Shown here piece by piece: positions 1-64,000 of a stretch of 64,000 bases of DNA; position 1 is the first letter of the stretch; each line of letters begins with the position of its first letter. Source of the DNA: Pseudomonadota bacterium. Its GTDB lineage: Bacteria; Bdellovibrionota; UBA1018; CAIMNF01. The stretch covers positions 1-64,000 of the forward strand of contig JAIXWV010000040.1 of NCBI GenBank assembly GCA_027491115.1, written 5' to 3'. Below the pieces are notes generated by a model. The model had not been told where the DNA came from, ran no database searches, and saw nothing but the letters and a program-made list of their open reading frames with translations. The position numbers were made by a program, and so were the translations under genes.

Positions 1-91
<91 letters not shown>

Positions 92-198
92 GGAATGAGG
101 ACTCATGACTCCCAGATCATCTGCAACGTGTGATTGTGGTTGAAGTCTCAATCCACAAAATCTATGAACCTGAAGATGCCAGAAGCGCCAAAGAAGTG

Positions 199-226
199 TT
201 AATTATTGCTTTTGATTTATTATATT
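199..226 (+). promoter_or_regulatory. possible sigma70 promoter for the MATE gene
   Basis: A TTAATT hexamer (199-204) and a TATATT hexamer (221-226) are separated by 16 bases in a locally AT-rich stretch. Transcription would start only about 5 bases before the ATG at 238, where no Shine-Dalgarno sequence is visible, so the message would be nearly leaderless. The match is modest and rests on pattern alone. Confidence 0.3.
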
Positions 227-237
227 AAGTAAAACTG

Positions 238-1599
238 ATGACCAATTCCAACGTCTCCACACCCCGTTACTGGCCTGTTGTGTTTCATAGCGTGGCCACT
301 TTTCTCGGTCAATCCCTCATGCAAGTGGTGGATCTGGTTTTTTGCCGGGATCTGGGCAGTGTCGCCTCAGCGACCATCGGAACCGGGACCGCATTTCTCG
401 CCTGGTTCATCATCCTGGGCATCGGTTTGCTCTCGAGCTTGGAATTCCTGATTCCTCACGCCTACGGTTCCGGGGAACCCGAAAAGGCCGAGGGGATTTT
501 CCGCGCAGGCATGGGCCTCAGTTTGCTCGCCTCACTCTTGAGCATGGTCGGCCTGGCGGTAGTGGCGCGATTCGCGCCCGCTTACGGAATGAATCCGGAG
601 CTCGTTGAACCGGTCAGGAAGTTCTGTGACCTGCTCGCTTGGAGCATTCCACCCATTCTGATGACCCCCGTGATCCGAGTTGAGCTCCAATGTCGGGGAC
701 TTCCCAACGCGAGTACCGAGGCCCTCCTGATCGGAAACCTTCTCAACGTCCTGTTGAATTGGATCTGGGTGGGCGGTCACTGGGGATTCCCGGCCTTGGG
801 GATTCAGGGGTCCGCGTGGGCCAATGTCGGCTCACGGTGGTTCATCGTTCTCTTCCTGTTCTGGTCCCTCTCGAAGAAATCGTTCATCCCTTCCCTCGCT
901 CCCGACCGTATTTTGAGCAGCCTGAAGCTGCACGCGGGGCCGGTGCTGAAACTCGGATTTCCGGCTGCACTCCACATGATGTTTGAAGTGGGCGCTTTCA
1001 TTCTCGTAGGCCTATTGGCATCACGTCTGGATGCGAGTCAAAATGCAGCCCATGCGATCGCCATCAGCCTTGCCAGTTTTGTATTTATGATTCCAGCCGG
1101 ACTGTCATCTGCAGCCGCACTCACCATGAGCCATTCGCTCGGGCTCGGAAATCCTCACGAAGCGATCCGCCGGGGTCGCCACACCCTGCTGCTCGGCCTC
1201 ACTTATGCCTCCATCGGGTCACTTGTATTTTTCATGCTCCGTGAACCCCTGGTTGCTCTCTACACAACTGACGAACCCACCCGGCGTATCGGCATGCAAT
1301 TGATTCTAATCGCCGGTTTTTTCCAATTCGGTGACGCACTTCAAGTCATTTTGGCCGGGTGCTTGAGAGGGCTCGGCGAGACCAAAACCCAGGCCGTGAT
1401 GAACGCCGTCGGCCATTGGGGACTTGGAATTCCTTTGGGACTCTATCTCGGATTTTGGAAAAAACTCGGAGTCGAAGGATTCTGGATCGGTCTCTGCCTC
1501 GGTCTCTTCAGTGTTGCAGGCCTGCTGCTCCACCGTTACCTGGCATTCGTGAACCGACTGAAGTCGGTCAATTCCGCATCTTCTCCGCGTTCTGCCTGA
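238..1599 (+). CDS. MATE family efflux transporter
   Basis: This 453-residue protein is the usual length of a MATE (multidrug and toxic compound extrusion) antiporter, an inner-membrane carrier that exports organic cations, drugs or metabolites using H+ or Na+. The sequence shows about 12 hydrophobic segments in two halves. The N-terminal segment has the family pattern of a short tail followed by a first helix ending in VVDLVF, and a second-half repeat begins near GFPAALHMMFEVGAF. No substrate can be inferred. The ATG at 238 keeps a complete first helix, although no ribosome binding site is evident. The gene is read toward the minus-strand ArsA-like gene and the two 3' ends overlap by 32 bases. 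It appears to be monocistronic. Confidence 0.85.
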   Translation: MTNSNVSTPRYWPVVFHSVATFLGQSLMQVVDLVFCRDLGSVASATIGTGTAFLAWFIILGIGLLSSLEFLIPHAYGSGEPEKAEGIFRAGMGLSLLASLLSMVGLAVVARFAPAYGMNPELVEPVRKFCDLLAWSIPPILMTPVIRVELQCRGLPNASTEALLIGNLLNVLLNWIWVGGHWGFPALGIQGSAWANVGSRWFIVLFLFWSLSKKSFIPSLAPDRILSSLKLHAGPVLKLGFPAALHMMFEVGAFILVGLLASRLDASQNAAHAIAISLASFVFMIPAGLSSAAALTMSHSLGLGNPHEAIRRGRHTLLLGLTYASIGSLVFFMLREPLVALYTTDEPTRRIGMQLILIAGFFQFGDALQVILAGCLRGLGETKTQAVMNAVGHWGLGIPLGLYLGFWKKLGVEGFWIGLCLGLFSVAGLLLHRYLAFVNRLKSVNSASSPRSA

Positions 1600-2641
1600 G
1601 AATCTCAAACCCGTCGAGCGAATAGACCATGGGAAACTCGACCCACTCCCGGCCAGGGTGACGGGCTTTCACCCTTTCAATGCACTCAAATGCCCGATCG
1701 GCTTTGGCATCCTGATGGAGCTTGAGTTCATCGAGCTTGCCGAGAAGCTCGGGAGAGACCATCGCTTCCCAGGAGGTCCGATCGAAAGTCGACGACTTCT
1801 CGACCTGGTTCATCACCACCGCCTCGATCGGGATCCGTTTTTCCACCAGAAACCCGATCAAGCCTTCGAGCTCGAGAATGGGAGTGGATTCCGGCGTTCC
1901 GACCACGACGACCGAGACGTCACGTTGACTAAAGAATTCCGCCAACTTCCCACAACGGGCAATGATGCGATCACGTAGCCCGGTGAAGGTCTCAAAAAAC
2001 ATCCGGCTCTCACGAAAAACCTTCTCACCCAGAAGTTTCTCCACCCAACCGAAGGTCAGTAACGACGGGATCCATGAGTTGCCCGAGGGAATGAAGATCT
2101 GGAACACCCGGCTTTCCATCAAATTACGGATTTTTGCGGGAGCGTTGAAAAACTCTTTGGCATGAAAGGCAGGAGGGGTATCGAGTACGATCAAATCGTA
2201 TTCGTCATCGGTCAACATCCGGGTCACCCACTCGTAAGCCGTATATTCCTGCAAACCGTGAATCATCTGACCCATCTCGCGATAGATCACGGTATCCTTG
2301 AGCTTCGATCCTTGTCCGGGATTCAAACTCTGGGTCACAATCCGATCGAGAACCCACTTCGGATTCAGGATCGCCACTGAAAGCCCGGCATCCGCCGGAA
2401 GACCAAGACGGCCCAGCACCTCACTCGAGAGCGGGAGGGGTGCCCCGCCCTCTTGCAGGAGTGCATCGTCAAATCCGAAGGCCTGAAGCAGGCGTTTGGC
2501 CGGATCGATGGTCACGACGAGCACGCGCTTGCGCACACGGGCTGCAGCCACAGCGAGACTTGCGGACACAGTGGTTTTCCCCACTCCGCCTCCTCCGCAA
2601 ACCATGAGACAACGCTTTTCGAACAGCGCGTCCTTCAGCAT
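1568..2641 (-). CDS. ArsA/Get3-like ATPase, second member of a pair (BagB-like P-loop)
   Basis: The 357-residue product is a SIMIBI-class ATPase of the ArsA/Get3 family. The P-loop near residue 18 reads CGGGGVGKTT, so it keeps the Walker A lysine but has Gly where the intradimer 'signature' lysine of KGGxGKT should be. Other family motifs are VTIDPAKRLL after the P-loop and VLDTPPA at the Walker B/switch position. No arsenite-binding cysteine cluster is obvious. The start at 2641 overlaps the stop of the upstream partner within ATGCTGA, with a GAAGG-type ribosome binding site just before, so translation is probably coupled. Mycobacterial BagA/BagB (Rv3679-Rv3680) is a known heterodimeric pair in which one subunit has this same kind of P-loop. 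The target or client is unknown. Confidence 0.75.
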   Translation of the reverse strand: MLKDALFEKRCLMVCGGGGVGKTTVSASLAVAAARVRKRVLVVTIDPAKRLLQAFGFDDALLQEGGAPLPLSSEVLGRLGLPADAGLSVAILNPKWVLDRIVTQSLNPGQGSKLKDTVIYREMGQMIHGLQEYTAYEWVTRMLTDDEYDLIVLDTPPAFHAKEFFNAPAKIRNLMESRVFQIFIPSGNSWIPSLLTFGWVEKLLGEKVFRESRMFFETFTGLRDRIIARCGKLAEFFSQRDVSVVVVGTPESTPILELEGLIGFLVEKRIPIEAVVMNQVEKSSTFDRTSWEAMVSPELLGKLDELKLHQDAKADRAFECIERVKARHPGREWVEFPMVYSLDGFEILRQNAEKMRN

Positions 2642-3558
2642 TCCACCTTCTTCAGATTCCTGCTCATCAGGAGCTCTTGTTCTGGTCGGAGACTCTCCGG
2701 AGCCACCCAAAAGGCGGCCCGCTCCGGGCCCGAAACCAGTGCCTCTTTCAAGCGGATCCGTGATTCCCGGAATCTCCGGATTCGTTCGAGATCCACCAGC
2801 AGTTTTCCAGCTGGACTTTTCTTGGAAAACCCCTCTAACAATTCTTCTTCTTGTTCCGTGAAGGGATTGAAGGGAGCGCGGTTCAGGATGAATCCTCCGA
2901 ACGGTAGCGACTCTTTTTGAAGCACCGTACGCAACTCGATCGCTTCACTCACTGGAAGCGGCTGTGGGAGGGTCACAATCCAGACCGCTGAGTTGGTCTT
3001 GTCATAAAGGAACTTCTGCCCCTCGCGCAATCGCTCTGCAATCGGCCCGAAGGGGATCATTTTCAGAAGAAGCTCGGGCAAGCGGGCGAGTCCGACGAAA
3101 TGCCCTGTGGCCGGGAGATCGAGAATGAGAGTGTCGAAATCTGAACGCATCTGAAGTAGCAGATGGAAAAACACACCCATTTCCTTGAAGGCCGGGGCTC
3201 CTTCGAGAAACCACCTCACCCCCTGATTGCCCATCACCAGATCAGTCAGGGATTTCAGTCGGAGGAAGGTCTGAAGGAAGCGTTCCTGCCCGACCACCGC
3301 ACTCAGGCTGATCCCGTACAAATTCTTCTCGAGCAGTTCCGGCTCGATCTGGAAGTGCTTGCGACCGAAAGTCTTGGCAAGAGCGGAGTCCCAGCCTGAA
3401 TCATCTTCGATCTCGAGGAGTAGCGTCTTCTTGCCCGCCGCAGCCGAGGCACGGGCGAGAGCCGCCGCGAGAGTGGTCCGCCCTACCCCGCCTTTTCCGG
3501 AGATGAGATTGATCCGTTTCAAATCATGGATGATGGAGTTGGAAGTGGCGGCGTCCAT
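2635..3558 (-). CDS. ArsA/Get3-like ATPase, first member of a pair (signature Lys kept, Walker A Lys replaced)
   Basis: The 307-residue SIMIBI ATPase belongs to the ArsA/Get3 family. Its P-loop near residue 21 is SGKGGVGRTT: the signature lysine (GKGG) is present, but the second, catalytic Walker A lysine is Arg (codon CGG, checked in the DNA). A later motif, LDLPATGH, matches the Walker B/switch of the family. The start at 3558 has a GGGGGAG ribosome binding site about 7 bases upstream; a GTG at 3594 in the same frame is less likely. The gene overlaps the end of the upstream ABC ATPase and its own stop overlaps the second ATPase. A heterodimer in which each subunit supplies what the other lacks is my inference. 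Confidence 0.75.
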   Translation of the reverse strand: MDAATSNSIIHDLKRINLISGKGGVGRTTLAAALARASAAAGKKTLLLEIEDDSGWDSALAKTFGRKHFQIEPELLEKNLYGISLSAVVGQERFLQTFLRLKSLTDLVMGNQGVRWFLEGAPAFKEMGVFFHLLLQMRSDFDTLILDLPATGHFVGLARLPELLLKMIPFGPIAERLREGQKFLYDKTNSAVWIVTLPQPLPVSEAIELRTVLQKESLPFGGFILNRAPFNPFTEQEEELLEGFSKKSPAGKLLVDLERIRRFRESRIRLKEALVSGPERAAFWVAPESLRPEQELLMSRNLKKVEC

Positions 3559-4174
3559 TACGATCTCCCCCGACAAGGCGTTTTCCTGGAACACCCGTCC
3601 CGTTCAAGTGCGATATCCATACCACAGGTACGGGGGATTCGCTCAGGAATGACTGTAAATAATCCATGACCGAGCGGAGGTGTTCTGCATCCAATCCCTT
3701 GAAGGGCTCGTCCAAAAGGAGCAATACCGGACCAAAAAGCACGGCCCGGATCAAGGCGACTCTCTGCCGCTCTCCTCCGGACAATTCGTCCACCGGTGCC
3801 CGAATCCGGTGAAGAAGTCCGAGCTTCCGGAAAGCATCTTCGGCCCGGGCCCGATCCCCGTCGCTCACCCTTCCGCGGATCCGCAATCCAAAGAGTGCGT
3901 TGTCGAGAGCATTCAAGTGAGCGAACAAGGCCTGGTCCTGGAACACCACTCCGAACCGTCTGCGATGAAGGGGTTGGCCACTCACCTCCACACCCGAAAC
4001 TCTCAGCTGCCCTTCAACAGGAGTAAGACCCATGAGGGAACGCAGCAAGGTCGACTTCCCGAAGCCACTCGGTGCGGATACCTCGAGCCACTCCCCCGGG
4101 CCCACGTCGAAATCATCGGCTGTCATCTGGAATCCTGGCCCCTCGACCCGGAGGCCCCGACATTCAAAACTCAT
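3524..4174 (-). CDS. thiQ: ABC transporter ATP-binding protein, thiamine-type (ThiQ-like)
   Basis: The 216-residue nucleotide-binding subunit would energise uptake of thiamine or a related compound through the adjacent permease. Visible motifs are Walker A (PSGFGKST, near residue 37), a Q-loop followed by ALFAHLNALDN as in ThiQ, the signature LSGGERQRVAL, Walker B LLLLDEP and the H-loop WISH. The start at 4174 forms ATGA with the stop of the permease; a longer in-frame start at 4198 lies inside that gene. After the H-loop the last 30 or so residues do not look like the family, whereas another frame reads GRVFQENALSGEIV, closer to a normal C-terminus. This may be a natural short tail or a one-base shift near 3595-3620. 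The 3' end overlaps the next gene by 35 bases. Confidence 0.75.
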   Translation of the reverse strand: MSFECRGLRVEGPGFQMTADDFDVGPGEWLEVSAPSGFGKSTLLRSLMGLTPVEGQLRVSGVEVSGQPLHRRRFGVVFQDQALFAHLNALDNALFGLRIRGRVSDGDRARAEDAFRKLGLLHRIRAPVDELSGGERQRVALIRAVLFGPVLLLLDEPFKGLDAEHLRSVMDYLQSFLSESPVPVVWISHLNGTGVPGKRLVGGDRNGRRHFQLHHP

Positions 4175-5478
4175 TTTCCACCTTTCTCCGTCAACCACAG
4201 AAGAGCATAAGCAAGAAGAGCCAGGATGGCAAAACCCACCCCTGCCTCATCGATCCGAAATCGCAAAAAAAGATTCTGAACCCACGAAGAAAGGGTGTCA
4301 AAATCCCCTCTGGAAAACCACATGACCGAACTCACCTCCATGACAGAGAGCGCTGCGACCCAACCGGCCACGCTCAATACGGGACCCCGGACACGCGGCC
4401 ACTCCACAAGAATCCAGGCGCTGGCGGCGGGAGCTCCGAGAAGTCGAGCCGCTTCGATCTCACCTGTGCGCTTTCGATCCAGAAGCGGAAAAATGGTTCG
4501 CGCAAACCAGGGAGAGAAAAGAACGCTTTGGATGAGAACGAGCATAGGGAGCGACCCGAGACTCCAACGCATCGATATACTCCAACAGATCCACGAGAGG
4601 ATCATTGGAGAAACCCAGGCGCCGATCTCTGCAACCCCTCTCCATCCCGAAAAATATGCCGCCAGAGCGATAATAAGTGCTCCAGTCGACGAAAGCACAG
4701 CGAGCGACACAGATGTGAGCAGTGGCCTCATCCATTCCTGCGGGTCTTGGCGTGTCGCAAGTAACAAGACCAAAGCGGCGATCGAAATGAAAACCACCAC
4801 TAGACTTCGTCCGGTCCGCTCACCCGCATGACGGGGACTGAAGCCCGTTACCGGGGCCGCACGGAATCGACGGATCATTATCCTGAGCGAAATGAGAATC
4901 AACGCCTGCCAGAACGCCAAAGCCGCGGCAAGCCCTGGATCCACACGGTCGAGGCGCATGGAAGTGTACACCGCAACCTCGAGAGTTTCGTGGGGAGGCC
5001 CACCCCCCAGGATCATCACAATCGAAAAACTCGTCAGAATATGCCAGAGCTGCTGCAGGAGTGCAGAGGCCTGGACCGGCAGGGTCTGCAATAAATCATG
5101 GTGCCACCAGAGACGTAACCGGGACGCCCCGAGACTCATCATCGCTTCGCGGTTCCTCGGATCGAGATCTCCGATACCCTCGGAAAATGTGACGGCAAGA
5201 TAAGGAATCCCTGCCAGGATCCAGGCCAGTGCGACTGCAATCATGGAAAATCGGAAATCAGGTGCAAGGTGTCTGAGAAGCACGAGGACGACCCATGCGT
5301 AAAACATACCCGGCAAGACAGCCAACCCGCGGAGCGGGCGCAAGCCGCGCCCCCGGGACATCGATGCGAGCGCCATGGCTGCTGCATAGGCAGGCAGGAG
5401 CGCCACGCCCGACCAGATCAGTGTCAGCCGCAATGCGGACAAGACTTCTGGATCGAAAATCCGGATCCTAAAGTCCAT
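4171..5478 (-). CDS. thiP: ABC transporter double permease, thiamine-type (ThiP-like)
   Basis: This inner-membrane protein of about 435 residues has two homologous permease halves with roughly 12 hydrophobic segments in total, as in ThiP and FbpB-type fused permeases. Each half carries an EAA-like loop that contacts the ATPase: REAMMSLGASRLRLWW in the first and EIEAARLLGAPAASAW in the second. It is slightly shorter than E. coli ThiP. The start is ambiguous: ATG codons exist at 5523, 5490 and 5478, all overlapping the end of thiB, and 5478 best fits the protein while overlapping by 11 bases. It lies between the substrate-binding lipoprotein and the ATPase in a coupled operon. The substrate is assigned from the neighbouring binding protein. 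Confidence 0.75.
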   Translation of the reverse strand: MDFRIRIFDPEVLSALRLTLIWSGVALLPAYAAAMALASMSRGRGLRPLRGLAVLPGMFYAWVVLVLLRHLAPDFRFSMIAVALAWILAGIPYLAVTFSEGIGDLDPRNREAMMSLGASRLRLWWHHDLLQTLPVQASALLQQLWHILTSFSIVMILGGGPPHETLEVAVYTSMRLDRVDPGLAAALAFWQALILISLRIMIRRFRAAPVTGFSPRHAGERTGRSLVVVFISIAALVLLLATRQDPQEWMRPLLTSVSLAVLSSTGALIIALAAYFSGWRGVAEIGAWVSPMILSWICWSISMRWSLGSLPMLVLIQSVLFSPWFARTIFPLLDRKRTGEIEAARLLGAPAASAWILVEWPRVRGPVLSVAGWVAALSVMEVSSVMWFSRGDFDTLSSWVQNLFLRFRIDEAGVGFAILALLAYALLWLTEKGGK

Positions 5479-6496
5479 CACCCCTGACATCCCTTCCGAA
5501 ACGGGAGAGAATCCGCTCGACATCCTTTAGCTCACGGGTGAACCCAGCAGCCCGATCAACCGGCGGAAGATTCTGGAAAGGCCCTGGAAGCACCGTGCCC
5601 GTGATCACGGGCATCATCCACTGCTTTTCAACCAAACGCGCTTGAGTGGCAGGATCGAGAACAAAGGCAATCCATTTCCGGATACAAGGATTCTGCTCGA
5701 GTGGATTGCCGGCACGATTGACCACGCCGAGTCCCTCGACCTGTAAGGGAAACCCTTCCTCGAGCCGGACATGGCCATACCGGTCCTGCTCCCCCTTCGA
5801 AGCATGATAGGCCAGCGAGCTCAGGTAACTCCACACCATCGGTACCTCGCCCGAAAGGAACATCTTGTAACTCGTGTCCCATCCCGGGGCCAACGAGAGC
5901 CAAGTCTTGCTCAGCTCACGGACTCCGACTAATCCCTCAGCAAACATGAAAAACAACAACCCAGGAGAAGACGCCCTCGGATCCTGCACGATCCACTTTT
6001 TCCGGAACTCAGGCTTCAAAAGGTCTTTCAATCGCATCGGTGGTTTCGGGATCGCCCCCTCCCCTTGCTTCCGATAAATGAAGGTGAGCGCGCCGTAATC
6101 GACCGGTAAGAAGCCTTTCCGGATTCGCTGCCGCAACAAGGGCTCGAACCGGGCGGCATCTGTGGCACCGATCAAATCCACTTCCAAGAGATAGGGGCGA
6201 GCACGCTCGAACAGGATCTCATCCACCCCCATCAATACATCTAGGCGCTCCCTCTGTACCGGCTCCTCGAGATACGAAAGCACCTGGAGCGCTCCCGGCG
6301 TTGTTTCGATCCGGAGCGCGCATCCGGTTTTTTGCAGAAACTCCTCGGCCACTCCATCGAGGAATCCCCCCTTGCCACCTAGACTCGAGTAGGTCAAGAC
6401 TCGCACCCCTGGACCCTCTTTCGGCTTCGAGACGCACCCGGTGAGGATTCCGAACCCGAGCACGCTCAAGATCATGATTTTCCCGAGGTTTTTCAT
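5468..6496 (-). CDS. thiB: thiamine-binding periplasmic lipoprotein of an ABC transporter (ThiB/TbpA-like)
   Basis: The 342-residue substrate-binding protein captures thiamine or its phosphates outside the inner membrane. An N-terminal signal ends in the lipobox LTGCVS, so it is anchored as a lipoprotein, unlike soluble E. coli TbpA. Stretches recalling TbpA are FLPVDYGALTFIYRK, KWIVQDPRASSPGL, PMVWSYLSSLAYH and the final QWMMPVITGTVLP, which lines up with the WMYPV ligand-contact segment of TbpA. It is the first gene of the minus-strand operon thiB-thiP-thiQ plus two ArsA-like ATPases. Only about 55 bases separate it from divergent nadA, too few for a TPP riboswitch. A related ligand such as iron or another organic cation is possible but less likely. 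Confidence 0.78.
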   Translation of the reverse strand: MKNLGKIMILSVLGFGILTGCVSKPKEGPGVRVLTYSSLGGKGGFLDGVAEEFLQKTGCALRIETTPGALQVLSYLEEPVQRERLDVLMGVDEILFERARPYLLEVDLIGATDAARFEPLLRQRIRKGFLPVDYGALTFIYRKQGEGAIPKPPMRLKDLLKPEFRKKWIVQDPRASSPGLLFFMFAEGLVGVRELSKTWLSLAPGWDTSYKMFLSGEVPMVWSYLSSLAYHASKGEQDRYGHVRLEEGFPLQVEGLGVVNRAGNPLEQNPCIRKWIAFVLDPATQARLVEKQWMMPVITGTVLPGPFQNLPPVDRAAGFTRELKDVERILSRFGRDVRGDGL

Positions 6497-6551
6497 GTCT
6501 TCAGCCTATCGACCGCTTGACGTCCTGGCAACCGTGAAATAGGAACTCGGT

Positions 6552-7475
6552 ATGGACCTTTTTGCCAAGATCGAGCGCCTCAAGCGGGAAAAGAACGCTG
6601 TCATCCTCGCGCACTATTATCAGGATCCTGACATCCAGGATGTCGCCGACTTTATCGGGGACAGTCTGGAGCTCGCGCGCGCCGCGCAGAAGTCCACGGC
6701 TGATTTAATCCTATTCGCCGGAGTTCACTTCATGGCCGAGGGCGCGAAGATCCTGAACCCCACCCGCAAAGTGGTTCTCCCCGATCTCCGTGCCGGATGT
6801 TCGCTTTCGGACTCCTGCCCCCCGTCACGTCTCAGGGAGTTCAAAAAGAACCATCCGGAACATTTTGTGGTGAGCTACATCAACTGCTCGGCGGAGGTCA
6901 AAGCTCTGAGTGATGTGATCTGTACCTCGTCCAACGCGATCCGCATTGTCGAACAAGCTCCGAAAGATCGGCCCATCCTGTTCGCTCCTGACCGGAACCT
7001 CGGACGATTCGTGATGGAAAAAACAGGACGTGACATGACGCTCTGGCCCGGAAGCTGCATCGTCCACGAGACATTCTCCGAACGCAAAATCACCGAACTC
7101 AGGGTCCGTCATCCCGGCGCCAAAGTCATCGCCCACCCCGAGTGCGAGGAGAACATCCTGAAGCTCGCCGACTTCATCGGCAGCACGAGTCAGCTGTTGA
7201 AGACGGTGATCGAATCGGAAGACAACGTGTTCATCGTGGCCACCGAGGCCGGCATCCTCCATCAAATGAAGAAGAAGGCTCCGCGCAAAACCCTGATTCC
7301 GGCTCCACCGAACCAGAACTGCGCCTGCAACGAATGTCCGTTCATGAAGCTGAACACCCTCGAAAAACTCGCGCAGGCGCTCGAAAACGAAGGCCCTGCA
7401 ATCGAAGTTCCGGAGTCGATCCGCATTCCTGCGGCCGAAGCGCTTCAACGCATGCTCGACTGGTCGAACAAGTAG
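6552..7475 (+). CDS. nadA: quinolinate synthase A
   Basis: NadA condenses iminoaspartate with dihydroxyacetone phosphate to give quinolinate, the precursor of NAD, in the cytoplasm. The 307-residue length matches the compact form of the family. The three ligands of the [4Fe-4S] cluster are visible as C83 (AGCSLSD), C169 (PGSCIVHE) and C262 in the CACNECPFM motif. The N-terminal [19 protein letters not shown] motif is intact. nadB and nadC are not in the window. The 3' end overlaps the convergent transglutaminase gene by 31 bases. Confidence 0.96.
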
Positions 7476-9025
7476 AACACCAGGTGCGAAAGCGGCTGGG
7501 CCGGCTTCAACAGCGAGTTCCTCGCTGACTCCGGATAGACGGGTCTCCGATTCCGGGCTCCTTTACCCAGCATTCCAACCACAGGAGGACTCCAGGACGC
7601 ATCTTCACGAGCCGCCCGGATCCAGTCATCCGGAATCGACTCACGTCCGTCCCAAGCCCAATCCCCGTTTAGCTTGCGGGGTAAGGCGTAAACGGACTGT
7701 TCCGAATAGGGTAATGCATTCCGATCGGCCATCCAGATGAAATCCGGTTGCTCCCGACTGAGCCACTCCCCCCCCACGACCTTCCCCGTTGTATCTAACT
7801 CGAGCTCATACTCATATTCGACTTCACGGATTCGGTCATCCAACGCAGAGTCAGTCTCATACAGACGCCGATCCTCGGGCCAATGATAATGACGGTAAGT
7901 GACGAGGGTTCGGACCCCAATCAGCCGCCTGGCCTCAGGATGACGTCGCATCCAGGACGGATCGAGACTTCTTTCCAGTGCCACCGTCGAATCGGAAACC
8001 GACCCCTCACGTCCTGTTCTGGGATTGAACCAAGTCGAGCGGTACGCTCCCACCGGATGATTGTTGATCTTGTGGTTGTTGTCCACGTCCATCATGAATC
8101 CGGTGCGATCCTGTCCGATCCGGTTCACCAAGATGAGATGGAACAATCCCGCATCGACGTCCTGGCATCTGAAATCCTTCACCCGACCGTCACGGCCCAC
8201 TCGCGGCGCCCCCCTATCCGAGCAAGGCCGTCCAGAAAACCTGTAATTCATGGTCGAAAATGAGTCGGTATTCGTCCGCGAGAACAGATAAGATCCTAGT
8301 GCCTTCAGGTCGTCTGGGAAGAATGTGATCTCTCTTCCTGACAAACCATGAACCGTCACAGGCTTCATCGGCCTTGGCAAATGGATGGAAGCTGGAGCCC
8401 AACCGTCGCAAATCCCGAACCAGTAAGAGAGACTGTCCCGGCGCACTTTCCAATACCGATAGTCGACCGCACGATCGACACTTGCATAAGAGGATTCATC
8501 ATCCGCGTACCTGGGGGTCAGTAATGCATCCTCCCCGTCTCCCTCGCCCCCGTCCCGAAGCTTGCTCTTCCGCAGGTGATGCGCACGGAACTCGAGCTCG
8601 TCGAGGATGGCCCGCGTGAAGCGGAAGTCGCGATTTCCGAGGAGGAGATCGTATTTCTCTGACGGAGACAGCTTGTGGTTCAACTCCTCCCGATCGAACC
8701 GCTCCCAACCGCGAACCACCTTTTCATGATCCCGGATGAGACCCTGCCGTGCCACATCATACCTGAGACCGAACCGGACTTGGGCCCAGGTTTTCGTCCT
8801 GTCCCGGTAATGATTCGCTATGCCTCCGAGGATGTCAGGCCAGAAGCTCCCGCTCCAAGGCTCGGCCCGGGAACTCCCTTCGGTCCGCCATTCAAGGCCC
8901 GCGAGATCCACAACTTCCGGGGCATGTCCGAGCAGCCTGGTGGTTGCCGATGCGACATCCTTCACCGCGGCCGCCCCCGCACTCGGTCCTGTCAGGATCA
9001 GGATTATCCAGATTCCATACTTCAT
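7445..9025 (-). CDS. secreted transglutaminase of the elicitor (GP42) type
   Basis: The 526-residue protein starts with a typical signal peptide (hydrophobic core then AGAAA). The centre resembles the TGase_elicitor family known from oomycete GP42 and some bacteria: [12 protein letters not shown] places the expected nucleophile at C206, [10 protein letters not shown] offers a histidine at 296, and [17 protein letters not shown] offers acidic and further His residues. Such enzymes crosslink glutamine and lysine side chains. The family call is from recognition of these motifs and is not aligned. The start codon forms ATGA with the upstream propeller gene and has a strong AGGAGG ribosome binding site. 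The C-terminal 150 residues have no domain I recognise. Likely destination is periplasm or medium, possibly by the type II system nearby. Confidence 0.65.
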
Positions 9026-9939
9026 GGTCTACCTCCTTCAATCCGTGGCCGGAACACCGAAGCCGGATCGATCGTTTCGAAAAAACTCGACGTGGTCAGC
9101 ACACCCCGCGCTCCCGTCACCAACTGAAGCTCGTTCTTGACTCCACCCTGTGGGTCGATCGACCACACCATTCCGTCGGGGAAACGCATCCATCCTTTTC
9201 CATGAATCGAGGGCAAAACCGGAACCAGACGATCGGTCCGGTGCAACACTCCATCCTCGTCCACCGTCCACAAGCGGTACTCCCCGTCGATCAGATGATT
9301 TCCACCCACACTCCGGATTCCGGACTCGATCGGATCCCAATCCTTGAAATAACCGGTTATTTCGCTGATGGTGACCAAACGTCCGTCAGCACGGATCAAA
9401 AAAGTCCCCCCGGCGATCCGGACATCATTGAAATCCCAGCCCGTTTTGCGGATCACCATGCCCGTGCCATCGCCGGGAGCCACGCCCGATTTGCGAACCG
9501 TGATCAAAATCCCGTCCCGTGTGATGAGCCAATTCCAGCCGATCGCTTTCCAATCCCGGGCATCCACACGGCTGTCGACCGGATATCCCCAAGCGTCGAC
9601 CGCATGAATCCGCCCCGAACCCGGTTCCAAGAGGAAGTTCCCTCCGGCCCAGACAGAACTTGGAAAACGGGTAGGCTGCAAATGAAGGGTCCCCTTTTCG
9701 GAAACGGTAACCCACTCTCCCGACACCGTGACAAAGTGGTTCCCACCGGCGTCACGGATCCCTGAAAATGGATTACGCTTTCCGTACCAGACTGAACCGA
9801 CCTGGGTCCACAGCACCCCGGGTGCTCCCATCCGCGGTAAAACACGGAGAACCTCGGACCCTTTCGAGCGCGGGGGAAGCCCAAACTGGACGAACAACAG
9901 AAAACACAACCAAGGGATGAGAAATGCGACTCTGACCAT
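9022..9939 (-). CDS. secreted repeat protein, predicted six-bladed beta-propeller-like
   Basis: I do not recognise a named family. The 305-residue protein has an N-terminal signal segment and then six related repeats, beginning near residues 65, 99, 134, 177, 212 and 248. Each follows the pattern 'GG-aromatic/hydrophobic-Leu, short turn, DG-x-Leu-hydrophobic-T-hydrophobic, turn, G', for example GGTFLIRADGRLVTIS and GGNHLIDGEYRLWTVDEDG. A period of 34-43 residues with four short strands fits one blade of a propeller, so a binding scaffold is plausible. It is translationally coupled to the transglutaminase downstream (ATGA) and has a GGAGG ribosome binding site before the ATG at 9939. It might present, target or restrain the enzyme; that is inference. 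Confidence 0.6.
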   Translation of the reverse strand: MVRVAFLIPWLCFLLFVQFGLPPRSKGSEVLRVLPRMGAPGVLWTQVGSVWYGKRNPFSGIRDAGGNHFVTVSGEWVTVSEKGTLHLQPTRFPSSVWAGGNFLLEPGSGRIHAVDAWGYPVDSRVDARDWKAIGWNWLITRDGILITVRKSGVAPGDGTGMVIRKTGWDFNDVRIAGGTFLIRADGRLVTISEITGYFKDWDPIESGIRSVGGNHLIDGEYRLWTVDEDGVLHRTDRLVPVLPSIHGKGWMRFPDGMVWSIDPQGGVKNELQLVTGARGVLTTSSFFETIDPASVFRPRIEGGRP

Positions 9940-9965
9940 GAAGGAACTCCACCTCCGGGCGAGTG

Positions 9966-9995
9966 GAAATACTCCCGTTCAAACGGTGGAGTCAA
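9966..9995 (-). promoter_or_regulatory. candidate sigma70 promoter of the propeller-transglutaminase operon
   Basis: On the minus strand TTGACT (9995-9990) and TATTTC (9971-9966) are 18 bases apart. Transcription would begin near 9959, about 20 bases before the start codon, leaving room for the GGAGG ribosome binding site. It sits directly after the hairpins that follow cysS, as expected for a new transcription unit. Confidence 0.45.
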
Positions 9996-10040
9996 ACAAA
10001 GACTGAAACTTTGTGTTCACGGGATGAAACGTCCCGTGAA
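9996..10040 (-). terminator. double hairpin after cysS
   Basis: Two adjacent inverted repeats follow the cysS stop. TTCACGGGA / TCCCGTGAA (10016-10024 and 10032-10040) is a perfect 9-bp stem with a 7-base loop, and ACAAAG / CTTTGT (9996-10001 and 10009-10014) is a second 6-bp stem. Neither is followed by a long T run, so this may be a weak or factor-assisted terminator. Confidence 0.5.
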
Positions 10041-10042
10041 AA

Positions 10043-11551
10043 TCACTTTCTGACCCAGGTCGTCCCTTGGGGGGAATCCTTGATCAACACCCCACCCGCG
10101 AGCAATTGATCGCGGATCTCATCCGACTTCCTGAAATCGCGATTCTCGCGGGCGATCTTGCGTTGTTGAATCAACGCTTCGATCTCGGCGTCCTCGATCA
10201 CGGACTTACCCTCCCGTTTCGAACGGGAAACCTTGATGCGAGCGAGGTGTGCGAGCATCGTCTCGGAACGCATCCGTCCGACGCCGATCACAGTACCGAT
10301 CTGTCCCTCGAGGACCTTGATGAACTCATTTGCCGCAAGGATCCCCGCGGGTGTGTTCGCAGCATTGGGCTGTTTCAAGGCCCGGTTGAATTCACGGACG
10401 AGGGTGAACAGTTCTGACAGCGCACCGGCCGTGTTCAGATCGTTGGCATAATGCTCCAAGATCGCCTCTTTTGCGCGGTCACAGTCGATGATGAAACCAC
10501 CCCATGCCTGTTCGGCCATCGGATCAGGCAGCAAGACCTTCTTCGCGCGGATTTCTTCAGCGATTTTCTTCGCTTCGTAAACACGTTCGAGATTGGTGAC
10601 GGCCTGATCCACGACCTCCGCGTTGAAATCGAACACGGAACGGTAATGAACACCGAGGAAAACCATCCGGGCCAGCTCCCCGCCGTATTCGGCGAGAAAA
10701 TCACGCGCTTGAACGACGTTTCCGAGACTCTTCGACATCTTCTCGGAGGAAAAAGTCAGAAATGCGTTGTGAACCCAGTATCCGACGTAGGGGGCGCAAC
10801 CGGTGGCCGCTTCGCTCTGGGCGATCTCGTTTTCGTGATGGGGGAAAATGAGATCCTCTCCTCCATGATGCAGGTCCATTTTCGGGCCGAGCCACTTGCA
10901 AGCCATGGCCGAACACTCGATGTGCCAACCGGGACGCCCACGTCCCCAAGGTGAATCCCAAGCGGGCTCACCCGGCTTGGCGGCTTTCCAGAGCGCGAAA
11001 TCCATGGGATTCCTCTTCTCCGGATTGATCTCGACACGGGCTCCTGCCATGAGGTCTTCGACCGACTTACCCGAAAGCTTCCCGTATCCGGGAAAATCGT
11101 CGATCGAAAAATAAACGTCTCCGGACGGAGAGGTGTACCCCTTGCCGTTCCGGATGATATTCCCGATCATTTCGATGATCTCGGGCAGATGCTCCGTCAC
11201 ACGCGTCTTGTGGGTCGGCTCCTCCATGAGAGCCAATGCATAATCTTTTTCGGCGTAAGCGATGTATTTTTCAGTGATCGAATCACAGGTCGCGTTTTCT
11301 TTCTGCGCCTGATGGATGATCTTGTCATCGATGTCCGTGTAGTTCCGGACGTAGGTCACACGGTAACCGAAATGCTTGAAAAACCGGTAAAACAAATCGG
11401 CCGTGAGGGCCGCCCTCAGGTTCCCGATATGGATCGGTCCGTACACGGTCGGTCCGCAGGAATACATCTTCACTTCACCCGGGATCATGGAAGTGAAGCG
11501 CTCCTTCTTACGGGTCCCCGAATGTGTGAGAAAAATGGGTCTAGACAGCAT
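10043..11551 (-). CDS. cysS: cysteinyl-tRNA synthetase
   Basis: The 502-residue class I synthetase charges tRNA-Cys in the cytoplasm. The HIGH-type motif reads GPIHIGNL and the KMSKS motif is EKMSKSLG. Zinc-site residues are visible in YSCGPTVYG, WHIECSAMA and HHENE. The ATG at 11551 is preferred over an in-frame GTG at 11572 because the protein then begins just before the conserved core and overlaps the gltX stop by 11 bases, a common coupled arrangement. It is co-transcribed with gltX, a frequent pairing in bacteria. Confidence 0.95.
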   Translation of the reverse strand: MLSRPIFLTHSGTRKKERFTSMIPGEVKMYSCGPTVYGPIHIGNLRAALTADLFYRFFKHFGYRVTYVRNYTDIDDKIIHQAQKENATCDSITEKYIAYAEKDYALALMEEPTHKTRVTEHLPEIIEMIGNIIRNGKGYTSPSGDVYFSIDDFPGYGKLSGKSVEDLMAGARVEINPEKRNPMDFALWKAAKPGEPAWDSPWGRGRPGWHIECSAMACKWLGPKMDLHHGGEDLIFPHHENEIAQSEAATGCAPYVGYWVHNAFLTFSSEKMSKSLGNVVQARDFLAEYGGELARMVFLGVHYRSVFDFNAEVVDQAVTNLERVYEAKKIAEEIRAKKVLLPDPMAEQAWGGFIIDCDRAKEAILEHYANDLNTAGALSELFTLVREFNRALKQPNAANTPAGILAANEFIKVLEGQIGTVIGVGRMRSETMLAHLARIKVSRSKREGKSVIEDAEIEALIQQRKIARENRDFRKSDEIRDQLLAGGVLIKDSPQGTTWVRK

Positions 11552-13085
11552 GGAGTTGCTTCTCCACTGCACGGATCCGGGACAGTGCCCGGCTCTTTCC
11601 GAGAAGCGGTACCGCCTTCTTCATCTCCGGGCCGTGCACCTGTCCCGTCAGGGCCACCCGGATGGGAATGAACAAAGCCTTCCCTTTCACGTTCAGCTGG
11701 GTGCCGATTTGTTTCTGAATGGCCTCGAATGCCTCCTGGGTGACAGGCTCGGCAGCGCTCTCGATGGCATTCTTGAGTGCGGTCACCACCGGGACCGAAT
11801 TCCCCTCCACCACGGCAAGTCTCGCCTCGACACTCAGTTCAGGCTCATCATTGAAAAACACCTTGGACGCCAGAGGGAGGTCCGAAAGCAGACCGTGATC
11901 CACCCGCAAAAGGTCCACCATCCGGACGAACCATTCCTCGCTCACACCTTTCAAGCCTTCGCGAACCTCGGGAAGATCACACTTCTCAAAAAACGGCCTG
12001 GCACGGGAAGCGATGGTCTCGGCTGGCAGGAGCTTCATGTATTGGGCATTCATCCACTTGAGTTTGTCGAGATCGAACACGGCGGGTGCCTTCTGGAGCC
12101 CTGTCAGGTCAAAAGCGGCGATCAGCTCGTCCATGAACAGGATCTCCGCATGCCCGGAGCGGGGTTTCAGTGATTCTTTTTGCTCGAGCTTCGGATTCCA
12201 CCCAAGAAAAGTGAGGAAGTTCAGCAGAGCTTCCTTCAGGTACCCCTGTTCCAGGTAGTCGCGAGCAGCAGAATCGCCATTCCGCTTCGAAAGCTTCTGG
12301 CGGTCCGACCCGAGCACCATGGCAGTGTGGGCGAATACCGGTAACTTGAAACCGAAGGCCTCGTACAGCATCAACTGACGGGCAGTATTCGACAAATGAT
12401 CCTCGCCACGGATCACATGGGTCATCCCCATGAGAGCGTCGTCGATCACACAGCAAAAATTGTAAACCGGCATTCCGATCCCGGTGCCGATCTCTTTCTC
12501 GTGCGGTTGCGGAGATCGGGTGATCAGGAAGTCTCCTACCGTACCGGCTTTGAACTCGACCTGGCCACGGACAGCGTCTTCCAACAGATAGCTCCGGTTC
12601 GGAGCGCGGAACCGGATCCCTGCTTTCTCACCGGCTGATAATCTCCTGGAAACCAACTCTTGGGGAAGGTGCGCACAGGTTCCGTCATACACCGGAGTCC
12701 GTCCAAGCTTGAGTGCAGCCTCACGCTTTTCGGCAATCATTTCTGCTGGACAAAAGCAATGGTAGGCCTTTCCGGAATCCAGTAACTGCTGGACGTAACG
12801 ACCGTAGATGGGAAGTCGCTCACTCTGGCGATACGGCGCGTGGGGTCCCCCTTTTCCTGGGCTCTCCTCAGCCTCGATCCCTAGCTCCACCACATCTCCG
12901 AGCAACATCCGCTCGTGCTCGGGTGTGGAACGGGCCTGGTCCGTGTCCTCGATCCGAAGAATCAACGTCCCTCCATGCTTGCGGGCATACAGGTAATTGA
13001 ACAAAAGAGTCCGGACTCCCCCGACGTGAAGATAACCGGTCGGAGAAGGCGCGTAACGGACGCGAACAGGAGCGTTTGGATTCAT
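11541..13085 (-). CDS. gltX: glutamyl-tRNA synthetase
   Basis: The 514-residue class I synthetase charges tRNA-Glu, and perhaps tRNA-Gln if the organism uses the transamidation route. The N-terminal motif is APSPTGYLHVGG (HIGH equivalent), followed by RIEDTD, and the KMSKS equivalent is DRQKLSKRNG. A CFCPAEM...DGTCAH region resembles the zinc site found in many bacterial GluRS proteins. The gene leads a two-gene operon with cysS. The sequence does not decide whether it is discriminating or not. Confidence 0.95.
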   Translation of the reverse strand: MNPNAPVRVRYAPSPTGYLHVGGVRTLLFNYLYARKHGGTLILRIEDTDQARSTPEHERMLLGDVVELGIEAEESPGKGGPHAPYRQSERLPIYGRYVQQLLDSGKAYHCFCPAEMIAEKREAALKLGRTPVYDGTCAHLPQELVSRRLSAGEKAGIRFRAPNRSYLLEDAVRGQVEFKAGTVGDFLITRSPQPHEKEIGTGIGMPVYNFCCVIDDALMGMTHVIRGEDHLSNTARQLMLYEAFGFKLPVFAHTAMVLGSDRQKLSKRNGDSAARDYLEQGYLKEALLNFLTFLGWNPKLEQKESLKPRSGHAEILFMDELIAAFDLTGLQKAPAVFDLDKLKWMNAQYMKLLPAETIASRARPFFEKCDLPEVREGLKGVSEEWFVRMVDLLRVDHGLLSDLPLASKVFFNDEPELSVEARLAVVEGNSVPVVTALKNAIESAAEPVTQEAFEAIQKQIGTQLNVKGKALFIPIRVALTGQVHGPEMKKAVPLLGKSRALSRIRAVEKQLHAV

Positions 13086-13093
13086 AAGTTTTC

Positions 13094-13123
13094 ATCTTCT
13101 GGATGCGCAGTGCGTCATGTCAA
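13094..13123 (-). promoter_or_regulatory. possible gltX promoter
   Basis: A perfect TTGACA (13123-13118, minus strand) lies 18 bases before GAAGAT (13099-13094). The -10 match is poor, and transcription would start only a couple of bases before the ATG at 13085, so the message would be leaderless. Weak support. Confidence 0.3.
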
Positions 13124-13227
13124 CACAGGGACTCCGTGGATTCACTGAAAAGAGTTGATTGAAATACTCCGTGATTACAAGGAATTGAATCAGACCAAGG
13201 CGACAATCCTGGCTCCACTCATTTCTA

Positions 13228-13256
13228 TTGTCTCAGTGTAAAAAGTGTGGTAAGAT
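13228..13256 (+). promoter_or_regulatory. sigma70 promoter of carD
   Basis: TTGTCT (13228-13233) and TAAGAT (13251-13256) are separated by exactly 17 bases. The predicted start near 13263 gives a leader of about 22 bases that contains TTTTGGAGG, a strong ribosome binding site correctly spaced from the ATG at 13285. Confidence 0.6.
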
Positions 13257-13284
13257 CCGCCATCAACTTTTGGAGGTAGACTGA

Positions 13285-13767
13285 ATGTTCAAAGTCGGAG
13301 AAAGCGCCGTATATCCCGCCCATGGCATCGCTGTAGTGAAACGCATCGACGAACGGGAAATCGGCGGTAAAAAGAAAACCTTCTACGTTCTCCAAATCCT
13401 TGAGCGCAACCTGACCCTCATGGTTCCGACTGACAACGCCGAAGCAGTTGGCCTCCGGAGCATCATTTCCGACACCGAAGTACCCAAGGTCTACTCCATT
13501 TTAAAAATGCGCGACGTCAAAATCGATCAAACCACCTGGAATCGCCGTTACCGCGATTACATGGAAAAAATCAAAACCGGCTCGATCTACGAGATCTCCC
13601 AGGTATTGCGCGACCTGTTCCTCCTCCGCCACAGCAAAGACCTCTCCTTCGGCGAGCGGAAAATGCTCGATGAAGCTAAGGCCCTCATCGTGAAGGAACT
13701 CTCACTTGCCAAACGGACTCAAGAGTCCGTCATCGAGCAAGAGATCCAGACGATCTTCATGTCCTGA
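13285..13767 (+). CDS. CarD/CdnL-type transcription regulator
   Basis: The 160-residue protein matches the CarD/CdnL family in length and layout. An N-terminal RNA-polymerase-interaction domain (Tudor-like; FKVGESAVYPAHGIAVV and the VPTDNAEAVGLR segment) is followed by a helical C-terminal part containing RRYRDYMEKIKTG and FGERKMLDEAKALI. CdnL proteins bind the RNAP beta subunit and stabilise open complexes at rRNA and other housekeeping promoters. There is no C-terminal HMGA-like tail as in myxobacterial CarD, so CdnL is the nearer relative. It is monocistronic, with its own promoter and ribosome binding site, and faces the acyl-CoA dehydrogenase gene tail to tail. Confidence 0.9.
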   Translation: MFKVGESAVYPAHGIAVVKRIDEREIGGKKKTFYVLQILERNLTLMVPTDNAEAVGLRSIISDTEVPKVYSILKMRDVKIDQTTWNRRYRDYMEKIKTGSIYEISQVLRDLFLLRHSKDLSFGERKMLDEAKALIVKELSLAKRTQESVIEQEIQTIFMS

Positions 13768-13771
13768 TCGC

Positions 13772-15517
13772 TCAGGACTTGAACACGTCGAACGGATAGT
13801 GACCGAGTTCGTAGGACTTCTCGGCGATGTATTTCATGAGCTCGTCTTCGTTACGGCTCATCGCTTTGAAGTTTCCGCGGATCCTGCGGTTGGCTTTGGA
13901 GAAGAACGCTTCCGCGATGGCGATCTCCATCTCAGTTTTCTCTTCTCCGTTGGCTTCGATGGCCGCAGTCACCCGTGAAAGCACGCAGTACATGGCGTAC
14001 AGGTCGATCACCACGTCGGCAATCCGCTTTTGTGCGAACTGCTTCAAATGAATCTCCTTACCATGACGCTTCAACAAGGTTTCCGTGTGCTGGGAGAGTT
14101 CCACTGTGTACTCTTCCAGGAAACCGGCGAGCTTCTTGAGACGGGGGTGCGCCTTGGTAATGGCCTCACCGAACACGTTCTGCTTCACCTTGCGGGTGGC
14201 ATAGTCGGTGACAACTCCGAGTCCCTTCAAAGGGTGCTGGATCGCCTTGGCCAGACCGGAGAGCTCCTGTCCCGGCCCCTGCATTCCGGAAAGAGCCACA
14301 AACGCGCGAAGAATCTCGTTTGTTCCCTCGAAAATCCGGTTGATCCGAGCATCGCGAAGCCAGCGCTCATAGGGGTATTCCTTCATGAAGCCGTTCCCGG
14401 CCCAGATTTGGACGTTCTCGTCGACGGTCTCCCAGAGCATCTCGGAGCAGAACACCTTGGCTGCAGCGGACTCCATCGAATAATCCATGTCGCCCCGATC
14501 GATCAGACTGGTCGTCATGTAGACCATGCTCTCGGCCGCATAATTGTTCATGACCATCCGGGCAATCTTTTCTTTGATCATCCCGAAATCCCCAATCTTC
14601 TTCTTGAACTGTTCGCGCTCGTTGGCATGCTCGATCGATGCCTTGATGGCGTTCTTCGCGACTCCCACACATCCTGCCGCGAGGCCGAGACGCCCGTGAT
14701 TCAGGATCCCCATGGCCACCTTGAAACCGTACCCCACTCCACCGACGATGTTCTCGACCGGCACCTTCACCTTGTCGAGGTGAATCGCGTTCGTCCAGGA
14801 CGCGCGAATCCCGAGCTTGTGCTCACGAGCACCGGCACTGACACCCTCAGCAGGCGCCTCCACAATGAAACAAGTCACCTTGTCTTTCTTCTCGCCGTTC
14901 TCGACGACTTCGGTCTTCGCGAACACGGTCAGGAATTGTGCGATCTCGCCGTTGGTGATCCAGAGTTTGTTCCCGGTCAAAGTGTAGTATTTTCCGTCCG
15001 CAGAGAGCTCGGCCCGGGTCTGAATGGATGCGGCATCCGAACCACTTGAAGGCTCGGTAAGGCAGAACGCGGCAATCATCTCGCCTGTTGCCAGCTTGGG
15101 CAGGTACTTCTTCTTCTGTTCGTCGTTACCGAAAAGCAACAGACATTTGTAACCGATGCTCTGATGAGCACCGAGAGTCACCGCCAGTGAACCGTCCAGG
15201 GAAGCGATCTGCTGCATGACCCGAGCATACCCACTCTGAGGAAGCCCGAGACCGCCAAACTCCTCTTTCACAGCGAGACCGGTCAGACCCATCTCAGCCA
15301 TCTGACGGACCACTTCAATCGGCATCGCCGCCAAATCATCCCACTCCGCCGACTTGACGATGTCCTTTCCGAACTTGTCGATCGAATCGACAATCATGCC
15401 CACTGTCTCGGACGTCTCGGCACCCGGCTTCGGATAAGGAAAAATGTATTCCTCCCGGATCTGACCGAAAAACAGGGATTTCAAAAAACTATTCTGAGAA
15501 GCACTGGAGTTCGACAT
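13772..15517 (-). CDS. acyl-CoA dehydrogenase, long-chain (VLCAD/ACAD9-like)
   Basis: At about 581 residues this is longer than the usual 380-residue acyl-CoA dehydrogenases and has the extra C-terminal domain of the VLCAD/ACAD9 group. It would catalyse the FAD-dependent first step of fatty-acid beta-oxidation. Visible features are the FAD/substrate stretch FCLTEPSSGSDAAS, the WITNGEIA segment and RIFEGTNEILR, where the Glu after Phe is the expected catalytic base. The ATG at 15517 is chosen over the in-frame GTG at 15523 because AAAGGA lies at suitable spacing. It stands alone on the minus strand, with candidate operator half-sites upstream. Confidence 0.9.
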   Translation of the reverse strand: MSNSSASQNSFLKSLFFGQIREEYIFPYPKPGAETSETVGMIVDSIDKFGKDIVKSAEWDDLAAMPIEVVRQMAEMGLTGLAVKEEFGGLGLPQSGYARVMQQIASLDGSLAVTLGAHQSIGYKCLLLFGNDEQKKKYLPKLATGEMIAAFCLTEPSSGSDAASIQTRAELSADGKYYTLTGNKLWITNGEIAQFLTVFAKTEVVENGEKKDKVTCFIVEAPAEGVSAGAREHKLGIRASWTNAIHLDKVKVPVENIVGGVGYGFKVAMGILNHGRLGLAAGCVGVAKNAIKASIEHANEREQFKKKIGDFGMIKEKIARMVMNNYAAESMVYMTTSLIDRGDMDYSMESAAAKVFCSEMLWETVDENVQIWAGNGFMKEYPYERWLRDARINRIFEGTNEILRAFVALSGMQGPGQELSGLAKAIQHPLKGLGVVTDYATRKVKQNVFGEAITKAHPRLKKLAGFLEEYTVELSQHTETLLKRHGKEIHLKQFAQKRIADVVIDLYAMYCVLSRVTAAIEANGEEKTEMEIAIAEAFFSKANRRIRGNFKAMSRNEDELMKYIAEKSYELGHYPFDVFKS

Positions 15518-15539
15518 GGCCACATTCCTTTCGACAAGC

Positions 15540-15557
15540 TGTCATGACAAAGTGTCA
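15540..15557. promoter_or_regulatory. candidate operator with three TGTCA half-sites
   Basis: The stretch TGTCATGACAaagTGTCA contains a perfect 10-base palindrome (TGTCATGACA) and a further TGTCA that forms a second dyad with the TGACA arm. It lies between the divergent acyl-CoA dehydrogenase and gspC genes, about 25 bases before the dehydrogenase start. The binding protein is unknown. Confidence 0.35.
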
Positions 15558-15633
15558 GACGCATGAGGCAAACCGATTGAGATTGGAAACATCATCAGGA
15601 TAGTTTGAAAATTCTTCCAGTACAACCAGGGAG

Positions 15634-16701
15634 TTGGCGAAAACATTCCACCCATCCTTGCATGGCATCGTAATTGCATCCTACATCAACAAAGACATGC
15701 CGACCTTCTCAGCGAAGTCCATGATGGGTTTTCTGAAACGTAAAGGCGGGGACGCGAATCCAGGGCCCTCGCGCGGATTGAGCGTCAACTCTTTGTCGAA
15801 AGTGTCGGGACAATTGACCTCTCTTGCCCGAGGTGACCGGATCCGGGACCTTTCCTTCTGGTTGTGTTTCTTTGTGTGTGCAAGCCTGGTGGCTGATCTT
15901 TCGGCTCTCTTGTTTGAAAAGAATCTGCCCTTGCCGCCAGTTTCTCCCTTGGCTTCACGATCCGCTCTCGGTGTCCGACAAGCCAATCCCTCCCAGTACG
16001 AGGTGATCTCAGACCGGAACTTGTTCTCCAGCAAAGCACCAAAAAAAGGTGGTGGAGGTGGGTCGATCGATCTCGATGCCGAACCAGTCCCAACCACTTT
16101 GAACTACCAGCTGATTGGAACAGTGATCTTTCGCAACCCTGCTCGTTCACTTGCTGCCGTTCAGGACAAAAGTGACAACAAGCTCTACCCGGTCAGGGTT
16201 GGAGATCAGATGGGTGACAACGTTCAGATTCTGAGTGTTGAACCGCGTCGAGTCATTTTCATCAACACGACAGCGCGACGTAAGGAGTTCATCGAGATTC
16301 CCGAAGACACCACGATCAAGATTTCAACTGGAAGCTCCAGTTCAAAAACTATCGGCACTGGAGGAATCAACCAGGTAGAAGAGAATAAGTTCGTGATCAG
16401 TCGGAACGAAATTGACAGTCAGATGGCCAATTTCAACGTGCTGATCACCCAGGCCCGCGCTGTTCCTGAGATGCGCGGGGGGCAGATGGTCGGTTTCAAG
16501 CTCACCCAGATCGTGCCTAACAGTTTTTACCAGAAAGCCGGATTCAAAGAGAATGACGTGATCAAGTCGGTGAATGGAGAGCGCATCACCGATGCCGCGA
16601 AGGCTTTGGAACTCTTGCAAGGACTCAAATCAATGCCCTCTCTCGATATGGTGATCGAGAGAGGAGGAAAGGACGTTCCCTTCAATTATGACATCCGATA
16701 A
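15634..16701 (+). CDS. gspC: type II secretion inner-membrane protein GspC
   Basis: GspC links the inner-membrane platform to the secretin. The protein (up to 355 residues) has one membrane segment near residue 75-90 (WLCFFVCASLVADLSALLF), a homology region (LNYQLIGTVIF...YPVRVGDQMGDN) and a C-terminal PDZ domain (GFKLTQIVPNSFYQKAGFKENDVIKSVNG). The true start is unclear: the reading frame opens with TTG at 15634, and ATG codons follow at 15697, 15721 and 15724, none with a strong ribosome binding site. A shorter N-terminus would suit the family better. It is the first gene of a complete gspC-N operon; its stop overlaps gspD by 14 bases. Confidence 0.88.
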   Translation: MAKTFHPSLHGIVIASYINKDMPTFSAKSMMGFLKRKGGDANPGPSRGLSVNSLSKVSGQLTSLARGDRIRDLSFWLCFFVCASLVADLSALLFEKNLPLPPVSPLASRSALGVRQANPSQYEVISDRNLFSSKAPKKGGGGGSIDLDAEPVPTTLNYQLIGTVIFRNPARSLAAVQDKSDNKLYPVRVGDQMGDNVQILSVEPRRVIFINTTARRKEFIEIPEDTTIKISTGSSSSKTIGTGGINQVEENKFVISRNEIDSQMANFNVLITQARAVPEMRGGQMVGFKLTQIVPNSFYQKAGFKENDVIKSVNGERITDAAKALELLQGLKSMPSLDMVIERGGKDVPFNYDIR

Positions 16702-19333
16702 CAGCTGGTCGACCAGAATGAGTTTTATCTTCGGGCTCTGTGCATTACTCGGGATCCTGCTCCTCATTTTTTCAGAAGTGGGTATGGCTCAGGGATTTCG
16801 TGCCGGCAATACCGCTATCGGGAATCCTCTGAGTGATCCAGGCGCCGACGAGGATTTCGAGGAATTCGATGATGGATTCGCAGACGGCCCCACCCCGGTC
16901 CGTCCAAGATCCGGCAACAAGATGGGCACGCCTCCTCGCGGGGGCGATGAGAACAGCGATTTTGGAGGCATCAGTGTGGGCGGCGCCCCGGACGATCGAT
17001 CTGGTCCGGAGCTGAAGCGCGGAAATCGAGGAAATCTTGAGCTTTCAGGTCCCGGCACCGAGAGGGGCATCAAGGCTAAGAACGAGATACCCAATCTGTC
17101 TGTTGACAATGAAAGCGGTGAAGGAACTCCGGCCGAAAAGGAGCTCATCACTGATTTCAATTTTCCTGATGCGGACATTCTTGACATTGCGAAGACGCTC
17201 GGACGCCTTACCGGAAAGAATTTCATTTTGGACAAGGATGTGAAGGGGCGGGTGTCGATCATTTCGAACTCTCCGATCACTGTGAGCGATGCTTGGAGGG
17301 CTTTTCTCACCTCCCTCGACATGAACGGACTCGCTCTGGTTCCAACCGGAAAATATCTTCGCATCATGCGCCAGAATGATGCGAAAGGTAAGAATATCCG
17401 TCTCTACTCGAACACCAGAGCGCCCAACACCGATGCGCTGGTGACAAAGATCTTCAAGATCAAATACATTAGCGCAAAAGAACTTGAAAATGTGATCCGA
17501 ACCTACGCCAACATGGGTGCTCGGATTTACGGTTTCGAACAGACCAACACCATCATCATCACTGACACGGGCTCGGTGATCGACAAGGTCGCAAAAATGA
17601 TCCAATTCCTCGACGTAGAGGGTTTTGATGCTGGTATTGAGGTGATTTCCGTTAAATTCGCCTCCGCGGTCGAGATTCAAAAACTGATTGACTCGCTTCT
17701 CCCGGGAACACAAGCCTCATTCCCCGGACGACCCGGTTTTCCGACAGGTGGCTCCGGCGGTGGTCGCTCCAACTTTACAGCCCGGAAGACCAAAGAAGGT
17801 GGATTGATCAACAACATCATCGCAGACGAGCGAACGAACACCTTGATCGTACACGCCAACCCGAAAGGCGTGCTCCAGGTTCGTGAGTTGATTGCGCGTC
17901 TTGACCGCAAGATCCCCCCTCCTCCTGGTGGAGGCAAGGTCCATGTCGTGTACCTTCAATTCGCTGACGCCGAAGACATGGCAAAAACGCTCAATACCTT
18001 CAGCCAGTCAGCCAAGAGTTCCGCTTCTTCAGGATTTAGCGGCGCGGGTGGCATGGGAATCGGCATCAATCCGATCGAGACCAATCTATTTGAAGGACAG
18101 ATCAAGGTCTCCGCCGACAAAACCACAAACTCCCTTGTGATCACAGCCTCCCCTGCCGACTTTGGTACGATCCAGCGGGTGATCAATAAACTCGACATTC
18201 CTCGCGACCAGATTTACGTCGAAGTGATCATCATGGAGATGTCCATGCAGCGGAACAGCGACTACACTGCAAACGTCCTTCTTCCGGGCGGAACGGTGGT
18301 CGCGCCGACCAGCGATCTCTACAAACTCCTGACCAATCCGACGGATGTGCCGAATGGACTCGTACTCCAATTCCAAAGCGAGGCGGGGCGTAACATCACC
18401 ATCCCCACCGGAGGAACTTCGACCAGTATCAAGGTGCCGAACCTGGCAGCCCTGATCAAGGCGATCCAAACCTACTCGGCAGGAAACGTTTTGGCGACCC
18501 CCCAACTCATGACCCTGGACAACACAGAGGCAACCTTCGACAGCACGGATAAGATTCCGGTTCCACAGATCAACAACGCGGGCCTTGGCATCCAGACCGT
18601 GTCTGTGACACAGCAAAGTGTCCCTCTCACGATCAAGATCAAACCCCAGCTGAACAAGATCTCGAATTTCATCAAGCTCGATATCAAGGCCAAAGTCAGT
18701 GATGTCGTGAATCGTGCCCTCCCGAAAGCGGTCCAGGATCAAGCTTTCTCGACCATCGAACGAAGCGCCGAAACGAGTGTGATGGTGGCGGATGGTGATA
18801 CCGTTGTGCTTGGAGGCCTCATCCGAGACAAGAGCAGTGAGGTGATCAACAAAGTACCGCTACTCGGAGATATTCCGATTCTCGGCTGGTTGTTTAAGTC
18901 CCGCTCGGCTTCGATCGAGAAGAGCAACCTGATGCTCTTCATCACACCGAAGATCATGCGTCAACCCGAGCATGTTCGAATGGTGCTCGACAAGAAGCTC
19001 AAAGAACGTGACGAGTTCGTCGAGCGTGCCTTTGGCGGTGAAGATCAACACCGCGAAGCCCGCAACCGAATCATCCGGAACCTTCCAGATGTGAAGTCGA
19101 TCAAGAACTACACCGGCCGCAAGTCGGTCACGTTGGACGATGATGGTGAGATCCCCAAAGACTCCAAGGATGCAGCATTGAACGACAGTGCGTTATCCAA
19201 AGACATCTCAGAGACCCACGAAACCCTCACTCTTCCCGGACCTGATGTACCCAAAAGTGAGACACCCCCTGCGCCACCCCCTGCTCCGGTAACCGTTCCC
19301 GACGCACTCCCCTCCACTGGAGAGAGTCCATGA
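16688..19333 (+). CDS. gspD: type II secretion secretin GspD
   Basis: GspD forms the outer-membrane channel of the secretion system. The 881-residue protein has a signal/membrane segment near residue 12-33, a low-complexity acidic linker to about residue 150, then the N0 domain (NFPDADILDIAKTLGRLTG), repeated N1-N3 domains and the secretin core with VLATPQLMTLDN and VVLGGLIRDKSSE...VPLLGDIPILGWLF. The last 60 residues are proline-rich. A glycine-rich insert near residues 345-360 lies in the N3 region. The start at 16688 overlaps gspC; an ATG at 16718 is an alternative. The stop forms ATGA with gspE. Confidence 0.97.
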   Translation: MTSDNSWSTRMSFIFGLCALLGILLLIFSEVGMAQGFRAGNTAIGNPLSDPGADEDFEEFDDGFADGPTPVRPRSGNKMGTPPRGGDENSDFGGISVGGAPDDRSGPELKRGNRGNLELSGPGTERGIKAKNEIPNLSVDNESGEGTPAEKELITDFNFPDADILDIAKTLGRLTGKNFILDKDVKGRVSIISNSPITVSDAWRAFLTSLDMNGLALVPTGKYLRIMRQNDAKGKNIRLYSNTRAPNTDALVTKIFKIKYISAKELENVIRTYANMGARIYGFEQTNTIIITDTGSVIDKVAKMIQFLDVEGFDAGIEVISVKFASAVEIQKLIDSLLPGTQASFPGRPGFPTGGSGGGRSNFTARKTKEGGLINNIIADERTNTLIVHANPKGVLQVRELIARLDRKIPPPPGGGKVHVVYLQFADAEDMAKTLNTFSQSAKSSASSGFSGAGGMGIGINPIETNLFEGQIKVSADKTTNSLVITASPADFGTIQRVINKLDIPRDQIYVEVIIMEMSMQRNSDYTANVLLPGGTVVAPTSDLYKLLTNPTDVPNGLVLQFQSEAGRNITIPTGGTSTSIKVPNLAALIKAIQTYSAGNVLATPQLMTLDNTEATFDSTDKIPVPQINNAGLGIQTVSVTQQSVPLTIKIKPQLNKISNFIKLDIKAKVSDVVNRALPKAVQDQAFSTIERSAETSVMVADGDTVVLGGLIRDKSSEVINKVPLLGDIPILGWLFKSRSASIEKSNLMLFITPKIMRQPEHVRMVLDKKLKERDEFVERAFGGEDQHREARNRIIRNLPDVKSIKNYTGRKSVTLDDDGEIPKDSKDAALNDSALSKDISETHETLTLPGPDVPKSETPPAPPPAPVTVPDALPSTGESP

Positions 19334-21045
19334 AGGCACGCCGCCCACCGGAACGCCTCGGGGAAATCCTGCTCAAGCACACCAGCTTGAAGCAGGAGCA
19401 GCTCGACCAAGCATTAGCTGAACAGAAGCAAAAAGGCGGACTTCTCGGTGAGATCCTGCTGAAGAATAACTTCATTCTTCCGCATGAGATCATGAAAGCG
19501 CTTTGCATCCAGCTTGGTCTTCCATTCAATGACGACCTCAAACCCAATGAGATCGATCCGGCGTTGGTAACCAACATTCCCATCAACTACGCCAAGTCCA
19601 AAGAGGTCATTCCACTCTACCTGTCGAGTGATGCACTCGGTGAGGTCCTCACTATCGCCGTCGGTGATCCCTTCAATCCGTCGATTCCCGAGGATCTCCA
19701 GGCCCTGACCGGGTACCGCGTCAAGACCGTGGTCAGCACCCCCATGCGGATCCAAGATGCGATCAACCGGGTCTACGAACGGTCCACTGCAAAAATGGTC
19801 GGAAATATCGAGGGTGAGTTTGCGGAAGAAGACCTCGATCTCGAGGGCCCGATCGATATCCTCGAGGCGACCGAAGACGACGCCCCAGTAATCAAATTCG
19901 TTAACTCCCTTCTTTTTCGTGCAGTCAAAGAAAAGTGCTCCGACATCCATATCGAGCCATTTGAGAAAGAATTCGTTGTCCGTTTCCGGATCGACGGCGT
20001 TTTATACGACATCATTCGCCAACCGAAACGTGCTCATGCGGCTATTTCTTCGCGCATCAAGGTAATGGGACAACTGGATATCGCAGAGAAACGTCTACCA
20101 CAAGATGGTCGGATCAAGATCAAACTTGCTGGTAAAGACGTGGACATCCGTCTTTCTACAGTACCGACCACACACGGCGAACGTGTGGTGATGCGTATTC
20201 TTGAACAAAGCGGAACTCCGCTCGAACTCGGAGTGTGTGGTTTCTCTCCCAGATCTGTCGAAAACATCGAAAAACTGATTTTCCGTAAGTATGGGATCAT
20301 TCTGGTCACCGGTCCAACAGGCTCTGGTAAATCGACCACACTTTCCTCATGTTTGATGAAGCTCAACTCCCCCGAACGAAACATCATGACCGTGGAAGAT
20401 CCGGTCGAGTACCAGATTCCGGGCATCAATCAGGTACAGGTGAACTCCAAGATTAACTTAACCTTCCCCGTAGCTCTCAGATCATTCCTTCGTCAGAACC
20501 CGGATGTGATCATGGTCGGGGAGATCCGGGACAAAGAAACCGCTGAGATCGCGATCAACGCTTCACTCACCGGCCACTTGGTCCTCTCCACCCTCCACAC
20601 CAACGATGCTGCTACCTCTGCTACCCGTCTGGTCGACATGGGGATCGAGCCTTTTCTGATCGCGTCATCCCTCCTTGGTGTGGTCGCACAGCGATTGATC
20701 CGCCGTGTTTGCACTAAGTGTCGAGAAGAGTACACGCCGTCAGAATTCCAATTGAGCGAAATGGGAATGAAAGTTCCGCCAAAAGGCGCGGTGTTCTATC
20801 GGGCCGTGGGATGCCCAAGTTGCGCAAACAGCGGGTATTCAGGTCGAACTGTGATCCACGAGCTGATGATCGTGGACGATGTGATCAAAACCCTCATCGT
20901 CAAAAATGTGGATGCTGGAACCTTGAAGAAAACGGCCATTGAGCGTGGTATGATTACCCTTCGGGAAGATGGAATCGCAAAAGTACTCCAAGGCATTACC
21001 ACAATCGACGAGTTATTCCGGGCGACACACGCTGAGGAAGTCTGA
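19330..21045 (+). CDS. gspE: type II secretion ATPase GspE
   Basis: GspE is the cytoplasmic hexameric ATPase that drives pseudopilus assembly. The 571-residue protein has an N-terminal MshEN-like domain (ILLKHTSLKQEQLDQAL), Walker A GPTGSGKST (K334), an Asp box and His box (VEDPVEY, STLHTND), Walker B (VGEIRD), and the tetracysteine zinc motif CTKCREE...CPSCANSG typical of GspE and PilB. It is translationally coupled to gspD by ATGA and followed after 8 bases by gspF. Confidence 0.97.
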   Translation: MKARRPPERLGEILLKHTSLKQEQLDQALAEQKQKGGLLGEILLKNNFILPHEIMKALCIQLGLPFNDDLKPNEIDPALVTNIPINYAKSKEVIPLYLSSDALGEVLTIAVGDPFNPSIPEDLQALTGYRVKTVVSTPMRIQDAINRVYERSTAKMVGNIEGEFAEEDLDLEGPIDILEATEDDAPVIKFVNSLLFRAVKEKCSDIHIEPFEKEFVVRFRIDGVLYDIIRQPKRAHAAISSRIKVMGQLDIAEKRLPQDGRIKIKLAGKDVDIRLSTVPTTHGERVVMRILEQSGTPLELGVCGFSPRSVENIEKLIFRKYGIILVTGPTGSGKSTTLSSCLMKLNSPERNIMTVEDPVEYQIPGINQVQVNSKINLTFPVALRSFLRQNPDVIMVGEIRDKETAEIAINASLTGHLVLSTLHTNDAATSATRLVDMGIEPFLIASSLLGVVAQRLIRRVCTKCREEYTPSEFQLSEMGMKVPPKGAVFYRAVGCPSCANSGYSGRTVIHELMIVDDVIKTLIVKNVDAGTLKKTAIERGMITLREDGIAKVLQGITTIDELFRATHAEEV

Positions 21046-21053
21046 GGTGGATC

Positions 21054-22274
21054 ATGCCGTTGTTTGAATACAAAGCGATCGCAGCGGACGGAAAAGCCTC
21101 CAAAGGTGTGGTGGAGTCCGACTCGCAAAAAACTGCACGTCAGAAGCTAAAGAAACAAGGTTTCCTAGTTACCGACATCCAGGAAAAGAATGCCGCTGGA
21201 AAAAAAGGCGGTACGGCATCAATATCTTTGTTCGGCAATCGAGTAAACCAGGACGAGGTGGCGGTCATGACCCGTCAGCTCGCCTCACTCGTGAAAGCGA
21301 ACATCCCATTAGTGGACTCGCTGACGGCCCTCGTGGATCAGGTCGAATCTGTGGCTCTCAAGACCGTCTTGTCCAGGGTCCGTGAGGCGGTGAATGAAGG
21401 AACATCCCTCGCCAAAGCTCTCGGCCAGCACCCGAAAGCATTCGATCACATCTACATCAACATGGTCGAAGCAGGAGAAAGCTCGGGAACCCTCGGATTG
21501 GTCCTACTCAAACTAGCAGACCTGAAAGAAGCTCAGACCCGGCTTAAACGGAAAGTGATCGGTGGTATGACCTATCCCGCAATCATGTTTTTCGTGGCAG
21601 TCTCGGTTCTCGTTGGGATCTTCGCTTTTGTGATTCCAAAGCTCCAGCAGATATTCGTTTCGATGAACAAAGCTCTTCCCCTCACCACTGAAATCCTGAT
21701 CTGGATCTCCGTTCAGTTCACCAGCTGGTGGCCGGCCATACTGGTTGCATGCGCACTGATTGCTTACGGGTTTTACCGCTGGACTGAAACTCCAGGTGGA
21801 AGGAGTAAGTGGGACCGATTCAAACTTGTGGCACCAGTTTTCGGTAAAGTCACCCGAATGTTGGCGATCACACGTTTTGCCGGTACGATGTCCACCCTCC
21901 TCGGCTCCGGAGTCTCCATTCTCACGGCAATGAACATATCGAAGAACCTGGTCGGGAACGTCCACATCGCTCGAGCAATCGAAAATGCGAAGAACAATAT
22001 TACAGAGGGGCAGTCCATCGCCGAGCCTCTGAAGAAGAGCGGTGAGTTTCCGCCCCTCGTCATCCACATGATTTCCATCGGGGAAAAAACCGGAGAGCTG
22101 CCCGCGATGCTCAAGAACGTTGCGGACTCTTATGACGAACAGGTCAGTACGGCCATCGATAGCATGACAGCGCTCCTTGAACCCGCCATGATTGTTTTCA
22201 TGGGCGGAACTGTGGGCTTCATCGTCGTCTCGGTCATCACACCCCTCATGGAAATGAGCAATCTCAGCAGATAA
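21054..22274 (+). CDS. gspF: type II secretion inner-membrane platform protein GspF
   Basis: GspF is the polytopic platform protein that couples the ATPase to pseudopilin insertion. The 406-residue length is typical. It has two repeats of the T2SF domain: ...MTRQLASLVKANIPLVDSL and ...ITRFAGTMSTLLGSGVSIL, each followed by membrane segments, with a final GGTVGFIVVSVITPLMEMSN. A GAGGTGG ribosome binding site spans the gspE stop. Confidence 0.97.
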   Translation: MPLFEYKAIAADGKASKGVVESDSQKTARQKLKKQGFLVTDIQEKNAAGKKGGTASISLFGNRVNQDEVAVMTRQLASLVKANIPLVDSLTALVDQVESVALKTVLSRVREAVNEGTSLAKALGQHPKAFDHIYINMVEAGESSGTLGLVLLKLADLKEAQTRLKRKVIGGMTYPAIMFFVAVSVLVGIFAFVIPKLQQIFVSMNKALPLTTEILIWISVQFTSWWPAILVACALIAYGFYRWTETPGGRSKWDRFKLVAPVFGKVTRMLAITRFAGTMSTLLGSGVSILTAMNISKNLVGNVHIARAIENAKNNITEGQSIAEPLKKSGEFPPLVIHMISIGEKTGELPAMLKNVADSYDEQVSTAIDSMTALLEPAMIVFMGGTVGFIVVSVITPLMEMSNLSR

Positions 22275-22293
22275 ATCAACGAAAGGAAAACTA

Positions 22294-22746
22294 ATGAATC
22301 ACCCTGAAAAAAACAAAAGCATCCGCTCTAACGCCGGCTTCTCACTCATCGAATTGATGATCGTGATCGGGATCCTCGGACTCCTGATCGGTCTTGTTGG
22401 ACCCAAGTTGATCTCGAACTTCGACAAGGCGAAAGTAGAAACCACTCGCGTCAACATGAAGAACATCTCGAACACCCTGAAACAGTACAAGCTCGATTGT
22501 GGACAGTACCCGAACACGAACCAGGGCCTGGACGCGTTGATCACCAAGCCTTCTTCAGAGCCCGGATGTAAAAACTATGCCCCGAACGGATATCTAGACA
22601 AGAAGGCCGCACCGAAAGACGCTTGGGACATGGACTATCTCTACACCTCTGATGGAAGCACTTTCGAGATCAAATCCTACGGGAATGACAAGAAAGAGGG
22701 CGGAGCGGACTATAACGCAGACATCGTGGTCACCGATCAGGACTGA
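22294..22746 (+). CDS. gspG: major pseudopilin GspG
   Basis: GspG builds the type II secretion pseudopilus. The 150-residue precursor has a prepilin peptidase site G^FSLIELMIVIGILGLLIG with Glu at mature position 5, and the calcium-binding-type C-terminus (DAWDMDYLYTSDGSTFEI, then GADYNADIVVTDQ) seen in GspG. An AAAGGA ribosome binding site precedes the ATG. Prepilin peptidase (GspO/PilD) is not encoded in the window. Confidence 0.97.
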   Translation: MNHPEKNKSIRSNAGFSLIELMIVIGILGLLIGLVGPKLISNFDKAKVETTRVNMKNISNTLKQYKLDCGQYPNTNQGLDALITKPSSEPGCKNYAPNGYLDKKAAPKDAWDMDYLYTSDGSTFEIKSYGNDKKEGGADYNADIVVTDQD

Positions 22747-22749
22747 TCG

Positions 22750-23379
22750 ATGCGCGAATGCGGGACTCCCGGAAAACATCATGCCGGTTTTTCGCTGATC
22801 GAATTGCTGATTGTCATCGGGATCCTGGGTCTGGTGGGACTGATTGCCATACCCGGGATCTCGAACACCTTCCGCTTCTCAGTCCAATCCACCGGTAGGG
22901 AGCTCGCTACCCTCATTAAGGATACTTCCAACTCCGCCCAGGTGAGTGGAAAAGTTCACCGTATGGTATACGACCTCAAGAATCAGCAGTACTGGGTGGA
23001 GTCTTCTGCAGAGTCCACCCTGTTGAAGAGTGACGAATCCATCAAGGCGGAGAGAGAACGACCAAAAGGCCTTTTCTCAAAAGCCGATCCAGACGAGAAA
23101 AAGAACGGAGGCTTCCGACAAGAGCCGCTTTTGACGAAAAAAAAGCGGTCTTTGGCCATCGGGGTTCGATTCAAGGACGTCTATACGGAACAGAGTGAGA
23201 ATCCTGTCACCGAGGGACTTGCTTACACCCATATCTTTCCACAGGGGATGTCGGAGAAAACCCTGGTTCATCTTGAAGACACGAGTAAAAATGAAATCAC
23301 TCTCACCGTATCGAATCTGCTCGGCCGTTGCGCAGTCGAGGGACGCTACATCGAGGCCAAGGAGTATTTCAAAAAATGA
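22750..23379 (+). CDS. gspH: minor pseudopilin GspH
   Basis: The 209-residue protein has a prepilin site AG^FSLIELLIVIGILGLVG near its N-terminus and lies in the gspH position between gspG and gspI. It is somewhat longer than typical GspH, with a charged stretch around residues 97-130 (KAERERPKGLFSKADPDEKK) that is probably a surface loop. It would take part in the tip or regulation of the pseudopilus. The stop overlaps gspI by ATGA. Confidence 0.88.
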   Translation: MRECGTPGKHHAGFSLIELLIVIGILGLVGLIAIPGISNTFRFSVQSTGRELATLIKDTSNSAQVSGKVHRMVYDLKNQQYWVESSAESTLLKSDESIKAERERPKGLFSKADPDEKKNGGFRQEPLLTKKKRSLAIGVRFKDVYTEQSENPVTEGLAYTHIFPQGMSEKTLVHLEDTSKNEITLTVSNLLGRCAVEGRYIEAKEYFKK

Positions 23380-23876
23380 AGCGTGCGGGATTCACCCTCC
23401 TTGAAGTGATGATCGCGATCGGAATTCTGGCGATTGGTATCGGTGCGATTCTCGTGGCGGAGAACAACAGTCTCGATACCACCTTCCGGGCCAAGCGCAT
23501 GACCACCGTGGCGACCCTGGCGCGCAATTCGATGATCGAGGCCGAGCGTGAAATCCAGGGAAAATCCTTCGATGAGACACGAAAAGAACTTTCCGGTAAA
23601 TTCGATCCCCCCTACTCCGAATACTCCTGGGAGAGAAAGATCAAAGAGATCACCTTCCCGAACGTACTGACCCCGGAGGCCAAAGAGGGTAAATCCGGCC
23701 AGCCGGAGGATCAAAACGAGGCAAGAGTCGTACGCCTAGCAACCCAATTTCTCTCGAAAGCCACACGTGAAATCAACATCACGATCAAATGGAAGGAAAA
23801 GGGGCAGGATCAACAGTATAACGTCAGTCAATATTGGGTGGACCTCAATCATGAGTTCAATCTTTCGGAACAGTGA
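23376..23876 (+). CDS. gspI: minor pseudopilin GspI
   Basis: The 166-residue precursor starts with a very short leader, MKRAG^FTLLEVMIAIGILAIG, which is typical of GspI, and would join the GspI-J-K tip complex. The ATG at 23376 forms ATGA with the gspH stop; a longer in-frame ATG at 23328 would put 16 extra residues before the leader and is rejected. A central insertion (ITFPNVLTPEAKEGKSGQPE) is more polar than usual. Confidence 0.9.
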   Translation: MKRAGFTLLEVMIAIGILAIGIGAILVAENNSLDTTFRAKRMTTVATLARNSMIEAEREIQGKSFDETRKELSGKFDPPYSEYSWERKIKEITFPNVLTPEAKEGKSGQPEDQNEARVVRLATQFLSKATREINITIKWKEKGQDQQYNVSQYWVDLNHEFNLSEQ

Positions 23877-24699
23877 CCCAAGAGGCTTCACACTACTTGA
23901 AGTGATGATCGCTCTGTTCATTCTCGTGATCATCGGTACCACCACGTCCAAAGCTGTCATCGACGCCGCCCGCTTGAAAGAGGTCCTGAAGGACGAAACA
24001 GAATTTTACGGCGAATTCCGCACCTCGGTCGGATTCATCGAGCGCGATCTAGCCCAGGTGTTTAATCCTCGCTGGTTCCTCGCACCGGATCACCAAAAGC
24101 TAGATTTTTTCGGCGGAAGTCAGGTCCGGACCACAGGACAGGAGGACCCGATCCCCAAACTCGGAGTGGACGAGATTGTGCGGCGAACCCGGGGTACCGC
24201 CTCCCAGACGTTCGAATACTGGGGTCCAGTACTGGACACTTCAGGAATCCGGGCTTCACGCTTCCAGGGAAAGGAAGACCGTTTCAGCTTCGTGGCTGCA
24301 TCCCATGCCAGAATCTATCAGATGAAGAAAGAGTCGATTTACTCAAAAATCCGATATGAGGTTGTGAGGCAGGATTCAAGCGACAAGACCTCCAGCCTCC
24401 TCGCACTGAATAAAGTCGAAAACACCCGACCGTTCGAACTCGAGGAGCCGCGGGAAGCGAACTACTTACAGACTTACCTGATCCTCGGTAACATCAAGAA
24501 AGTCCGATTCAGTTACCACAAGGCCGGAGAAAGAGACGGGAAGCCCGATTGGGACTCCGAAACGGCCGATCCACCGGGATCTTTTCCCGCATCGGTCGAA
24601 ATGGAGGTCACCCTGGTCGGTCCAAAAGACCGGATTTTAGAGGAAAGAGTCCGCTTCAACCTGGAGACGCCCAATGAACTGCTTCCGAAGACTTACTGA
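23851..24699 (+). CDS. gspJ: minor pseudopilin GspJ
   Basis: The 282-residue precursor has the leader MSSIFRNSDPRG^FTLLEVMIALF with Glu5, and is the GspJ subunit of the pseudopilus tip. The start at 23851 lies within gspI (26-base overlap) and gives the normal short leader; upstream in-frame ATG codons would add a charged extension. It is about 60-80 residues longer than enterobacterial GspJ. Confidence 0.9.
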   Translation: MSSIFRNSDPRGFTLLEVMIALFILVIIGTTTSKAVIDAARLKEVLKDETEFYGEFRTSVGFIERDLAQVFNPRWFLAPDHQKLDFFGGSQVRTTGQEDPIPKLGVDEIVRRTRGTASQTFEYWGPVLDTSGIRASRFQGKEDRFSFVAASHARIYQMKKESIYSKIRYEVVRQDSSDKTSSLLALNKVENTRPFELEEPREANYLQTYLILGNIKKVRFSYHKAGERDGKPDWDSETADPPGSFPASVEMEVTLVGPKDRILEERVRFNLETPNELLPKTY

Positions 24700-25996
24700 T
24701 CGCAAAGGAGTCGCCCTGTTCATCGTGCTCGCCTCCATGGCGACACTCGGAATCTTCGTGAGCGAAATCACCTATGTCGCCGCAATCAATCAGAAATTAG
24801 CTTACGACAGGCTCGACCAAGTGAAAGCACTCGCCTTAGCAAAAAGTGGACTTCGACTTTCGCTTCTTCGCATCAAGGCCTACTCGGAATTGAAAAAAAC
24901 TCTGAAAAAACTCGGAGCTGATTCTGGTCCAGCTGCATCCATGGTTCCTGCCGGAATGGTCGATAAGATCTGGTCAGAACCCCTCACCATCCCCTTCTCG
25001 GGAGACATCTCATCCCTCCCTTCGACTCTCCGGGATGCCCTGATTAAGTTCCGAAAAGACTCCGGTATGGAGGGGAAGCTGTATCTCTCCATCAAGGCAC
25101 AATCGAGTAAGTTCAACCTGAACGGCCCAGTTGCAGCTTTTGCCCGCTTGCCTCAAGCCGGGGGATCACCCGCCCCGACCTCGACCCCGGAGGCCGCTAC
25201 CGCGGAGCCCAGTCCGAGCCCTGCTATCTTCAGTGCAGAGCAGGCCCGTCAACTCCTAGGTGAGCAGATCCGGTCGAGTTTCAATGCTCGCTCCGAATCC
25301 GATGAAGCATTCCGAGACGAATACCGGAGTTTCAGAATCGAGGATCTTGTCGAAGAAATTTTGGGTTGGGCCGATCTTGCCTATGAAACCAATCGGGAGC
25401 AAGCGAGTCCTTACCCGTTCAAAAAAGCGCCCTTTTTCCACATCAGTGAGCTCCATCACCTCCCGTCCATGGATGACCGGATCTATGACCTACTCTCATC
25501 GCAATTCCATGCAGGGGTATCTTCGAAGTTGAATGTGAACACCATTCAAGAGGCGGTCCTGAAAGCTCTGGTTCCCGGCATCACCAAAGAAGAGGTAAAA
25601 AGGTTCTATGAAATCAGGGACGGCGCGCCTGCCTCCGAAGCCGGGGCAGCGAACACCCAGGGGCAACCCTTCCGAAGTGCCGACGATTTCTATAAATTCC
25701 TTAAAGAGCGGGTCCAATTCTATCAGGGTTCTGAAACCCGGATCCAGGACCTGAAAAATGCACTTTCCCAACGCGGAATCGAGATTGTTACGGATGAAAC
25801 CGACTTTTTGGTTCACGTAGAGGCCACTGTGAACCAGACTAAAAAGACCTTGGAAGCGATGGTAAGCCTGGTTGAACCGGCAATACAAACTCCCGTCAGG
25901 CCTGGGTCCCAGGGACAACGAGGCATGGAAGCCAATACCCCCGCAAACACACAGGAAAAGAGCAATTTTAAGGTGACTCAAGTCCGCTTTTTGTGA
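24674..25996 (+). CDS. gspK: minor pseudopilin GspK
   Basis: GspK caps the pseudopilus tip and is the largest pseudopilin. The 440-residue precursor begins MNCFRRLTDRKG^VALFIVLASMATL; as in other GspK proteins the mature residue 5 is not Glu. It contains helix-hairpin-helix-like parts (LNVNTIQEAVLKALVPGITKEE) and a Pro/Ala-rich insertion near residues 157-180 (SPAPTSTPEAATAEPSPSPA). It overlaps gspJ by 26 bases and is followed by gspL after 13 bases. Confidence 0.92.
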   Translation: MNCFRRLTDRKGVALFIVLASMATLGIFVSEITYVAAINQKLAYDRLDQVKALALAKSGLRLSLLRIKAYSELKKTLKKLGADSGPAASMVPAGMVDKIWSEPLTIPFSGDISSLPSTLRDALIKFRKDSGMEGKLYLSIKAQSSKFNLNGPVAAFARLPQAGGSPAPTSTPEAATAEPSPSPAIFSAEQARQLLGEQIRSSFNARSESDEAFRDEYRSFRIEDLVEEILGWADLAYETNREQASPYPFKKAPFFHISELHHLPSMDDRIYDLLSSQFHAGVSSKLNVNTIQEAVLKALVPGITKEEVKRFYEIRDGAPASEAGAANTQGQPFRSADDFYKFLKERVQFYQGSETRIQDLKNALSQRGIEIVTDETDFLVHVEATVNQTKKTLEAMVSLVEPAIQTPVRPGSQGQRGMEANTPANTQEKSNFKVTQVRFL

Positions 25997-26009
25997 GTAT
26001 AATCGGATC

Positions 26010-27617
26010 ATGCGGGTCTATGGATTGGACATCTCGAAAGACGCTGTAGCTTGTGTCGAAGTCGAGACTGCGTTTGGAAAATTTGAAATCCGCCAAACCC
26101 ATGAGATCGCACTCGAGGATGGCGGACCTCTTCCTTATAGCGCAGCGGGTCAGATGCTTTCGCAAATTCCAGGCGCTCCCGACCGTCTGATCATGTCAGT
26201 CCCCCCCGAGATCACCACCTATCGTAATCTGTCTCTTGCTACCCGGGATAAGAAAGCGATTCGTTCAGCTCTCGAATTCGAACTGGAAGACGACCTCCCT
26301 TTCGAGAGTTCCGAGCTACATTACGATTCATCGATTGTCGAAAGCGGACCGCAAGGTTCCCAGATTCATGTCGCAGCGGTTAAAAAAGAGAACCTCTTGC
26401 GCCACCTCGAAGCCGTTACACCGGAAGGGCTGGATCCGGACGTACTCACCACCGATGCATGGGCGTTGAGATGCCTTTTTTCACGGATGCCTAAGGTTCC
26501 GGGAATGAGCGATACGGTTCTGCTAATCGGTATTGAACGGCATAAAACCTATTTTTACGTGCACTCGCGTAACCGACCCATCCTTTATCGAGAAATTCCT
26601 TTTGGATTGAAGTCGATGGAGACAAAACTCAAGGCTGATCTTTCGTCAAGTACGGAGGAAGCGAGAGTCTGGCTAAAGGACATCGGAGTCTCAGGCATCG
26701 ATCAACAAGTTTCCGAAGCGATTGCCGAGTTACTAGAAACCCTGGTCCCCGAATTCAAGCAGACGGAGCTTGCATCCCGCTCACAGGCCCAGAGTCCTAT
26801 CGATCAAGTTTATGTCTCGGGTGAGGGTGCACTCATGCCTGGATTGATCCAATGGCTGGAAGACGCAACCCAGAAGCGCTGTGTGCTGTTTCGTCCCTTG
26901 AGCTCGCTATCCCCAGCTTCTGTGACCTACTCCGACCTTTCAGAGGTCCGCTTCGCCAAGGCTCTCGGCCTGGCTATGGCGCTGATCCCAGCTGACAAAC
27001 TTCCTCCCCTCAATTTACGTCGTGGTGACTTTGCCAAGGCCAATGCAGGACGTGATTCCACACTCGATCTCATCAAAAAACCTCTGCCCTACTTAGCGAT
27101 CCTGTCCTTGGTTTTTTTCGTCACCAAGACGATTGAGTACAACTATTTCAAAGGAAAGCTGACTGAAACCGAGGAAAATGCGAAGAGGGCGGTAAAGTCC
27201 TACTACGGGGGGATCTCCGATAGCGCGGCTCGGACCTACCTTGCGGACCCAGAGAAATTGAAGCGCAATATCCAGACCGAGGTTTCCAAGGAGCGCGAGC
27301 TCTCGAAGTTGCTATCGGGGAATCCGAACTCGCCTCTCGAGTTCCTGAAAACACTTTCACAAAAAATCGGCAAGGACGTGGTTCTAGATCTAGTCTCATT
27401 TGATGCCGGTGCCGATTTTACTGATCGCTATACAGAGAATCGACCGCTCAAGGCGTCCCTCACCTTTTTGGTGAGCAACCCTCAGGCGATTCAAAAACTC
27501 GCTGACCTTCTAGAACGTGGGTTCGGAATGAAAAAAAGCAATTCAGAGGAATTGATTAAAGAAGGAAAAAAAGTCTACCGTGTGATTTTCTCTGGCACGT
27601 TGGGAACAGTGAAGTGA
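26010..27617 (+). CDS. gspL: type II secretion inner-membrane protein GspL (PilM-like)
   Basis: GspL recruits the GspE ATPase to the inner membrane. The 535-residue protein has an N-terminal actin-like cytoplasmic domain starting VYGLDISKDAVACVEVE, as in GspL and PilM, one membrane segment near residue 355-375 (PYLAILSLVFFVTKTIEYNYF) and a C-terminal periplasmic ferredoxin-like region. No ribosome binding site is visible, and a perfect TATAAT (25998-26003) lies just upstream of the ATG. The stop overlaps the gspM start in TGATG. Confidence 0.88.
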   Translation: MRVYGLDISKDAVACVEVETAFGKFEIRQTHEIALEDGGPLPYSAAGQMLSQIPGAPDRLIMSVPPEITTYRNLSLATRDKKAIRSALEFELEDDLPFESSELHYDSSIVESGPQGSQIHVAAVKKENLLRHLEAVTPEGLDPDVLTTDAWALRCLFSRMPKVPGMSDTVLLIGIERHKTYFYVHSRNRPILYREIPFGLKSMETKLKADLSSSTEEARVWLKDIGVSGIDQQVSEAIAELLETLVPEFKQTELASRSQAQSPIDQVYVSGEGALMPGLIQWLEDATQKRCVLFRPLSSLSPASVTYSDLSEVRFAKALGLAMALIPADKLPPLNLRRGDFAKANAGRDSTLDLIKKPLPYLAILSLVFFVTKTIEYNYFKGKLTETEENAKRAVKSYYGGISDSAARTYLADPEKLKRNIQTEVSKERELSKLLSGNPNSPLEFLKTLSQKIGKDVVLDLVSFDAGADFTDRYTENRPLKASLTFLVSNPQAIQKLADLLERGFGMKKSNSEELIKEGKKVYRVIFSGTLGTVK

Positions 27618-28213
27618 TGGCCATGAGTGGAATGCTTGATCGCATGAAGGAACAAGAGTGGTATCAACAGCTGAGCTCAACCTGGAGCCAGCTCCCTCCC
27701 GAGCAGCAGCGCATGGTGCGAATCGGCGGTACTGTCTCCGGCTTATTGATTGCAGGCTACTTGATGTTCAGCACTTACGACTCGGCTCACACAGCAAAAG
27801 TGGAATACTACCAAAAAGAGGAGCTAGCTCGGATCCTCACTCAAGCCAATGACGAACTGAGGAGGCTCAAGGGTCAGAATTCGGGGATTCAGCAAGAGGG
27901 CCCTCAAAGTTGGGCCGCTGTGTTTCAGGGTATGGCATCCATGCAAGGTCTCCCTAACACAGCTGTCGAGATCTTGAAGGAATCACCTGGAGCGACGCAA
28001 GGGGTGATTCAAGAGAGCTTGCTCGAAGTAAAATTAAAGGGCCTTCAAGTGCGTCAACTGGTGCCTTTTCTGTACCAGATCGAACATGGCACTCCTCCGA
28101 TGAAGCTGAAAGGCCTCATTGTCGAACCAGGTTCGGAAGATGGCCTACTCAACGCGAAAGTGAATTTAAGCGGATACATGGCCAAATCTGATAAGGGAGA
28201 AAAGTCGAAATGA
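27617..28213 (+). CDS. gspM: type II secretion inner-membrane protein GspM
   Basis: The 198-residue bitopic protein has one membrane segment near residue 35-52 (GGTVSGLLIAGYLMF), a coiled-coil-like stretch (KEELARILTQANDELRRLKGQ) and a C-terminal ferredoxin-like part, the layout of GspM, which partners GspL. The ATG at 27617 overlaps the gspL stop by one base; a GTG at 27614 is an alternative. Assignment relies on layout and operon position as much as on sequence. Confidence 0.8.
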   Translation: MAMSGMLDRMKEQEWYQQLSSTWSQLPPEQQRMVRIGGTVSGLLIAGYLMFSTYDSAHTAKVEYYQKEELARILTQANDELRRLKGQNSGIQQEGPQSWAAVFQGMASMQGLPNTAVEILKESPGATQGVIQESLLEVKLKGLQVRQLVPFLYQIEHGTPPMKLKGLIVEPGSEDGLLNAKVNLSGYMAKSDKGEKSK

Positions 28214-29139
28214 GCGAGGAAATCTCCGCCTCCGTACCCCACACGCCTCCTTCACGGAGCCCGATCAAGGTCCTGGGTATGGCTGCATTTTTTCTCTCCT
28301 GCGTCGCTCTCCTGACCTTGCTGAAACTCCCTGAAGCGCGCATTACGGGCTTCATCCAAGGGATGGTCCAAAGCGCTCTCGACCCGTACGGCATTTACCT
28401 TACGGACCGGGGACGGGAGCTAAGCCTGTTCCCTGCCCCCTTATACCGTCTGGAACATCCGGTACTGGAATTGCCCGACCAAACGCGGATCGAATTTGAC
28501 GAGCTTCGTGTCCATCCTAAATTGTTGGGATTGTTGACTGGGAAGGCCGGACTTGCGGCAGAGCTTAAACAGGGTGCGTCTGAGATTCTGGTAAATGCCG
28601 CTGGTAAAGGTGACCGGTTGGACGCTGACATCCATCTTGAGAATGCTGATCTCGGCAAACTCGGAGTCTTTGCTTTCGCTGCCGGACTCCGGGGCACCGG
28701 ATTTCTGACCGGGGACATCAAGATCGAAGGCTCCATGATCGACTTGTCCACCTTGAACGGATCTCTCGAACTAAAACTCAGGAAGCTTCGCCTTGAAGAG
28801 CAGAATTTCATGGGCTTTCAATTACCCATGATTCAGATCAGCGAAGGGGACCTGAATGTCGAGATCAAAGCCGGAAAACTCATTCTCAAGAATGTCCAGA
28901 TCGGCAAAGGGATGGACGACCTTCGGGTTCAAGTCACCGGAGATCTCGCGCTGAATCGGTATCTGAATGCCAGCCCCATGAATCTCCGCGCGGTGCTCGG
29001 TCTTTCTGACAAGCTCCGTCAGAGTCTTTCAATTCTCGAGAGCCTAATGGGGAGCGCAAAGACTCCAGACGGCCGCTATGCCTACAAATTGACAGGCACC
29101 CTCGGCGCTCCCATGCCACTGCCCGATCCACAAAAATAA
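28210..29139 (+). CDS. gspN: type II secretion system protein GspN
   Basis: The 309-residue protein has an N-terminal membrane anchor (MAAFFLSCVALLTLLKL) followed by a beta-rich periplasmic domain with AsmA-like features (LRVHPKLLGLLTGKAGLAAEL...LELKLRKLRLEE). This is the large GspN type found in delta-proteobacteria-like operons rather than the enterobacterial form. Its role in secretion is not well established in the family. It is coupled to gspM by ATGA and ends the gspC-N cluster. Confidence 0.8.
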   Translation: MSEEISASVPHTPPSRSPIKVLGMAAFFLSCVALLTLLKLPEARITGFIQGMVQSALDPYGIYLTDRGRELSLFPAPLYRLEHPVLELPDQTRIEFDELRVHPKLLGLLTGKAGLAAELKQGASEILVNAAGKGDRLDADIHLENADLGKLGVFAFAAGLRGTGFLTGDIKIEGSMIDLSTLNGSLELKLRKLRLEEQNFMGFQLPMIQISEGDLNVEIKAGKLILKNVQIGKGMDDLRVQVTGDLALNRYLNASPMNLRAVLGLSDKLRQSLSILESLMGSAKTPDGRYAYKLTGTLGAPMPLPDPQK

Positions 29140-29192
29140 GCAAATTTTGCCGATACAGGACTCAGCGCGTTCTCCCTTACACTGGTAAGCAT

Positions 29193-30044
29193 ATGAAAAA
29201 ACATCTGCTCACCCTCCTCATCCTCGCCCCGTTCACCCTCTCTTCCTGCGGCAACCTGTTCAAGGGCCTCAGCACTCCCGAAGGTGACGAGCAACTTCTG
29301 GTTGCGGCCCGGGGATGCATGGACCGTGGTGATTACAATTGCGCACTCGAGTATTACCAAGCGCTCTCGAACAATTTTGGCGACGTCAAGGTCAACGAAA
29401 CCTCCCTCGCTAAATTGGCCAATGCCAATGTATTCAAAATGTCCGACTTGATCGGCGCACTGGGGAGCTCGAGGGGAGATGCGACCTCATTTGTAACCAT
29501 GGCTAACACGCTGGCTGCACGTGGAGGAGCAAACGCAACAAACCGAACAACAATTCAAACGACCTACACAGACAATAATAATATTTTTAACGGAAAATTG
29601 AGGGCGTTTTCAAAGTTTATTTCTGCACTATCCATGACAAATGCGGTTTTAGCCGAGATTGCAGGAGCCGATAATTTATTAACCGCATCTGACTTAGTCA
29701 GAGACCCCGTCACATGCAAAGCGAGAATTGACTGCACTGCGATTTCCGGTAGCGAATGCAGCATTCCATTGGCAATTAACAGTGCCCCATTAAACGACCC
29801 CTCAGGTGAGGTTGGCGACGGTGGTGGTAGCTTTCCAGATGCACTCAGTAACCCCGCAAATTGGAATGGTGCCGCAAGTATAACTAAATTCATTCGGGCA
29901 ACAGATGCATCTGACTCCCAAGTTTCAACATTTACAGGAAGTCCGTCTAATTCGGGGATTTTCAAAGCACTAGCTGATCTCTCGCTAATTGCTGGCACCG
30001 AACCATGCGTGAGATACACGATTGTGAAAACCCTCGGCCTCTAA
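29193..30044 (+). CDS. outer-membrane-type lipoprotein of unknown function
   Basis: The 283-residue protein has a clear signal and lipobox (LSSCGN), so it is lipid-anchored. Residues around 45-60 (RGDYNCALEYYQALSNNFGD) look like a single TPR-like helix pair. The rest is Ala/Asn/Thr/Ser-rich with several Cys residues and no domain I know. From about 29,530 to 30,000 the DNA is visibly more AT-rich than its surroundings, which suggests fast evolution or foreign origin of the C-terminal two thirds. It lies 53 bases after gspN in the same direction and before an outer-membrane barrel gene. The neighbourhood hints at envelope or secretion function, no more. Confidence 0.7.
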   Translation: MKKHLLTLLILAPFTLSSCGNLFKGLSTPEGDEQLLVAARGCMDRGDYNCALEYYQALSNNFGDVKVNETSLAKLANANVFKMSDLIGALGSSRGDATSFVTMANTLAARGGANATNRTTIQTTYTDNNNIFNGKLRAFSKFISALSMTNAVLAEIAGADNLLTASDLVRDPVTCKARIDCTAISGSECSIPLAINSAPLNDPSGEVGDGGGSFPDALSNPANWNGAASITKFIRATDASDSQVSTFTGSPSNSGIFKALADLSLIAGTEPCVRYTIVKTLGL

Positions 30045-30073
30045 TCTGCTGAACAGGAAAAGGAAATATAACG

Positions 30074-31186
30074 ATGAAACTCAATCAAGCTTTCTTGAAT
30101 CTGACTCTTCCAGCCCTGCTCCTTGGATCCGAGGCCCTCGCCTACCGTCCGATCATCCGTGACTTCAACAGCGTCCGCACAGCAGGTATGGGTAATGTCC
30201 GATATACCGTGGGACAATTCGAAGAAAACTTCTTCGCGAACCCGGCGCGCTCCACAGAAAACCCAGAAAACCTGCTCCAGTTGCCCCAGCTCTCCTTCGA
30301 GACGAGCTCAGGAACATTGAACTCAATTAAGGACTTGATCAGTTCTGGCGACGGGCTGGCTGCATTCCAAAACTCGATGGGTAAGCCCCTCTCGGTCCGG
30401 ACGCAGATGGTTTTCCCCGGCTACTACAACAATCACTTCATCGATGAGAAGATGAGCTTCGGTATCGCCGCATTCTTCTCAGCCCAACTGATTCCCATTG
30501 TCAGCCAATCAGGCCAGATTTCCCCTACGACGGCTATCACCGCAGGACCGATGATTAATCTTGCCCGTCGTTTCCTGGATGAGGACCGTCTGTCGATCGG
30601 GATCAACGTCAAGACACAGGTTCGCGCCAGCTCAAATAGTTCTTTTAGTATCCAAGACTTTCTGTCCGGTACCAACTTAAGCAGTGCAATTAAGGGCGGA
30701 AGCGGACTCGGTATCGATGGCGACATTGGAGCACGTTTTCATCCGCACTGGGGTCTCGGTGGATTCCGCTACGAAGTCGCAGCTGCTATCAACAACGTGC
30801 TTGGTGGAAAGTATAACAACTTGGGACGACCGATCTCGAGTTGGTCGGGAGATCCGTTCCGGACCAAAACTGCCTTTAACTTCGGGATTTCCGCAAAGAA
30901 AACCGAAGCCTGGATTTTTGACCATTGGTTGCTTGCCATGGAAACCACCGATATCGGCAACAACGACTTTGGATCCTTCTATCGGACACTCCATTTCGGC
31001 ACTGAAGCCGCCTGGAGCGTTTTCCGTCTGCGGGGCGGAATCAATCAGGGGTATTTTACCGCCGGTTTAGGTATTGACCTCGCCTTCTTCCAACTGAATG
31101 TGGCGACCTATGGAGAAGAACTCGGACTGAATCCAGGTGTTCTTGAAGACCGGAGGTACGCCCTCCAACTCGGGTTCCAGATTTGA
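30074..31186 (+). CDS. outer-membrane beta-barrel protein, PorV/TraF-like
   Basis: The 370-residue protein has a signal peptide (cleavage likely after EALA) and alternating-residue strands with many Gly and aromatic positions (SFGIAAFFSAQL, LSIGINVKTQVRAS, YFTAGLGIDLAFFQLNVATYG), ending LQLGFQI as outer-membrane barrels do. The start of the mature chain (RTAGMGNVRYTVGQFEENFFANPAR) resembles the TraF/PorV/FadL-like superfamily. The ligand is unknown. An AGGAAA ribosome binding site precedes the ATG. It follows the lipoprotein gene by 29 bases and its stop overlaps the next gene, so the three probably form one unit. Confidence 0.65.
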   Translation: MKLNQAFLNLTLPALLLGSEALAYRPIIRDFNSVRTAGMGNVRYTVGQFEENFFANPARSTENPENLLQLPQLSFETSSGTLNSIKDLISSGDGLAAFQNSMGKPLSVRTQMVFPGYYNNHFIDEKMSFGIAAFFSAQLIPIVSQSGQISPTTAITAGPMINLARRFLDEDRLSIGINVKTQVRASSNSSFSIQDFLSGTNLSSAIKGGSGLGIDGDIGARFHPHWGLGGFRYEVAAAINNVLGGKYNNLGRPISSWSGDPFRTKTAFNFGISAKKTEAWIFDHWLLAMETTDIGNNDFGSFYRTLHFGTEAAWSVFRLRGGINQGYFTAGLGIDLAFFQLNVATYGEELGLNPGVLEDRRYALQLGFQI

Positions 31187-31890
31187 TCCCCTCATCTCAA
31201 GAGTTCATCAGTGGTCTGACCACCCCGCTCCGGGTGATCAGACTCCTGATGGATCACCCGAAACTACTTGGACTGTTCATTTTCCCAATGGCCCTCACGC
31301 TGATAGTGATCGCTGGTCTCATCTACGCACTTTTGGCCGGGGTTGGAGCCTGGGTGCAACCTTGGATCGCATCACTTGCCGGTTCCTACTCCGGAGCTCT
31401 GGGAGGGATCCTTGCATTCGTAGCTGGATTGGCTGCCATCTGGTTCTCATTTCAATTTATTGGAATCCTCATCGCCTGGATGAGCTCGCCGTTCAATGAT
31501 CGACTCGCTTTGCAAACCGAGCGCTCCTGCGGAATCCCCGATCCGGACGAAAACTGGGCGATCCTGATTCAGGCCATCTGGCTTGATTTCAAAAAGACCA
31601 TCTTGGCTTTGATCGCCGTGGTGACCCTTACCCTATTCGGACTCATTCCTGGAATCGGAATACTCGCTTGGCTAGGAATGGCGTTGGTGAACACCTTTGT
31701 CTACCTGAGCTACCCTCTCAATCGGAGACAAGCTGGTATACGTGACGGAATCCTCTGGATCCTATCTCATCCGATGCGATCTCTGGGCTTTGGCATCGCA
31801 ACAACTTTTCTCTTTGCGGTTCCTGTCCTGAACCTTTTTGCCCTGCCTCTGGCTGTAATCGGGGGAACACTTCTCTATCTCAGAAAATGA
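31183..31890 (+). CDS. EI24/CysZ-like integral membrane protein
   Basis: The 235-residue protein has about four to five long membrane segments and the EI24-family pattern (N-terminal F-x-x-G-x2-x-LR followed by LIFPMALTLI-like helix, then a central SPFNDRLALQTER motif). CysZ members of this family transport sulfate, but no sulfate-assimilation genes are near, so the function is open. The start is TTG at 31183, overlapping the previous stop as TTGA; a later ATG would remove the first conserved stretch. It ends at a shared terminator. Confidence 0.7.
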   Translation: MIPSSQEFISGLTTPLRVIRLLMDHPKLLGLFIFPMALTLIVIAGLIYALLAGVGAWVQPWIASLAGSYSGALGGILAFVAGLAAIWFSFQFIGILIAWMSSPFNDRLALQTERSCGIPDPDENWAILIQAIWLDFKKTILALIAVVTLTLFGLIPGIGILAWLGMALVNTFVYLSYPLNRRQAGIRDGILWILSHPMRSLGFGIATTFLFAVPVLNLFALPLAVIGGTLLYLRK

Positions 31891-31892
31891 AA

Positions 31893-31925
31893 AGAGCTGA
31901 TCCAGGGAGGGCCTGAACCAGCTCT
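31893..31925 (-). terminator. bidirectional-type hairpin between EI24 gene and pilin-like gene
   Basis: AGAGCTG (31893-31899) pairs with CAGCTCT (31919-31925), with an inner CAGG/CCTG stem. Read on the minus strand the stem is followed by TTTTCATTTTC, a usable U-rich tail, so it probably terminates the small pilin-like gene. On the plus strand it directly follows the EI24 stop and may serve there too, with a poorer tail. Confidence 0.65.
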
Positions 31926-31947
31926 AAAGTTATTGAAATGCTCTAAA

Positions 31948-32163
31948 TTATCTATCGACGTTGATTTCATTGATCGCACCATCCAACTTCGTGATGGTCG
32001 TATCAATCGACGCATTAAGCTTGGTTCTCATTTTCCCGGCGATCAACACCACAATCGCCAGGATCAGAATGTATTCTGTTGTAGATTGACCACTCCGATC
32101 CCTAAGTCGACAACGGATCTTCGTCAACCAACTCAAATTCTTGTATTGTTCCTTTTGATTCAT
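31948..32163 (-). CDS. Flp/TadE-like small pilin-type protein
   Basis: The 71-residue protein has a polar basic N-terminus, then SGQSTTEYILILAIVVLIAG, which resembles the processing and hydrophobic region of Flp (type IVb) pilins or the TadE N-terminus (Gly, then Glu near mature position 5), and a short amphipathic tail (MRTKLNASIDTTITKLDGAINEI). The ATG at 32163 is chosen because GGAGGG lies 7 bases upstream; a longer frame from 32214 lacks support. It stands alone, with a near-consensus promoter and its own terminator. No tad/cpa assembly genes are in the window. Confidence 0.65.
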   Translation of the reverse strand: MNQKEQYKNLSWLTKIRCRLRDRSGQSTTEYILILAIVVLIAGKMRTKLNASIDTTITKLDGAINEINVDR

Positions 32164-32244
32164 CACTGCCACCCTCCAATAACGTTTCTCTTTCCCTTTT
32201 CGGCAGGGACCCAAAGAGCTTGAGCAAAAAGCTCACTTATTAAA

Positions 32245-32273
32245 ATTATGTAGACTCTGAAGAAGAATGTCAA
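32245..32273 (-). promoter_or_regulatory. near-consensus sigma70 promoter of the pilin-like gene
   Basis: On the minus strand a perfect TTGACA (32273-32268) and CATAAT (32250-32245, five of six) are exactly 17 bases apart. Transcription would start near 32238, giving a leader of about 75 bases that opens with a TGAGC-TTTTT-GCTCA hairpin (32220-32234). This is one of the strongest promoter matches in the window. Confidence 0.75.
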
Positions 32274-32296
32274 CGCATGGCGCTATTCTCAACGAG

Positions 32297-32312
32297 TGTC
32301 ATTGATGACACA
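32297..32312. promoter_or_regulatory. palindrome between two divergent promoters
   Basis: GTGTCATTGATGACAC has two perfect 7-base arms around TG. It lies 24 bases upstream of the minus-strand -35 box and 2 bases before the plus-strand -35 box, a position suited to an operator acting on both genes. Its TGTCA half-site also occurs in the palindrome at 15540. Confidence 0.5.
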
Positions 32313-32314
32313 TT

Positions 32315-32343
32315 TTGACACCCCTGCGCACAAAAAGGATACT
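32315..32343 (+). promoter_or_regulatory. near-consensus sigma70 promoter of the PilZ-like gene
   Basis: A perfect TTGACA (32315-32320) and GATACT (32338-32343) are 17 bases apart. The predicted start, near 32350, is only about 3 bases before the annotated ATG at 32353, so either the message is leaderless or translation begins at the in-frame ATG at 32401. Confidence 0.7.
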
Positions 32344-32352
32344 GTCTGAAGG

Positions 32353-32805
32353 ATGAGAACCGTCACGACATCAGGATCAAGCTCCATCGCTCACCTTTTC
32401 ATGGGGGACCGTCGCTTGAAACGAGTTTCATTAAAAATCAGTACTTCAACAAAACCGGATCGAATTTTCAATGGATATGCGCTGGTGAACGAACTCAACG
32501 GTCCGATGTTCACATTTTTCTGCACAGAAAAATTCCCTCTCGACGAGGAACTTGAAGTCAAACTTCACTTCGGGGGACACGATCTCACCTATCGAATCCA
32601 CATGTCCCATCTCCACGAACAGATCTCTTCTGGCAGGATCATGAACGCACTTCCAACTGAAGAGAACCCGTTCCCAGCAAGGAAATTCTATCGCTGTTTC
32701 GCAAAGGTATTAGAGCTCCAGGGAATGGATGGAATCGACCAAACCAAATCTTCCCAAACGGACACTCCACAGATTACCGAGACAGTAGAAACTCAGGCGG
32801 CTTGA
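32353..32805 (+). CDS. small PilZ-like protein, function unproven
   Basis: The 150-residue soluble protein has a DRRLKRVSLKIS start to its core followed by predicted strands (GYALVNELNGPMFTFFC, LEVKLHFGGHDLTYRI), which resembles the beta-barrel of PilZ domains; the canonical RxxxR and D/NxSxxG c-di-GMP motifs are not complete. The last 20 residues are Thr/Gln-rich and probably disordered. The ATG at 32353 follows GAAGG closely but sits almost at the predicted transcription start; ATG 32401 would begin right at GDRRLKR. It meets fliA tail to tail with 4 bases between. Confidence 0.4.
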   Translation: MRTVTTSGSSSIAHLFMGDRRLKRVSLKISTSTKPDRIFNGYALVNELNGPMFTFFCTEKFPLDEELEVKLHFGGHDLTYRIHMSHLHEQISSGRIMNALPTEENPFPARKFYRCFAKVLELQGMDGIDQTKSSQTDTPQITETVETQAA

Positions 32806-32809
32806 TCGT

Positions 32810-33817
32810 TTATGCGCTCACCATAGAAACGAAATCATCCCAGTGATTTCGTAGGCGGGCTTTCAACTTCAAAATTGCTTGAGAATGAAGCTGACTCACT
32901 CTCGACTCGGTCACATCCAGAACACGCCCGATCTCTTTCAGGTTGAGATCCTCGTAATAATAGAGCGAAAGAACCAATCGCTGTTTCTCAGGCAAATCTT
33001 CAATCGCCTCGGCCACCAGCTTCTTCAGATGGGCAACGCTGACCTCACTGTAAGGAGTCGGGACCTTGCTCCCAGCCTCACCGTTCCCGTGAAGAGAACG
33101 CTTGTCAGCATTAGAAAGATTGGTGAGATCGTCATACGAAAGTAAGGATACACTCCTCACTTCGTTCAACATTTCGTGATACTGCTCAGTGCTCATTCCG
33201 AGCTCCATGCAGACTTCGTCATCAGTCGCTTGTCGACCCTTGACCTGCTCAATCTTGGCGTAAGCACGCTCGAGCACTTTGGCTTTCTCGCGAACGGAAC
33301 GGGGAACCCAGTCCTGAGAACGCAACTCATCCAGAATCGCACCACGGATCCGGAATTCGGCGTAGGTTTTGAACTTGTTGTCGCGGGATGAATCGTACTT
33401 GTCAATCGCATCCATAAGACCGATCACACCAGAACTAATCAGGTCATCGAGCTCAATATTCGAAGGCAACCGAGCCGCAATCTTTGACGCGATGAACTTG
33501 ATCAAACCCGAGTACTCGACAATCAGTTTCTCACGATTTGTATTCGTCGGAGAAAAGTCGCCCTTGACCAACTTGTTGGTATGAGCGAAATCCGCAACCA
33601 ACTCTTTTTCAAGCTCCCGTTGCAGGGCGACTTCGTTGTCGATCTTGGCTACCGCCTGATCCTTGGACTCGATCGCCTGCGCGACCTGCCCTTTTGCTTT
33701 CAGAGGCTCTTTACCAGTCTTTTTATCCGAAGAAGAAATCTCTTCCACCGGAATAGCTGGGGCGGTCTGAACGGCTTTTTTGTATTTCTGGATTGCTGAC
33801 TTCGCTGTCGTTCCCAT
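32810..33817 (-). CDS. fliA: flagellar sigma factor FliA (sigma28)
   Basis: FliA directs RNA polymerase to late flagellar promoters. The protein has region 2 (LIVEYSGLIKFIASKIA...DLISSGVIGLMDAIDKYD), region 3 and region 4 (EAIEDLPEKQRLVLSLYYYEDLNLKEIG, then TESRVSQLHSQAI). It is about 335 residues because of a lysine/glutamate-rich N-terminal extension of roughly 95 residues not found in typical 240-residue FliA. The ATG at 33817 follows GGAGAGGTG and is preferred to GTG at 33823. It is the last flagellar gene of the cluster and has its own promoter. Confidence 0.93.
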   Translation of the reverse strand: MGTTAKSAIQKYKKAVQTAPAIPVEEISSSDKKTGKEPLKAKGQVAQAIESKDQAVAKIDNEVALQRELEKELVADFAHTNKLVKGDFSPTNTNREKLIVEYSGLIKFIASKIAARLPSNIELDDLISSGVIGLMDAIDKYDSSRDNKFKTYAEFRIRGAILDELRSQDWVPRSVREKAKVLERAYAKIEQVKGRQATDDEVCMELGMSTEQYHEMLNEVRSVSLLSYDDLTNLSNADKRSLHGNGEAGSKVPTPYSEVSVAHLKKLVAEAIEDLPEKQRLVLSLYYYEDLNLKEIGRVLDVTESRVSQLHSQAILKLKARLRNHWDDFVSMVSA

Positions 33818-33849
33818 CCTCACCTCTCCATGGCAAGTTACCTAAATTC

Positions 33850-33879
33850 AGTGTAACAATGATTCGATCACTAACTCAA
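33850..33879 (-). promoter_or_regulatory. sigma70-type promoter for fliA
   Basis: On the minus strand TTGAGT (33879-33874) and TACACT (33855-33850) are 18 bases apart, in the short gap after flhF. Transcription would start near 33843 and give a leader of about 26 bases with the GGAGAGG ribosome binding site. This would let fliA be made independently of the long flagellar transcript. Confidence 0.5.
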
Positions 33880-35271
33880 TCAAAGAATGTTCAGAATCGA
33901 TGCGGTCAGACGTTCTGCACTCGCATTCTCCCACTGCTCCGTCACTTTCCTGCCGGTTGAAAAAACAGAAACCGGAAGACCCGCTCTGCCGGACAAGGAA
34001 TAGATGTTCCCAAATGAACTCGTCTCATCAAGACGTGTGAACATGAGGCTCCCGGGCTTGAGAAGTGAGTAGGCTTTCACCTGCTCACGTGCCTCATGGT
34101 CCCGGGTAATTGCGGAAATCACCTGGTGCACACGGCAGCGTGAAACACCCCTCAGGATATTCTCAAGTGAACGAATCGAAGCCGAATCCTTCAAAGCGAT
34201 ACCAGGGGTATCAATGAAAATCCGAGAACATTGGCTCATGTCCTGCAATGCAACCTGCAGCTCCTCGATCGACGCAACGGCACGATAAGGAACGTGAAGA
34301 GCTTTAGAGAACACCACTAAAGGGTCCATCCCCTCCTCGGCGGTGAGCTGAACCCGGATCATGCCTAATTTCTCCTGCCGATCGCGGCAGGCATGGGTCG
34401 CTAACTTGGCGATCAATGCCGTCTTTCCGGTCCCCGCGGCTCCGACGAAAACCTCGATATTGCGCTCGCCGGGGTTACTTTTTGAGAAAAAAGGAGCTGT
34501 CGATACCGCCCGAAGCAATCTTTCTGCTATCGCATCAAGTACGGAGTCGTGGTCGGCACGGGCGTCCACAGGCAACTCTCGCGCGACTTCTCTCATCATC
34601 GGGACAGCAAGACGTCTTTCCACCCCGTTCTGAAGAAGAAGCTCATAGCCCTCTTGGAGCGCGTCGGTGGCAGACAACGGGGAGTCGCTTTCGAGATACT
34701 CTGGACGCTTCCGCTCCCGACGTAGATCCTCAACGAGACGCTTCAGATTCGCCAGTTCCTCTTGGATCGCCTCCATCGAGGTGTCTTTGATCGCCGAATA
34801 TTGCTCGATTGCGTTCCCGACATGGTTCGGAGCCGCCATCTGAGGAAGCTCGATGGTATCGTTCGTTCTCACATGAACAGCGACGGGCGCAGTCCCTTGG
34901 TCATCATCGATGATATCTGCATATCGAACAGCTGTGATCGGACGCCGACCGGCGCTAGTGTTGCTAAGTTGTACTTTATCCCGTTCAATCTTTTTCTCGA
35001 GATAACTCTCGTAGAAGTCGGCCTGCTTTCCTGCTGGCGCCGAAGCGATTTTTTGGGCATATGCATCTGGCAGTTTCCGTTCAGCCATGTTTTTTTTCTC
35101 GGCTGCCCGCTCTGACACCGCTGCAGTCACCTCTACAGAACCCTTAGACATCAGCCCGAATCCACGACGATTCTGCTTGGTCTGAAGGATAATCGCCTCA
35201 GGGCCCATCTCACGCTTGATGGTTTCAATGGCTTCTTGAAGAGTAGGAGCTTCGAATTTCTTAACTTGCAT
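33880..35271 (-). CDS. flhF: flagellar SRP-type GTPase FlhF
   Basis: FlhF is a membrane-associated GTPase that sets the position and number of polar flagella. The 463-residue protein has an N-terminal B domain (VKKFEAPTLQEAIETIKREMGPEAIIL), a charged linker, an NG domain with P-loop GAAGTGKT (residues 277-284), IDTPG and TRLDE motifs. The start overlaps flhA by 11 bases. No FlhG (MinD-like) gene follows; fliA comes next, whereas flhG often lies between them in other bacteria. Confidence 0.95.
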   Translation of the reverse strand: MQVKKFEAPTLQEAIETIKREMGPEAIILQTKQNRRGFGLMSKGSVEVTAAVSERAAEKKNMAERKLPDAYAQKIASAPAGKQADFYESYLEKKIERDKVQLSNTSAGRRPITAVRYADIIDDDQGTAPVAVHVRTNDTIELPQMAAPNHVGNAIEQYSAIKDTSMEAIQEELANLKRLVEDLRRERKRPEYLESDSPLSATDALQEGYELLLQNGVERRLAVPMMREVARELPVDARADHDSVLDAIAERLLRAVSTAPFFSKSNPGERNIEVFVGAAGTGKTALIAKLATHACRDRQEKLGMIRVQLTAEEGMDPLVVFSKALHVPYRAVASIEELQVALQDMSQCSRIFIDTPGIALKDSASIRSLENILRGVSRCRVHQVISAITRDHEAREQVKAYSLLKPGSLMFTRLDETSSFGNIYSLSGRAGLPVSVFSTGRKVTEQWENASAERLTASILNIL

Positions 35272-37378
35272 ATGCTAACCTCACCGTACCGAAAGAGCGG
35301 ATATTGACCGAAGGAGTCAGTTCATTGTGTGAAATCACTGTGATATTCGGAATGAACCGATCCACCAATTGCTTCACATGTGACCGAATCAAAGGAGAAC
35401 AGAGGACAACAGCCTGATTGGTCTCTTGCAGCATCTGGGCTGCCTGTTCGTTCAACTGGGAAATGAACTGACGCACAAACTCGGGATCCAGGGACACCTG
35501 CGCACCCTGATCTGTCTGGATGATCCCGGATGCGATGGTTTCTTCAACGTTCTTGTCCAAGGTCAAAAGCGTGAGCTGACCGTCGAACCCTACCAATTTC
35601 TTGGTGATCGACCTAGAAAGAGAACTCCGGACATGCTCGGTCAGAACATTTGCGTCCTTTTGATGGGGTGCCATCTCGGCAAGTGCTTCGAGGACCGTCT
35701 TCAGGTCGCGGATCGAGACCCCCTCACGGAGGAGGTTCTTCAGGACCTTCAGCACCACATTCACTGAGAGCACGTTCGGAATAAGGTCTTCCACCACCTT
35801 CGGAGCATTTTGCTTCACTCCGTCTAGAAGGGTCTGGAGTTCCTGACGTCCCAACAATTCGGAGATATTTGAACGGACGACTTCGGTAAGATGTGTTGCG
35901 ATCACGGTACTCAAATCTACAACTGTGTACCCGGCATAATTCGCCTTTTCCTTATCTTGAGCAGAGATCCAGAGTGCATCGAGACCGAATGCGGGTTCTT
36001 TTGTCGGAATTCCGCGGACTTTCTCAGAAACATTGCCGGGATCCATAGCCATGAAGTGCCCGACCATGAGAGAGCCCTGGGCAATCGGCACACCTTTCAG
36101 CAGAACCTGATAATCACCGGGCTTCAGCTCTAGGTTGTCGCGGATTCTGAGTGGAGGAACCACGATCCCCATTTCAATTGCGAACTGCTTGCGAATTCCA
36201 GTGATCCGCTCGAGCAGATCGCCGTTCTTCTCCCCGTCGACCAGATTGACCAGACCGTACCCGACTTCGAGCTCCAGAGGATCGACACCGAGGAGATTTT
36301 CGATCTTCTCGGGTTCCTTCTTGAGCTTGTCGAGTTCTTTGGTCTTGGCTTCGTTGGCACTCCGGGCCTGTTCTTTTTTGTTCTGGAAATTCGCCAGTGC
36401 GGCAAACCCACCGGCCAAGATCATGAAAGGAATGAAGGGAAGTCCGGGCATGACTGCCATGGTCCCCATCACCCCCGCCCCTGCATACAGGGCTTTGGGC
36501 TGGGAGAAAACCTGCTTTCCGAGATCGGTTCCGAGATCGTTCTGGCCACCGGACCGGGTCACGATGATACCCGCAGCGGTTGAAACGATGAGGGCCGGAA
36601 TCTGGGCGACGAGACCGTCCCCGATGGTGAGGAGTGTGAACGTTTGAGCGGCGTCGGCCAGGCTCATTCCACGCTGGAGGGTACCGATCACGATCCCGCC
36701 GATCATGTTGATGAACACGATCAAAATCCCGGCAATGGCATCACCACGGACGAACTTGCTCGCACCGTCCATGGATCCGTAAAATTCCGCTTCACGGGCG
36801 ATCTCACTTCTTCTTCTCCGCGCCTCTTCCTCGTTGATCGCCCCGGCATTGAGGTCGGCATCGATCGACATCTGCTTCCCGGGCAAGGCATCCAAGGTGA
36901 AACGGGCGGACACTTCAGCGACCCGACCCGCACCTTTGGTGATCACCACGAAGTTGATGACGACGAGAATCGCGAACACCACTAAACCTACCGCGTAATT
37001 ACCGCCGACGACGAACTCACCGAAAGCATGGATCACCGAACCTGCGGCATTGGTGCCCATTTCCGAACCACGGAGAAGGATCACCCGGGTGGTGGCCACG
37101 TTCAACGACAGACGGAACAAGGTCACCAAAAGCAGGAGTGTCGGGAAGGAGCTGAACTCGAGGGCCCGCTTCACATTCACTGACGTGGCGAGCATGATGA
37201 TGGAAATCGCGATCCCGAAAGAAATCAGAAGATCCAGCGCGAAGGGTGGCAGAGGCACCACCATGATAGCAAGAATACCGATGATTCCCGCCGCCATGAC
37301 GATATCGGGACTCTTTGAAATCCTAGCGAAAATAGAATTTTGTGAAGAAGAATCGCTTGATTGGGCTGCTTGATTCAT
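35261..37378 (-). CDS. flhA: flagellar export gate protein FlhA
   Basis: FlhA is the major component of the flagellar type III export gate. The 705-residue protein has eight N-terminal membrane segments, the FHIPEP-family cytoplasmic loop (RRRSEIAREAEFYGSMDGASKFVRGD) and a long cytoplasmic C-terminal domain that forms the nonameric ring. Length and motifs are normal. It starts 176 bases after flhB, the largest gap within the fliL-flhF block, and overlaps flhF. Confidence 0.97.
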   Translation of the reverse strand: MNQAAQSSDSSSQNSIFARISKSPDIVMAAGIIGILAIMVVPLPPFALDLLISFGIAISIIMLATSVNVKRALEFSSFPTLLLLVTLFRLSLNVATTRVILLRGSEMGTNAAGSVIHAFGEFVVGGNYAVGLVVFAILVVINFVVITKGAGRVAEVSARFTLDALPGKQMSIDADLNAGAINEEEARRRRSEIAREAEFYGSMDGASKFVRGDAIAGILIVFINMIGGIVIGTLQRGMSLADAAQTFTLLTIGDGLVAQIPALIVSTAAGIIVTRSGGQNDLGTDLGKQVFSQPKALYAGAGVMGTMAVMPGLPFIPFMILAGGFAALANFQNKKEQARSANEAKTKELDKLKKEPEKIENLLGVDPLELEVGYGLVNLVDGEKNGDLLERITGIRKQFAIEMGIVVPPLRIRDNLELKPGDYQVLLKGVPIAQGSLMVGHFMAMDPGNVSEKVRGIPTKEPAFGLDALWISAQDKEKANYAGYTVVDLSTVIATHLTEVVRSNISELLGRQELQTLLDGVKQNAPKVVEDLIPNVLSVNVVLKVLKNLLREGVSIRDLKTVLEALAEMAPHQKDANVLTEHVRSSLSRSITKKLVGFDGQLTLLTLDKNVEETIASGIIQTDQGAQVSLDPEFVRQFISQLNEQAAQMLQETNQAVVLCSPLIRSHVKQLVDRFIPNITVISHNELTPSVNIRSFGTVRLAYAS

Positions 37379-37517
37379 CGTCCTTGACTCCTCACAACAG
37401 AAACGGAATTTCAGTTTCCAGGTTACGGCACTTCCAGTCCCGTTAGCCTGCTCTCAGTGTATCTTCATTTTTGTTGCAGTGGGAAGATTATTTATCGGTC
37501 AGTGAAATGACTGCACC

Positions 37518-37541
37518 GGAGGTGTCAGAATCCTGACCTCC
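37518..37541 (-). other. hairpin between flhB and flhA
   Basis: GGAGG (37518-37522) and TCAG (37525-37528) pair with CTGA (37533-37536) and CCTCC (37537-37541): a 9-bp stem with a 2-base bulge and 4-base loop, 14 bases past the flhB stop. There is no T run after it on the minus strand, so it is more likely an mRNA stability or attenuation element than a full terminator. Confidence 0.35.
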
Positions 37542-37554
37542 CGCCGGGATGGAA

Positions 37555-38646
37555 TCACTGGAACTTCTGGCCCTTGAGCTTGTAGACGTATGCCAGAACC
37601 TCGGCAACCGCTTGGAAAAGGTTCCTGGGAATGACCTGCCCCACCTTGACCGACTTGAACATGGCCCGGGCGAGTGGCACGTTTTCGACCAGGACCACAC
37701 CGTTCTCGGATGCGATCTTTTTGATCCTTTCGGCCATGAAATCGGCACCTTTGGCCACGACTTTTGGAGCGACCATCTTTTCCTTGTCGTACTGAAGGGC
37801 GATCGCAATGTGGGTCGGGTTGGTGATGATCACATCCGCCTTTTTCACCGCCTGCATCATCCGCTTACGGGCCATGTCCCGCTGGATGGACCGGATCCGC
37901 GACTTGATCAACGGATCCCCTTCTTGTTCCTTGGCTTCTTGCTTGGCTTCCTGACGGGTTACCCGTACCTGTTTAGCAAACTCACGCCTCTGCAGCATGA
38001 AATCGATCCCGGCAAAAACGATCAAGACTCCGCAAAGACTTAGGAAAAGCGTACGACCAGTCTGACCGAGTACATCAAAAATGGCTTTGGGATTCCTGAA
38101 AATGAGTTCAGGGGAATGTTCGATCGCCGTCCTGAGGATGGAATACGCTGTAAAGCAAAGAACAATTCCTTTAATCACGACCCGAGCGGTCTCAATGAGG
38201 TTCCGTCCCGAGAACATCCGCTGAAGCCCGTTCAGAGGATTGATCTTGTTCAGATCCGGCATGAGCGGTTCAACGGTCATCAAGAATCCGATCTGCGAGA
38301 GATGTCCTGCAATTCCAAGGACAAAACCCACTAGAGAGATCGGAAGACCGATGGCTGCGATCACCTTAACCATCTGGAGGAGCTTGTTCCCAGCTACTTC
38401 CTGCATGCGATCACCGGGTTTCATGGCGAGGTCGTTGCTAAACACCTCTTTCATGAAACGGATTACTTCTTCGGCCATGGACGGTGCCATGGCGAACAGA
38501 ACAAGACCAGAAGCCATGGCGACGGCCAGAGCGACGAGTTCCTTGCTTTGCGCGACCTGCCCTTTCCTCCGGTATTCCTCTAACCGGTAGGGCGACGCCT
38601 GTTCTGACAGGTCTTCTAAATTCCTGTCATCATTATTTTCCGCCAT
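37555..38646 (-). CDS. flhB: flagellar export switch protein FlhB
   Basis: FlhB switches export specificity from hook to filament proteins. The 363-residue protein has four membrane segments and the cytoplasmic autocleavage motif NPTH (N276-H279). The FliK partner is encoded upstream in the same cluster. It overlaps fliR by 14 bases. Confidence 0.97.
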   Translation of the reverse strand: MAENNDDRNLEDLSEQASPYRLEEYRRKGQVAQSKELVALAVAMASGLVLFAMAPSMAEEVIRFMKEVFSNDLAMKPGDRMQEVAGNKLLQMVKVIAAIGLPISLVGFVLGIAGHLSQIGFLMTVEPLMPDLNKINPLNGLQRMFSGRNLIETARVVIKGIVLCFTAYSILRTAIEHSPELIFRNPKAIFDVLGQTGRTLFLSLCGVLIVFAGIDFMLQRREFAKQVRVTRQEAKQEAKEQEGDPLIKSRIRSIQRDMARKRMMQAVKKADVIITNPTHIAIALQYDKEKMVAPKVVAKGADFMAERIKKIASENGVVLVENVPLARAMFKSVKVGQVIPRNLFQAVAEVLAYVYKLKGQKFQ

Positions 38647-39439
38647 AGACCACCAGGAACTGCTTCAGATCCTCAAAATGAGTGTGGAAGATACTGCTCA
38701 TCCCACTCTGGAAACTAGGATACGTGATCAGAAGCACAAATCCACCGATAAACGCCGATGAGGCCATCGAAAGGGTCAAAATATTCAACTGGGGAAGAGC
38801 TTTTCCAAGAATCCCGTAAACAATATTCACCAACAACATGCAAGCCGCCATCGGAGCCGACAGTTGAAGCCCGAAAAGAACCGTATTTCCAACAAGATGT
38901 AACAGGGATTGCTTGAAACCCTCACTCATCGCGAAGTGCCCTTGGGGCACTAGTCGAAAGGTTTCCACAATCGCGCGGAACAGAAGGTGGTGTCCATCCA
39001 AAGAAAGAAAAGTGAGCATGGCTAAAGCGCTGATCAATTGACCGAGCACGACGGTCTGGGATTCGGTATGGGGATCGTACATGGATGCCATGCTGAATCC
39101 CATCAGCTGCGCCATGAAGTCACCCGCTATTTGAATGGAGTGAAATACGAGCTGAGAGGCGTAGCCCACTGCTAGCCCCATCATCATTTCGGTACAGAGA
39201 GTGAGAATCAGATTTCCTGTGGTGGCAGACCAGCGATCCGCATCGGAAATCTGGATCATTCCGCTGGATCGGAGGACAGGAAACAAGACAGCGGAAACTG
39301 TCAGAGAAAGCAGGATCTTCACATTACCGGGAACTACCTTGTCCCCGAAAATAGGCAACAGGAACAAGAGAGTGCTGACCCGGATGAGCACCATGAAGAA
39401 CGAAAGGAGTTCTTGTGGTGACCAGGACTCGAAAACCAT
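38633..39439 (-). CDS. fliR: flagellar export gate protein FliR
   Basis: The 268-residue protein has about six hydrophobic segments and the FliR/HrcT family profile (LLSFFMVLIRVSTLLFLLPIFG, then VSAVLFPVLR). It forms the FliPQR export pore with its neighbours. The start overlaps the fliQ stop by one base (TGATG). Confidence 0.95.
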   Translation of the reverse strand: MVFESWSPQELLSFFMVLIRVSTLLFLLPIFGDKVVPGNVKILLSLTVSAVLFPVLRSSGMIQISDADRWSATTGNLILTLCTEMMMGLAVGYASQLVFHSIQIAGDFMAQLMGFSMASMYDPHTESQTVVLGQLISALAMLTFLSLDGHHLLFRAIVETFRLVPQGHFAMSEGFKQSLLHLVGNTVLFGLQLSAPMAACMLLVNIVYGILGKALPQLNILTLSMASSAFIGGFVLLITYPSFQSGMSSIFHTHFEDLKQFLVVYGGK

Positions 39440-39708
39440 CAGTGCACAATCTCCCCGGCGTTACCGAAGATCGCGATTGCATAATCCTGGAGGATCCGAA
39501 GCATCCAGGGCGCCATGACGATCAACGTGAGAATCACCGCAATCATTTTTGGAATGAAAGTGAGGGTCTGTTCGTTAATCTGGGTCACAGCCTGCAAAAT
39601 CGAGATCACGATACCTACCGCCATCGCAGCAAGCAGAACAGGACCTGCGAGATAAACCATGGTTGTCAGGGCGTTCGTTCCGATCTGGATCACCATTTCT
39701 TCTGTCAT
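39439..39708 (-). CDS. fliQ: flagellar export gate protein FliQ
   Basis: The 89-residue protein has the two membrane helices of FliQ and the motif ISILQAVTQINEQTLTFIPK. The ATG at 39708 is preceded by GAGGGGAAG and gives the usual length; the frame is open further upstream to 39765 but that part has no family resemblance. Confidence 0.96.
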   Translation of the reverse strand: MTEEMVIQIGTNALTTMVYLAGPVLLAAMAVGIVISILQAVTQINEQTLTFIPKMIAVILTLIVMAPWMLRILQDYAIAIFGNAGEIVH

Positions 39709-39722
39709 AGTCTTCCCCTCTT

Positions 39723-40499
39723 TCAGCCGAAGCTTTTGACGATACTGCCCACCACCAACCCCCAACCGTCAACAAGGACGAACAGGAGCAATTTGAACGG
39801 GAGTGAAATGGTCATTGGCGGAAGCATCATCATGCCCATCGCCATCAGAATGCTCGAAACCACCATATCAATCACGAGAAACGGAAGATAAAGCATGAAA
39901 CCCATCTGAAACGCGGTATTGAGCTCACTCACGATGAAGGAAGGGATCAGCACGTAAGTCGGGACTTCATCGCGGGTTTTGGGCTTTGCGATCTTGGACA
40001 TCGAGAGGAAAAGCTCGAGATCCTTCTCCCGGGTCTGACCGAACATGAATTCACGCAAAGGGACTTCGGCCTTTGCAAATGCGGTCTTTTGATCCATTCG
40101 TTCTTCGAGATAGGGATTCAAGGCCTCGGTCTGGATCTTGGTCCAGGTGGGAGCCATGATGAACATCGAAAGAAAAAGTGAGAGACCCACGATCACCTGG
40201 TTCGGTGGCATTTGCTGGGCACCGAGGGACTGTCTCAAGAACGACAGGACGATGACCACGCGGGTGAAGGAGGTCATCATCACGAGAATCGCCGGGGCTA
40301 GTGTCAAAACGGTCAGAAGGAGTACGATCCGGAGAACATTCACCAGGTCGGCCGGCTTTCCCGCCCCTCCTCCCAGATTCATCGCGATACTGGGTAGTGA
40401 AAAATCAGGAACCGTAGTTCCGGATCCGGCGGCATAAGCCGAACCCCCGAACCACAGCAAACCGGAAGCGAGCATGAAACCCCAGAGCAGACGACTCAT
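39723..40499 (-). CDS. fliP: flagellar export gate protein FliP
   Basis: The 258-residue protein has a cleavable signal (GGSAYAAG) and the FliP motifs LLLTVLTLAPAILVMMTSFTR-like first helices, QMPPNQVIVGLSLFL, and a final MMMLPPMTISLPFKLLLFVLVDGW, each typical of the family. It forms the core of the export pore. TGATG coupling to fliO. Confidence 0.97.
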   Translation of the reverse strand: MSRLLWGFMLASGLLWFGGSAYAAGSGTTVPDFSLPSIAMNLGGGAGKPADLVNVLRIVLLLTVLTLAPAILVMMTSFTRVVIVLSFLRQSLGAQQMPPNQVIVGLSLFLSMFIMAPTWTKIQTEALNPYLEERMDQKTAFAKAEVPLREFMFGQTREKDLELFLSMSKIAKPKTRDEVPTYVLIPSFIVSELNTAFQMGFMLYLPFLVIDMVVSSILMAMGMMMLPPMTISLPFKLLLFVLVDGWGLVVGSIVKSFG

Positions 40500-41767
40500 C
40501 AGATTTTCCCCATTTCCTGAACTTGTTGACGGAGGCGATTTCGGATCCCGCTCCCTTTCGGAGCCTGCACCTGAACATCGCCCGCAGGCGCTTGTTGTTG
40601 GGTGTAGGCGGAACGTGCGATCACAGCCCCCGCTCCAGTGCTAGATTTCAAAAGGCTGTTAAACGAAGCCCCGAGATCGATTGCAGGTTCTGGGATTTTG
40701 ATCGCTGGCTCGGGATTCAGCAGAGCCGAACTCGGTGCGACCGGCATGTTCTTGGGCTTGGATCCGAAGAGCTTACCAATCGAATCAGCCACTTTTGGAT
40801 CATCCAGGACATCAAGATCGTTTTCATCGGAATCCAACTGCGTGATCAACTGGACACTGTCCTGGGTCACACCCAGGACGAACTTCTGATCGCGGATCCT
40901 GACGACGGTGATACTTTGCTTCGGTCCGAGCGCATGACTGGCCAGAACCTCGATGTAGGAGGTATTCTTCTTGGCACCAGAAAGCACCTGGGAGAACCAA
41001 GAATCTCCGTTCCGCTTACCCTGAACGCCTTTTTTACGGCTTTTCACATAAACAAGAACCATTCCGAGACCGCCCACCACGAGAAACATGGCGAACAGTG
41101 AACGCATGGGGGAAACTCCGGACCGTGCTCCACCGAGCTGCGGGGAGGAATTGGCGCGGGTTCCAGTCAACTTGGACGGCTTGGACTCCACCACCGGAGC
41201 AGGTGCCTCGCTAACAGGCGCTTCGACAGACTTAACCGCCTTAGTCTCCTGAACCTCTGACTTTTCCGCAGCTGGACCCGTTACGGAAGCGGCCTGGCTG
41301 AGAACCTTGGCCAAAAGGGATTGCTCACGGTCAGCCTGATCCCGGGCATCAGTGATGGTCTCAGGAAAACGGATGGTCAGAATCTTGCCCTTCTGCTCGA
41401 GCTTGACCTTTCCCCGATAGACCTCGGCTTTACCACCCACCGTGAAGCGGACCCGAACCAGGTTCGGCGCGTACTGGTAGGCAAAAACCTTGGAAAAAGC
41501 CTCATCGCCAGATTCAGAGTGTAGAATCTTCGCGGGGTAGATGGTCGAGTTTTGGATTGAGAGTTGGACGATGTCACGGACATAGTCGAACTCGAGCGCC
41601 CCCTTGGAAGGAACTCCGTCCAGCTGGATCTGTGCAACTCCGCCACCGGGAATTTTGACCTCCCGCACCGTATGACTGGCGGCAATGGCCGAATCGGCTG
41701 CCCCTACCAGCACAACCCCTGTAATGAACAAACTCAACTTCAACTGCCATCCTGGCTTACGATTCAT
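40499..41767 (-). CDS. fliO: flagellar FliO with an extra periplasmic AMIN-like domain
   Basis: FliO helps assemble the FliP ring. This 422-residue protein is far longer than usual FliO (about 100-150 residues). It has a signal peptide, a periplasmic region of about 120 residues with strands like those of AMIN domains (ALEFDYVRDIVQLSIQN...LVRVRFTVGGKAEVYRGKVKL...ILTIRFPE), an Ala/Pro/Ser-rich linker, one membrane helix (SLFAMFLVVGGLGMVLVYV), the short cytoplasmic FliO domain (IEVLASHALGPKQSITVVRI) and a disordered C-terminal tail. Position between fliN and fliP supports the call. Confidence 0.85.
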   Translation of the reverse strand: MNRKPGWQLKLSLFITGVVLVGAADSAIAASHTVREVKIPGGGVAQIQLDGVPSKGALEFDYVRDIVQLSIQNSTIYPAKILHSESGDEAFSKVFAYQYAPNLVRVRFTVGGKAEVYRGKVKLEQKGKILTIRFPETITDARDQADREQSLLAKVLSQAASVTGPAAEKSEVQETKAVKSVEAPVSEAPAPVVESKPSKLTGTRANSSPQLGGARSGVSPMRSLFAMFLVVGGLGMVLVYVKSRKKGVQGKRNGDSWFSQVLSGAKKNTSYIEVLASHALGPKQSITVVRIRDQKFVLGVTQDSVQLITQLDSDENDLDVLDDPKVADSIGKLFGSKPKNMPVAPSSALLNPEPAIKIPEPAIDLGASFNSLLKSSTGAGAVIARSAYTQQQAPAGDVQVQAPKGSGIRNRLRQQVQEMGKI

Positions 41768-41825
41768 GCTCGATTCCCTTCATCCATGAATGGAATGGTT
41801 AACTTGCCCCGGGCAACGGCCCGGA

Positions 41826-42167
41826 TCACTTCAATTGTTCAATCCGCTCCATTGGAGAGAGAATGTCGGTCAGACGGATTCCGAACTTGTCATTGACCGT
41901 CACCACCTCACCCCGTGCCACCAGACGGTCATTCACAAGAACCTCCAGAGGCTCGCCCGCGAACTTAGACAGTTCAACCACGGACCCCTGGGCCAGCTGG
42001 AGAATGTCCCGAATGGCCATTTTGGTTCGTCCGAGTTCCACGGTCACCTTCAGCGGAATGTCCAAAATGAAATCGAGGGAGTGAACCCCCTCCTGCGCTC
42101 CACCTGCCGGTGGATTCGCACCCTGCCCCAGACCTCCGTCAATTTTTCCAAGATTTGGTGTGCTCAT
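41826..42167 (-). CDS. fliN: flagellar motor switch protein FliN
   Basis: The 113-residue protein has the C-ring SpoA domain: LDIPLKVTVELGRTKMAIRDIL, then LAQGSVVELSKFAGEPLEVLVNDRLVARGEVV. It forms the base of the switch complex with FliM and FliG, and FliH docks there. It sits 16 bases after fliM. Confidence 0.97.
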   Translation of the reverse strand: MSTPNLGKIDGGLGQGANPPAGGAQEGVHSLDFILDIPLKVTVELGRTKMAIRDILQLAQGSVVELSKFAGEPLEVLVNDRLVARGEVVTVNDKFGIRLTDILSPMERIEQLK

Positions 42168-42183
42168 CGTCTCTTACTCCCTG

Positions 42184-43164
42184 TTATTCCTCGACCGGAC
42201 GGGTGACTTGCACCGCCCGTGTTCCTCTCGATACTCCGAAAAAGCATTTGAACTTCTCGACACCCTCGACATTGAGCGAGAGTTCTCCATCACAGTCTTG
42301 ATTGAGGGGAATGATGTCTCCGATATTGAGGTTCACGAGATCCCCAACTGTGATCGCCGTTTCACCCAGATTCACCGACACATTCGCCTGGAGTTGCCTC
42401 ATGTGCTCCTCGAGGTTCTCCACCCACACCCGGTCGGCACGGTCGGAATCCGACTGGAATGAGGAGTTCAATTTGTTCTTGATGGATTCGATGGTGGAGT
42501 ACGGAATCACGAGAGCGATCGTTCCACTCGCATTCTCGAGCTCCACCTCGAAAGTGGTCGAGATGATGACTTCAGAAAGCGGGACCACACCGACGAACTG
42601 CGGATTGGTTTCTGTCCTTAGATGAACAAGCCCGACCTTGTGCACAGGAGCCCAGGCCTCTTCAATGTCGGTCACGGCCAAGGACAAGACCTTGTTCATG
42701 ATCATCAATTCGATCCGGGTGAATTCTTTTCCGTCGCTTTTCGTGTAAGGCCGATCGGTGCCACCAAAGTAACTGTCGATCAATGCGTACGCCAGCTTCG
42801 ATTCAAAAACGAGGAGAATCGGGCCACGAAGAGTCTCGGAGCGGAGGATGCCTACACAACTCGGGATCGGGAGCGTGTTTACAAACTCTCCGAATTTCAA
42901 AAGGTCGGTAGAAATAATGCTGATTGATGCGATTTTTCGCAAAGAATTGGAAAGGGACATCCGGAACAAACGGACAAACCGCTCGTAAATGAGGTCGAGC
43001 GTCGGCATCTTCCCACGGATCACGCGATCCTGGTTGGTGATGTCGTATTCTTGAACCTCTTTACCGGCATCGTTCTTCGGAGCATTGCCCGGGGATTCCA
43101 AGGAACCCTCGGCAACGGCGTTCAGAAGCGCATCGACTTCGGATTGACTCAATACCTGATTCAT
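42184..43164 (-). CDS. fliM: flagellar motor switch protein FliM
   Basis: The 326-residue protein begins MNQVLSQSEVDALLNAV, the conserved CheY-P-binding segment, followed by the FliG-interacting middle domain (YDITNQDRVIRGKMPTLDLI) and a C-terminal SpoA domain. It controls the direction of rotation. No chemotaxis genes are in the window. Confidence 0.97.
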   Translation of the reverse strand: MNQVLSQSEVDALLNAVAEGSLESPGNAPKNDAGKEVQEYDITNQDRVIRGKMPTLDLIYERFVRLFRMSLSNSLRKIASISIISTDLLKFGEFVNTLPIPSCVGILRSETLRGPILLVFESKLAYALIDSYFGGTDRPYTKSDGKEFTRIELMIMNKVLSLAVTDIEEAWAPVHKVGLVHLRTETNPQFVGVVPLSEVIISTTFEVELENASGTIALVIPYSTIESIKNKLNSSFQSDSDRADRVWVENLEEHMRQLQANVSVNLGETAITVGDLVNLNIGDIIPLNQDCDGELSLNVEGVEKFKCFFGVSRGTRAVQVTRPVEE

Positions 43165-43191
43165 CGCCCTCCTGGCCTCCCTCGGAGTTCC

Positions 43192-43845
43192 TCAGTTGCT
43201 CACAGCAAAGTTACTGAAGAACACTCCCTTCACTTTCCCCGTCACGAGAAAACTGTTCAGCGCATTTCTGATCTCTTCCTTGAGAAAATTGCGCCCCTCC
43301 CCGGTTTGAAGATCCGCGGGTCGTTTACTGTTGAAAAGGTCGATGATGGCATTCCGCACCGGCGCCATCTTCTGGGTGATTTCTGCTGAAGTTTCAGCAC
43401 TTGGGACTTCGAGTGCGATCACCACCCTCGCAAATCGAGGTGGAGTCCCCACACTAGTAGAGAGATTCACTGTGAACTGATCGAGATTGACGACTTGATC
43501 GCCCTTCTTAGCTGCGGGAGCGCCATGGCCATCTCCGTGTCCACCTTCAGCCTTGGCTTCTCCATGCCCGCCTTCGGCTTTGGCGTCACCATGTCCGCCT
43601 TCTGCCTTAGCCTCTCCGTGACCATCGCCGTGGGCATCACCCGGAGCTGCATCGTGACCACCCGCTTGGATGTCCGACACGGATTCTTTTTGCTTGTCCT
43701 TCTGGAACTGCATGAAGACCACGCCGCCGATTCCAAGGATCAAGAGAAGATTGAGAACAGAAAGAATGAGTCCGAGTTTTCCGGACTTGTCTGATCCCGG
43801 TCCTGGATCTGCTGCCGCTTCAGGTTTTTTTGCTTCTTCTGACAT
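43192..43845 (-). CDS. fliL: flagellar basal-body protein FliL with His/Gly-rich linker
   Basis: FliL is an inner-membrane protein around the stator and MS ring. The 217-residue protein has a short cytoplasmic tail, a membrane helix (LGLILSVLNLLLILGIGGVV), an unusual periplasmic linker with nine-residue repeats of the GGHGEAKAE type and seven histidines (residues 64-107), and the FliL domain (VVNLDQFTVNLSTSVGTPPRFARVV). It opens the second block of flagellar genes after the terminator that follows flgE, with a GGGAGGG ribosome binding site. Confidence 0.93.
   Translation of the reverse strand: MSEEAKKPEAAADPGPGSDKSGKLGLILSVLNLLLILGIGGVVFMQFQKDKQKESVSDIQAGGHDAAPGDAHGDGHGEAKAEGGHGDAKAEGGHGEAKAEGGHGDGHGAPAAKKGDQVVNLDQFTVNLSTSVGTPPRFARVVIALEVPSAETSAEITQKMAPVRNAIIDLFNSKRPADLQTGEGRNFLKEEIRNALNSFLVTGKVKGVFFSNFAVSN
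43522..43662 (-). repeat. coding tandem repeat, His/Gly-rich linker of FliL
   Basis: About three degenerate 27-base units encode GGH-G-D/E-AKAE, flanked by shorter HGDGHG units. Copy number in such repeats can vary between strains. The seven histidines alternate with Glu/Asp, a composition often linked to metal binding. Confidence 0.8.
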
Positions 43846-43940
43846 AGCTTGGCGTCCTGCCCTCCCTTATATTTTTGCATGGAGTTTGTGGAATCGACAA
43901 GCCGTCAAATGACCGGGAGATGGAAAAATTTACCGATTGG

Positions 43941-44017
43941 GAAAAAAAGGAGGCGGAGTTGATCGCCCCCGGGGTCCTGGGACCCCGGGACTGACTGGTT
44001 TTTGACGATCAACTCCG
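43941..44017 (-). terminator. strong intrinsic terminator after flgE, with nested stems
   Basis: An outer 12-bp stem (CGGAGTTGATCG, 43954-43965, with CGATCAACTCCG, 44006-44017) encloses a perfect 10-bp inner stem (CCCGGGGTCC / GGACCCCGGG, 43968-43989, 2-base loop). On the minus strand the stem is followed by CCTTTTTTT (43949-43941). It separates the early hook-basal-body block from the fliL block. Confidence 0.85.
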
Positions 44018-44053
44018 GCTGTATTCTATCAGATCAGGAGACTGAACCTAGGA

Positions 44054-45337
44054 TCAGGTCCGCTTCAGGTTGATCACTTCACCGAGGAGATCGTCCCCGA
44101 CGCTGATCACCTTGCTGTTCGCTTGGAAATTCCGCTGAGCGGTCATCAAGTTGATGAATTCGTTCGCGATATCGGTGGTCGAAGCCTCAAGCGCTTTCGA
44201 AGATACCTGACCGCGTCCGCCGGACATCGGAGATCCTACGGTTGGTTGGCCCGATCCGCGGGTTTCCTTGAACTTGTTGCCACCTTGCTTCAGGAGGTCT
44301 TCGGGGCTCTCGAACTTGGCCAGTGCGACCTGGGCCACCTTCAGAGTCTCACCGTTCGAATAGAAGGCCACAAGGCTTCCATCGTCTTCGAACTTGAGAG
44401 ATCCGAGGGTGCCGGAAGCGTATCCGTTCTGAATGGTTTTGTAAGCTTCGGAATTCGAGCCGTACTGGGTCAATTGGAGACCGTCCCCACCGCCCTTGAT
44501 GTCTTTACCGAAACTGAAGTTGATTTCCTGGTCAGGCTTCGAACCCTTGTTGAAGCTGAAGGAGGATTTCTTCACGTTCTGTTCGGCAAGACGACCTTTT
44601 TCGTCGAACTTCAGGCTACCTTCGGCTTGAAGAACCATCTGGCCGGCCTTGCCGCCCTCGATTTCCTCACCTTTGGCCATGGCCTTCCACTCCCACTTGG
44701 AACCGTCCACCTTGTTGAAGTAAACCGTGACAGCATGGGGGGCACCGTTTGTATCGTGAACAGTCACGCCAGTTGCAAAGTGAGAAGTCTTGTCCGGATT
44801 GGCTGCATCAAATTGAATGCTGGTGTCGACTCGAGAATCGAGGTTCGCGAAAAGGTCAACCTTGTTCGTTCCTTTGGCATCAAGAACGGCGCGATCGATC
44901 GAGATGTCACCCATTTTCGAGGTGATCCGACCATCTTCATCGGCCTGGAACCCCTGAACTTTACCGCCTTCACCGGTCACGAGTTTGCCTTCTTTGTCGA
45001 AATGGAATGCACCATCGCGAGTGTAGCTGCGTCCATCCACACCGTCAGTCACGAAAAAGCCGTTGCCGGTGATGGCAAGATCGGTCGGGCTCTCGGTTTG
45101 GGCCAGAGTCCCTTGGGAGAACACCGTGCGGATGTTCCCTACTTTGGAACCGCGGCCGGTGGCGTTGGAAGAACCCATGCCGCCCATGGACTTGGCAACC
45201 GCGTCTTTGAATTCAGGACGAGCGGTTTTGAAGCCGGTAGTTGCGGAGTTTGCGATGTTATCGCCGAATACCGAGAGAGCCTCGCCTTGTCCTTGGATCC
45301 CAGTATAGCCAGTGTACATTGAAGACAGAATACCCAT
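44054..45337 (-). CDS. flgE: flagellar hook protein FlgE
   Basis: FlgE polymerises into the hook. The 427-residue protein has the N-terminal rod/hook motif SMYTGYTGIQGQGEALSVFGDNIANSATTGFK-like sequence (conserved ANxxTxGFK), a variable middle and the C-terminal ...FINLMTAQRNFQANSKVISVGDDLLGEVINLKR. It is followed by a terminator and preceded by a 165-base gap with a leader hairpin and a good AAGGAGG ribosome binding site. Confidence 0.96.
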   Translation of the reverse strand: MGILSSMYTGYTGIQGQGEALSVFGDNIANSATTGFKTARPEFKDAVAKSMGGMGSSNATGRGSKVGNIRTVFSQGTLAQTESPTDLAITGNGFFVTDGVDGRSYTRDGAFHFDKEGKLVTGEGGKVQGFQADEDGRITSKMGDISIDRAVLDAKGTNKVDLFANLDSRVDTSIQFDAANPDKTSHFATGVTVHDTNGAPHAVTVYFNKVDGSKWEWKAMAKGEEIEGGKAGQMVLQAEGSLKFDEKGRLAEQNVKKSSFSFNKGSKPDQEINFSFGKDIKGGGDGLQLTQYGSNSEAYKTIQNGYASGTLGSLKFEDDGSLVAFYSNGETLKVAQVALAKFESPEDLLKQGGNKFKETRGSGQPTVGSPMSGGRGQVSSKALEASTTDIANEFINLMTAQRNFQANSKVISVGDDLLGEVINLKRT

Positions 45338-45362
45338 TTGAGCGCCTCCTTGCGTTCGATTG

Positions 45363-45384
45363 GGGACTTCAATCCTGAAGTCCC
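45363..45384 (-). other. leader hairpin upstream of flgE
   Basis: GGGACTTCA and TGAAGTCCC form a perfect 9-bp stem with the 4-base loop ATCC, 26 bases before the flgE start codon. No T run follows on the minus strand, so a stabilising or regulatory mRNA structure is more likely than termination. Further upstream, AT-rich arms ATTAATAAGA (45457-45466) and TCTTTATTAAT (45478-45488) form a second imperfect dyad. Confidence 0.4.
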
Positions 45385-45502
45385 GGTTTCTGATTCACCC
45401 CCCATCAGTCAGTCAGGGGAGTTTAGGCTTCCCAAACGGGTCCAGCCTTTTTCCTCATTAATAAGACCGTAGCACGATCTTTATTAATTAAACAACTCTT
45501 AT

Positions 45503-45952
45503 TTATAAAATAACTGCACCATCAATATTTGTAAACACATTTCCATTTAAATTATTTCGATCCATCGCCGTGATGACCGTGCGACTTGGAACACTCACGA
45601 TCAAAGCGGCTTTGTCGGTCAGCACGAGAGTGTCTTGCACTCCTTTGCCGTCCGCCTTGGTGATCGCATCACTCAATCTGGACAGTGTTTCCTGATCGAA
45701 CTGGATTTGCCGCTCACGCAAACGCTGGGTCGCATGGGCGGAGAACTTGACCCCCTGCGCGACCTGATTCAGAGCCGGACCGGCCGGTTGAATCACGTTA
45801 GGGCTTCTCGAATCGAGAGCTTTTTGCAAACTCTGATCGAACTCGCCTTTCTGAAGAGGCGCCTCACCCGGAGTCCTCTGGCCTTCCGAAACACTAGGAT
45901 TCGTCGGGACTCGGCTGACATTCGGGTACAGGATCGTATTCATTCCACTCAT
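45503..45952 (-). CDS. flagellar operon protein of the TIGR02530 type
   Basis: The 149-residue protein has the family's conserved half: FSAHATQRLRERQIQFDQETL, LVLTDKAALIVSVPSRTVITAMD and the closing NVFTNIDGAVIL. Members lie between flgD and flgE in many flagellar clusters, as here; the molecular role is not established, though a chaperone or hook-assembly role has been suggested by position. The ATG at 45952 is favoured over GTG at 45958 by a GGAGG at proper distance. Confidence 0.88.
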   Translation of the reverse strand: MSGMNTILYPNVSRVPTNPSVSEGQRTPGEAPLQKGEFDQSLQKALDSRSPNVIQPAGPALNQVAQGVKFSAHATQRLRERQIQFDQETLSRLSDAITKADGKGVQDTLVLTDKAALIVSVPSRTVITAMDRNNLNGNVFTNIDGAVIL

Positions 45953-45970
45953 ATTCACCTCCTTTCTTTT

Positions 45971-46924
45971 TTATTCGTTCGACAGGCCGTTAGGAAAGCC
46001 GGTCGCTAGATCTTCGGAGCCGGATTGTGCTAACTCACGATTCAACTTTTCTTGCAAGCCAGGAGGGAGTGCGTCGCCCGCGGACGGTCTGGATCCGGAC
46101 TCCTCCACCCTGGATTCCTGGATCGGCGCGGCCACCTTCTGGGGGGCATCGGACTCGATCCGGATCACGTTCTTGAAATTCACTTTTTGCGGATTCTTCG
46201 CATCTCCCACGAGGAAGTGCGTCTCACCCCCGTCGAAGGAAACACCGACCACGGTGTCGCGATTGACCGGATCGATCTTGATCTTCTTCCCTTGTGCGTT
46301 TTCTGCGTCCACTCGAACCAGGTAGGTTCCGGATCCGCTCAACATACTGCTCGAGTTGATCCCGTCCCAGTTGTAAACGTTCATCCCGGCCTTCATGGCC
46401 TCGAGTTCACGAGAGGCGACCTCCTCGCCTCTCTCGTCCAGGATGGTGAGACGGATCTTATCCGCGTCTTCCGGAAGAGTGAAATTCAAGGGAGAAATCA
46501 TCCCTTTTTGGTGAGCGAAACGGCTCTTGTCGACCGTGACGTTCTTTCCAATCATGGCACTCATCGCAAGACGGTCCGAGGCCGAACTTTTTTCGGAGAG
46601 TTTTTCGATCGCACCACTGACGTTCTTCAATTGTTCGACGGAAGTGATTTGCGCCATCTGCGTGGCCATCCGGTCGGAGTCCATGGGCTTCGTGGGATCC
46701 TGATGGCGCATCTCGGTGATCATGATTCTCATGAAATCATCCTTGTCGAGCTGCTTCTTGATGGGACGGGCTTCTTTAGGCTTTTCGCCGTAACGCGCCT
46801 GGAGCTGGTTGACGGCGTTTTTCATCGCCTGCTCCCGTGCAGCAGCATCAGAAGAAGGCATGACATCCCCTCCACCTGTCACCGTCTGCATTCCCGTCAT
46901 TCCCGCCGCTCTACCGATGTCCAT
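45971..46924 (-). CDS. flgD: flagellar hook capping protein FlgD
   Basis: FlgD caps the growing hook and is needed for FlgE polymerisation. The 317-residue protein has the N-terminal motif DKDDFMRIMITEMRHQDPTKPMDSDRM-like stretch and the central beta domain with EVASRELEAMKAGMNVYNWDG (FlgD Ig-like). A C-terminal tail of about 60 residues is longer than usual. The ATG at 46924 has GGGAG upstream; the frame extends to a TTG at 46945 inside fliK, which is less likely. Confidence 0.94.
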   Translation of the reverse strand: MDIGRAAGMTGMQTVTGGGDVMPSSDAAAREQAMKNAVNQLQARYGEKPKEARPIKKQLDKDDFMRIMITEMRHQDPTKPMDSDRMATQMAQITSVEQLKNVSGAIEKLSEKSSASDRLAMSAMIGKNVTVDKSRFAHQKGMISPLNFTLPEDADKIRLTILDERGEEVASRELEAMKAGMNVYNWDGINSSSMLSGSGTYLVRVDAENAQGKKIKIDPVNRDTVVGVSFDGGETHFLVGDAKNPQKVNFKNVIRIESDAPQKVAAPIQESRVEESGSRPSAGDALPPGLQEKLNRELAQSGSEDLATGFPNGLSNE

Positions 46925-46937
46925 CGTCACTCCCCAC

Positions 46938-48272
46938 TCATGCAATCAAATCCAGTCCCGAAGCCGAACGGTTCCGGACCGAACGACTCGCACGAGACAG
47001 ATTCAGATTACCTCCTGCGACAGACTCTTCAAAGCGACGTTCTTGCCCACTCTCCCGCTCCGATCCATTACCGGAGAATCCACCGCCCTGACCGCCAAAT
47101 CCCTGGCGCTGGGCGCCTGAGTCTGACATCTGATTCGGATTCTGATCCGGTGTCGCAAAAGATGCTGCCGGACTGGAGACGACCTCCACTTTGGACAAGC
47201 TCAGATTCTGTTGAGACAAGGAGTCCCGAAGAGCCGAAAGGCTGTCTTCGAGAATCTTTTTGGACTCCCCGTCATTGGCCTTGATCTGGAGTGAAACCTG
47301 TTGCCCTTGGGTCCGGACATTCATCACCAGCTCACCCAGATGATCGGGTTTCAAACGGATCTTGATCTCTCCGTCCTGCCGGGCCTGACTCAGTCCATTC
47401 ACCGCTCCAGTCAATGAACCCACCGCCTCATCACTCAGACGGATCTGTCCGGAGGGTGCCCGCATCACGGGTGCCTCAAGGGTCTGTGCCTGCATACCCG
47501 GTCGCATCAGCGGAACCTGATTCATCACTCCCGTAAAGGCTACGGGATCACGGATCTCCTGCTCTCCCGCGACTCCGGCTTTCTTCAGACCGGAAAAGCT
47601 CTCTTTGGAACTGTTTTGTCCCAAACCGGCACCGGATCCCTGCTCGCGCTGCTGTCCGGAAAACCGGAGATTCAGAAAGTCATGTGTCGACCAGTTCTGT
47701 GGAGTGGATTCTTTAACGGGAGACTCCTGACGGTCCTCCCCTGTCATCACTTTCAGCCCCTCGAAACTGACTCCCTCGTTCTGCCATTGCTCGAGTCGTG
47801 AAACATCGACCCCGTCAGAAGACAGGGACTTCATGAGTTCGGGCAGGACCACGTCCTGATTTTCAGGAGCAACATCTGGCTGAGGCTCAATGCCCATACC
47901 TTTAGACGAATCCGGAGAAAGTGGATTCTTCCGTGCATTCTCGATCTGGCCCGTCTGCCGCCCTGCTGAATTCAGTGAGGCAGGACTCATCGCTGTTGAA
48001 TTGACCAGACTGGAATTTACCAAAGCGGAATTCACCAATTTGGGATTCCCAGTCTCACTCCGCAGCGAAAGATCCGGTTGGATCGCAGGCATCGGAACGT
48101 TCATCATGGCAGCCTGAGCCGCAGCATTCTCCGAGTCCTGCCGATTCAGGTCCTGCAAAAGCGCCTCTTGGAAATCCTTCCCAGTCCCGCTTTCAGGGGA
48201 CTTCAAAGGAACTCCGAGGATCACCCCCGACAAGTCCTGCTGAACCGGCTGATTATTTATTGGAACCAGCAC
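46938..48272 (-). CDS. fliK: flagellar hook-length control protein FliK
   Basis: FliK measures hook length and triggers the FlhB switch. The protein (444 residues) is Gln/Ser/Asn-rich for two thirds and ends in the conserved Flg_hook domain (GEIKIRLKPDHLGELVMNVRTQ...VSLQIKAND...LRDSLSQQNLSLSKVEVV). The start is GTG at 48272, since AAGGAGG lies 6 bases upstream; the frame opens at TTG 48305 without a ribosome binding site. It overlaps the end of the MotE-like gene by 20 bases. Confidence 0.92.
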   Translation of the reverse strand: MLVPINNQPVQQDLSGVILGVPLKSPESGTGKDFQEALLQDLNRQDSENAAAQAAMMNVPMPAIQPDLSLRSETGNPKLVNSALVNSSLVNSTAMSPASLNSAGRQTGQIENARKNPLSPDSSKGMGIEPQPDVAPENQDVVLPELMKSLSSDGVDVSRLEQWQNEGVSFEGLKVMTGEDRQESPVKESTPQNWSTHDFLNLRFSGQQREQGSGAGLGQNSSKESFSGLKKAGVAGEQEIRDPVAFTGVMNQVPLMRPGMQAQTLEAPVMRAPSGQIRLSDEAVGSLTGAVNGLSQARQDGEIKIRLKPDHLGELVMNVRTQGQQVSLQIKANDGESKKILEDSLSALRDSLSQQNLSLSKVEVVSSPAASFATPDQNPNQMSDSGAQRQGFGGQGGGFSGNGSERESGQERRFEESVAGGNLNLSRASRSVRNRSASGLDLIA

Positions 48273-48858
48273 GTTCTGCCTCCTTCTTGGTTGAAATCTT
48301 TCCAAACGCCATCAACTCGGAAAGTCGCGCGGATTGATCCGCCTTCAGATTCCCGAGAATCTTCCCTGCCTTCACCGTGCTCAGACGACCCAAGGCCATC
48401 ACCGCGAGTTCATCATCCACTCCACCCAGAACCTGAGCGGCAGACTTCGGAGACATCCCCTCGAAAGTCTCCATCAGCTTGTTCACCTGTTCCTCACGAG
48501 CTGCCAAGGCTTTCTGGCGGGCAACCTGCTCCTCGCTTCTCTTCCCTTCCAGCTTACCGAGCTCTTCCTTGATCACAGCCTGCTGGGCCTGGAGCTCTTT
48601 TTCCTTCTCGCGAAGAGCTGCCTCACGTTCCAGCAGCTTTTTCTCACGTGACTCGATGTCTTGCACGATTTCCTCAGAGGCAAGGCATTCCCCGCTCCGC
48701 TTCGGTGCAGGAGTGGATGTCACTTCTGTCTTCGTCTCGGATTTGGACTCCAACTTGGCCTCTTCTTTGGCACCGGTTTTGGTTTCAGCCACACCCATGA
48801 CCACCGGAGCTGCGACAAAGGCCATGAGAGCAAGAAATGGAAGGTACTTGGGGTTCAT
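48253..48858 (-). CDS. MotE-like flagellar protein (MgtE-N domain)
   Basis: The 201-residue protein has an N-terminal hydrophobic segment (signal or anchor), a charged spacer, a long coiled coil (residues about 68-130, REKKLLEREAALREKEKELQ...) and a C-terminal helical domain (FEGMSPKSAAQVLGGVDDELAVMALGRLSTVKAGKIL) similar to the MgtE N domain of MotE-type proteins. These occur next to fliJ/fliK and are implicated in motor or export function; in rhizobia MotE is a chaperone for MotC. ATGA coupling to fliJ. Confidence 0.8.
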   Translation of the reverse strand: MNPKYLPFLALMAFVAAPVVMGVAETKTGAKEEAKLESKSETKTEVTSTPAPKRSGECLASEEIVQDIESREKKLLEREAALREKEKELQAQQAVIKEELGKLEGKRSEEQVARQKALAAREEQVNKLMETFEGMSPKSAAQVLGGVDDELAVMALGRLSTVKAGKILGNLKADQSARLSELMAFGKISTKKEAERAGSNK

Positions 48859-49328
48859 GTCCACTCCTCCTCTTGCGCCAGCGGACCGTGATTGAGGCGG
48901 GCTCGCATGGTGATCAAATCATCCAGATTCTTTTGTTCCAGGCGCGACTGCTCGAGTTTGAATTCCTCAAGGGCTTTTTCCTTCAGACGGTCAATCATCA
49001 TGCGTTCACGGCGAGCCAGGATGTAATTCCGCATCGCTTGATCGAGAAAACGTCGGGACCGGACAATCGCCTGGTCCGCACGGATCAGCTGGTGCTTCAA
49101 TCCGTCGATGTAATCTTCAAGAAGACGGATCTCATTGATACTGGAATCACGTGAAACCAGCTCGTTCTTGGAAGCGAACGAGACCTGTTTTTTATCGAGA
49201 AGTTCACGTTTGACCCGGATTTTCTCCTGGTAAACACGCTGACACAAAGAGAGCTCTTCAAGCATTTTCTGCTCTTTCTGTGTCCGGACCTTTTCGACAG
49301 CTTCAAGATGGAACTTGAATTTAGCCAT
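48855..49328 (-). CDS. fliJ: flagellar export chaperone/stalk protein FliJ
   Basis: The 157-residue protein is almost entirely coiled coil (FKFHLEAVEKVRTQKEQKMLEELS at the start), the length and character of FliJ, which sits in the centre of the FliI hexamer. It follows fliI by 55 bases and is coupled to the MotE-like gene. Confidence 0.9.
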   Translation of the reverse strand: MAKFKFHLEAVEKVRTQKEQKMLEELSLCQRVYQEKIRVKRELLDKKQVSFASKNELVSRDSSINEIRLLEDYIDGLKHQLIRADQAIVRSRRFLDQAMRNYILARRERMMIDRLKEKALEEFKLEQSRLEQKNLDDLITMRARLNHGPLAQEEEWT

Positions 49329-49383
49329 ACCTGAATATGATTTTTATCTATTGTTTAATAAATCGCCAGACTGAAAAGAATGC

Positions 49384-50757
49384 CTACTTGCGGCCCTGGC
49401 TGTGTGAGAAGGCTTCGCCTGAACGGACGATGCCATGTATGAGTCCGAGGCACTCGGCAAAATCTGCCGACTCGCCGACTCTCTGACGCAGAAAGTTCTG
49501 GATCCTGTCGTGAACCGCGATCGCCTGGTCGATCTTCGGATTGGAACCCTTGGCATAAGCGCCGATATTGATGATGTCCTCGGCCTGTTTGTAGACCGCC
49601 ATCCATTCTTTGACCTGCCCCGCCCATTGCTTGTGCTCGTCCGAGGCGATGGCACCCATCACCCTGGAGGCAGAAGCGAGGATGTCGATCGCAGGGAAAT
49701 GATTCTGCTGAGCCAGCTTGCGCGAAAGTACGATATGCCCGTCCAGAATGGAACGGGCTGCGTCTGCGATGGGCTCGTCCATATCGTCCCCGTCGACAAG
49801 AACGGTGTAAAGACCAGTGATGCTCTTTCCGTTGGAGCCGGTCCCCGCCCGCTCGAGCAGGCGTGGCAATTGGGCAAAAACACTCGGAGTGTAACCCTTG
49901 GAAGCCGGAGGCTCCCCCAGAGAAAGACCGATTTCACGCTGTGCCATACAAAACCGGGTGACGGAGTCCATCATCAGGAGTACGTCATTCCCGAGATCAC
50001 GGAAATACTCGGCGATGGTAGCGGCCAAGAAGGAAGCCCGTGTTCTGACCAGTGCGGAACTGTCCGAAGTTGCGACGATCACAACGGATCGCTTCAAACC
50101 CTCCGGACCGAGATCCCGTTCGATGAACTCTCGCACCTCGCGTCCCCGTTCCCCGATCAGGGCAATCACGTTGACATCGGCTGCAGTGTTCCTGGCCATC
50201 ATTCCGAGGAGAACCGACTTCCCTACCCCCGAGCCGGCCATGATCCCCATCCGCTGGCCCTTGCCACATGAAAGAAGTCCGTTGATGGCTCGAACCCCGA
50301 GATCCAGGGGTTCCTCGATCATGGTTCTGGAAAGTGGGTCGGTCGGTTTCCGGTAAAGAGAGCGGTGTTCGGTCTCGACTTCGGCCGAAAAAAGCGGTCC
50401 GAGTCCGTCGATGGGAGCCCCCCTTCCGTCGATGACACGACCGAGGAGGCTCATGGAAACCGGAACAGATGAGGACTTTTCCTTCAACCTCACAATGCTG
50501 TCGTTGTTGATTCCACTCACCTCGTCGAACGGCATCAGGAACACCCGCTTGTCCTTGAATCCGACGATTTCGGCCTCGATCGGTTCGGCGAAGCGATCCT
50601 GCTCGTTCAAAATCACATCACAGATGCTTCCGATACTCGCACCGGGAAGGTAAGCTTCATACAAGAGACCCAGGGTTTTGGTGATTTTCCCCGCTTCATC
50701 GTAAATCATGGCCCTGGAAAGGGCTTCTTCATAACGCTTCGGAGAAAATTCCCTCAT
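49384..50757 (-). CDS. fliI: flagellar export ATPase FliI
   Basis: The 457-residue ATPase energises flagellar export. It has an F1-beta-like core with Walker A GSGVGKSVLLG, RSVVIVATSDSSALVR, the Walker B region DVLLMMDSVTRFCMAQREIGLS, and GYTPSVFAQLPRLLERAG, all conserved in FliI. The start forms ATGA with the fliH stop. Confidence 0.97.
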   Translation of the reverse strand: MREFSPKRYEEALSRAMIYDEAGKITKTLGLLYEAYLPGASIGSICDVILNEQDRFAEPIEAEIVGFKDKRVFLMPFDEVSGINNDSIVRLKEKSSSVPVSMSLLGRVIDGRGAPIDGLGPLFSAEVETEHRSLYRKPTDPLSRTMIEEPLDLGVRAINGLLSCGKGQRMGIMAGSGVGKSVLLGMMARNTAADVNVIALIGERGREVREFIERDLGPEGLKRSVVIVATSDSSALVRTRASFLAATIAEYFRDLGNDVLLMMDSVTRFCMAQREIGLSLGEPPASKGYTPSVFAQLPRLLERAGTGSNGKSITGLYTVLVDGDDMDEPIADAARSILDGHIVLSRKLAQQNHFPAIDILASASRVMGAIASDEHKQWAGQVKEWMAVYKQAEDIINIGAYAKGSNPKIDQAIAVHDRIQNFLRQRVGESADFAECLGLIHGIVRSGEAFSHSQGRK

Positions 50758-51545
50758 GCCTCACCCAGGGCTTTTTCGATGGCGGCCAATTGGGTTTCCA
50801 CACTGGCGTTCATCCGGCTCAAATCCGTCTCAACCTTGCATCCTCCGAGGGAGAGGTCATCCGCCGCATCAATCTGGATGTTTTTCAGATCCGGCAATTG
50901 AACTTTGAGGTGATCCTTGATTTGCTCCATCATCTCGGCATCCTGGCGCCCCACACGGATCCTGATGTGATCTTTTGCCCCAACCTTTTCGACCACATGG
51001 GCTGTCAGTCGCTTCACGTAGTCACGGTCTGTCTGGAGCTCTCGCAACAACACCTGCTTCCCGACTTGAAACACCAGGCTGATCAGAAATGACTCGTTCG
51101 CCGCATGCAATTCTTTCTTCAATCCCTCGAAATCCGAAATCAGTGTCGAAAAACGCTCTTGTAGAGGTTCCATCTGGGCCCGATGCTCCTGTTCGGCAAG
51201 GGATTTACCCTCAGAACGACCCTCTTCGAACCCCTTCTGGAACGCCTCTTGCCTCATTTCTTCGAGACGGGCATCGACTTCGGCCTTGACCATACCCTCG
51301 ATGTGCGAACGCTCCTCTTTCTCAATTCCGAGCAGTTTTTTAGCGGCCGGATGAAGATTGAAATGGGAAGAATTTCCGGCCTCAGTACTCGCCAGTGTCC
51401 CAAAACGCTTTTTCACCTCGCGGTATTCGACAGGATCGGCCTCACCCAGATTCCTCGGCTTGAAAGGCTTGATCTCCACGGTCCGGCTGTCCACCACACC
51501 GGTCTGAAAACGCCTCTGGTTGGGATTTCCGTTTCCGCTCTCCAT
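50754..51545 (-). CDS. fliH: flagellar export regulator FliH
   Basis: FliH forms the stalk that tethers FliI to the C-ring. The 263-residue protein has a variable N-terminus, a Glu/Gln-rich helical part (FQKGFEEGRSEGKSLAEQEHRAQ, with a GxxxG-like pattern) and the C-terminal domain (QVGKQVLLRELQTDRDYVKRL...ISLGGCKVET-like end DLSLGGCKVETDLSRMNAS). It overlaps fliG (TGATG) and fliI (ATGA). Confidence 0.94.
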   Translation of the reverse strand: MESGNGNPNQRRFQTGVVDSRTVEIKPFKPRNLGEADPVEYREVKKRFGTLASTEAGNSSHFNLHPAAKKLLGIEKEERSHIEGMVKAEVDARLEEMRQEAFQKGFEEGRSEGKSLAEQEHRAQMEPLQERFSTLISDFEGLKKELHAANESFLISLVFQVGKQVLLRELQTDRDYVKRLTAHVVEKVGAKDHIRIRVGRQDAEMMEQIKDHLKVQLPDLKNIQIDAADDLSLGGCKVETDLSRMNASVETQLAAIEKALGEA

Positions 51546-52561
51546 CAGACGAGGGCATCCTCTCCACCGCCGCGGCTGATGATCAACTTGCCTTCATTCT
51601 CGAGACGTTTGGCAACGTTGACGATCTCCTGCTGGGCGGACTCGACATCCGAAAGGCGCACAGGCGGCATCGCGGCCAGATCTTCGCGAAGAAGATCCGC
51701 GGCACGCTTGGAGATGTTCTTGAAGATCTTCTCCTTGATTTCCTCGGGAGCGGTTTTCATCGCCACAGTAAGCTTGTCGTTTGGAACCTCTTTGAGGAGG
51801 GTCTGCATTCCACGATCGTCGATGAATACGATGTCTTCGAAGACGAACATGAGCCTGCGGATCTCTTCCGCAAGCTGCGGATCACGCTCCTCGACTCGAG
51901 ACATGATGCCCTGCTCAGTCCCTTTATCCATGACGTTGAGCATCTCTGCGATCGGCGAAACGCCACCGAGCTGCTGGGTATCGATCGAGCCGAGGGTCGC
52001 CAATTCCTGCTTCAGGATCTCATCCACCTGGGAGAGGAGTGAAGGCGAAATGAAATCAAGGTTGGCGATCCTGAGCACTACTTCGGTCTGGACCGGCTCG
52101 GGCAGTTTTTTCAACACATCGCACTTCTTGTCCGGAGTCAAATGGGCAAGAACCACTGCTGTGGTTTGTGGGTGTTCGTTCACCAGGAAATTCGCGAGAG
52201 TCCGCGGGTCGACGAGCTCAAGTGCTTCGAGAGAACGGCTCCCCTCGATGACTGCAAGCTGGCCAAGTACAGTCTTCGCTCGCTCTTCACCCAAGGTCTC
52301 AAGAATGAAGTCCTTACCGCTCGCATGGCCGAAGATGAGCTGCTCCTCCTCGGAGATCTCGACATAAAAATCGTCCAAAACCTGTTTCACGATCGGAATC
52401 GGTACTTTGCCGACCTGACCCATCACGGTGACCAGACGCTTGACGTCGTTGTCCCGGAGATGCTTGAAGATCTCCGCTGTGACCCGGTTTCCGAGAACAT
52501 TCAGTAGAATCGCTGATTTCTCGATTCCGGAAAGCTGCTCATAGGCCTGGACTTCCAACAT
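51545..52561 (-). CDS. fliG: flagellar motor switch protein FliG
   Basis: The 338-residue protein has the N domain (LSGIEKSAILLNVLGNRVTAEIFKHL-type start), the EHPQTTAVVLAHL motif in the middle domain and the C-terminal torque helix (VFEDIVFIDDRGMQTLLKEV). FliG transmits torque from the stator. Length and motifs are standard. Confidence 0.97.
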   Translation of the reverse strand: MLEVQAYEQLSGIEKSAILLNVLGNRVTAEIFKHLRDNDVKRLVTVMGQVGKVPIPIVKQVLDDFYVEISEEEQLIFGHASGKDFILETLGEERAKTVLGQLAVIEGSRSLEALELVDPRTLANFLVNEHPQTTAVVLAHLTPDKKCDVLKKLPEPVQTEVVLRIANLDFISPSLLSQVDEILKQELATLGSIDTQQLGGVSPIAEMLNVMDKGTEQGIMSRVEERDPQLAEEIRRLMFVFEDIVFIDDRGMQTLLKEVPNDKLTVAMKTAPEEIKEKIFKNISKRAADLLREDLAAMPPVRLSDVESAQQEIVNVAKRLENEGKLIISRGGGEDALV

Positions 52562-52574
52562 GACTCATCTCCCC

Positions 52575-54269
52575 TCAAGCACTAGCGGACTTGCCTTTGT
52601 CTCCCACAGGTTCCTTGATTGGTTTTTGAACCAACCATTCCTTGAGGATCAACGAAGCCTTCTGGGGATTATTATCCACCAAGGTCACGATTTTTTCACG
52701 GATCATCTCACCCTCGACCTTCTCGGGATCGAGACGGTCAGGGAGATCGGGAACCACTTCCTCAAGTTGGGCCAGCGTACTGCTCTTCTGGATCTTCTCG
52801 AGCTCCTCGATTGTCTGAGGCAAGAAGGTGTCAACGCTGTCGGTCGTATTCTCAGTAACCCACCGGACATACGGACGAACCACCAAGAAGAAGAAGAGAA
52901 GGATGATCAACCCGATCACACCGTAGACGATGAGACTCTGGATGTATCCACGGGTTGCTGTCGCATCGAGAATTCTCTGCGCTTCTTCGAAATCCTCAGG
53001 AACGAAGTCAATGTTCTTGATCTCCAAGGTGTCCCCGCGCTTCCGGTCAAGCGCCAGAGCTCCTACAGCCAAAGCCTCGAACTCTTTGATCTTTTCCGCA
53101 CTCCAGGCCTCGGTCTTGGTCTCTATTTTTCCATCCGCACTGGCCGGACCTCTGACCTGCTTGCCATCTACGAGAACCGCCACGGAGAGCTTGCGAACTG
53201 TACCCGTAGGCTTCTGGGTGTTCCGAATGATCTTCGGAATATCGTAGTTCACGATTTCATTCGATTTGGCCGTGTTATTTCGAATGGCATTCGATGCCAC
53301 GACACCGGGTTGCTCACCCGGAGTGTTCGAGGCCGCACCGGGCGCACCCGATGCGAGAGGTCGGCTACCATCCATGGTTTCGTTCGTCTTTTGCTGCGAA
53401 CGGACCGTCGCTCCGTCCTGATCGAGAATGGTCTGCTGCTCAGTCACAGTTGAGAAATCCAAGTCTGCAGAGACCGCCACTTTCACATGACCCTCACCCA
53501 CCACCTTGGAGAGAATCCCCTCCACTCGACGTTGATAATCCTCCTCGAGCCGACGCTTAAAGTCAGACTGCTCAGTGGTCAGTCCGACAATCGAGTCGTG
53601 AACGTTCTTCGAAAGCTCCTTTCCGAAGGAGTCGAGAATCACCACATTGGAGGAGTCCATCCCCTCCACCGCTGCTGAAACCAGATGACTGATTCCGTAA
53701 ATCTGTTTCTCGTTCAGAAGGGTTCCTGGCTCGAGATCGAGCACCACCGACGCGGTGGATTTCTTCTGATCTTCCACAAAAGCCGTTTTTTCCGGAACAG
53801 CCAGGTGGACTCGTGATCTCTTCACCCCTTTTATAGAATTGATGGAGCGCATGAGCTCACCTTCGAGCGCCCGCTTCTGATTCACTTTGTTCAGGAAACT
53901 CGTGGTTCCGAAGGACTGTTTGTCGAACAGTTCGTATCCCACTCCAGAGGACTGGGGCATCCCCTGCATCGCGAGCTCGAGACGGAGATCATGAAGATAT
54001 TCCGGTGGAACCATGACTTGCTTTCCAGATGGATCCACCTGGAAAGGAATCTTCTTCTCACGGAGAAGTCTCATGATATTCGCTGAGTCTTCGGCATTCA
54101 AATTGCCGTAAGTTACCGGTTGATAGCCTTGCTTTCCGGCCCACATGAATATCACCACCAAAGCCACGCCAATGACGCTACCGGTGATCCCGAGAGCCAT
54201 CTTCTTGCTGGTGGAGAGTCCTTCGACGAATTCCTTGAGTTGCGCTCTGATCCGATTAAAGAATTCCAT
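52575..54269 (-). CDS. fliF: flagellar MS-ring protein FliF
   Basis: The 564-residue protein has two membrane helices (residues about 25-44 and 450-470), the ring-building motifs (YLHDLRLELAMQGMPQSSGVGYELFDK, ALEGELMRSINSIKGVKRSRVHLAVPEK) and a C-terminal FliG-binding segment ending in VQKPIKEPVGDKGKSASA. It is the first membrane structure of the flagellum. Confidence 0.97.
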   Translation of the reverse strand: MEFFNRIRAQLKEFVEGLSTSKKMALGITGSVIGVALVVIFMWAGKQGYQPVTYGNLNAEDSANIMRLLREKKIPFQVDPSGKQVMVPPEYLHDLRLELAMQGMPQSSGVGYELFDKQSFGTTSFLNKVNQKRALEGELMRSINSIKGVKRSRVHLAVPEKTAFVEDQKKSTASVVLDLEPGTLLNEKQIYGISHLVSAAVEGMDSSNVVILDSFGKELSKNVHDSIVGLTTEQSDFKRRLEEDYQRRVEGILSKVVGEGHVKVAVSADLDFSTVTEQQTILDQDGATVRSQQKTNETMDGSRPLASGAPGAASNTPGEQPGVVASNAIRNNTAKSNEIVNYDIPKIIRNTQKPTGTVRKLSVAVLVDGKQVRGPASADGKIETKTEAWSAEKIKEFEALAVGALALDRKRGDTLEIKNIDFVPEDFEEAQRILDATATRGYIQSLIVYGVIGLIILLFFFLVVRPYVRWVTENTTDSVDTFLPQTIEELEKIQKSSTLAQLEEVVPDLPDRLDPEKVEGEMIREKIVTLVDNNPQKASLILKEWLVQKPIKEPVGDKGKSASA

Positions 54270-54270
54270 A

Positions 54271-54612
54271 CTATACCTGCATCCTCATGATTTCTTTGTA
54301 CGCTTCGAGAATCTTGTTACGGACTTGCATCATGGTCTTGAGAGACAATTCTGCCTTCTGAACCTGTAACATCGTCTCATGGATGTTCTTGGTCCGACCA
54401 GCTACAAGATCTTTGATTGCCACATCCGCCTGGACTTGGTCTGAGTTGACCTCCTCCATCGACTTGGCAAGGGTCTCGAAAAATCCCGCTCCCTTGGGAT
54501 CCGTACCGGGCGCCGGCGCCTGAACACCGGGTTGGCGGATTGAGATGGCGTCCTCACGGATCAGGCCCAGATCCGGATCCATCTGCCTCAGGTTGTTTTG
54601 GATCGAGTTCAT
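54271..54612 (-). CDS. fliE: flagellar hook-basal body protein FliE
   Basis: The 113-residue protein has the conserved FliE C-terminus (MLQVQKAELSLKTMMQVRNKILEAYKEIMRMQV) and DLVAGRTKNIHETM. It joins the MS ring to the rod. It is separated from fliF by one base. Confidence 0.96.
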   Translation of the reverse strand: MNSIQNNLRQMDPDLGLIREDAISIRQPGVQAPAPGTDPKGAGFFETLAKSMEEVNSDQVQADVAIKDLVAGRTKNIHETMLQVQKAELSLKTMMQVRNKILEAYKEIMRMQV

Positions 54613-54632
54613 TGTTTATCCCCTCTCACCGT

Positions 54633-55055
54633 TTATCGACCGAGTTCCAGCGCCTTGTTGGCCATCTGGGTCGCCGCTCCGATCGCGGTGACGTTCGCTT
54701 CATAAGACCGCTGTGCACTGATCATGTCCGCCATCTCCTGAACCGGATTGACATTCGGCATTTCAACATATCCGTCCGGGTTGGCGCGAGGGTCGTCCGG
54801 CTTGTACACCATCCGCGCTGGACGGGTATCTTCACGGATGTCAGTCACCAGAACCCCCTGAACCGCCTGATCGACCTTGTCGTTCAAGATCTCACCGAAG
54901 GTCTCGCGGTCCGCAGTGGCGGTGAACTCCGCATCTTTACGCTTGTATCCGACAGTCTCAGAGTTCGCGATATTCGATGAAATGGTGTTCATCCGTTTCA
55001 TTTGGGCATCGAGGCCGGTGGCACTCACCCGCATGGACGAGAAAAAATCAGCCAT
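54633..55055 (-). CDS. flgC: flagellar rod protein FlgC
   Basis: The 140-residue proximal rod protein begins FFSSMRVSATGLDAQMKRMNTISSNIAN-like, with SNIANSETVGYKRKD, and ends with the rod motif SAQRSYEANVTAIGAATQMANKALELGR. TAATG overlap with flgB. Confidence 0.97.
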   Translation of the reverse strand: MADFFSSMRVSATGLDAQMKRMNTISSNIANSETVGYKRKDAEFTATADRETFGEILNDKVDQAVQGVLVTDIREDTRPARMVYKPDDPRANPDGYVEMPNVNPVQEMADMISAQRSYEANVTAIGAATQMANKALELGR

Positions 55056-55468
55056 TATTTATTCCCTCCCCCTTCAGTGATCCCGTACTCCAGCATCCCA
55101 AGCTTCTTCCTGAGAGACTCCACTGATGCATTGTACAGAATCTGGTTTTCCTTCATCTTCGCCATTTCGGCGGAGCGATCCACCGTGTTTCCATCGAGGG
55201 ATTCTACGCCGTTTGGATCCTCGTATACATCGGCTGTCACCCCTTCCGGCCCCTTGGAACCAAAGTGGGTGGCTTCCGTGGCTTCGAGTTTCACATTTTC
55301 ATTCAGATCCATCGCATCCCGCATCGCCTGCTCGAAATTGACCGCTTTCGCCTTGTACCCAGGGGTATCGGCGTTGGCGATATTGGCCGAGATCACGTTC
55401 TGATTCTCAAGTCTGAGATTCAGATTCTGATTCAAGGCGCTGATTGTGGGATCGAAAAGACCTTTCAT
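55055..55468 (-). CDS. flgB: flagellar rod protein FlgB
   Basis: The 137-residue proximal rod protein has the conserved ENQNVISANIANADTPGYKAKAVNFEQAM stretch and the closing helix MKENQILYNASVESLRKKLGMLEYGITEGG. It follows the enhancer-binding-like regulator gene by 10 bases with a GAGGAGAACCG ribosome binding site. Confidence 0.97.
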   Translation of the reverse strand: MKGLFDPTISALNQNLNLRLENQNVISANIANADTPGYKAKAVNFEQAMRDAMDLNENVKLEATEATHFGSKGPEGVTADVYEDPNGVESLDGNTVDRSAEMAKMKENQILYNASVESLRKKLGMLEYGITEGGGNK

Positions 55469-55478
55469 TCGGTTCTCC

Positions 55479-56429
55479 TCAGGCTCGGATTCCCATGACC
55501 CGGTATTCGGCCAACTTGTTCCGGAGAGTCCGGATCGAAATGCCGAGGGCCTTAGCGGTATGGGTGCGGTTCCCTGAAAAATGCTTCAAAGCCTCGAGAA
55601 TCACATTGCGCTCGATCTCGTCGAGAGTCTTACCCGGCTTCCAAACCGATCCAGAAGCCTCTGCAGTCGGACGGCCTTCGCCGGCGGTCTGGAACTGGAT
55701 GTCCCGGGCCCGGATCTCACCCCCCTGGGCAAGAAGGACCGCCCGCTCACAGACGCCTTCGAGTTCCCGGATATTGGAAGGCCACCGGTGGGAATTCAGG
55801 AGCATGATCGCCTCTTCGGAAAGCTTGAGTCCGGGACGGGCATGGGTCTCGGACCACTTCGCCACGAAGGATTGGGCGAGGAGTTCGACATCACCGAGAC
55901 GCTCTTGGAGGTTCGGAATCTTCATGTTCACCACATTGAGACGGTGATACAGCTCCTCGCGAAACTCGCCGTTCCGCACCAGGTTGGCGACGGACCGGGA
56001 GCTGGTGGCGATGATGCGGATGTCAGCTCCGCTCTGGATCAGATCAAGGAGGCGCAACTGCACCGCAGGGGAAAGCTTCCAGATCTCGGCAAAAACGAGA
56101 GTGCTGCCACGAGCCTGCTCCACCAGAGACTGGAAAAGGATTTCCTGGTCACCGAGGGCGGTTTCACGGCAATTCATCATGAAAAAAGGACGGTTCGCAC
56201 GCGAACTGCGCTCATGGATGAACCGGGCGATGGAACGTTTTCCCGTACCGTATTCGCCAAGAATCAAAATGCTGGCTTTACTGCGGGCTACGGTCTCAGC
56301 GAGCCCCAAAACTTCGTTGTACTGACGATCGACACTCGGAAGCGCCTGCACCTTACCCGCGGACGAAACCCCCTCTTGAGGGATGATCTGGGTGCTGACA
56401 CTGGTGTTTTCACGGATTTCGTTTCTCAT
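55479..56429 (-). CDS. degenerate sigma54-activator-like AAA+ regulator without GAFTGA
   Basis: The 316-residue protein has the layout of a bacterial enhancer-binding protein: AAA+ domain with Walker A GEYGTGKRS (residues 58-66), the FREELYHRLNVVNMKIPNLQERLGDV block and a C-terminal Fis-type HTH (LDEIERNVILEALKHFSGNRTHTAKALGISIRTLRNKL). Two essential parts are missing: the GAFTGA loop that contacts sigma54 is deleted (the chain goes from EILFQSLVEQ straight to ARGSTLVF), and Walker B reads LVFAEI instead of LFLDEI. So it probably binds DNA but is not expected to open sigma54 promoters. It lacks a receiver domain. The ATG at 56429 follows AAGGAGG; it overlaps the upstream TPR gene by 20 bases and lies just before flgB. 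Confidence 0.85.
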   Translation of the reverse strand: MRNEIRENTSVSTQIIPQEGVSSAGKVQALPSVDRQYNEVLGLAETVARSKASILILGEYGTGKRSIARFIHERSSRANRPFFMMNCRETALGDQEILFQSLVEQARGSTLVFAEIWKLSPAVQLRLLDLIQSGADIRIIATSSRSVANLVRNGEFREELYHRLNVVNMKIPNLQERLGDVELLAQSFVAKWSETHARPGLKLSEEAIMLLNSHRWPSNIRELEGVCERAVLLAQGGEIRARDIQFQTAGEGRPTAEASGSVWKPGKTLDEIERNVILEALKHFSGNRTHTAKALGISIRTLRNKLAEYRVMGIRA

Positions 56430-59160
56430 CGACTTTGCCCTCCTTGGCAATTTCACTTAGCGTATCCTTCGCTAATTTTTTCCAAACATCATCTTCCTGA
56501 CTCTGTTGAATTTTTTCGAGTGAGCGGCTGGCTGCGATCCTGGAATCTTTTCCCCCGTCTTTCAGGAGAGCTCGGGCATGCGTGTAAAGCACCCGATTTC
56601 CCCCGATTTTATTTTCACTGGCTTCGGAGTAAAGCGCAACCGCTTCTTTCCATTTTTCCTGTTTTTCTAGGGTTTCTCCAAGCTGAAGCACAAAGTACGC
56701 CAACGACGGAAGAGCTCCGAGGTGCTTGATCCCGAGGGATCCGGTATCCGTCGCCCCTACCTGCTCCCTGAGCTTCTTTCCTGCTCTATAGGCTTTCTCA
56801 GCGAATTCAAGGTCCTGCGCCTCTAGAGCCACATCGCCCGCCCAACCGAGGATCCTGCACCGGTCTGCTTTTCCGAGTCCTGATGATGCCCCCACCACTT
56901 TTACAGCAAGGATCCCAGCCTTAGCGGGATCTTTCCTTTTCCAATTCAAAAGCCCCAAAATGAGGTCCCGCTCGAGTGCATACTTCGACCCATCCCGAAC
57001 AAACGCCAACCTTCCAGTCAAATACTCGACCGCCTTGGCGTCCTCCACTTGGAATTCCGGACTGTTCCATAAAGTCTTCGCTTCAATCAGACTACGGGAC
57101 TCCTGATCCTCAGCCCCTTCGAGCGTCAATCGTTTTTCGATCGCCGCAATCACTTCACGCTGGCTGGCCTCGTTCATCAATCGGAACGGTTCGATGATTT
57201 TCTTGGCCAGCGTGGTGAGATTCCGCTCCGCTGCGAACGCTGCGATCTTCATCTTGAGCTCGTCAGCCAAAGGATCGTGAGCCGGCAGAGGAAGAAAGTC
57301 ACCATACTTCTCATACAAAGCAATGGCCCCGAACGGGTCGTTCACAGCTACTTTCTTCTCGATCAGGTTCTTGATCCCCCCGATCATCGCTTGCTCGATC
57401 ATTTTCCGGGCCTCAACACCTGGATTAGCCCTCAAATGTTCAAGCGCTTTCTCTACAGCTTTCAAATCCTCATGGAACGAGATCAACATCCTGACTTCGG
57501 TCAGTGCGACTAGGTCCCGGAACGGTCCGTCGTAAACAGCCCCCTCACCGGAGAAATTCTTCACCTCGGGAGATGCGATGAACCGCTCTGCAGCAGGAAG
57601 ATCAAAACCACCATGACTTCCGCAGGGCAGAAGGCGAAGCCGCGCCACCAGGGCTCCGGGAGACAACGGATACTGATTGATGGTGCCAATCAGAGCCGAC
57701 TCCGCCTTGGAGTTCACGTTCTCATTCATCGCAGTCACTTCAGCAACACGGAGACTCGCTTTCCATGCAGAGGGCTGGTTCCGAGCGATATCGATAAACC
57801 GTTTATACGCCACCACCGAGCGCTGCGATTCTTCGAGCTGGAAGTAACTCTCACCCAGGTTCAGGAGAACAAGCGGATAGTGAGCCAAATCCTTTTCGTG
57901 CTTTCGCAACGCCGCCTCATATGAAATAGCCGCCTGCGCGTACTGCCCCCGCTCAAAGTGTGCATCTCCAGCCTTGAAAGCGGCCTCTGCCCGGATTTCA
58001 GGCTTGGGCGCATTCTGAGAAAGCCACTGATACTCCTCGATCGCCTGATCGGACTGACGAATCTGATACAGGCATTCAGCGATCCCGTAACGGAACAGCC
58101 AGACCAATGGATGTTTCGGCATCTCCTTCTTGAGCGCGAGGAAACTCTCGAGCGCAGAGAGCCATTCCTTCTTCTGAAAGCTCTGGGCTGCAATGAAGCC
58201 GGATGCCTGGAGCCCGACTTCGGTGCCCCGTGCCCGTTTGGCAATCTCGCGAATCAATTCACGCCCTTGGTCTTCCAATCCCAGCCTGAAATAGGCATTA
58301 GCCTTCAAAAAGGCCATTTCATTTCGATATCGAGACTTCGGATACTGCTTGTCAAGAAAATCGACCGTCCTAATGGAGAGTGCGTGCTGGTTCTCGCGAC
58401 TCAACTTGAGCGCGAGCCGGATCATGTCAAGCTCCTCACCGGACCCTTTAGGCTCTGGATACTCGTACCGATGATCCGGGATTTTTTCAGGGAAATAATT
58501 GGAAAGATCCAAGGTGGGATGCTCGGCCCGGAATCTCAAAAACACCGTACTTTGCCGGTTGAATGGACGCTCGCAAAACAAAAGTGCATTTCTACCGTCT
58601 TCGATTCGCTTCCGCTTGCTCTCTTTCTTCTCGGACTCCCTGCGCCGAATGGCTTCCCTCTCGGCCTGAATGCGGGCCAATTCACGCGCTCTCGCCTCAC
58701 GAGCCACATCGCTTCGGGTGGGACCCTTTCGATAGAAGAAATCGACAATGAACTTTCCTTGGTCGTCTCTGCGAAAATCAAAATATTCCATCGCCGGGCT
58801 CGCCAGAGCATTCGGCCCAGTAGGAAAACGGTACTTACCCTCAAGCACCAGAGAGTTCTCTTTTTCCTGGACCTTGAGTTGTACGAGACGCTCGTCAGAG
58901 AGCCCCTTTAGAAAGGAATTGAACCGTTCCTCTGCGCCGAACGGGACACCCAAATCCATGAGTGTTGCCGCCGGAATGACAATCCTGAATCCACCCGTTG
59001 CACTCTCGAACTTAGGACGAAAAGATTCATCGAGAGCGATCTTGAGACGGGAATAGGAAGCCTGAGTCGCCAACTCGACCGATCCGTCGAACTCCATGGC
59101 GAAACACAGCACGGGCGCGAAGAGCGCGCCGAGACCGATCCAAACCCTGTGTGGCTTCAT
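56410..59160 (-). CDS. large secreted TPR-repeat protein at the head of the flagellar operon
   Basis: I cannot name this 916-residue protein. It has a signal peptide (MKPHRVWIGLGALFAPVLCFA), an N-terminal beta-rich region of about 150 residues (RLKIALDESFRPKFES...FRIVIPAATL) recalling AMIN-type domains, a very charged Arg/Glu segment (RARELARIQAEREAIRRRE), and then a long series of TPR/SLR helical pairs (for example AFKAGDAHFERGQYAQAAISYEAAL). This layout recalls epsilonproteobacterial PflA, a periplasmic flagellar-disk protein, but that is by architecture only. The ATG at 59160 begins the signal peptide; 44 residues upstream in frame are not protein-like. It overlaps the regulator gene, so it heads the minus-strand flagellar transcript. 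Confidence 0.7.
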   Translation of the reverse strand: MKPHRVWIGLGALFAPVLCFAMEFDGSVELATQASYSRLKIALDESFRPKFESATGGFRIVIPAATLMDLGVPFGAEERFNSFLKGLSDERLVQLKVQEKENSLVLEGKYRFPTGPNALASPAMEYFDFRRDDQGKFIVDFFYRKGPTRSDVAREARARELARIQAEREAIRRRESEKKESKRKRIEDGRNALLFCERPFNRQSTVFLRFRAEHPTLDLSNYFPEKIPDHRYEYPEPKGSGEELDMIRLALKLSRENQHALSIRTVDFLDKQYPKSRYRNEMAFLKANAYFRLGLEDQGRELIREIAKRARGTEVGLQASGFIAAQSFQKKEWLSALESFLALKKEMPKHPLVWLFRYGIAECLYQIRQSDQAIEEYQWLSQNAPKPEIRAEAAFKAGDAHFERGQYAQAAISYEAALRKHEKDLAHYPLVLLNLGESYFQLEESQRSVVAYKRFIDIARNQPSAWKASLRVAEVTAMNENVNSKAESALIGTINQYPLSPGALVARLRLLPCGSHGGFDLPAAERFIASPEVKNFSGEGAVYDGPFRDLVALTEVRMLISFHEDLKAVEKALEHLRANPGVEARKMIEQAMIGGIKNLIEKKVAVNDPFGAIALYEKYGDFLPLPAHDPLADELKMKIAAFAAERNLTTLAKKIIEPFRLMNEASQREVIAAIEKRLTLEGAEDQESRSLIEAKTLWNSPEFQVEDAKAVEYLTGRLAFVRDGSKYALERDLILGLLNWKRKDPAKAGILAVKVVGASSGLGKADRCRILGWAGDVALEAQDLEFAEKAYRAGKKLREQVGATDTGSLGIKHLGALPSLAYFVLQLGETLEKQEKWKEAVALYSEASENKIGGNRVLYTHARALLKDGGKDSRIAASRSLEKIQQSQEDDVWKKLAKDTLSEIAKEGKVDEKRNP

Positions 59161-59228
59161 GATTCTGCTCACCGTACCGATCACTCCCTTCCTAGTCGTG
59201 AATTGCCCAGGTACTTGTTTCCTATTGT

Positions 59229-59241
59229 GGCAGAATCTGCC
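59229..59241. promoter_or_regulatory. palindrome between flagellar and mla operons
   Basis: GGCAGAATCTGCC has two perfect 6-base arms around a single central A. It lies in the 173-base divergent gap, about 69 bases before the TPR gene start and 93 bases before the mla lipoprotein start. It is a plausible operator; the regulator is unknown. Confidence 0.35.
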
Positions 59242-59333
59242 TCCCGGTCGCAATCTAGATTCAGGAAGTTTCTCAATTTTTCTTTTTTTCACTTTCCATT
59301 TCCAGGCCCATTATCCTACGATCATGTAAACAC

Positions 59334-59870
59334 ATGAAATCACTTCGCTCTTGCCTACTCCTTCTCTCCATGTGGTTCTCAGGATGCAGCATCCTGGTGG
59401 GCACCGTCAGACCGTTGGAAGAGAAAGCTGTCAATTCTCCGACAAACGGGATGCCAGACAAGACCGCAGGCTGGAGTCGCTTGGAAATCGAAAGCTCCGC
59501 CAAAAGCCATACAGATATTCCCGATGCTGCTTGGAAGTCACCCCTGACCTCTGCAGTCATTTCAATCAACTCTGTGTGTGACCGCTCCAAAAAACGGAAT
59601 CGTGAAAGTCTCAAGTCCGTGACGCAGACTCTCTTGTCCCAGTGGGACCATCTGCAAGTCCTCACCGAAACCCAGCACACGATTTCCGGCTTCCCAGCCT
59701 TGAGCACCGTTGCTGAAGGATTGTATTCTGGCGAGGTGAGAAAATTCAAAATCACCATCGTCAAATCCCCGTCTTGTATCTACGACCTCGTTCTGGTGGG
59801 TCCAACCGGGAGCTATGAACGAGATCTCTCTGTTTTTCAAAGCTTTCATGATAACTTGATCCTCAAGTGA
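59334..59870 (+). CDS. lipoprotein of the Mla-type operon
   Basis: The 178-residue protein has a signal ending in the lipobox FSGCSI and no domain I can name. Its place, directly upstream of mlaE and overlapping it by GTGA, suggests an accessory envelope lipoprotein of the MCE transporter, taking the part that MlaA/MlaC or PqiC-type partners play elsewhere. No Shine-Dalgarno sequence is seen before the ATG. A weak promoter (TTTTCA, 17 bases, CATTAT, ending near 59313) lies shortly upstream. Confidence 0.6.
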   Translation: MKSLRSCLLLLSMWFSGCSILVGTVRPLEEKAVNSPTNGMPDKTAGWSRLEIESSAKSHTDIPDAAWKSPLTSAVISINSVCDRSKKRNRESLKSVTQTLLSQWDHLQVLTETQHTISGFPALSTVAEGLYSGEVRKFKITIVKSPSCIYDLVLVGPTGSYERDLSVFQSFHDNLILK

Positions 59871-60664
59871 GTGAACTCGGACTGCCCCAACGTATCGGCT
59901 TTCGAATCATGGAGAGCTCCCGGTTTGCGGGTGGGTTCGCACGGCTTTCTATCCAGGCATTTCGAGAACTTTTCATCCCTCCATTTCCCTGGAAACCCAT
60001 GCTGCAGCAAATGGCGGCAATCGGAGTAGATTCCCTGCTGCTCGTTCTGATCACCGGTTTGGCCACGGGTTCAGTGATGGCTCTTCAATTTGGGTTTGGC
60101 CTGGCAAGATTCGGCGGGACTCTCTACGTCCCGAAATTGACCTCACTCTCCATCCTAAGAGAAATGGGGCCTGTTTTCACAAGCCTCCTCGTGGCCGGTC
60201 GCATCGGGTCCGGAATGGCCTCCGAGATCGCCTCAATGAAAGTGACTCAACAAATCGACGCGATCCGGGCACTTGGTACCTCACCCGTCCAAAAAATTGT
60301 GATCCCGCGCCTCCTTGCCTGTGTTTTCTCCCTTCCGATATTGACTCTTCTTGCCGACTATGTGGGGTTGATCGGGGCCATGCTGATTGCCAAGATCGAG
60401 CTCAACATCGGATTTAATTTTTTCATCGCGAAGTCCATGGAAACACTGACTTTGGCCGATCTCTTCACGGGTATGGCAAAAACGGTGGTGTTCGCCTACT
60501 TCATCGCAATCACAGCTTGCTGGAAGGGGTTGCACAGCGATGGAGGAACTCGCGGGGTCGGCCGAACCACCACCGATGTGGTGGTGATGAGCTCGATCTT
60601 CATCATGGTAGCTGACTTTTTCCTGACAAAACTCTTCATCATCACGGTGTATCCGAAATACTGA
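59867..60664 (+). CDS. mlaE: MCE-type lipid ABC transporter permease MlaE
   Basis: The 265-residue inner-membrane permease has the MlaE family hallmarks: SVMALQFGFGLARFGG, LREMGPVFTSLLVAGRIGSGMASEIASMKVTQQIDAI and a closing MADFFLTK-type helix. With MlaF and MlaD it moves phospholipid between the inner and outer membranes. It starts with GTG, overlapping the lipoprotein stop. Confidence 0.95.
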   Translation: MSELGLPQRIGFRIMESSRFAGGFARLSIQAFRELFIPPFPWKPMLQQMAAIGVDSLLLVLITGLATGSVMALQFGFGLARFGGTLYVPKLTSLSILREMGPVFTSLLVAGRIGSGMASEIASMKVTQQIDAIRALGTSPVQKIVIPRLLACVFSLPILTLLADYVGLIGAMLIAKIELNIGFNFFIAKSMETLTLADLFTGMAKTVVFAYFIAITACWKGLHSDGGTRGVGRTTTDVVVMSSIFIMVADFFLTKLFIITVYPKY

Positions 60665-60671
60665 ACGACCC

Positions 60672-61430
60672 ATGGCACAGGAAAACCAGACAGCAAACAT
60701 CGCCCTCAGCCTCCGGAACCTTCACAAGGCTTTCGGAGAAAAAGTCGTTCACCGGGGTGTCAGTTTCGATCTCCGAGAGGGCGAGATCCTCGGACTCTTC
60801 GGGGGCTCGGGCACAGGAAAAAGCGTCATTCTCAGATCGATCATCGGACTCGAACATCCGGACGAGGGAGAAATCATTTTTGAAGGACGTAACTTGATCC
60901 CTTTGACCGAGCGTGAGCTTTTCAATGTCCGGACCAGAATCAGCTATGTTTTCCAGAACGGTGCGCTTTTTGACTCCCTGACCGTCGAGGAAAATCTGGC
61001 CTACCCCCTTCGGGAACACGCATTGATGACTGACAGTGAAATCCACGAACGTGTGGACGAAATGCTGGAAATGATCGACATGAAAGGTGCGAACCACCTG
61101 CTTCCGAGCGAACTGTCGGGCGGGATGCAGAAGCGCGCCGGATTCGCCCGGTCGGTCATCCTCCAGCCCAAAGTCGTCCTGTTCGACGAGCCGACCGCAG
61201 GCCTCGATCCTGTCAACACAGGCCGCTTGCTACAGAATATCCTCTCTTTCAAAAGGAGGGGAATGACCGGGATTTTCGTCACCCACGACATCCCGGCCGC
61301 CTTCGAAGTTTGTGACCGGATCGCCATTCTCAACCAAGGAAAAATCGAACTCGTCATGAGCGTTGATGAGATGAAGAAGTCAAACGACGCACTTGTCAAA
61401 TCCTTCACAACAGGAGCCCATATCCGATGA
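60672..61430 (+). CDS. mlaF: MCE-type lipid ABC transporter ATPase MlaF
   Basis: The 252-residue ATPase has Walker A GGSGTGKSVILRS, Q-loop YVFQNGALFDSLTVEENL, signature LSGGMQKRAGFAR, Walker B VVLFDEPTAGLDP and H-loop FVTHD, the set typical of MlaF. It energises MlaE. ATGA coupling to mlaD. Confidence 0.96.
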   Translation: MAQENQTANIALSLRNLHKAFGEKVVHRGVSFDLREGEILGLFGGSGTGKSVILRSIIGLEHPDEGEIIFEGRNLIPLTERELFNVRTRISYVFQNGALFDSLTVEENLAYPLREHALMTDSEIHERVDEMLEMIDMKGANHLLPSELSGGMQKRAGFARSVILQPKVVLFDEPTAGLDPVNTGRLLQNILSFKRRGMTGIFVTHDIPAAFEVCDRIAILNQGKIELVMSVDEMKKSNDALVKSFTTGAHIR

Positions 61431-62230
61431 AAGCCGATGAAAAGAAAACCGAAACACGTGTAGGAATCTTCGTCCTGATCGGACTCAGCATCACCATGGC
61501 TTCGATCATCATTCTCGGTGGGAAGCAGAGTGTGTTCACATCAGTGAACCGCTACACCTCGCATTTCGAAAAAATTGACGGCCTGGTTCATGGTGCGAAA
61601 GTGACTCTGGGTGGACTCCAGATCGGATCGGTTTCGGGTATCTCTTTCGACCCGGTCAAGCGGGACATGAAAGTTGATTTCACGGTCGAGAGGGACTATG
61701 CCGTTTACATCCGGAAGGATTCAACTGTGGAAGTGGTCACTCAAGGGGTACTCGGTGACAAGTACCTCTCCCTGAACGCCGGTGACCCTGCACAAGAAGA
61801 GGTGTCGAACGGGGGCGAGATCCCCCACGGACTGAACAAGGACATTTCTCAGATCCTGACTTCGAGCGACCGTCTGATGCACAAACTGACATCGACCACA
61901 GAGAATCTTGAACGCATCTTGTCGGCTTTCAATCGCGGAAACCGGGCAGACCAGTTCTTCGAGGGATTGACGACGACCAGCAGGAATCTTGCTGAAGTCT
62001 CCACCCGGCTGAACGAAGAGCTGAACCAGATGAAGTTGAAATCCACCGTTGGACACTTGAATTCGATTCTGGAGAAGATTGACCATGGGAGAGGATCACT
62101 CGGTGCCTTCATCAACGATCCGGCACTGTATGACGACACGAAAGCACTGATCGGTCAGACCAACCGGAACCGGATCATGAGAAACATCATCCGCCAGACG
62201 ATCAAGGACAGCGGAGAAGGCGCTAACTGA
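61427..62230 (+). CDS. mlaD: MCE-domain lipid-binding protein MlaD
   Basis: The 267-residue protein has one N-terminal membrane helix (VGIFVLIGLSITMASIIILGG), the MCE domain (FEKIDGLVHGAKVTLGGLQIGSVSGISF, with VEVVTQGVLGDKYLSL) and a long helical C-terminus (residues about 140-230) that is longer than in E. coli MlaD. It forms the periplasmic ring of the transporter. Its end overlaps the convergent acyltransferase gene by 8 bases. Confidence 0.93.
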   Translation: MKADEKKTETRVGIFVLIGLSITMASIIILGGKQSVFTSVNRYTSHFEKIDGLVHGAKVTLGGLQIGSVSGISFDPVKRDMKVDFTVERDYAVYIRKDSTVEVVTQGVLGDKYLSLNAGDPAQEEVSNGGEIPHGLNKDISQILTSSDRLMHKLTSTTENLERILSAFNRGNRADQFFEGLTTTSRNLAEVSTRLNEELNQMKLKSTVGHLNSILEKIDHGRGSLGAFINDPALYDDTKALIGQTNRNRIMRNIIRQTIKDSGEGAN

Positions 62231-63026
62231 GCTTTTTCGAATCGATCCGGACCGCGGGGACTCCTCCCCAAATCTCACCAGCCGGAACCACCGTCTTCGG
62301 CATCACCACGGAACCGGGCAAGATGCGGGCACCCTCTCCGATCTCCACGTCCGCGAGAATTTTTGCATGGAGACCGATCACCGCATTCTTCCGGATGACC
62401 ACCGGGGCGATGATCAAGTACCCTTCCATTCCGTAGTGGGCGAGAATCACCGCTGAACCACCAATGGTGACACCGTCCTCGATTGTAATGAGAGGCGCAT
62501 CGGTGATGTGCGTGGTGTTGATCACCACCTTTTTTCCGACTTTCATGCCCATGGCCCTGAAATACCAAAGACTGATAGGGGTCGGAGTGACGAACTCGAG
62601 AATGGTGTACCGGACCAGATAAGCAAGGGAGTTGAACAAGTACCAAGGAATGAATCGATTGGAATGGCTAGCGCCTCTCCCCGGGCGGACCCTGGAGCGA
62701 ATCAGTACCGTCACGGCCGGCACGATCGCCATCAAGGCAAAACCGGACAGAAAAAACCCACCGGCCACCCCCGTCCCAGCCAGGAACGCCTGCATCCATT
62801 CACCGGTCGACTCACCCCACCCGGCCATCCACTGGAAAAAGAGGACCCCAGGAGCCAGAGCCGCTCCCCCCACCACTGCTGCGACCCCATACACCGGAAT
62901 CAATGTGAGCCCGTGAGTGAGCTCGGGAAACCTCCTGAGCCAACGCTCATACCTACCCGACCAACCTTGTTGACCGGGCTCCTCGACCGGAAGATCACGA
63001 TGACGCTTTTCTGAAGATGGCTCCAT
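62223..63026 (-). CDS. membrane-anchored hexapeptide-repeat acyltransferase
   Basis: The protein (about 267 residues) has a charged N-terminus, two or three membrane segments (LTLIPVYGVAAVVGGAALAPGVLFF and FFLSGFALMAIVPAVTVLI) and a C-terminal left-handed beta-helix of hexapeptide repeats (VVINTTHITDAPLITIEDGVTIGGSAVI...NAVIGLHAKILADVEIGEGARILPG) as in acetyl- and acyltransferases. The substrate is unknown; LpxA-like or capsule-modifying roles are possible. The start is uncertain: ATG 63026 is used here, and the frame is open to TTG 63062; neither has a clear ribosome binding site. Confidence 0.7.
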   Translation of the reverse strand: MEPSSEKRHRDLPVEEPGQQGWSGRYERWLRRFPELTHGLTLIPVYGVAAVVGGAALAPGVLFFQWMAGWGESTGEWMQAFLAGTGVAGGFFLSGFALMAIVPAVTVLIRSRVRPGRGASHSNRFIPWYLFNSLAYLVRYTILEFVTPTPISLWYFRAMGMKVGKKVVINTTHITDAPLITIEDGVTIGGSAVILAHYGMEGYLIIAPVVIRKNAVIGLHAKILADVEIGEGARILPGSVVMPKTVVPAGEIWGGVPAVRIDSKKLS

Positions 63027-63180
63027 GTCGTCAGTGTCCCATCCGGCAGCACCTACACTCAACTGTTTTTGTTCATGCCCATCACCTGAACAGACCGGGT
63101 ATTTTTTCCATGACCGTCAACTCATGTACCCCATTGCACGCTTCAGGAGTCAGGCACACTCCTTGCGATCCATTCGATCC

Positions 63181-64000
63181 ATGAACCTTTCCAAATTGGC
63201 AGTCGGATTCTCGCTCCTCCTTCCTGTCGGTATCTCCACCGCATCGGCCCACCCTACCGTGCAAGTCCAGAGCGGTTTCACCATCAGCATGTACCGGGTC
63301 GGAAATAAATCCGGGATCGAGGTCGAGCAGAACGGCGTGATCCGGTTCGAGCTGGAGAAAACGGGCATGAACATCGCCTTCAAGATCCGGGATGCCTCCG
63401 GGAAAGTGACCCAGCAAGGAACCCGCTTCGACGCGATTCCAGCCTCGGTTTTATCGGCCTATCCCGGCTTGAAAGACAGTCTGGATCAATCGTTCAAACC
63501 GGTGGATCAGAATGATCTCTCGAATCCGAACTCCCGCGCAGCCAAGCTCGAGATCTTGAGACAGCACAATCCCGCAGGCCATGTGGTGATCGACCGCCTC
63601 AAAAACAAAGAAGGATTCGATTTTTTCTCGGGAATTGCCAAAGGCGAAAGTGTGGTCGACGCACTCGACACCGGTGTGCATGAGGGTCTGCACATGCTTG
63701 ACGGTGAGATTGAGCGACACAATGCCCAGGCTAGCTACTTTCTGATCGATCAGAGAATCGTCGACGCACCCCGGATGAAAACCTTCCATAGGAATCAGGT
63801 AGTGAAGCTCATGACCCAAGAAGAGAAGTCCGACCACTATGTCGGGACCTACCTTGAAGGCTCTTCCGGTGCACAGGGGCTTGAAGTCCTGCTCGACGAA
63901 TTGAACGCCTACGCCCACGGCGCCTGGACGACCATCGAGCTGTCCGAGGGCCTGAACGAGCGAAACACGATCAATCCGGGTCTGGTGGCCATGATGGACT
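63181..64000 (+). CDS. secreted metallopeptidase-like protein, 3' end beyond the window
   Basis: An open frame from ATG 63181 runs to the end of the window without a stop (273 codons). It starts with a signal peptide (LAVGFSLLLPVGISTASA). Residues 167-171 read HEGLH, an HExxH zinc motif, and DELNAYAHGAW at 239-249 supplies a Glu/Asn-Ala-Tyr segment that often carries the third zinc ligand in gluzincins. The N-terminal half has no known domain to me. No Shine-Dalgarno sequence precedes the ATG. A sigma54-like GG-N10-GC pair (63153-63166) lies upstream but would leave almost no leader. Confidence 0.6.
   Translation, partial: MNLSKLAVGFSLLLPVGISTASAHPTVQVQSGFTISMYRVGNKSGIEVEQNGVIRFELEKTGMNIAFKIRDASGKVTQQGTRFDAIPASVLSAYPGLKDSLDQSFKPVDQNDLSNPNSRAAKLEILRQHNPAGHVVIDRLKNKEGFDFFSGIAKGESVVDALDTGVHEGLHMLDGEIERHNAQASYFLIDQRIVDAPRMKTFHRNQVVKLMTQEEKSDHYVGTYLEGSSGAQGLEVLLDELNAYAHGAWTTIELSEGLNERNTINPGLVAMMD

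Follow-up and report, generated by a model that had tools for sequence, protein, structure and literature searches.

A flagellar enhancer-binding-type regulator lacking its sigma54-facing loops in a Bdellovibrionales family, and its probable conversion to a sigma70-level regulator

Enhancer-binding proteins that work without sigma54 are known singly, and a joint switch of polymerase by a regulator together with its promoters is rarely visible. The NtrC proteins of Rhodobacter capsulatus and Caulobacter are without the L1/GAFTGA segment and work at sigma70 promoters (PMC10274813); the R. capsulatus protein is reported in the same paper to require ATP binding, not hydrolysis. TyrR, DhaR, HupR and VpsR are GAFTGA-defective descendants of enhancer-binding proteins and are taken as sigma70-dependent, and YplP is also discussed among the proteins with a defective GAFTGA (PMC3162934). 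Among flagellar regulators, FleQ of Pseudomonas aeruginosa can also regulate sigma70 promoters, which it does without hydrolysing ATP, and its box at pel covers the start site (PMC10723142). FlbD of Caulobacter crescentus represses the fliF promoter and activates others (PMC3096577). A text search of the literature, which covered few subscription papers, found no GAFTGA-less regulator of a flagellar operon.

The gene described here (REG) is located on the minus strand of a 64,000-nucleotide stretch (the window) of a 2.5 Mb draft genome, at positions 55,479-56,429 including the stop codon (55,482-56,429 without it), and encodes an enhancer-binding-type regulator of 316 aa; a GTG at 56,456 lies likewise in the open frame and is an alternative start. 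The Pfam search identified a sigma54-activator AAA+ domain, an AAA lid and a Fis-type HTH, a PspF-shaped protein without receiver, and no N-terminal sensor domain. The AAA+ fold, Walker A and HTH (Pfam, PDB and fold matches) indicate shared ancestry with sigma54 enhancer-binding activators. The top PDB match was ZraR; the closest curated model was FlbD (241 bits, cut-off 750), and the TyrR model reached 142 bits (cut-off 576). An AlphaFold model built on a shallow five-row alignment had a pTM of just 0.47, with pLDDT values in the AAA+ core of about 75-93.

The preliminary description of this DNA had noted that REG lacks GAFTGA and the Walker B Asp but keeps Walker A and the HTH, and alignment with GAFTGA-bearing orthologues bears this out. 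The GAFTGA (L1) stretch LFGYERGAFTGAVSSKAG of the orthologues is cut down to F...QS, and Walker B reads VFAE in place of LLLDE; Walker A is kept as GEYGTGKR including its Lys, as are both arginine-finger positions (FREELYHR), the sensor II Arg (NIREL) and the Fis-type HTH. Two further changes had been missed, namely deletion of the second sigma54-facing loop (L2, the pre-sensor-I loop; GEVDRIGGRKP) and replacement of the sensor I Asn (ATTN to ATSS).

The comparison covered 55 genomes of the order, including 13 of the same family (f1; G000-G012, twelve of one genus and one of another); the public records nearly identical to the genome studied are MAGs, and no cultured f1 member came to light. 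None of the 13 f1 genomes encodes GAFTGA or the Walker B Asp in this protein, the position of the Asp being occupied by Ala, Thr, Ile, Leu, Val or Ser. In 12 of them L2 has been shortened or lost altogether, and G006 retains a divergent stretch. Since these are independent assemblies, the losses are due neither to chance nor to base calling, and a sequencing or assembly error, for which a check of the reads had been proposed, is excluded. Syntenic orthologues outside f1 carry GAFTGA or GSFTGA, with family f3 and G029 as the exceptions. Orthologues of that kind had been named in advance as grounds for refutation; they exist, but in other families, which places the loss as derived in f1. In the tree the f1 proteins group together as one fully supported clade, consistent with one loss event in the common ancestor of this Bdellovibrionales family.

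In f3 (G014, G019, G021, G023) the loop reads GAFAGT, with DN or DD in Walker B and changed finger residues in those shown, and in G029 it reads DAFAGA; the -24/-12 site upstream of the operon is still there in both, despite the partly eroded loop. These orthologues are possible intermediate states.

REG is preceded by a gene for a TPR-type protein (TPR; 56,410-59,172, minus strand), which has conserved synteny among relatives, overlaps the start of REG and is the first gene of the operon; its GTG start at 59,172 was picked from the ribosome-binding site, and the frame is open up to 59,292. REG is followed by flgB (55,055-55,468, minus strand), flgC, fliE, fliF, fliG, fliH and fliI, and the block extends to flhA, flhF and fliA. 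The order mlaF-mlaE-o56/TPR-REG-flgB is conserved in relatives. The REG-flgB gap is about 10 bp in the window and closed in f1, versus mostly 65-300 bp in GAFTGA-bearing relatives; short gaps outside f1 (4-15 bp) are present in G013, G050 and G051.

Upstream of TPR, a -24/-12 site (e.g. TGGCACCTGGCTTGCT) is present in 29 of 30 non-f1 genomes having the region, versus none of 12 in f1 (Fisher test, 1e-9, but f1 is one clade and the loss hence a single event). G015 has GAFTGA, yet lacks -24/-12 at TPR. The window has instead a putative -35 element (TTGCGA, 59,248-59,253), conserved as TTGnnn in 10 of 12 f1 genomes, and a putative -10 element (CACAAT, 59,224-59,229, with TGC in front of it), both on the minus strand and separated by an 18-bp spacer. 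This is a weak sigma70 match, with no hit by a simple consensus scan, though the elements and their geometry with the operator are conserved.

Two other features of this region were observed. In the TPR leader (59,158-59,220), a conserved AATTCACGACTAGGAAGGGAGTGATCGGTAC carries GTACC/GGTAC arms on either side of the ribosome-binding site, a possible hairpin judging from the sequence. Non-f1 genomes have, some 105-220 bp upstream of the -24 element of TPR, a second conserved element resembling TTTTCTGACGGAGGGTCAAAA, which is close to the divergent o56 gene and contains AAACCGT/AAACTGT repeats.

The operator was modelled by expectation-maximization (EM) trained solely on non-f1 sequence, with the f1 sequences and the flgF locus left out. 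An earlier run with a free number of sites gave low information and was superseded by a second, in which most starts yielded the palindrome ncGGcAaaattTgCCgn (log-likelihood 516 versus 43-98 for shuffles) and two of ten ended on other patterns. The string CGGCAGA is enriched upstream of the -24 element in the sister family f2 (14 observed, 0.3 expected) and within the REG-flgB gap (8 observed, 0.5 expected). The ancestral palindrome that REG is predicted to bind is cGGcAaaattTgCCg.

At TPR, the predicted operator in the window is GGCAGATTCTGCC (59,229-59,241, minus strand), a perfect inverted repeat around a central T. The best site upstream of TPR in most f1 genomes is GGCAGATTCTGCC, GGAAAATTCTGCC or a near form, with p-values of 0.0025-0.04 per genome that are not independent, because the members of f1 are related; the association of protein and promoter is likewise one event. 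All 12 aligned f1 sequences share an unchanged TCTGCCA, and in ten of these a TTGnnn-N18-CACAAT pattern encloses the operator match, which has its centre at -19 relative to the inferred start; this match is the best in nine of the ten and second best in G003. A clear match at TPR is missing in G012. A genome-wide search gave 11 matches versus 6 in the control, barely higher, and we therefore do not claim a wide REG regulon. The top-scoring site in the window (PWM score 20.0) is an operator-like palindrome, TCGGCAAAATCTGCCGA (49,454-49,470, plus strand); it lies 143 bp ahead of fliJ, within the 3' end of fliI, and is partly conserved in relatives. Before fliJ (about 49,270-49,340) there is also a TTCAGTCT block, found in nearly all genomes having the fliI-fliJ gap, whether or not they have -24/-12 at TPR.

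The second locus, flgFG, lies on another contig than the REG window and was independent of operator training. A sigma54-like site scoring at least 18 is present upstream of flgF in 13 of 16 non-f1 genomes, mostly as [CT]GGCAYGCCGATTGCT and often with operator matches above it, versus none of 13 in f1 (best score 17.3). TTGCAn-N18-TAnAAT is found at flgF in 10 of the 13 f1 genomes and in none of 16 others. Operator matches (predicted REG operator, CCGGCAAATCCTACCGG) are present in nine f1 genomes (p 0.001-0.03) and absent in four; five genomes have the operator at about -74, and two have it at -85 and -91.

The -24/-12 sites are thus lost at two loci at which the operator has mostly persisted. 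We consider it probable that REG changed, in one ancestral conversion, from a sigma54 activator to a regulator working at the sigma70 level, with repression of its own operon and perhaps activation of flgFG. Its ancestor would have been an FlbD-like enhancer-binding activator of the flagellar operon, already without receiver; in the ancestor of f1, with the Walker B Asp and the loops that face sigma54 gone, it would have become a sequence-specific regulator of sigma70-type promoters. We infer from sequence comparison that REG still binds the ancestral palindrome, that sigma70 is used and which sign the regulation has: in front of TPR-REG-flgB the operator is inside the core promoter, and binding of REG at -19 should block the polymerase and give autorepression, comparable to the repression of fliF by FlbD and to the action of FleQ at pel; at flgFG, the site at about -74 would suit activation by contact, or looping. 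ATP may still bind, as in R. capsulatus NtrC. The preliminary interpretation is partly supported. Its central suggestion, that REG represses or regulates at the level of sigma70 in the manner of TyrR or R. capsulatus NtrC, is supported by the loss of sigma54 sites at both target promoters checked, by the kept operator and by the conserved sigma70-like elements now at it. The other suggestion, a nucleotide sensor, may fit the kept Walker A and arginine fingers, but no feature points to sensing. For the broader proposal, that a whole level of flagellar regulation moved from sigma54 to sigma70, with loops and -24/-12 sites lost jointly and operators reused for core-promoter repression and activation from -74, we regard the chances as even.

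The new f1 promoters may be read by sigma28 (FliA) rather than sigma70, with REG placed within a FliA-led hierarchy. The gene fliA is inside the flagellar gene block, at its far end (32,810-33,823, minus strand; TIGR02479, 272 bits), and FliA drives most attack-phase promoters in Bdellovibrio bacteriovorus (PMC3627812). The Bdellovibrio FliA consensus from the same study, TTAAG-N16-CCGATA, was however absent from those TPR upstream sequences that were inspected, a relaxed FliA pattern was not found at flgF in f1, and FliA-type CCGATA occurs upstream of three flagellin genes; we consider this explanation unlikely. The 2.5 Mb genome contains eight flagellin genes (G000:C4, C16, C27, C39, C44; L146-L153), at which no sigma54 sites were seen and no operator scored above 11.1.

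A position between -35 and -10 could also suggest that REG activates in a MerR-like manner, by remodelling the 18-bp spacer, instead of repressing. The operator centre at -19 within that spacer and the weak hexamers agree with this, but a spacer of 18 bp is not unusual, the HTH belongs to the Fis type and nothing MerR-like was seen in its anatomy, so that MerR-like action appears slightly less probable again than reading by sigma28.

Loss of sigma54 from the organism is rejected, as rpoN and perfect -24/-12 sites (18 versus 0 in the reversed control) are present in REG's own genome, together with at least ten enhancer-binding paralogues with GAFTGA or GSFTGA. Of the search proposed for rpoN and a complete flagellar activator, the first was thus found and the second was not. 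Genes recognised by eye after the perfect sites were lpxC, hsp20 and a secretion gene, with several of no recognised function; no flagellar gene was recognised behind any of the 18. Three more paralogues lack GAFTGA (G000:C28:5350-6207, G000:C36:82859-83251 and G000:C30:15788-16276; L014, L015, L012): the loop is deleted in two of them, of 330 aa and 308 aa, and the third bears a receiver and reads GASPVN.

The intact paralogues and rpoN, and the ring-contact parts kept in REG (Walker A, fingers, sensor II Arg), would allow REG to mix as a loop-less subunit with an intact paralogue and modulate it, remaining in the service of sigma54 as a brake. Both flagellar promoters checked are without a sigma54 site, so that no flagellar sigma54 promoter is left to brake, and the HTH of REG is more conserved than its AAA+ part (HTH identity, 86% within f1 and 76% to f2; AAA+ identity, 48% within f1 versus 86% within f2); such a brake is improbable. 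DNA binding seems to have been retained and the motor released.

The REG frame is open in 13 of 13 f1 genomes, and whole-gene dN/dS for five f1 pairs was 0.025, 0.040, 0.019, 0.062 and 0.074, figures that are rough because synonymous sites are at or near saturation. Judged by these ratios, REG is under purifying selection and is no dying gene. That it is a drifting relic and a regulator no more, as its much faster AAA+ divergence in f1 might suggest, is very improbable given the low dN/dS, the open frames, the nearly unchanged HTH and the kept operator.

If sigma70-level regulation by REG holds, both sides of a polymerase switch, regulator and promoters, are readable in one bacterial order with intact relatives at the same locus, and the possible intermediates (GAFAGT or DAFAGA with -24/-12) and defined operator positions are also available for comparison. 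The known GAFTGA-less proteins differ from REG in several respects. NtrC of R. capsulatus and Caulobacter are receiver-bearing response regulators of nitrogen control, whereas REG is flagellar and has no receiver; Caulobacter NtrC moreover retains and requires the Walker B Asp, which REG has lost. TyrR, DhaR, HupR and VpsR differ in their signals and N-terminal domains and do not regulate a flagellar operon. FleQ is, like REG, a flagellar regulator, but keeps GAFTGA and a sigma54 flagellar role and differs also in its partners, FleN and c-di-GMP. FlbD, the nearest curated model and likewise flagellar, has GAFTGA (PMC10274813) and works with sigma54, whereas REG is without GAFTGA and leaves the N-terminal third of the 454-position FlbD model unmatched.
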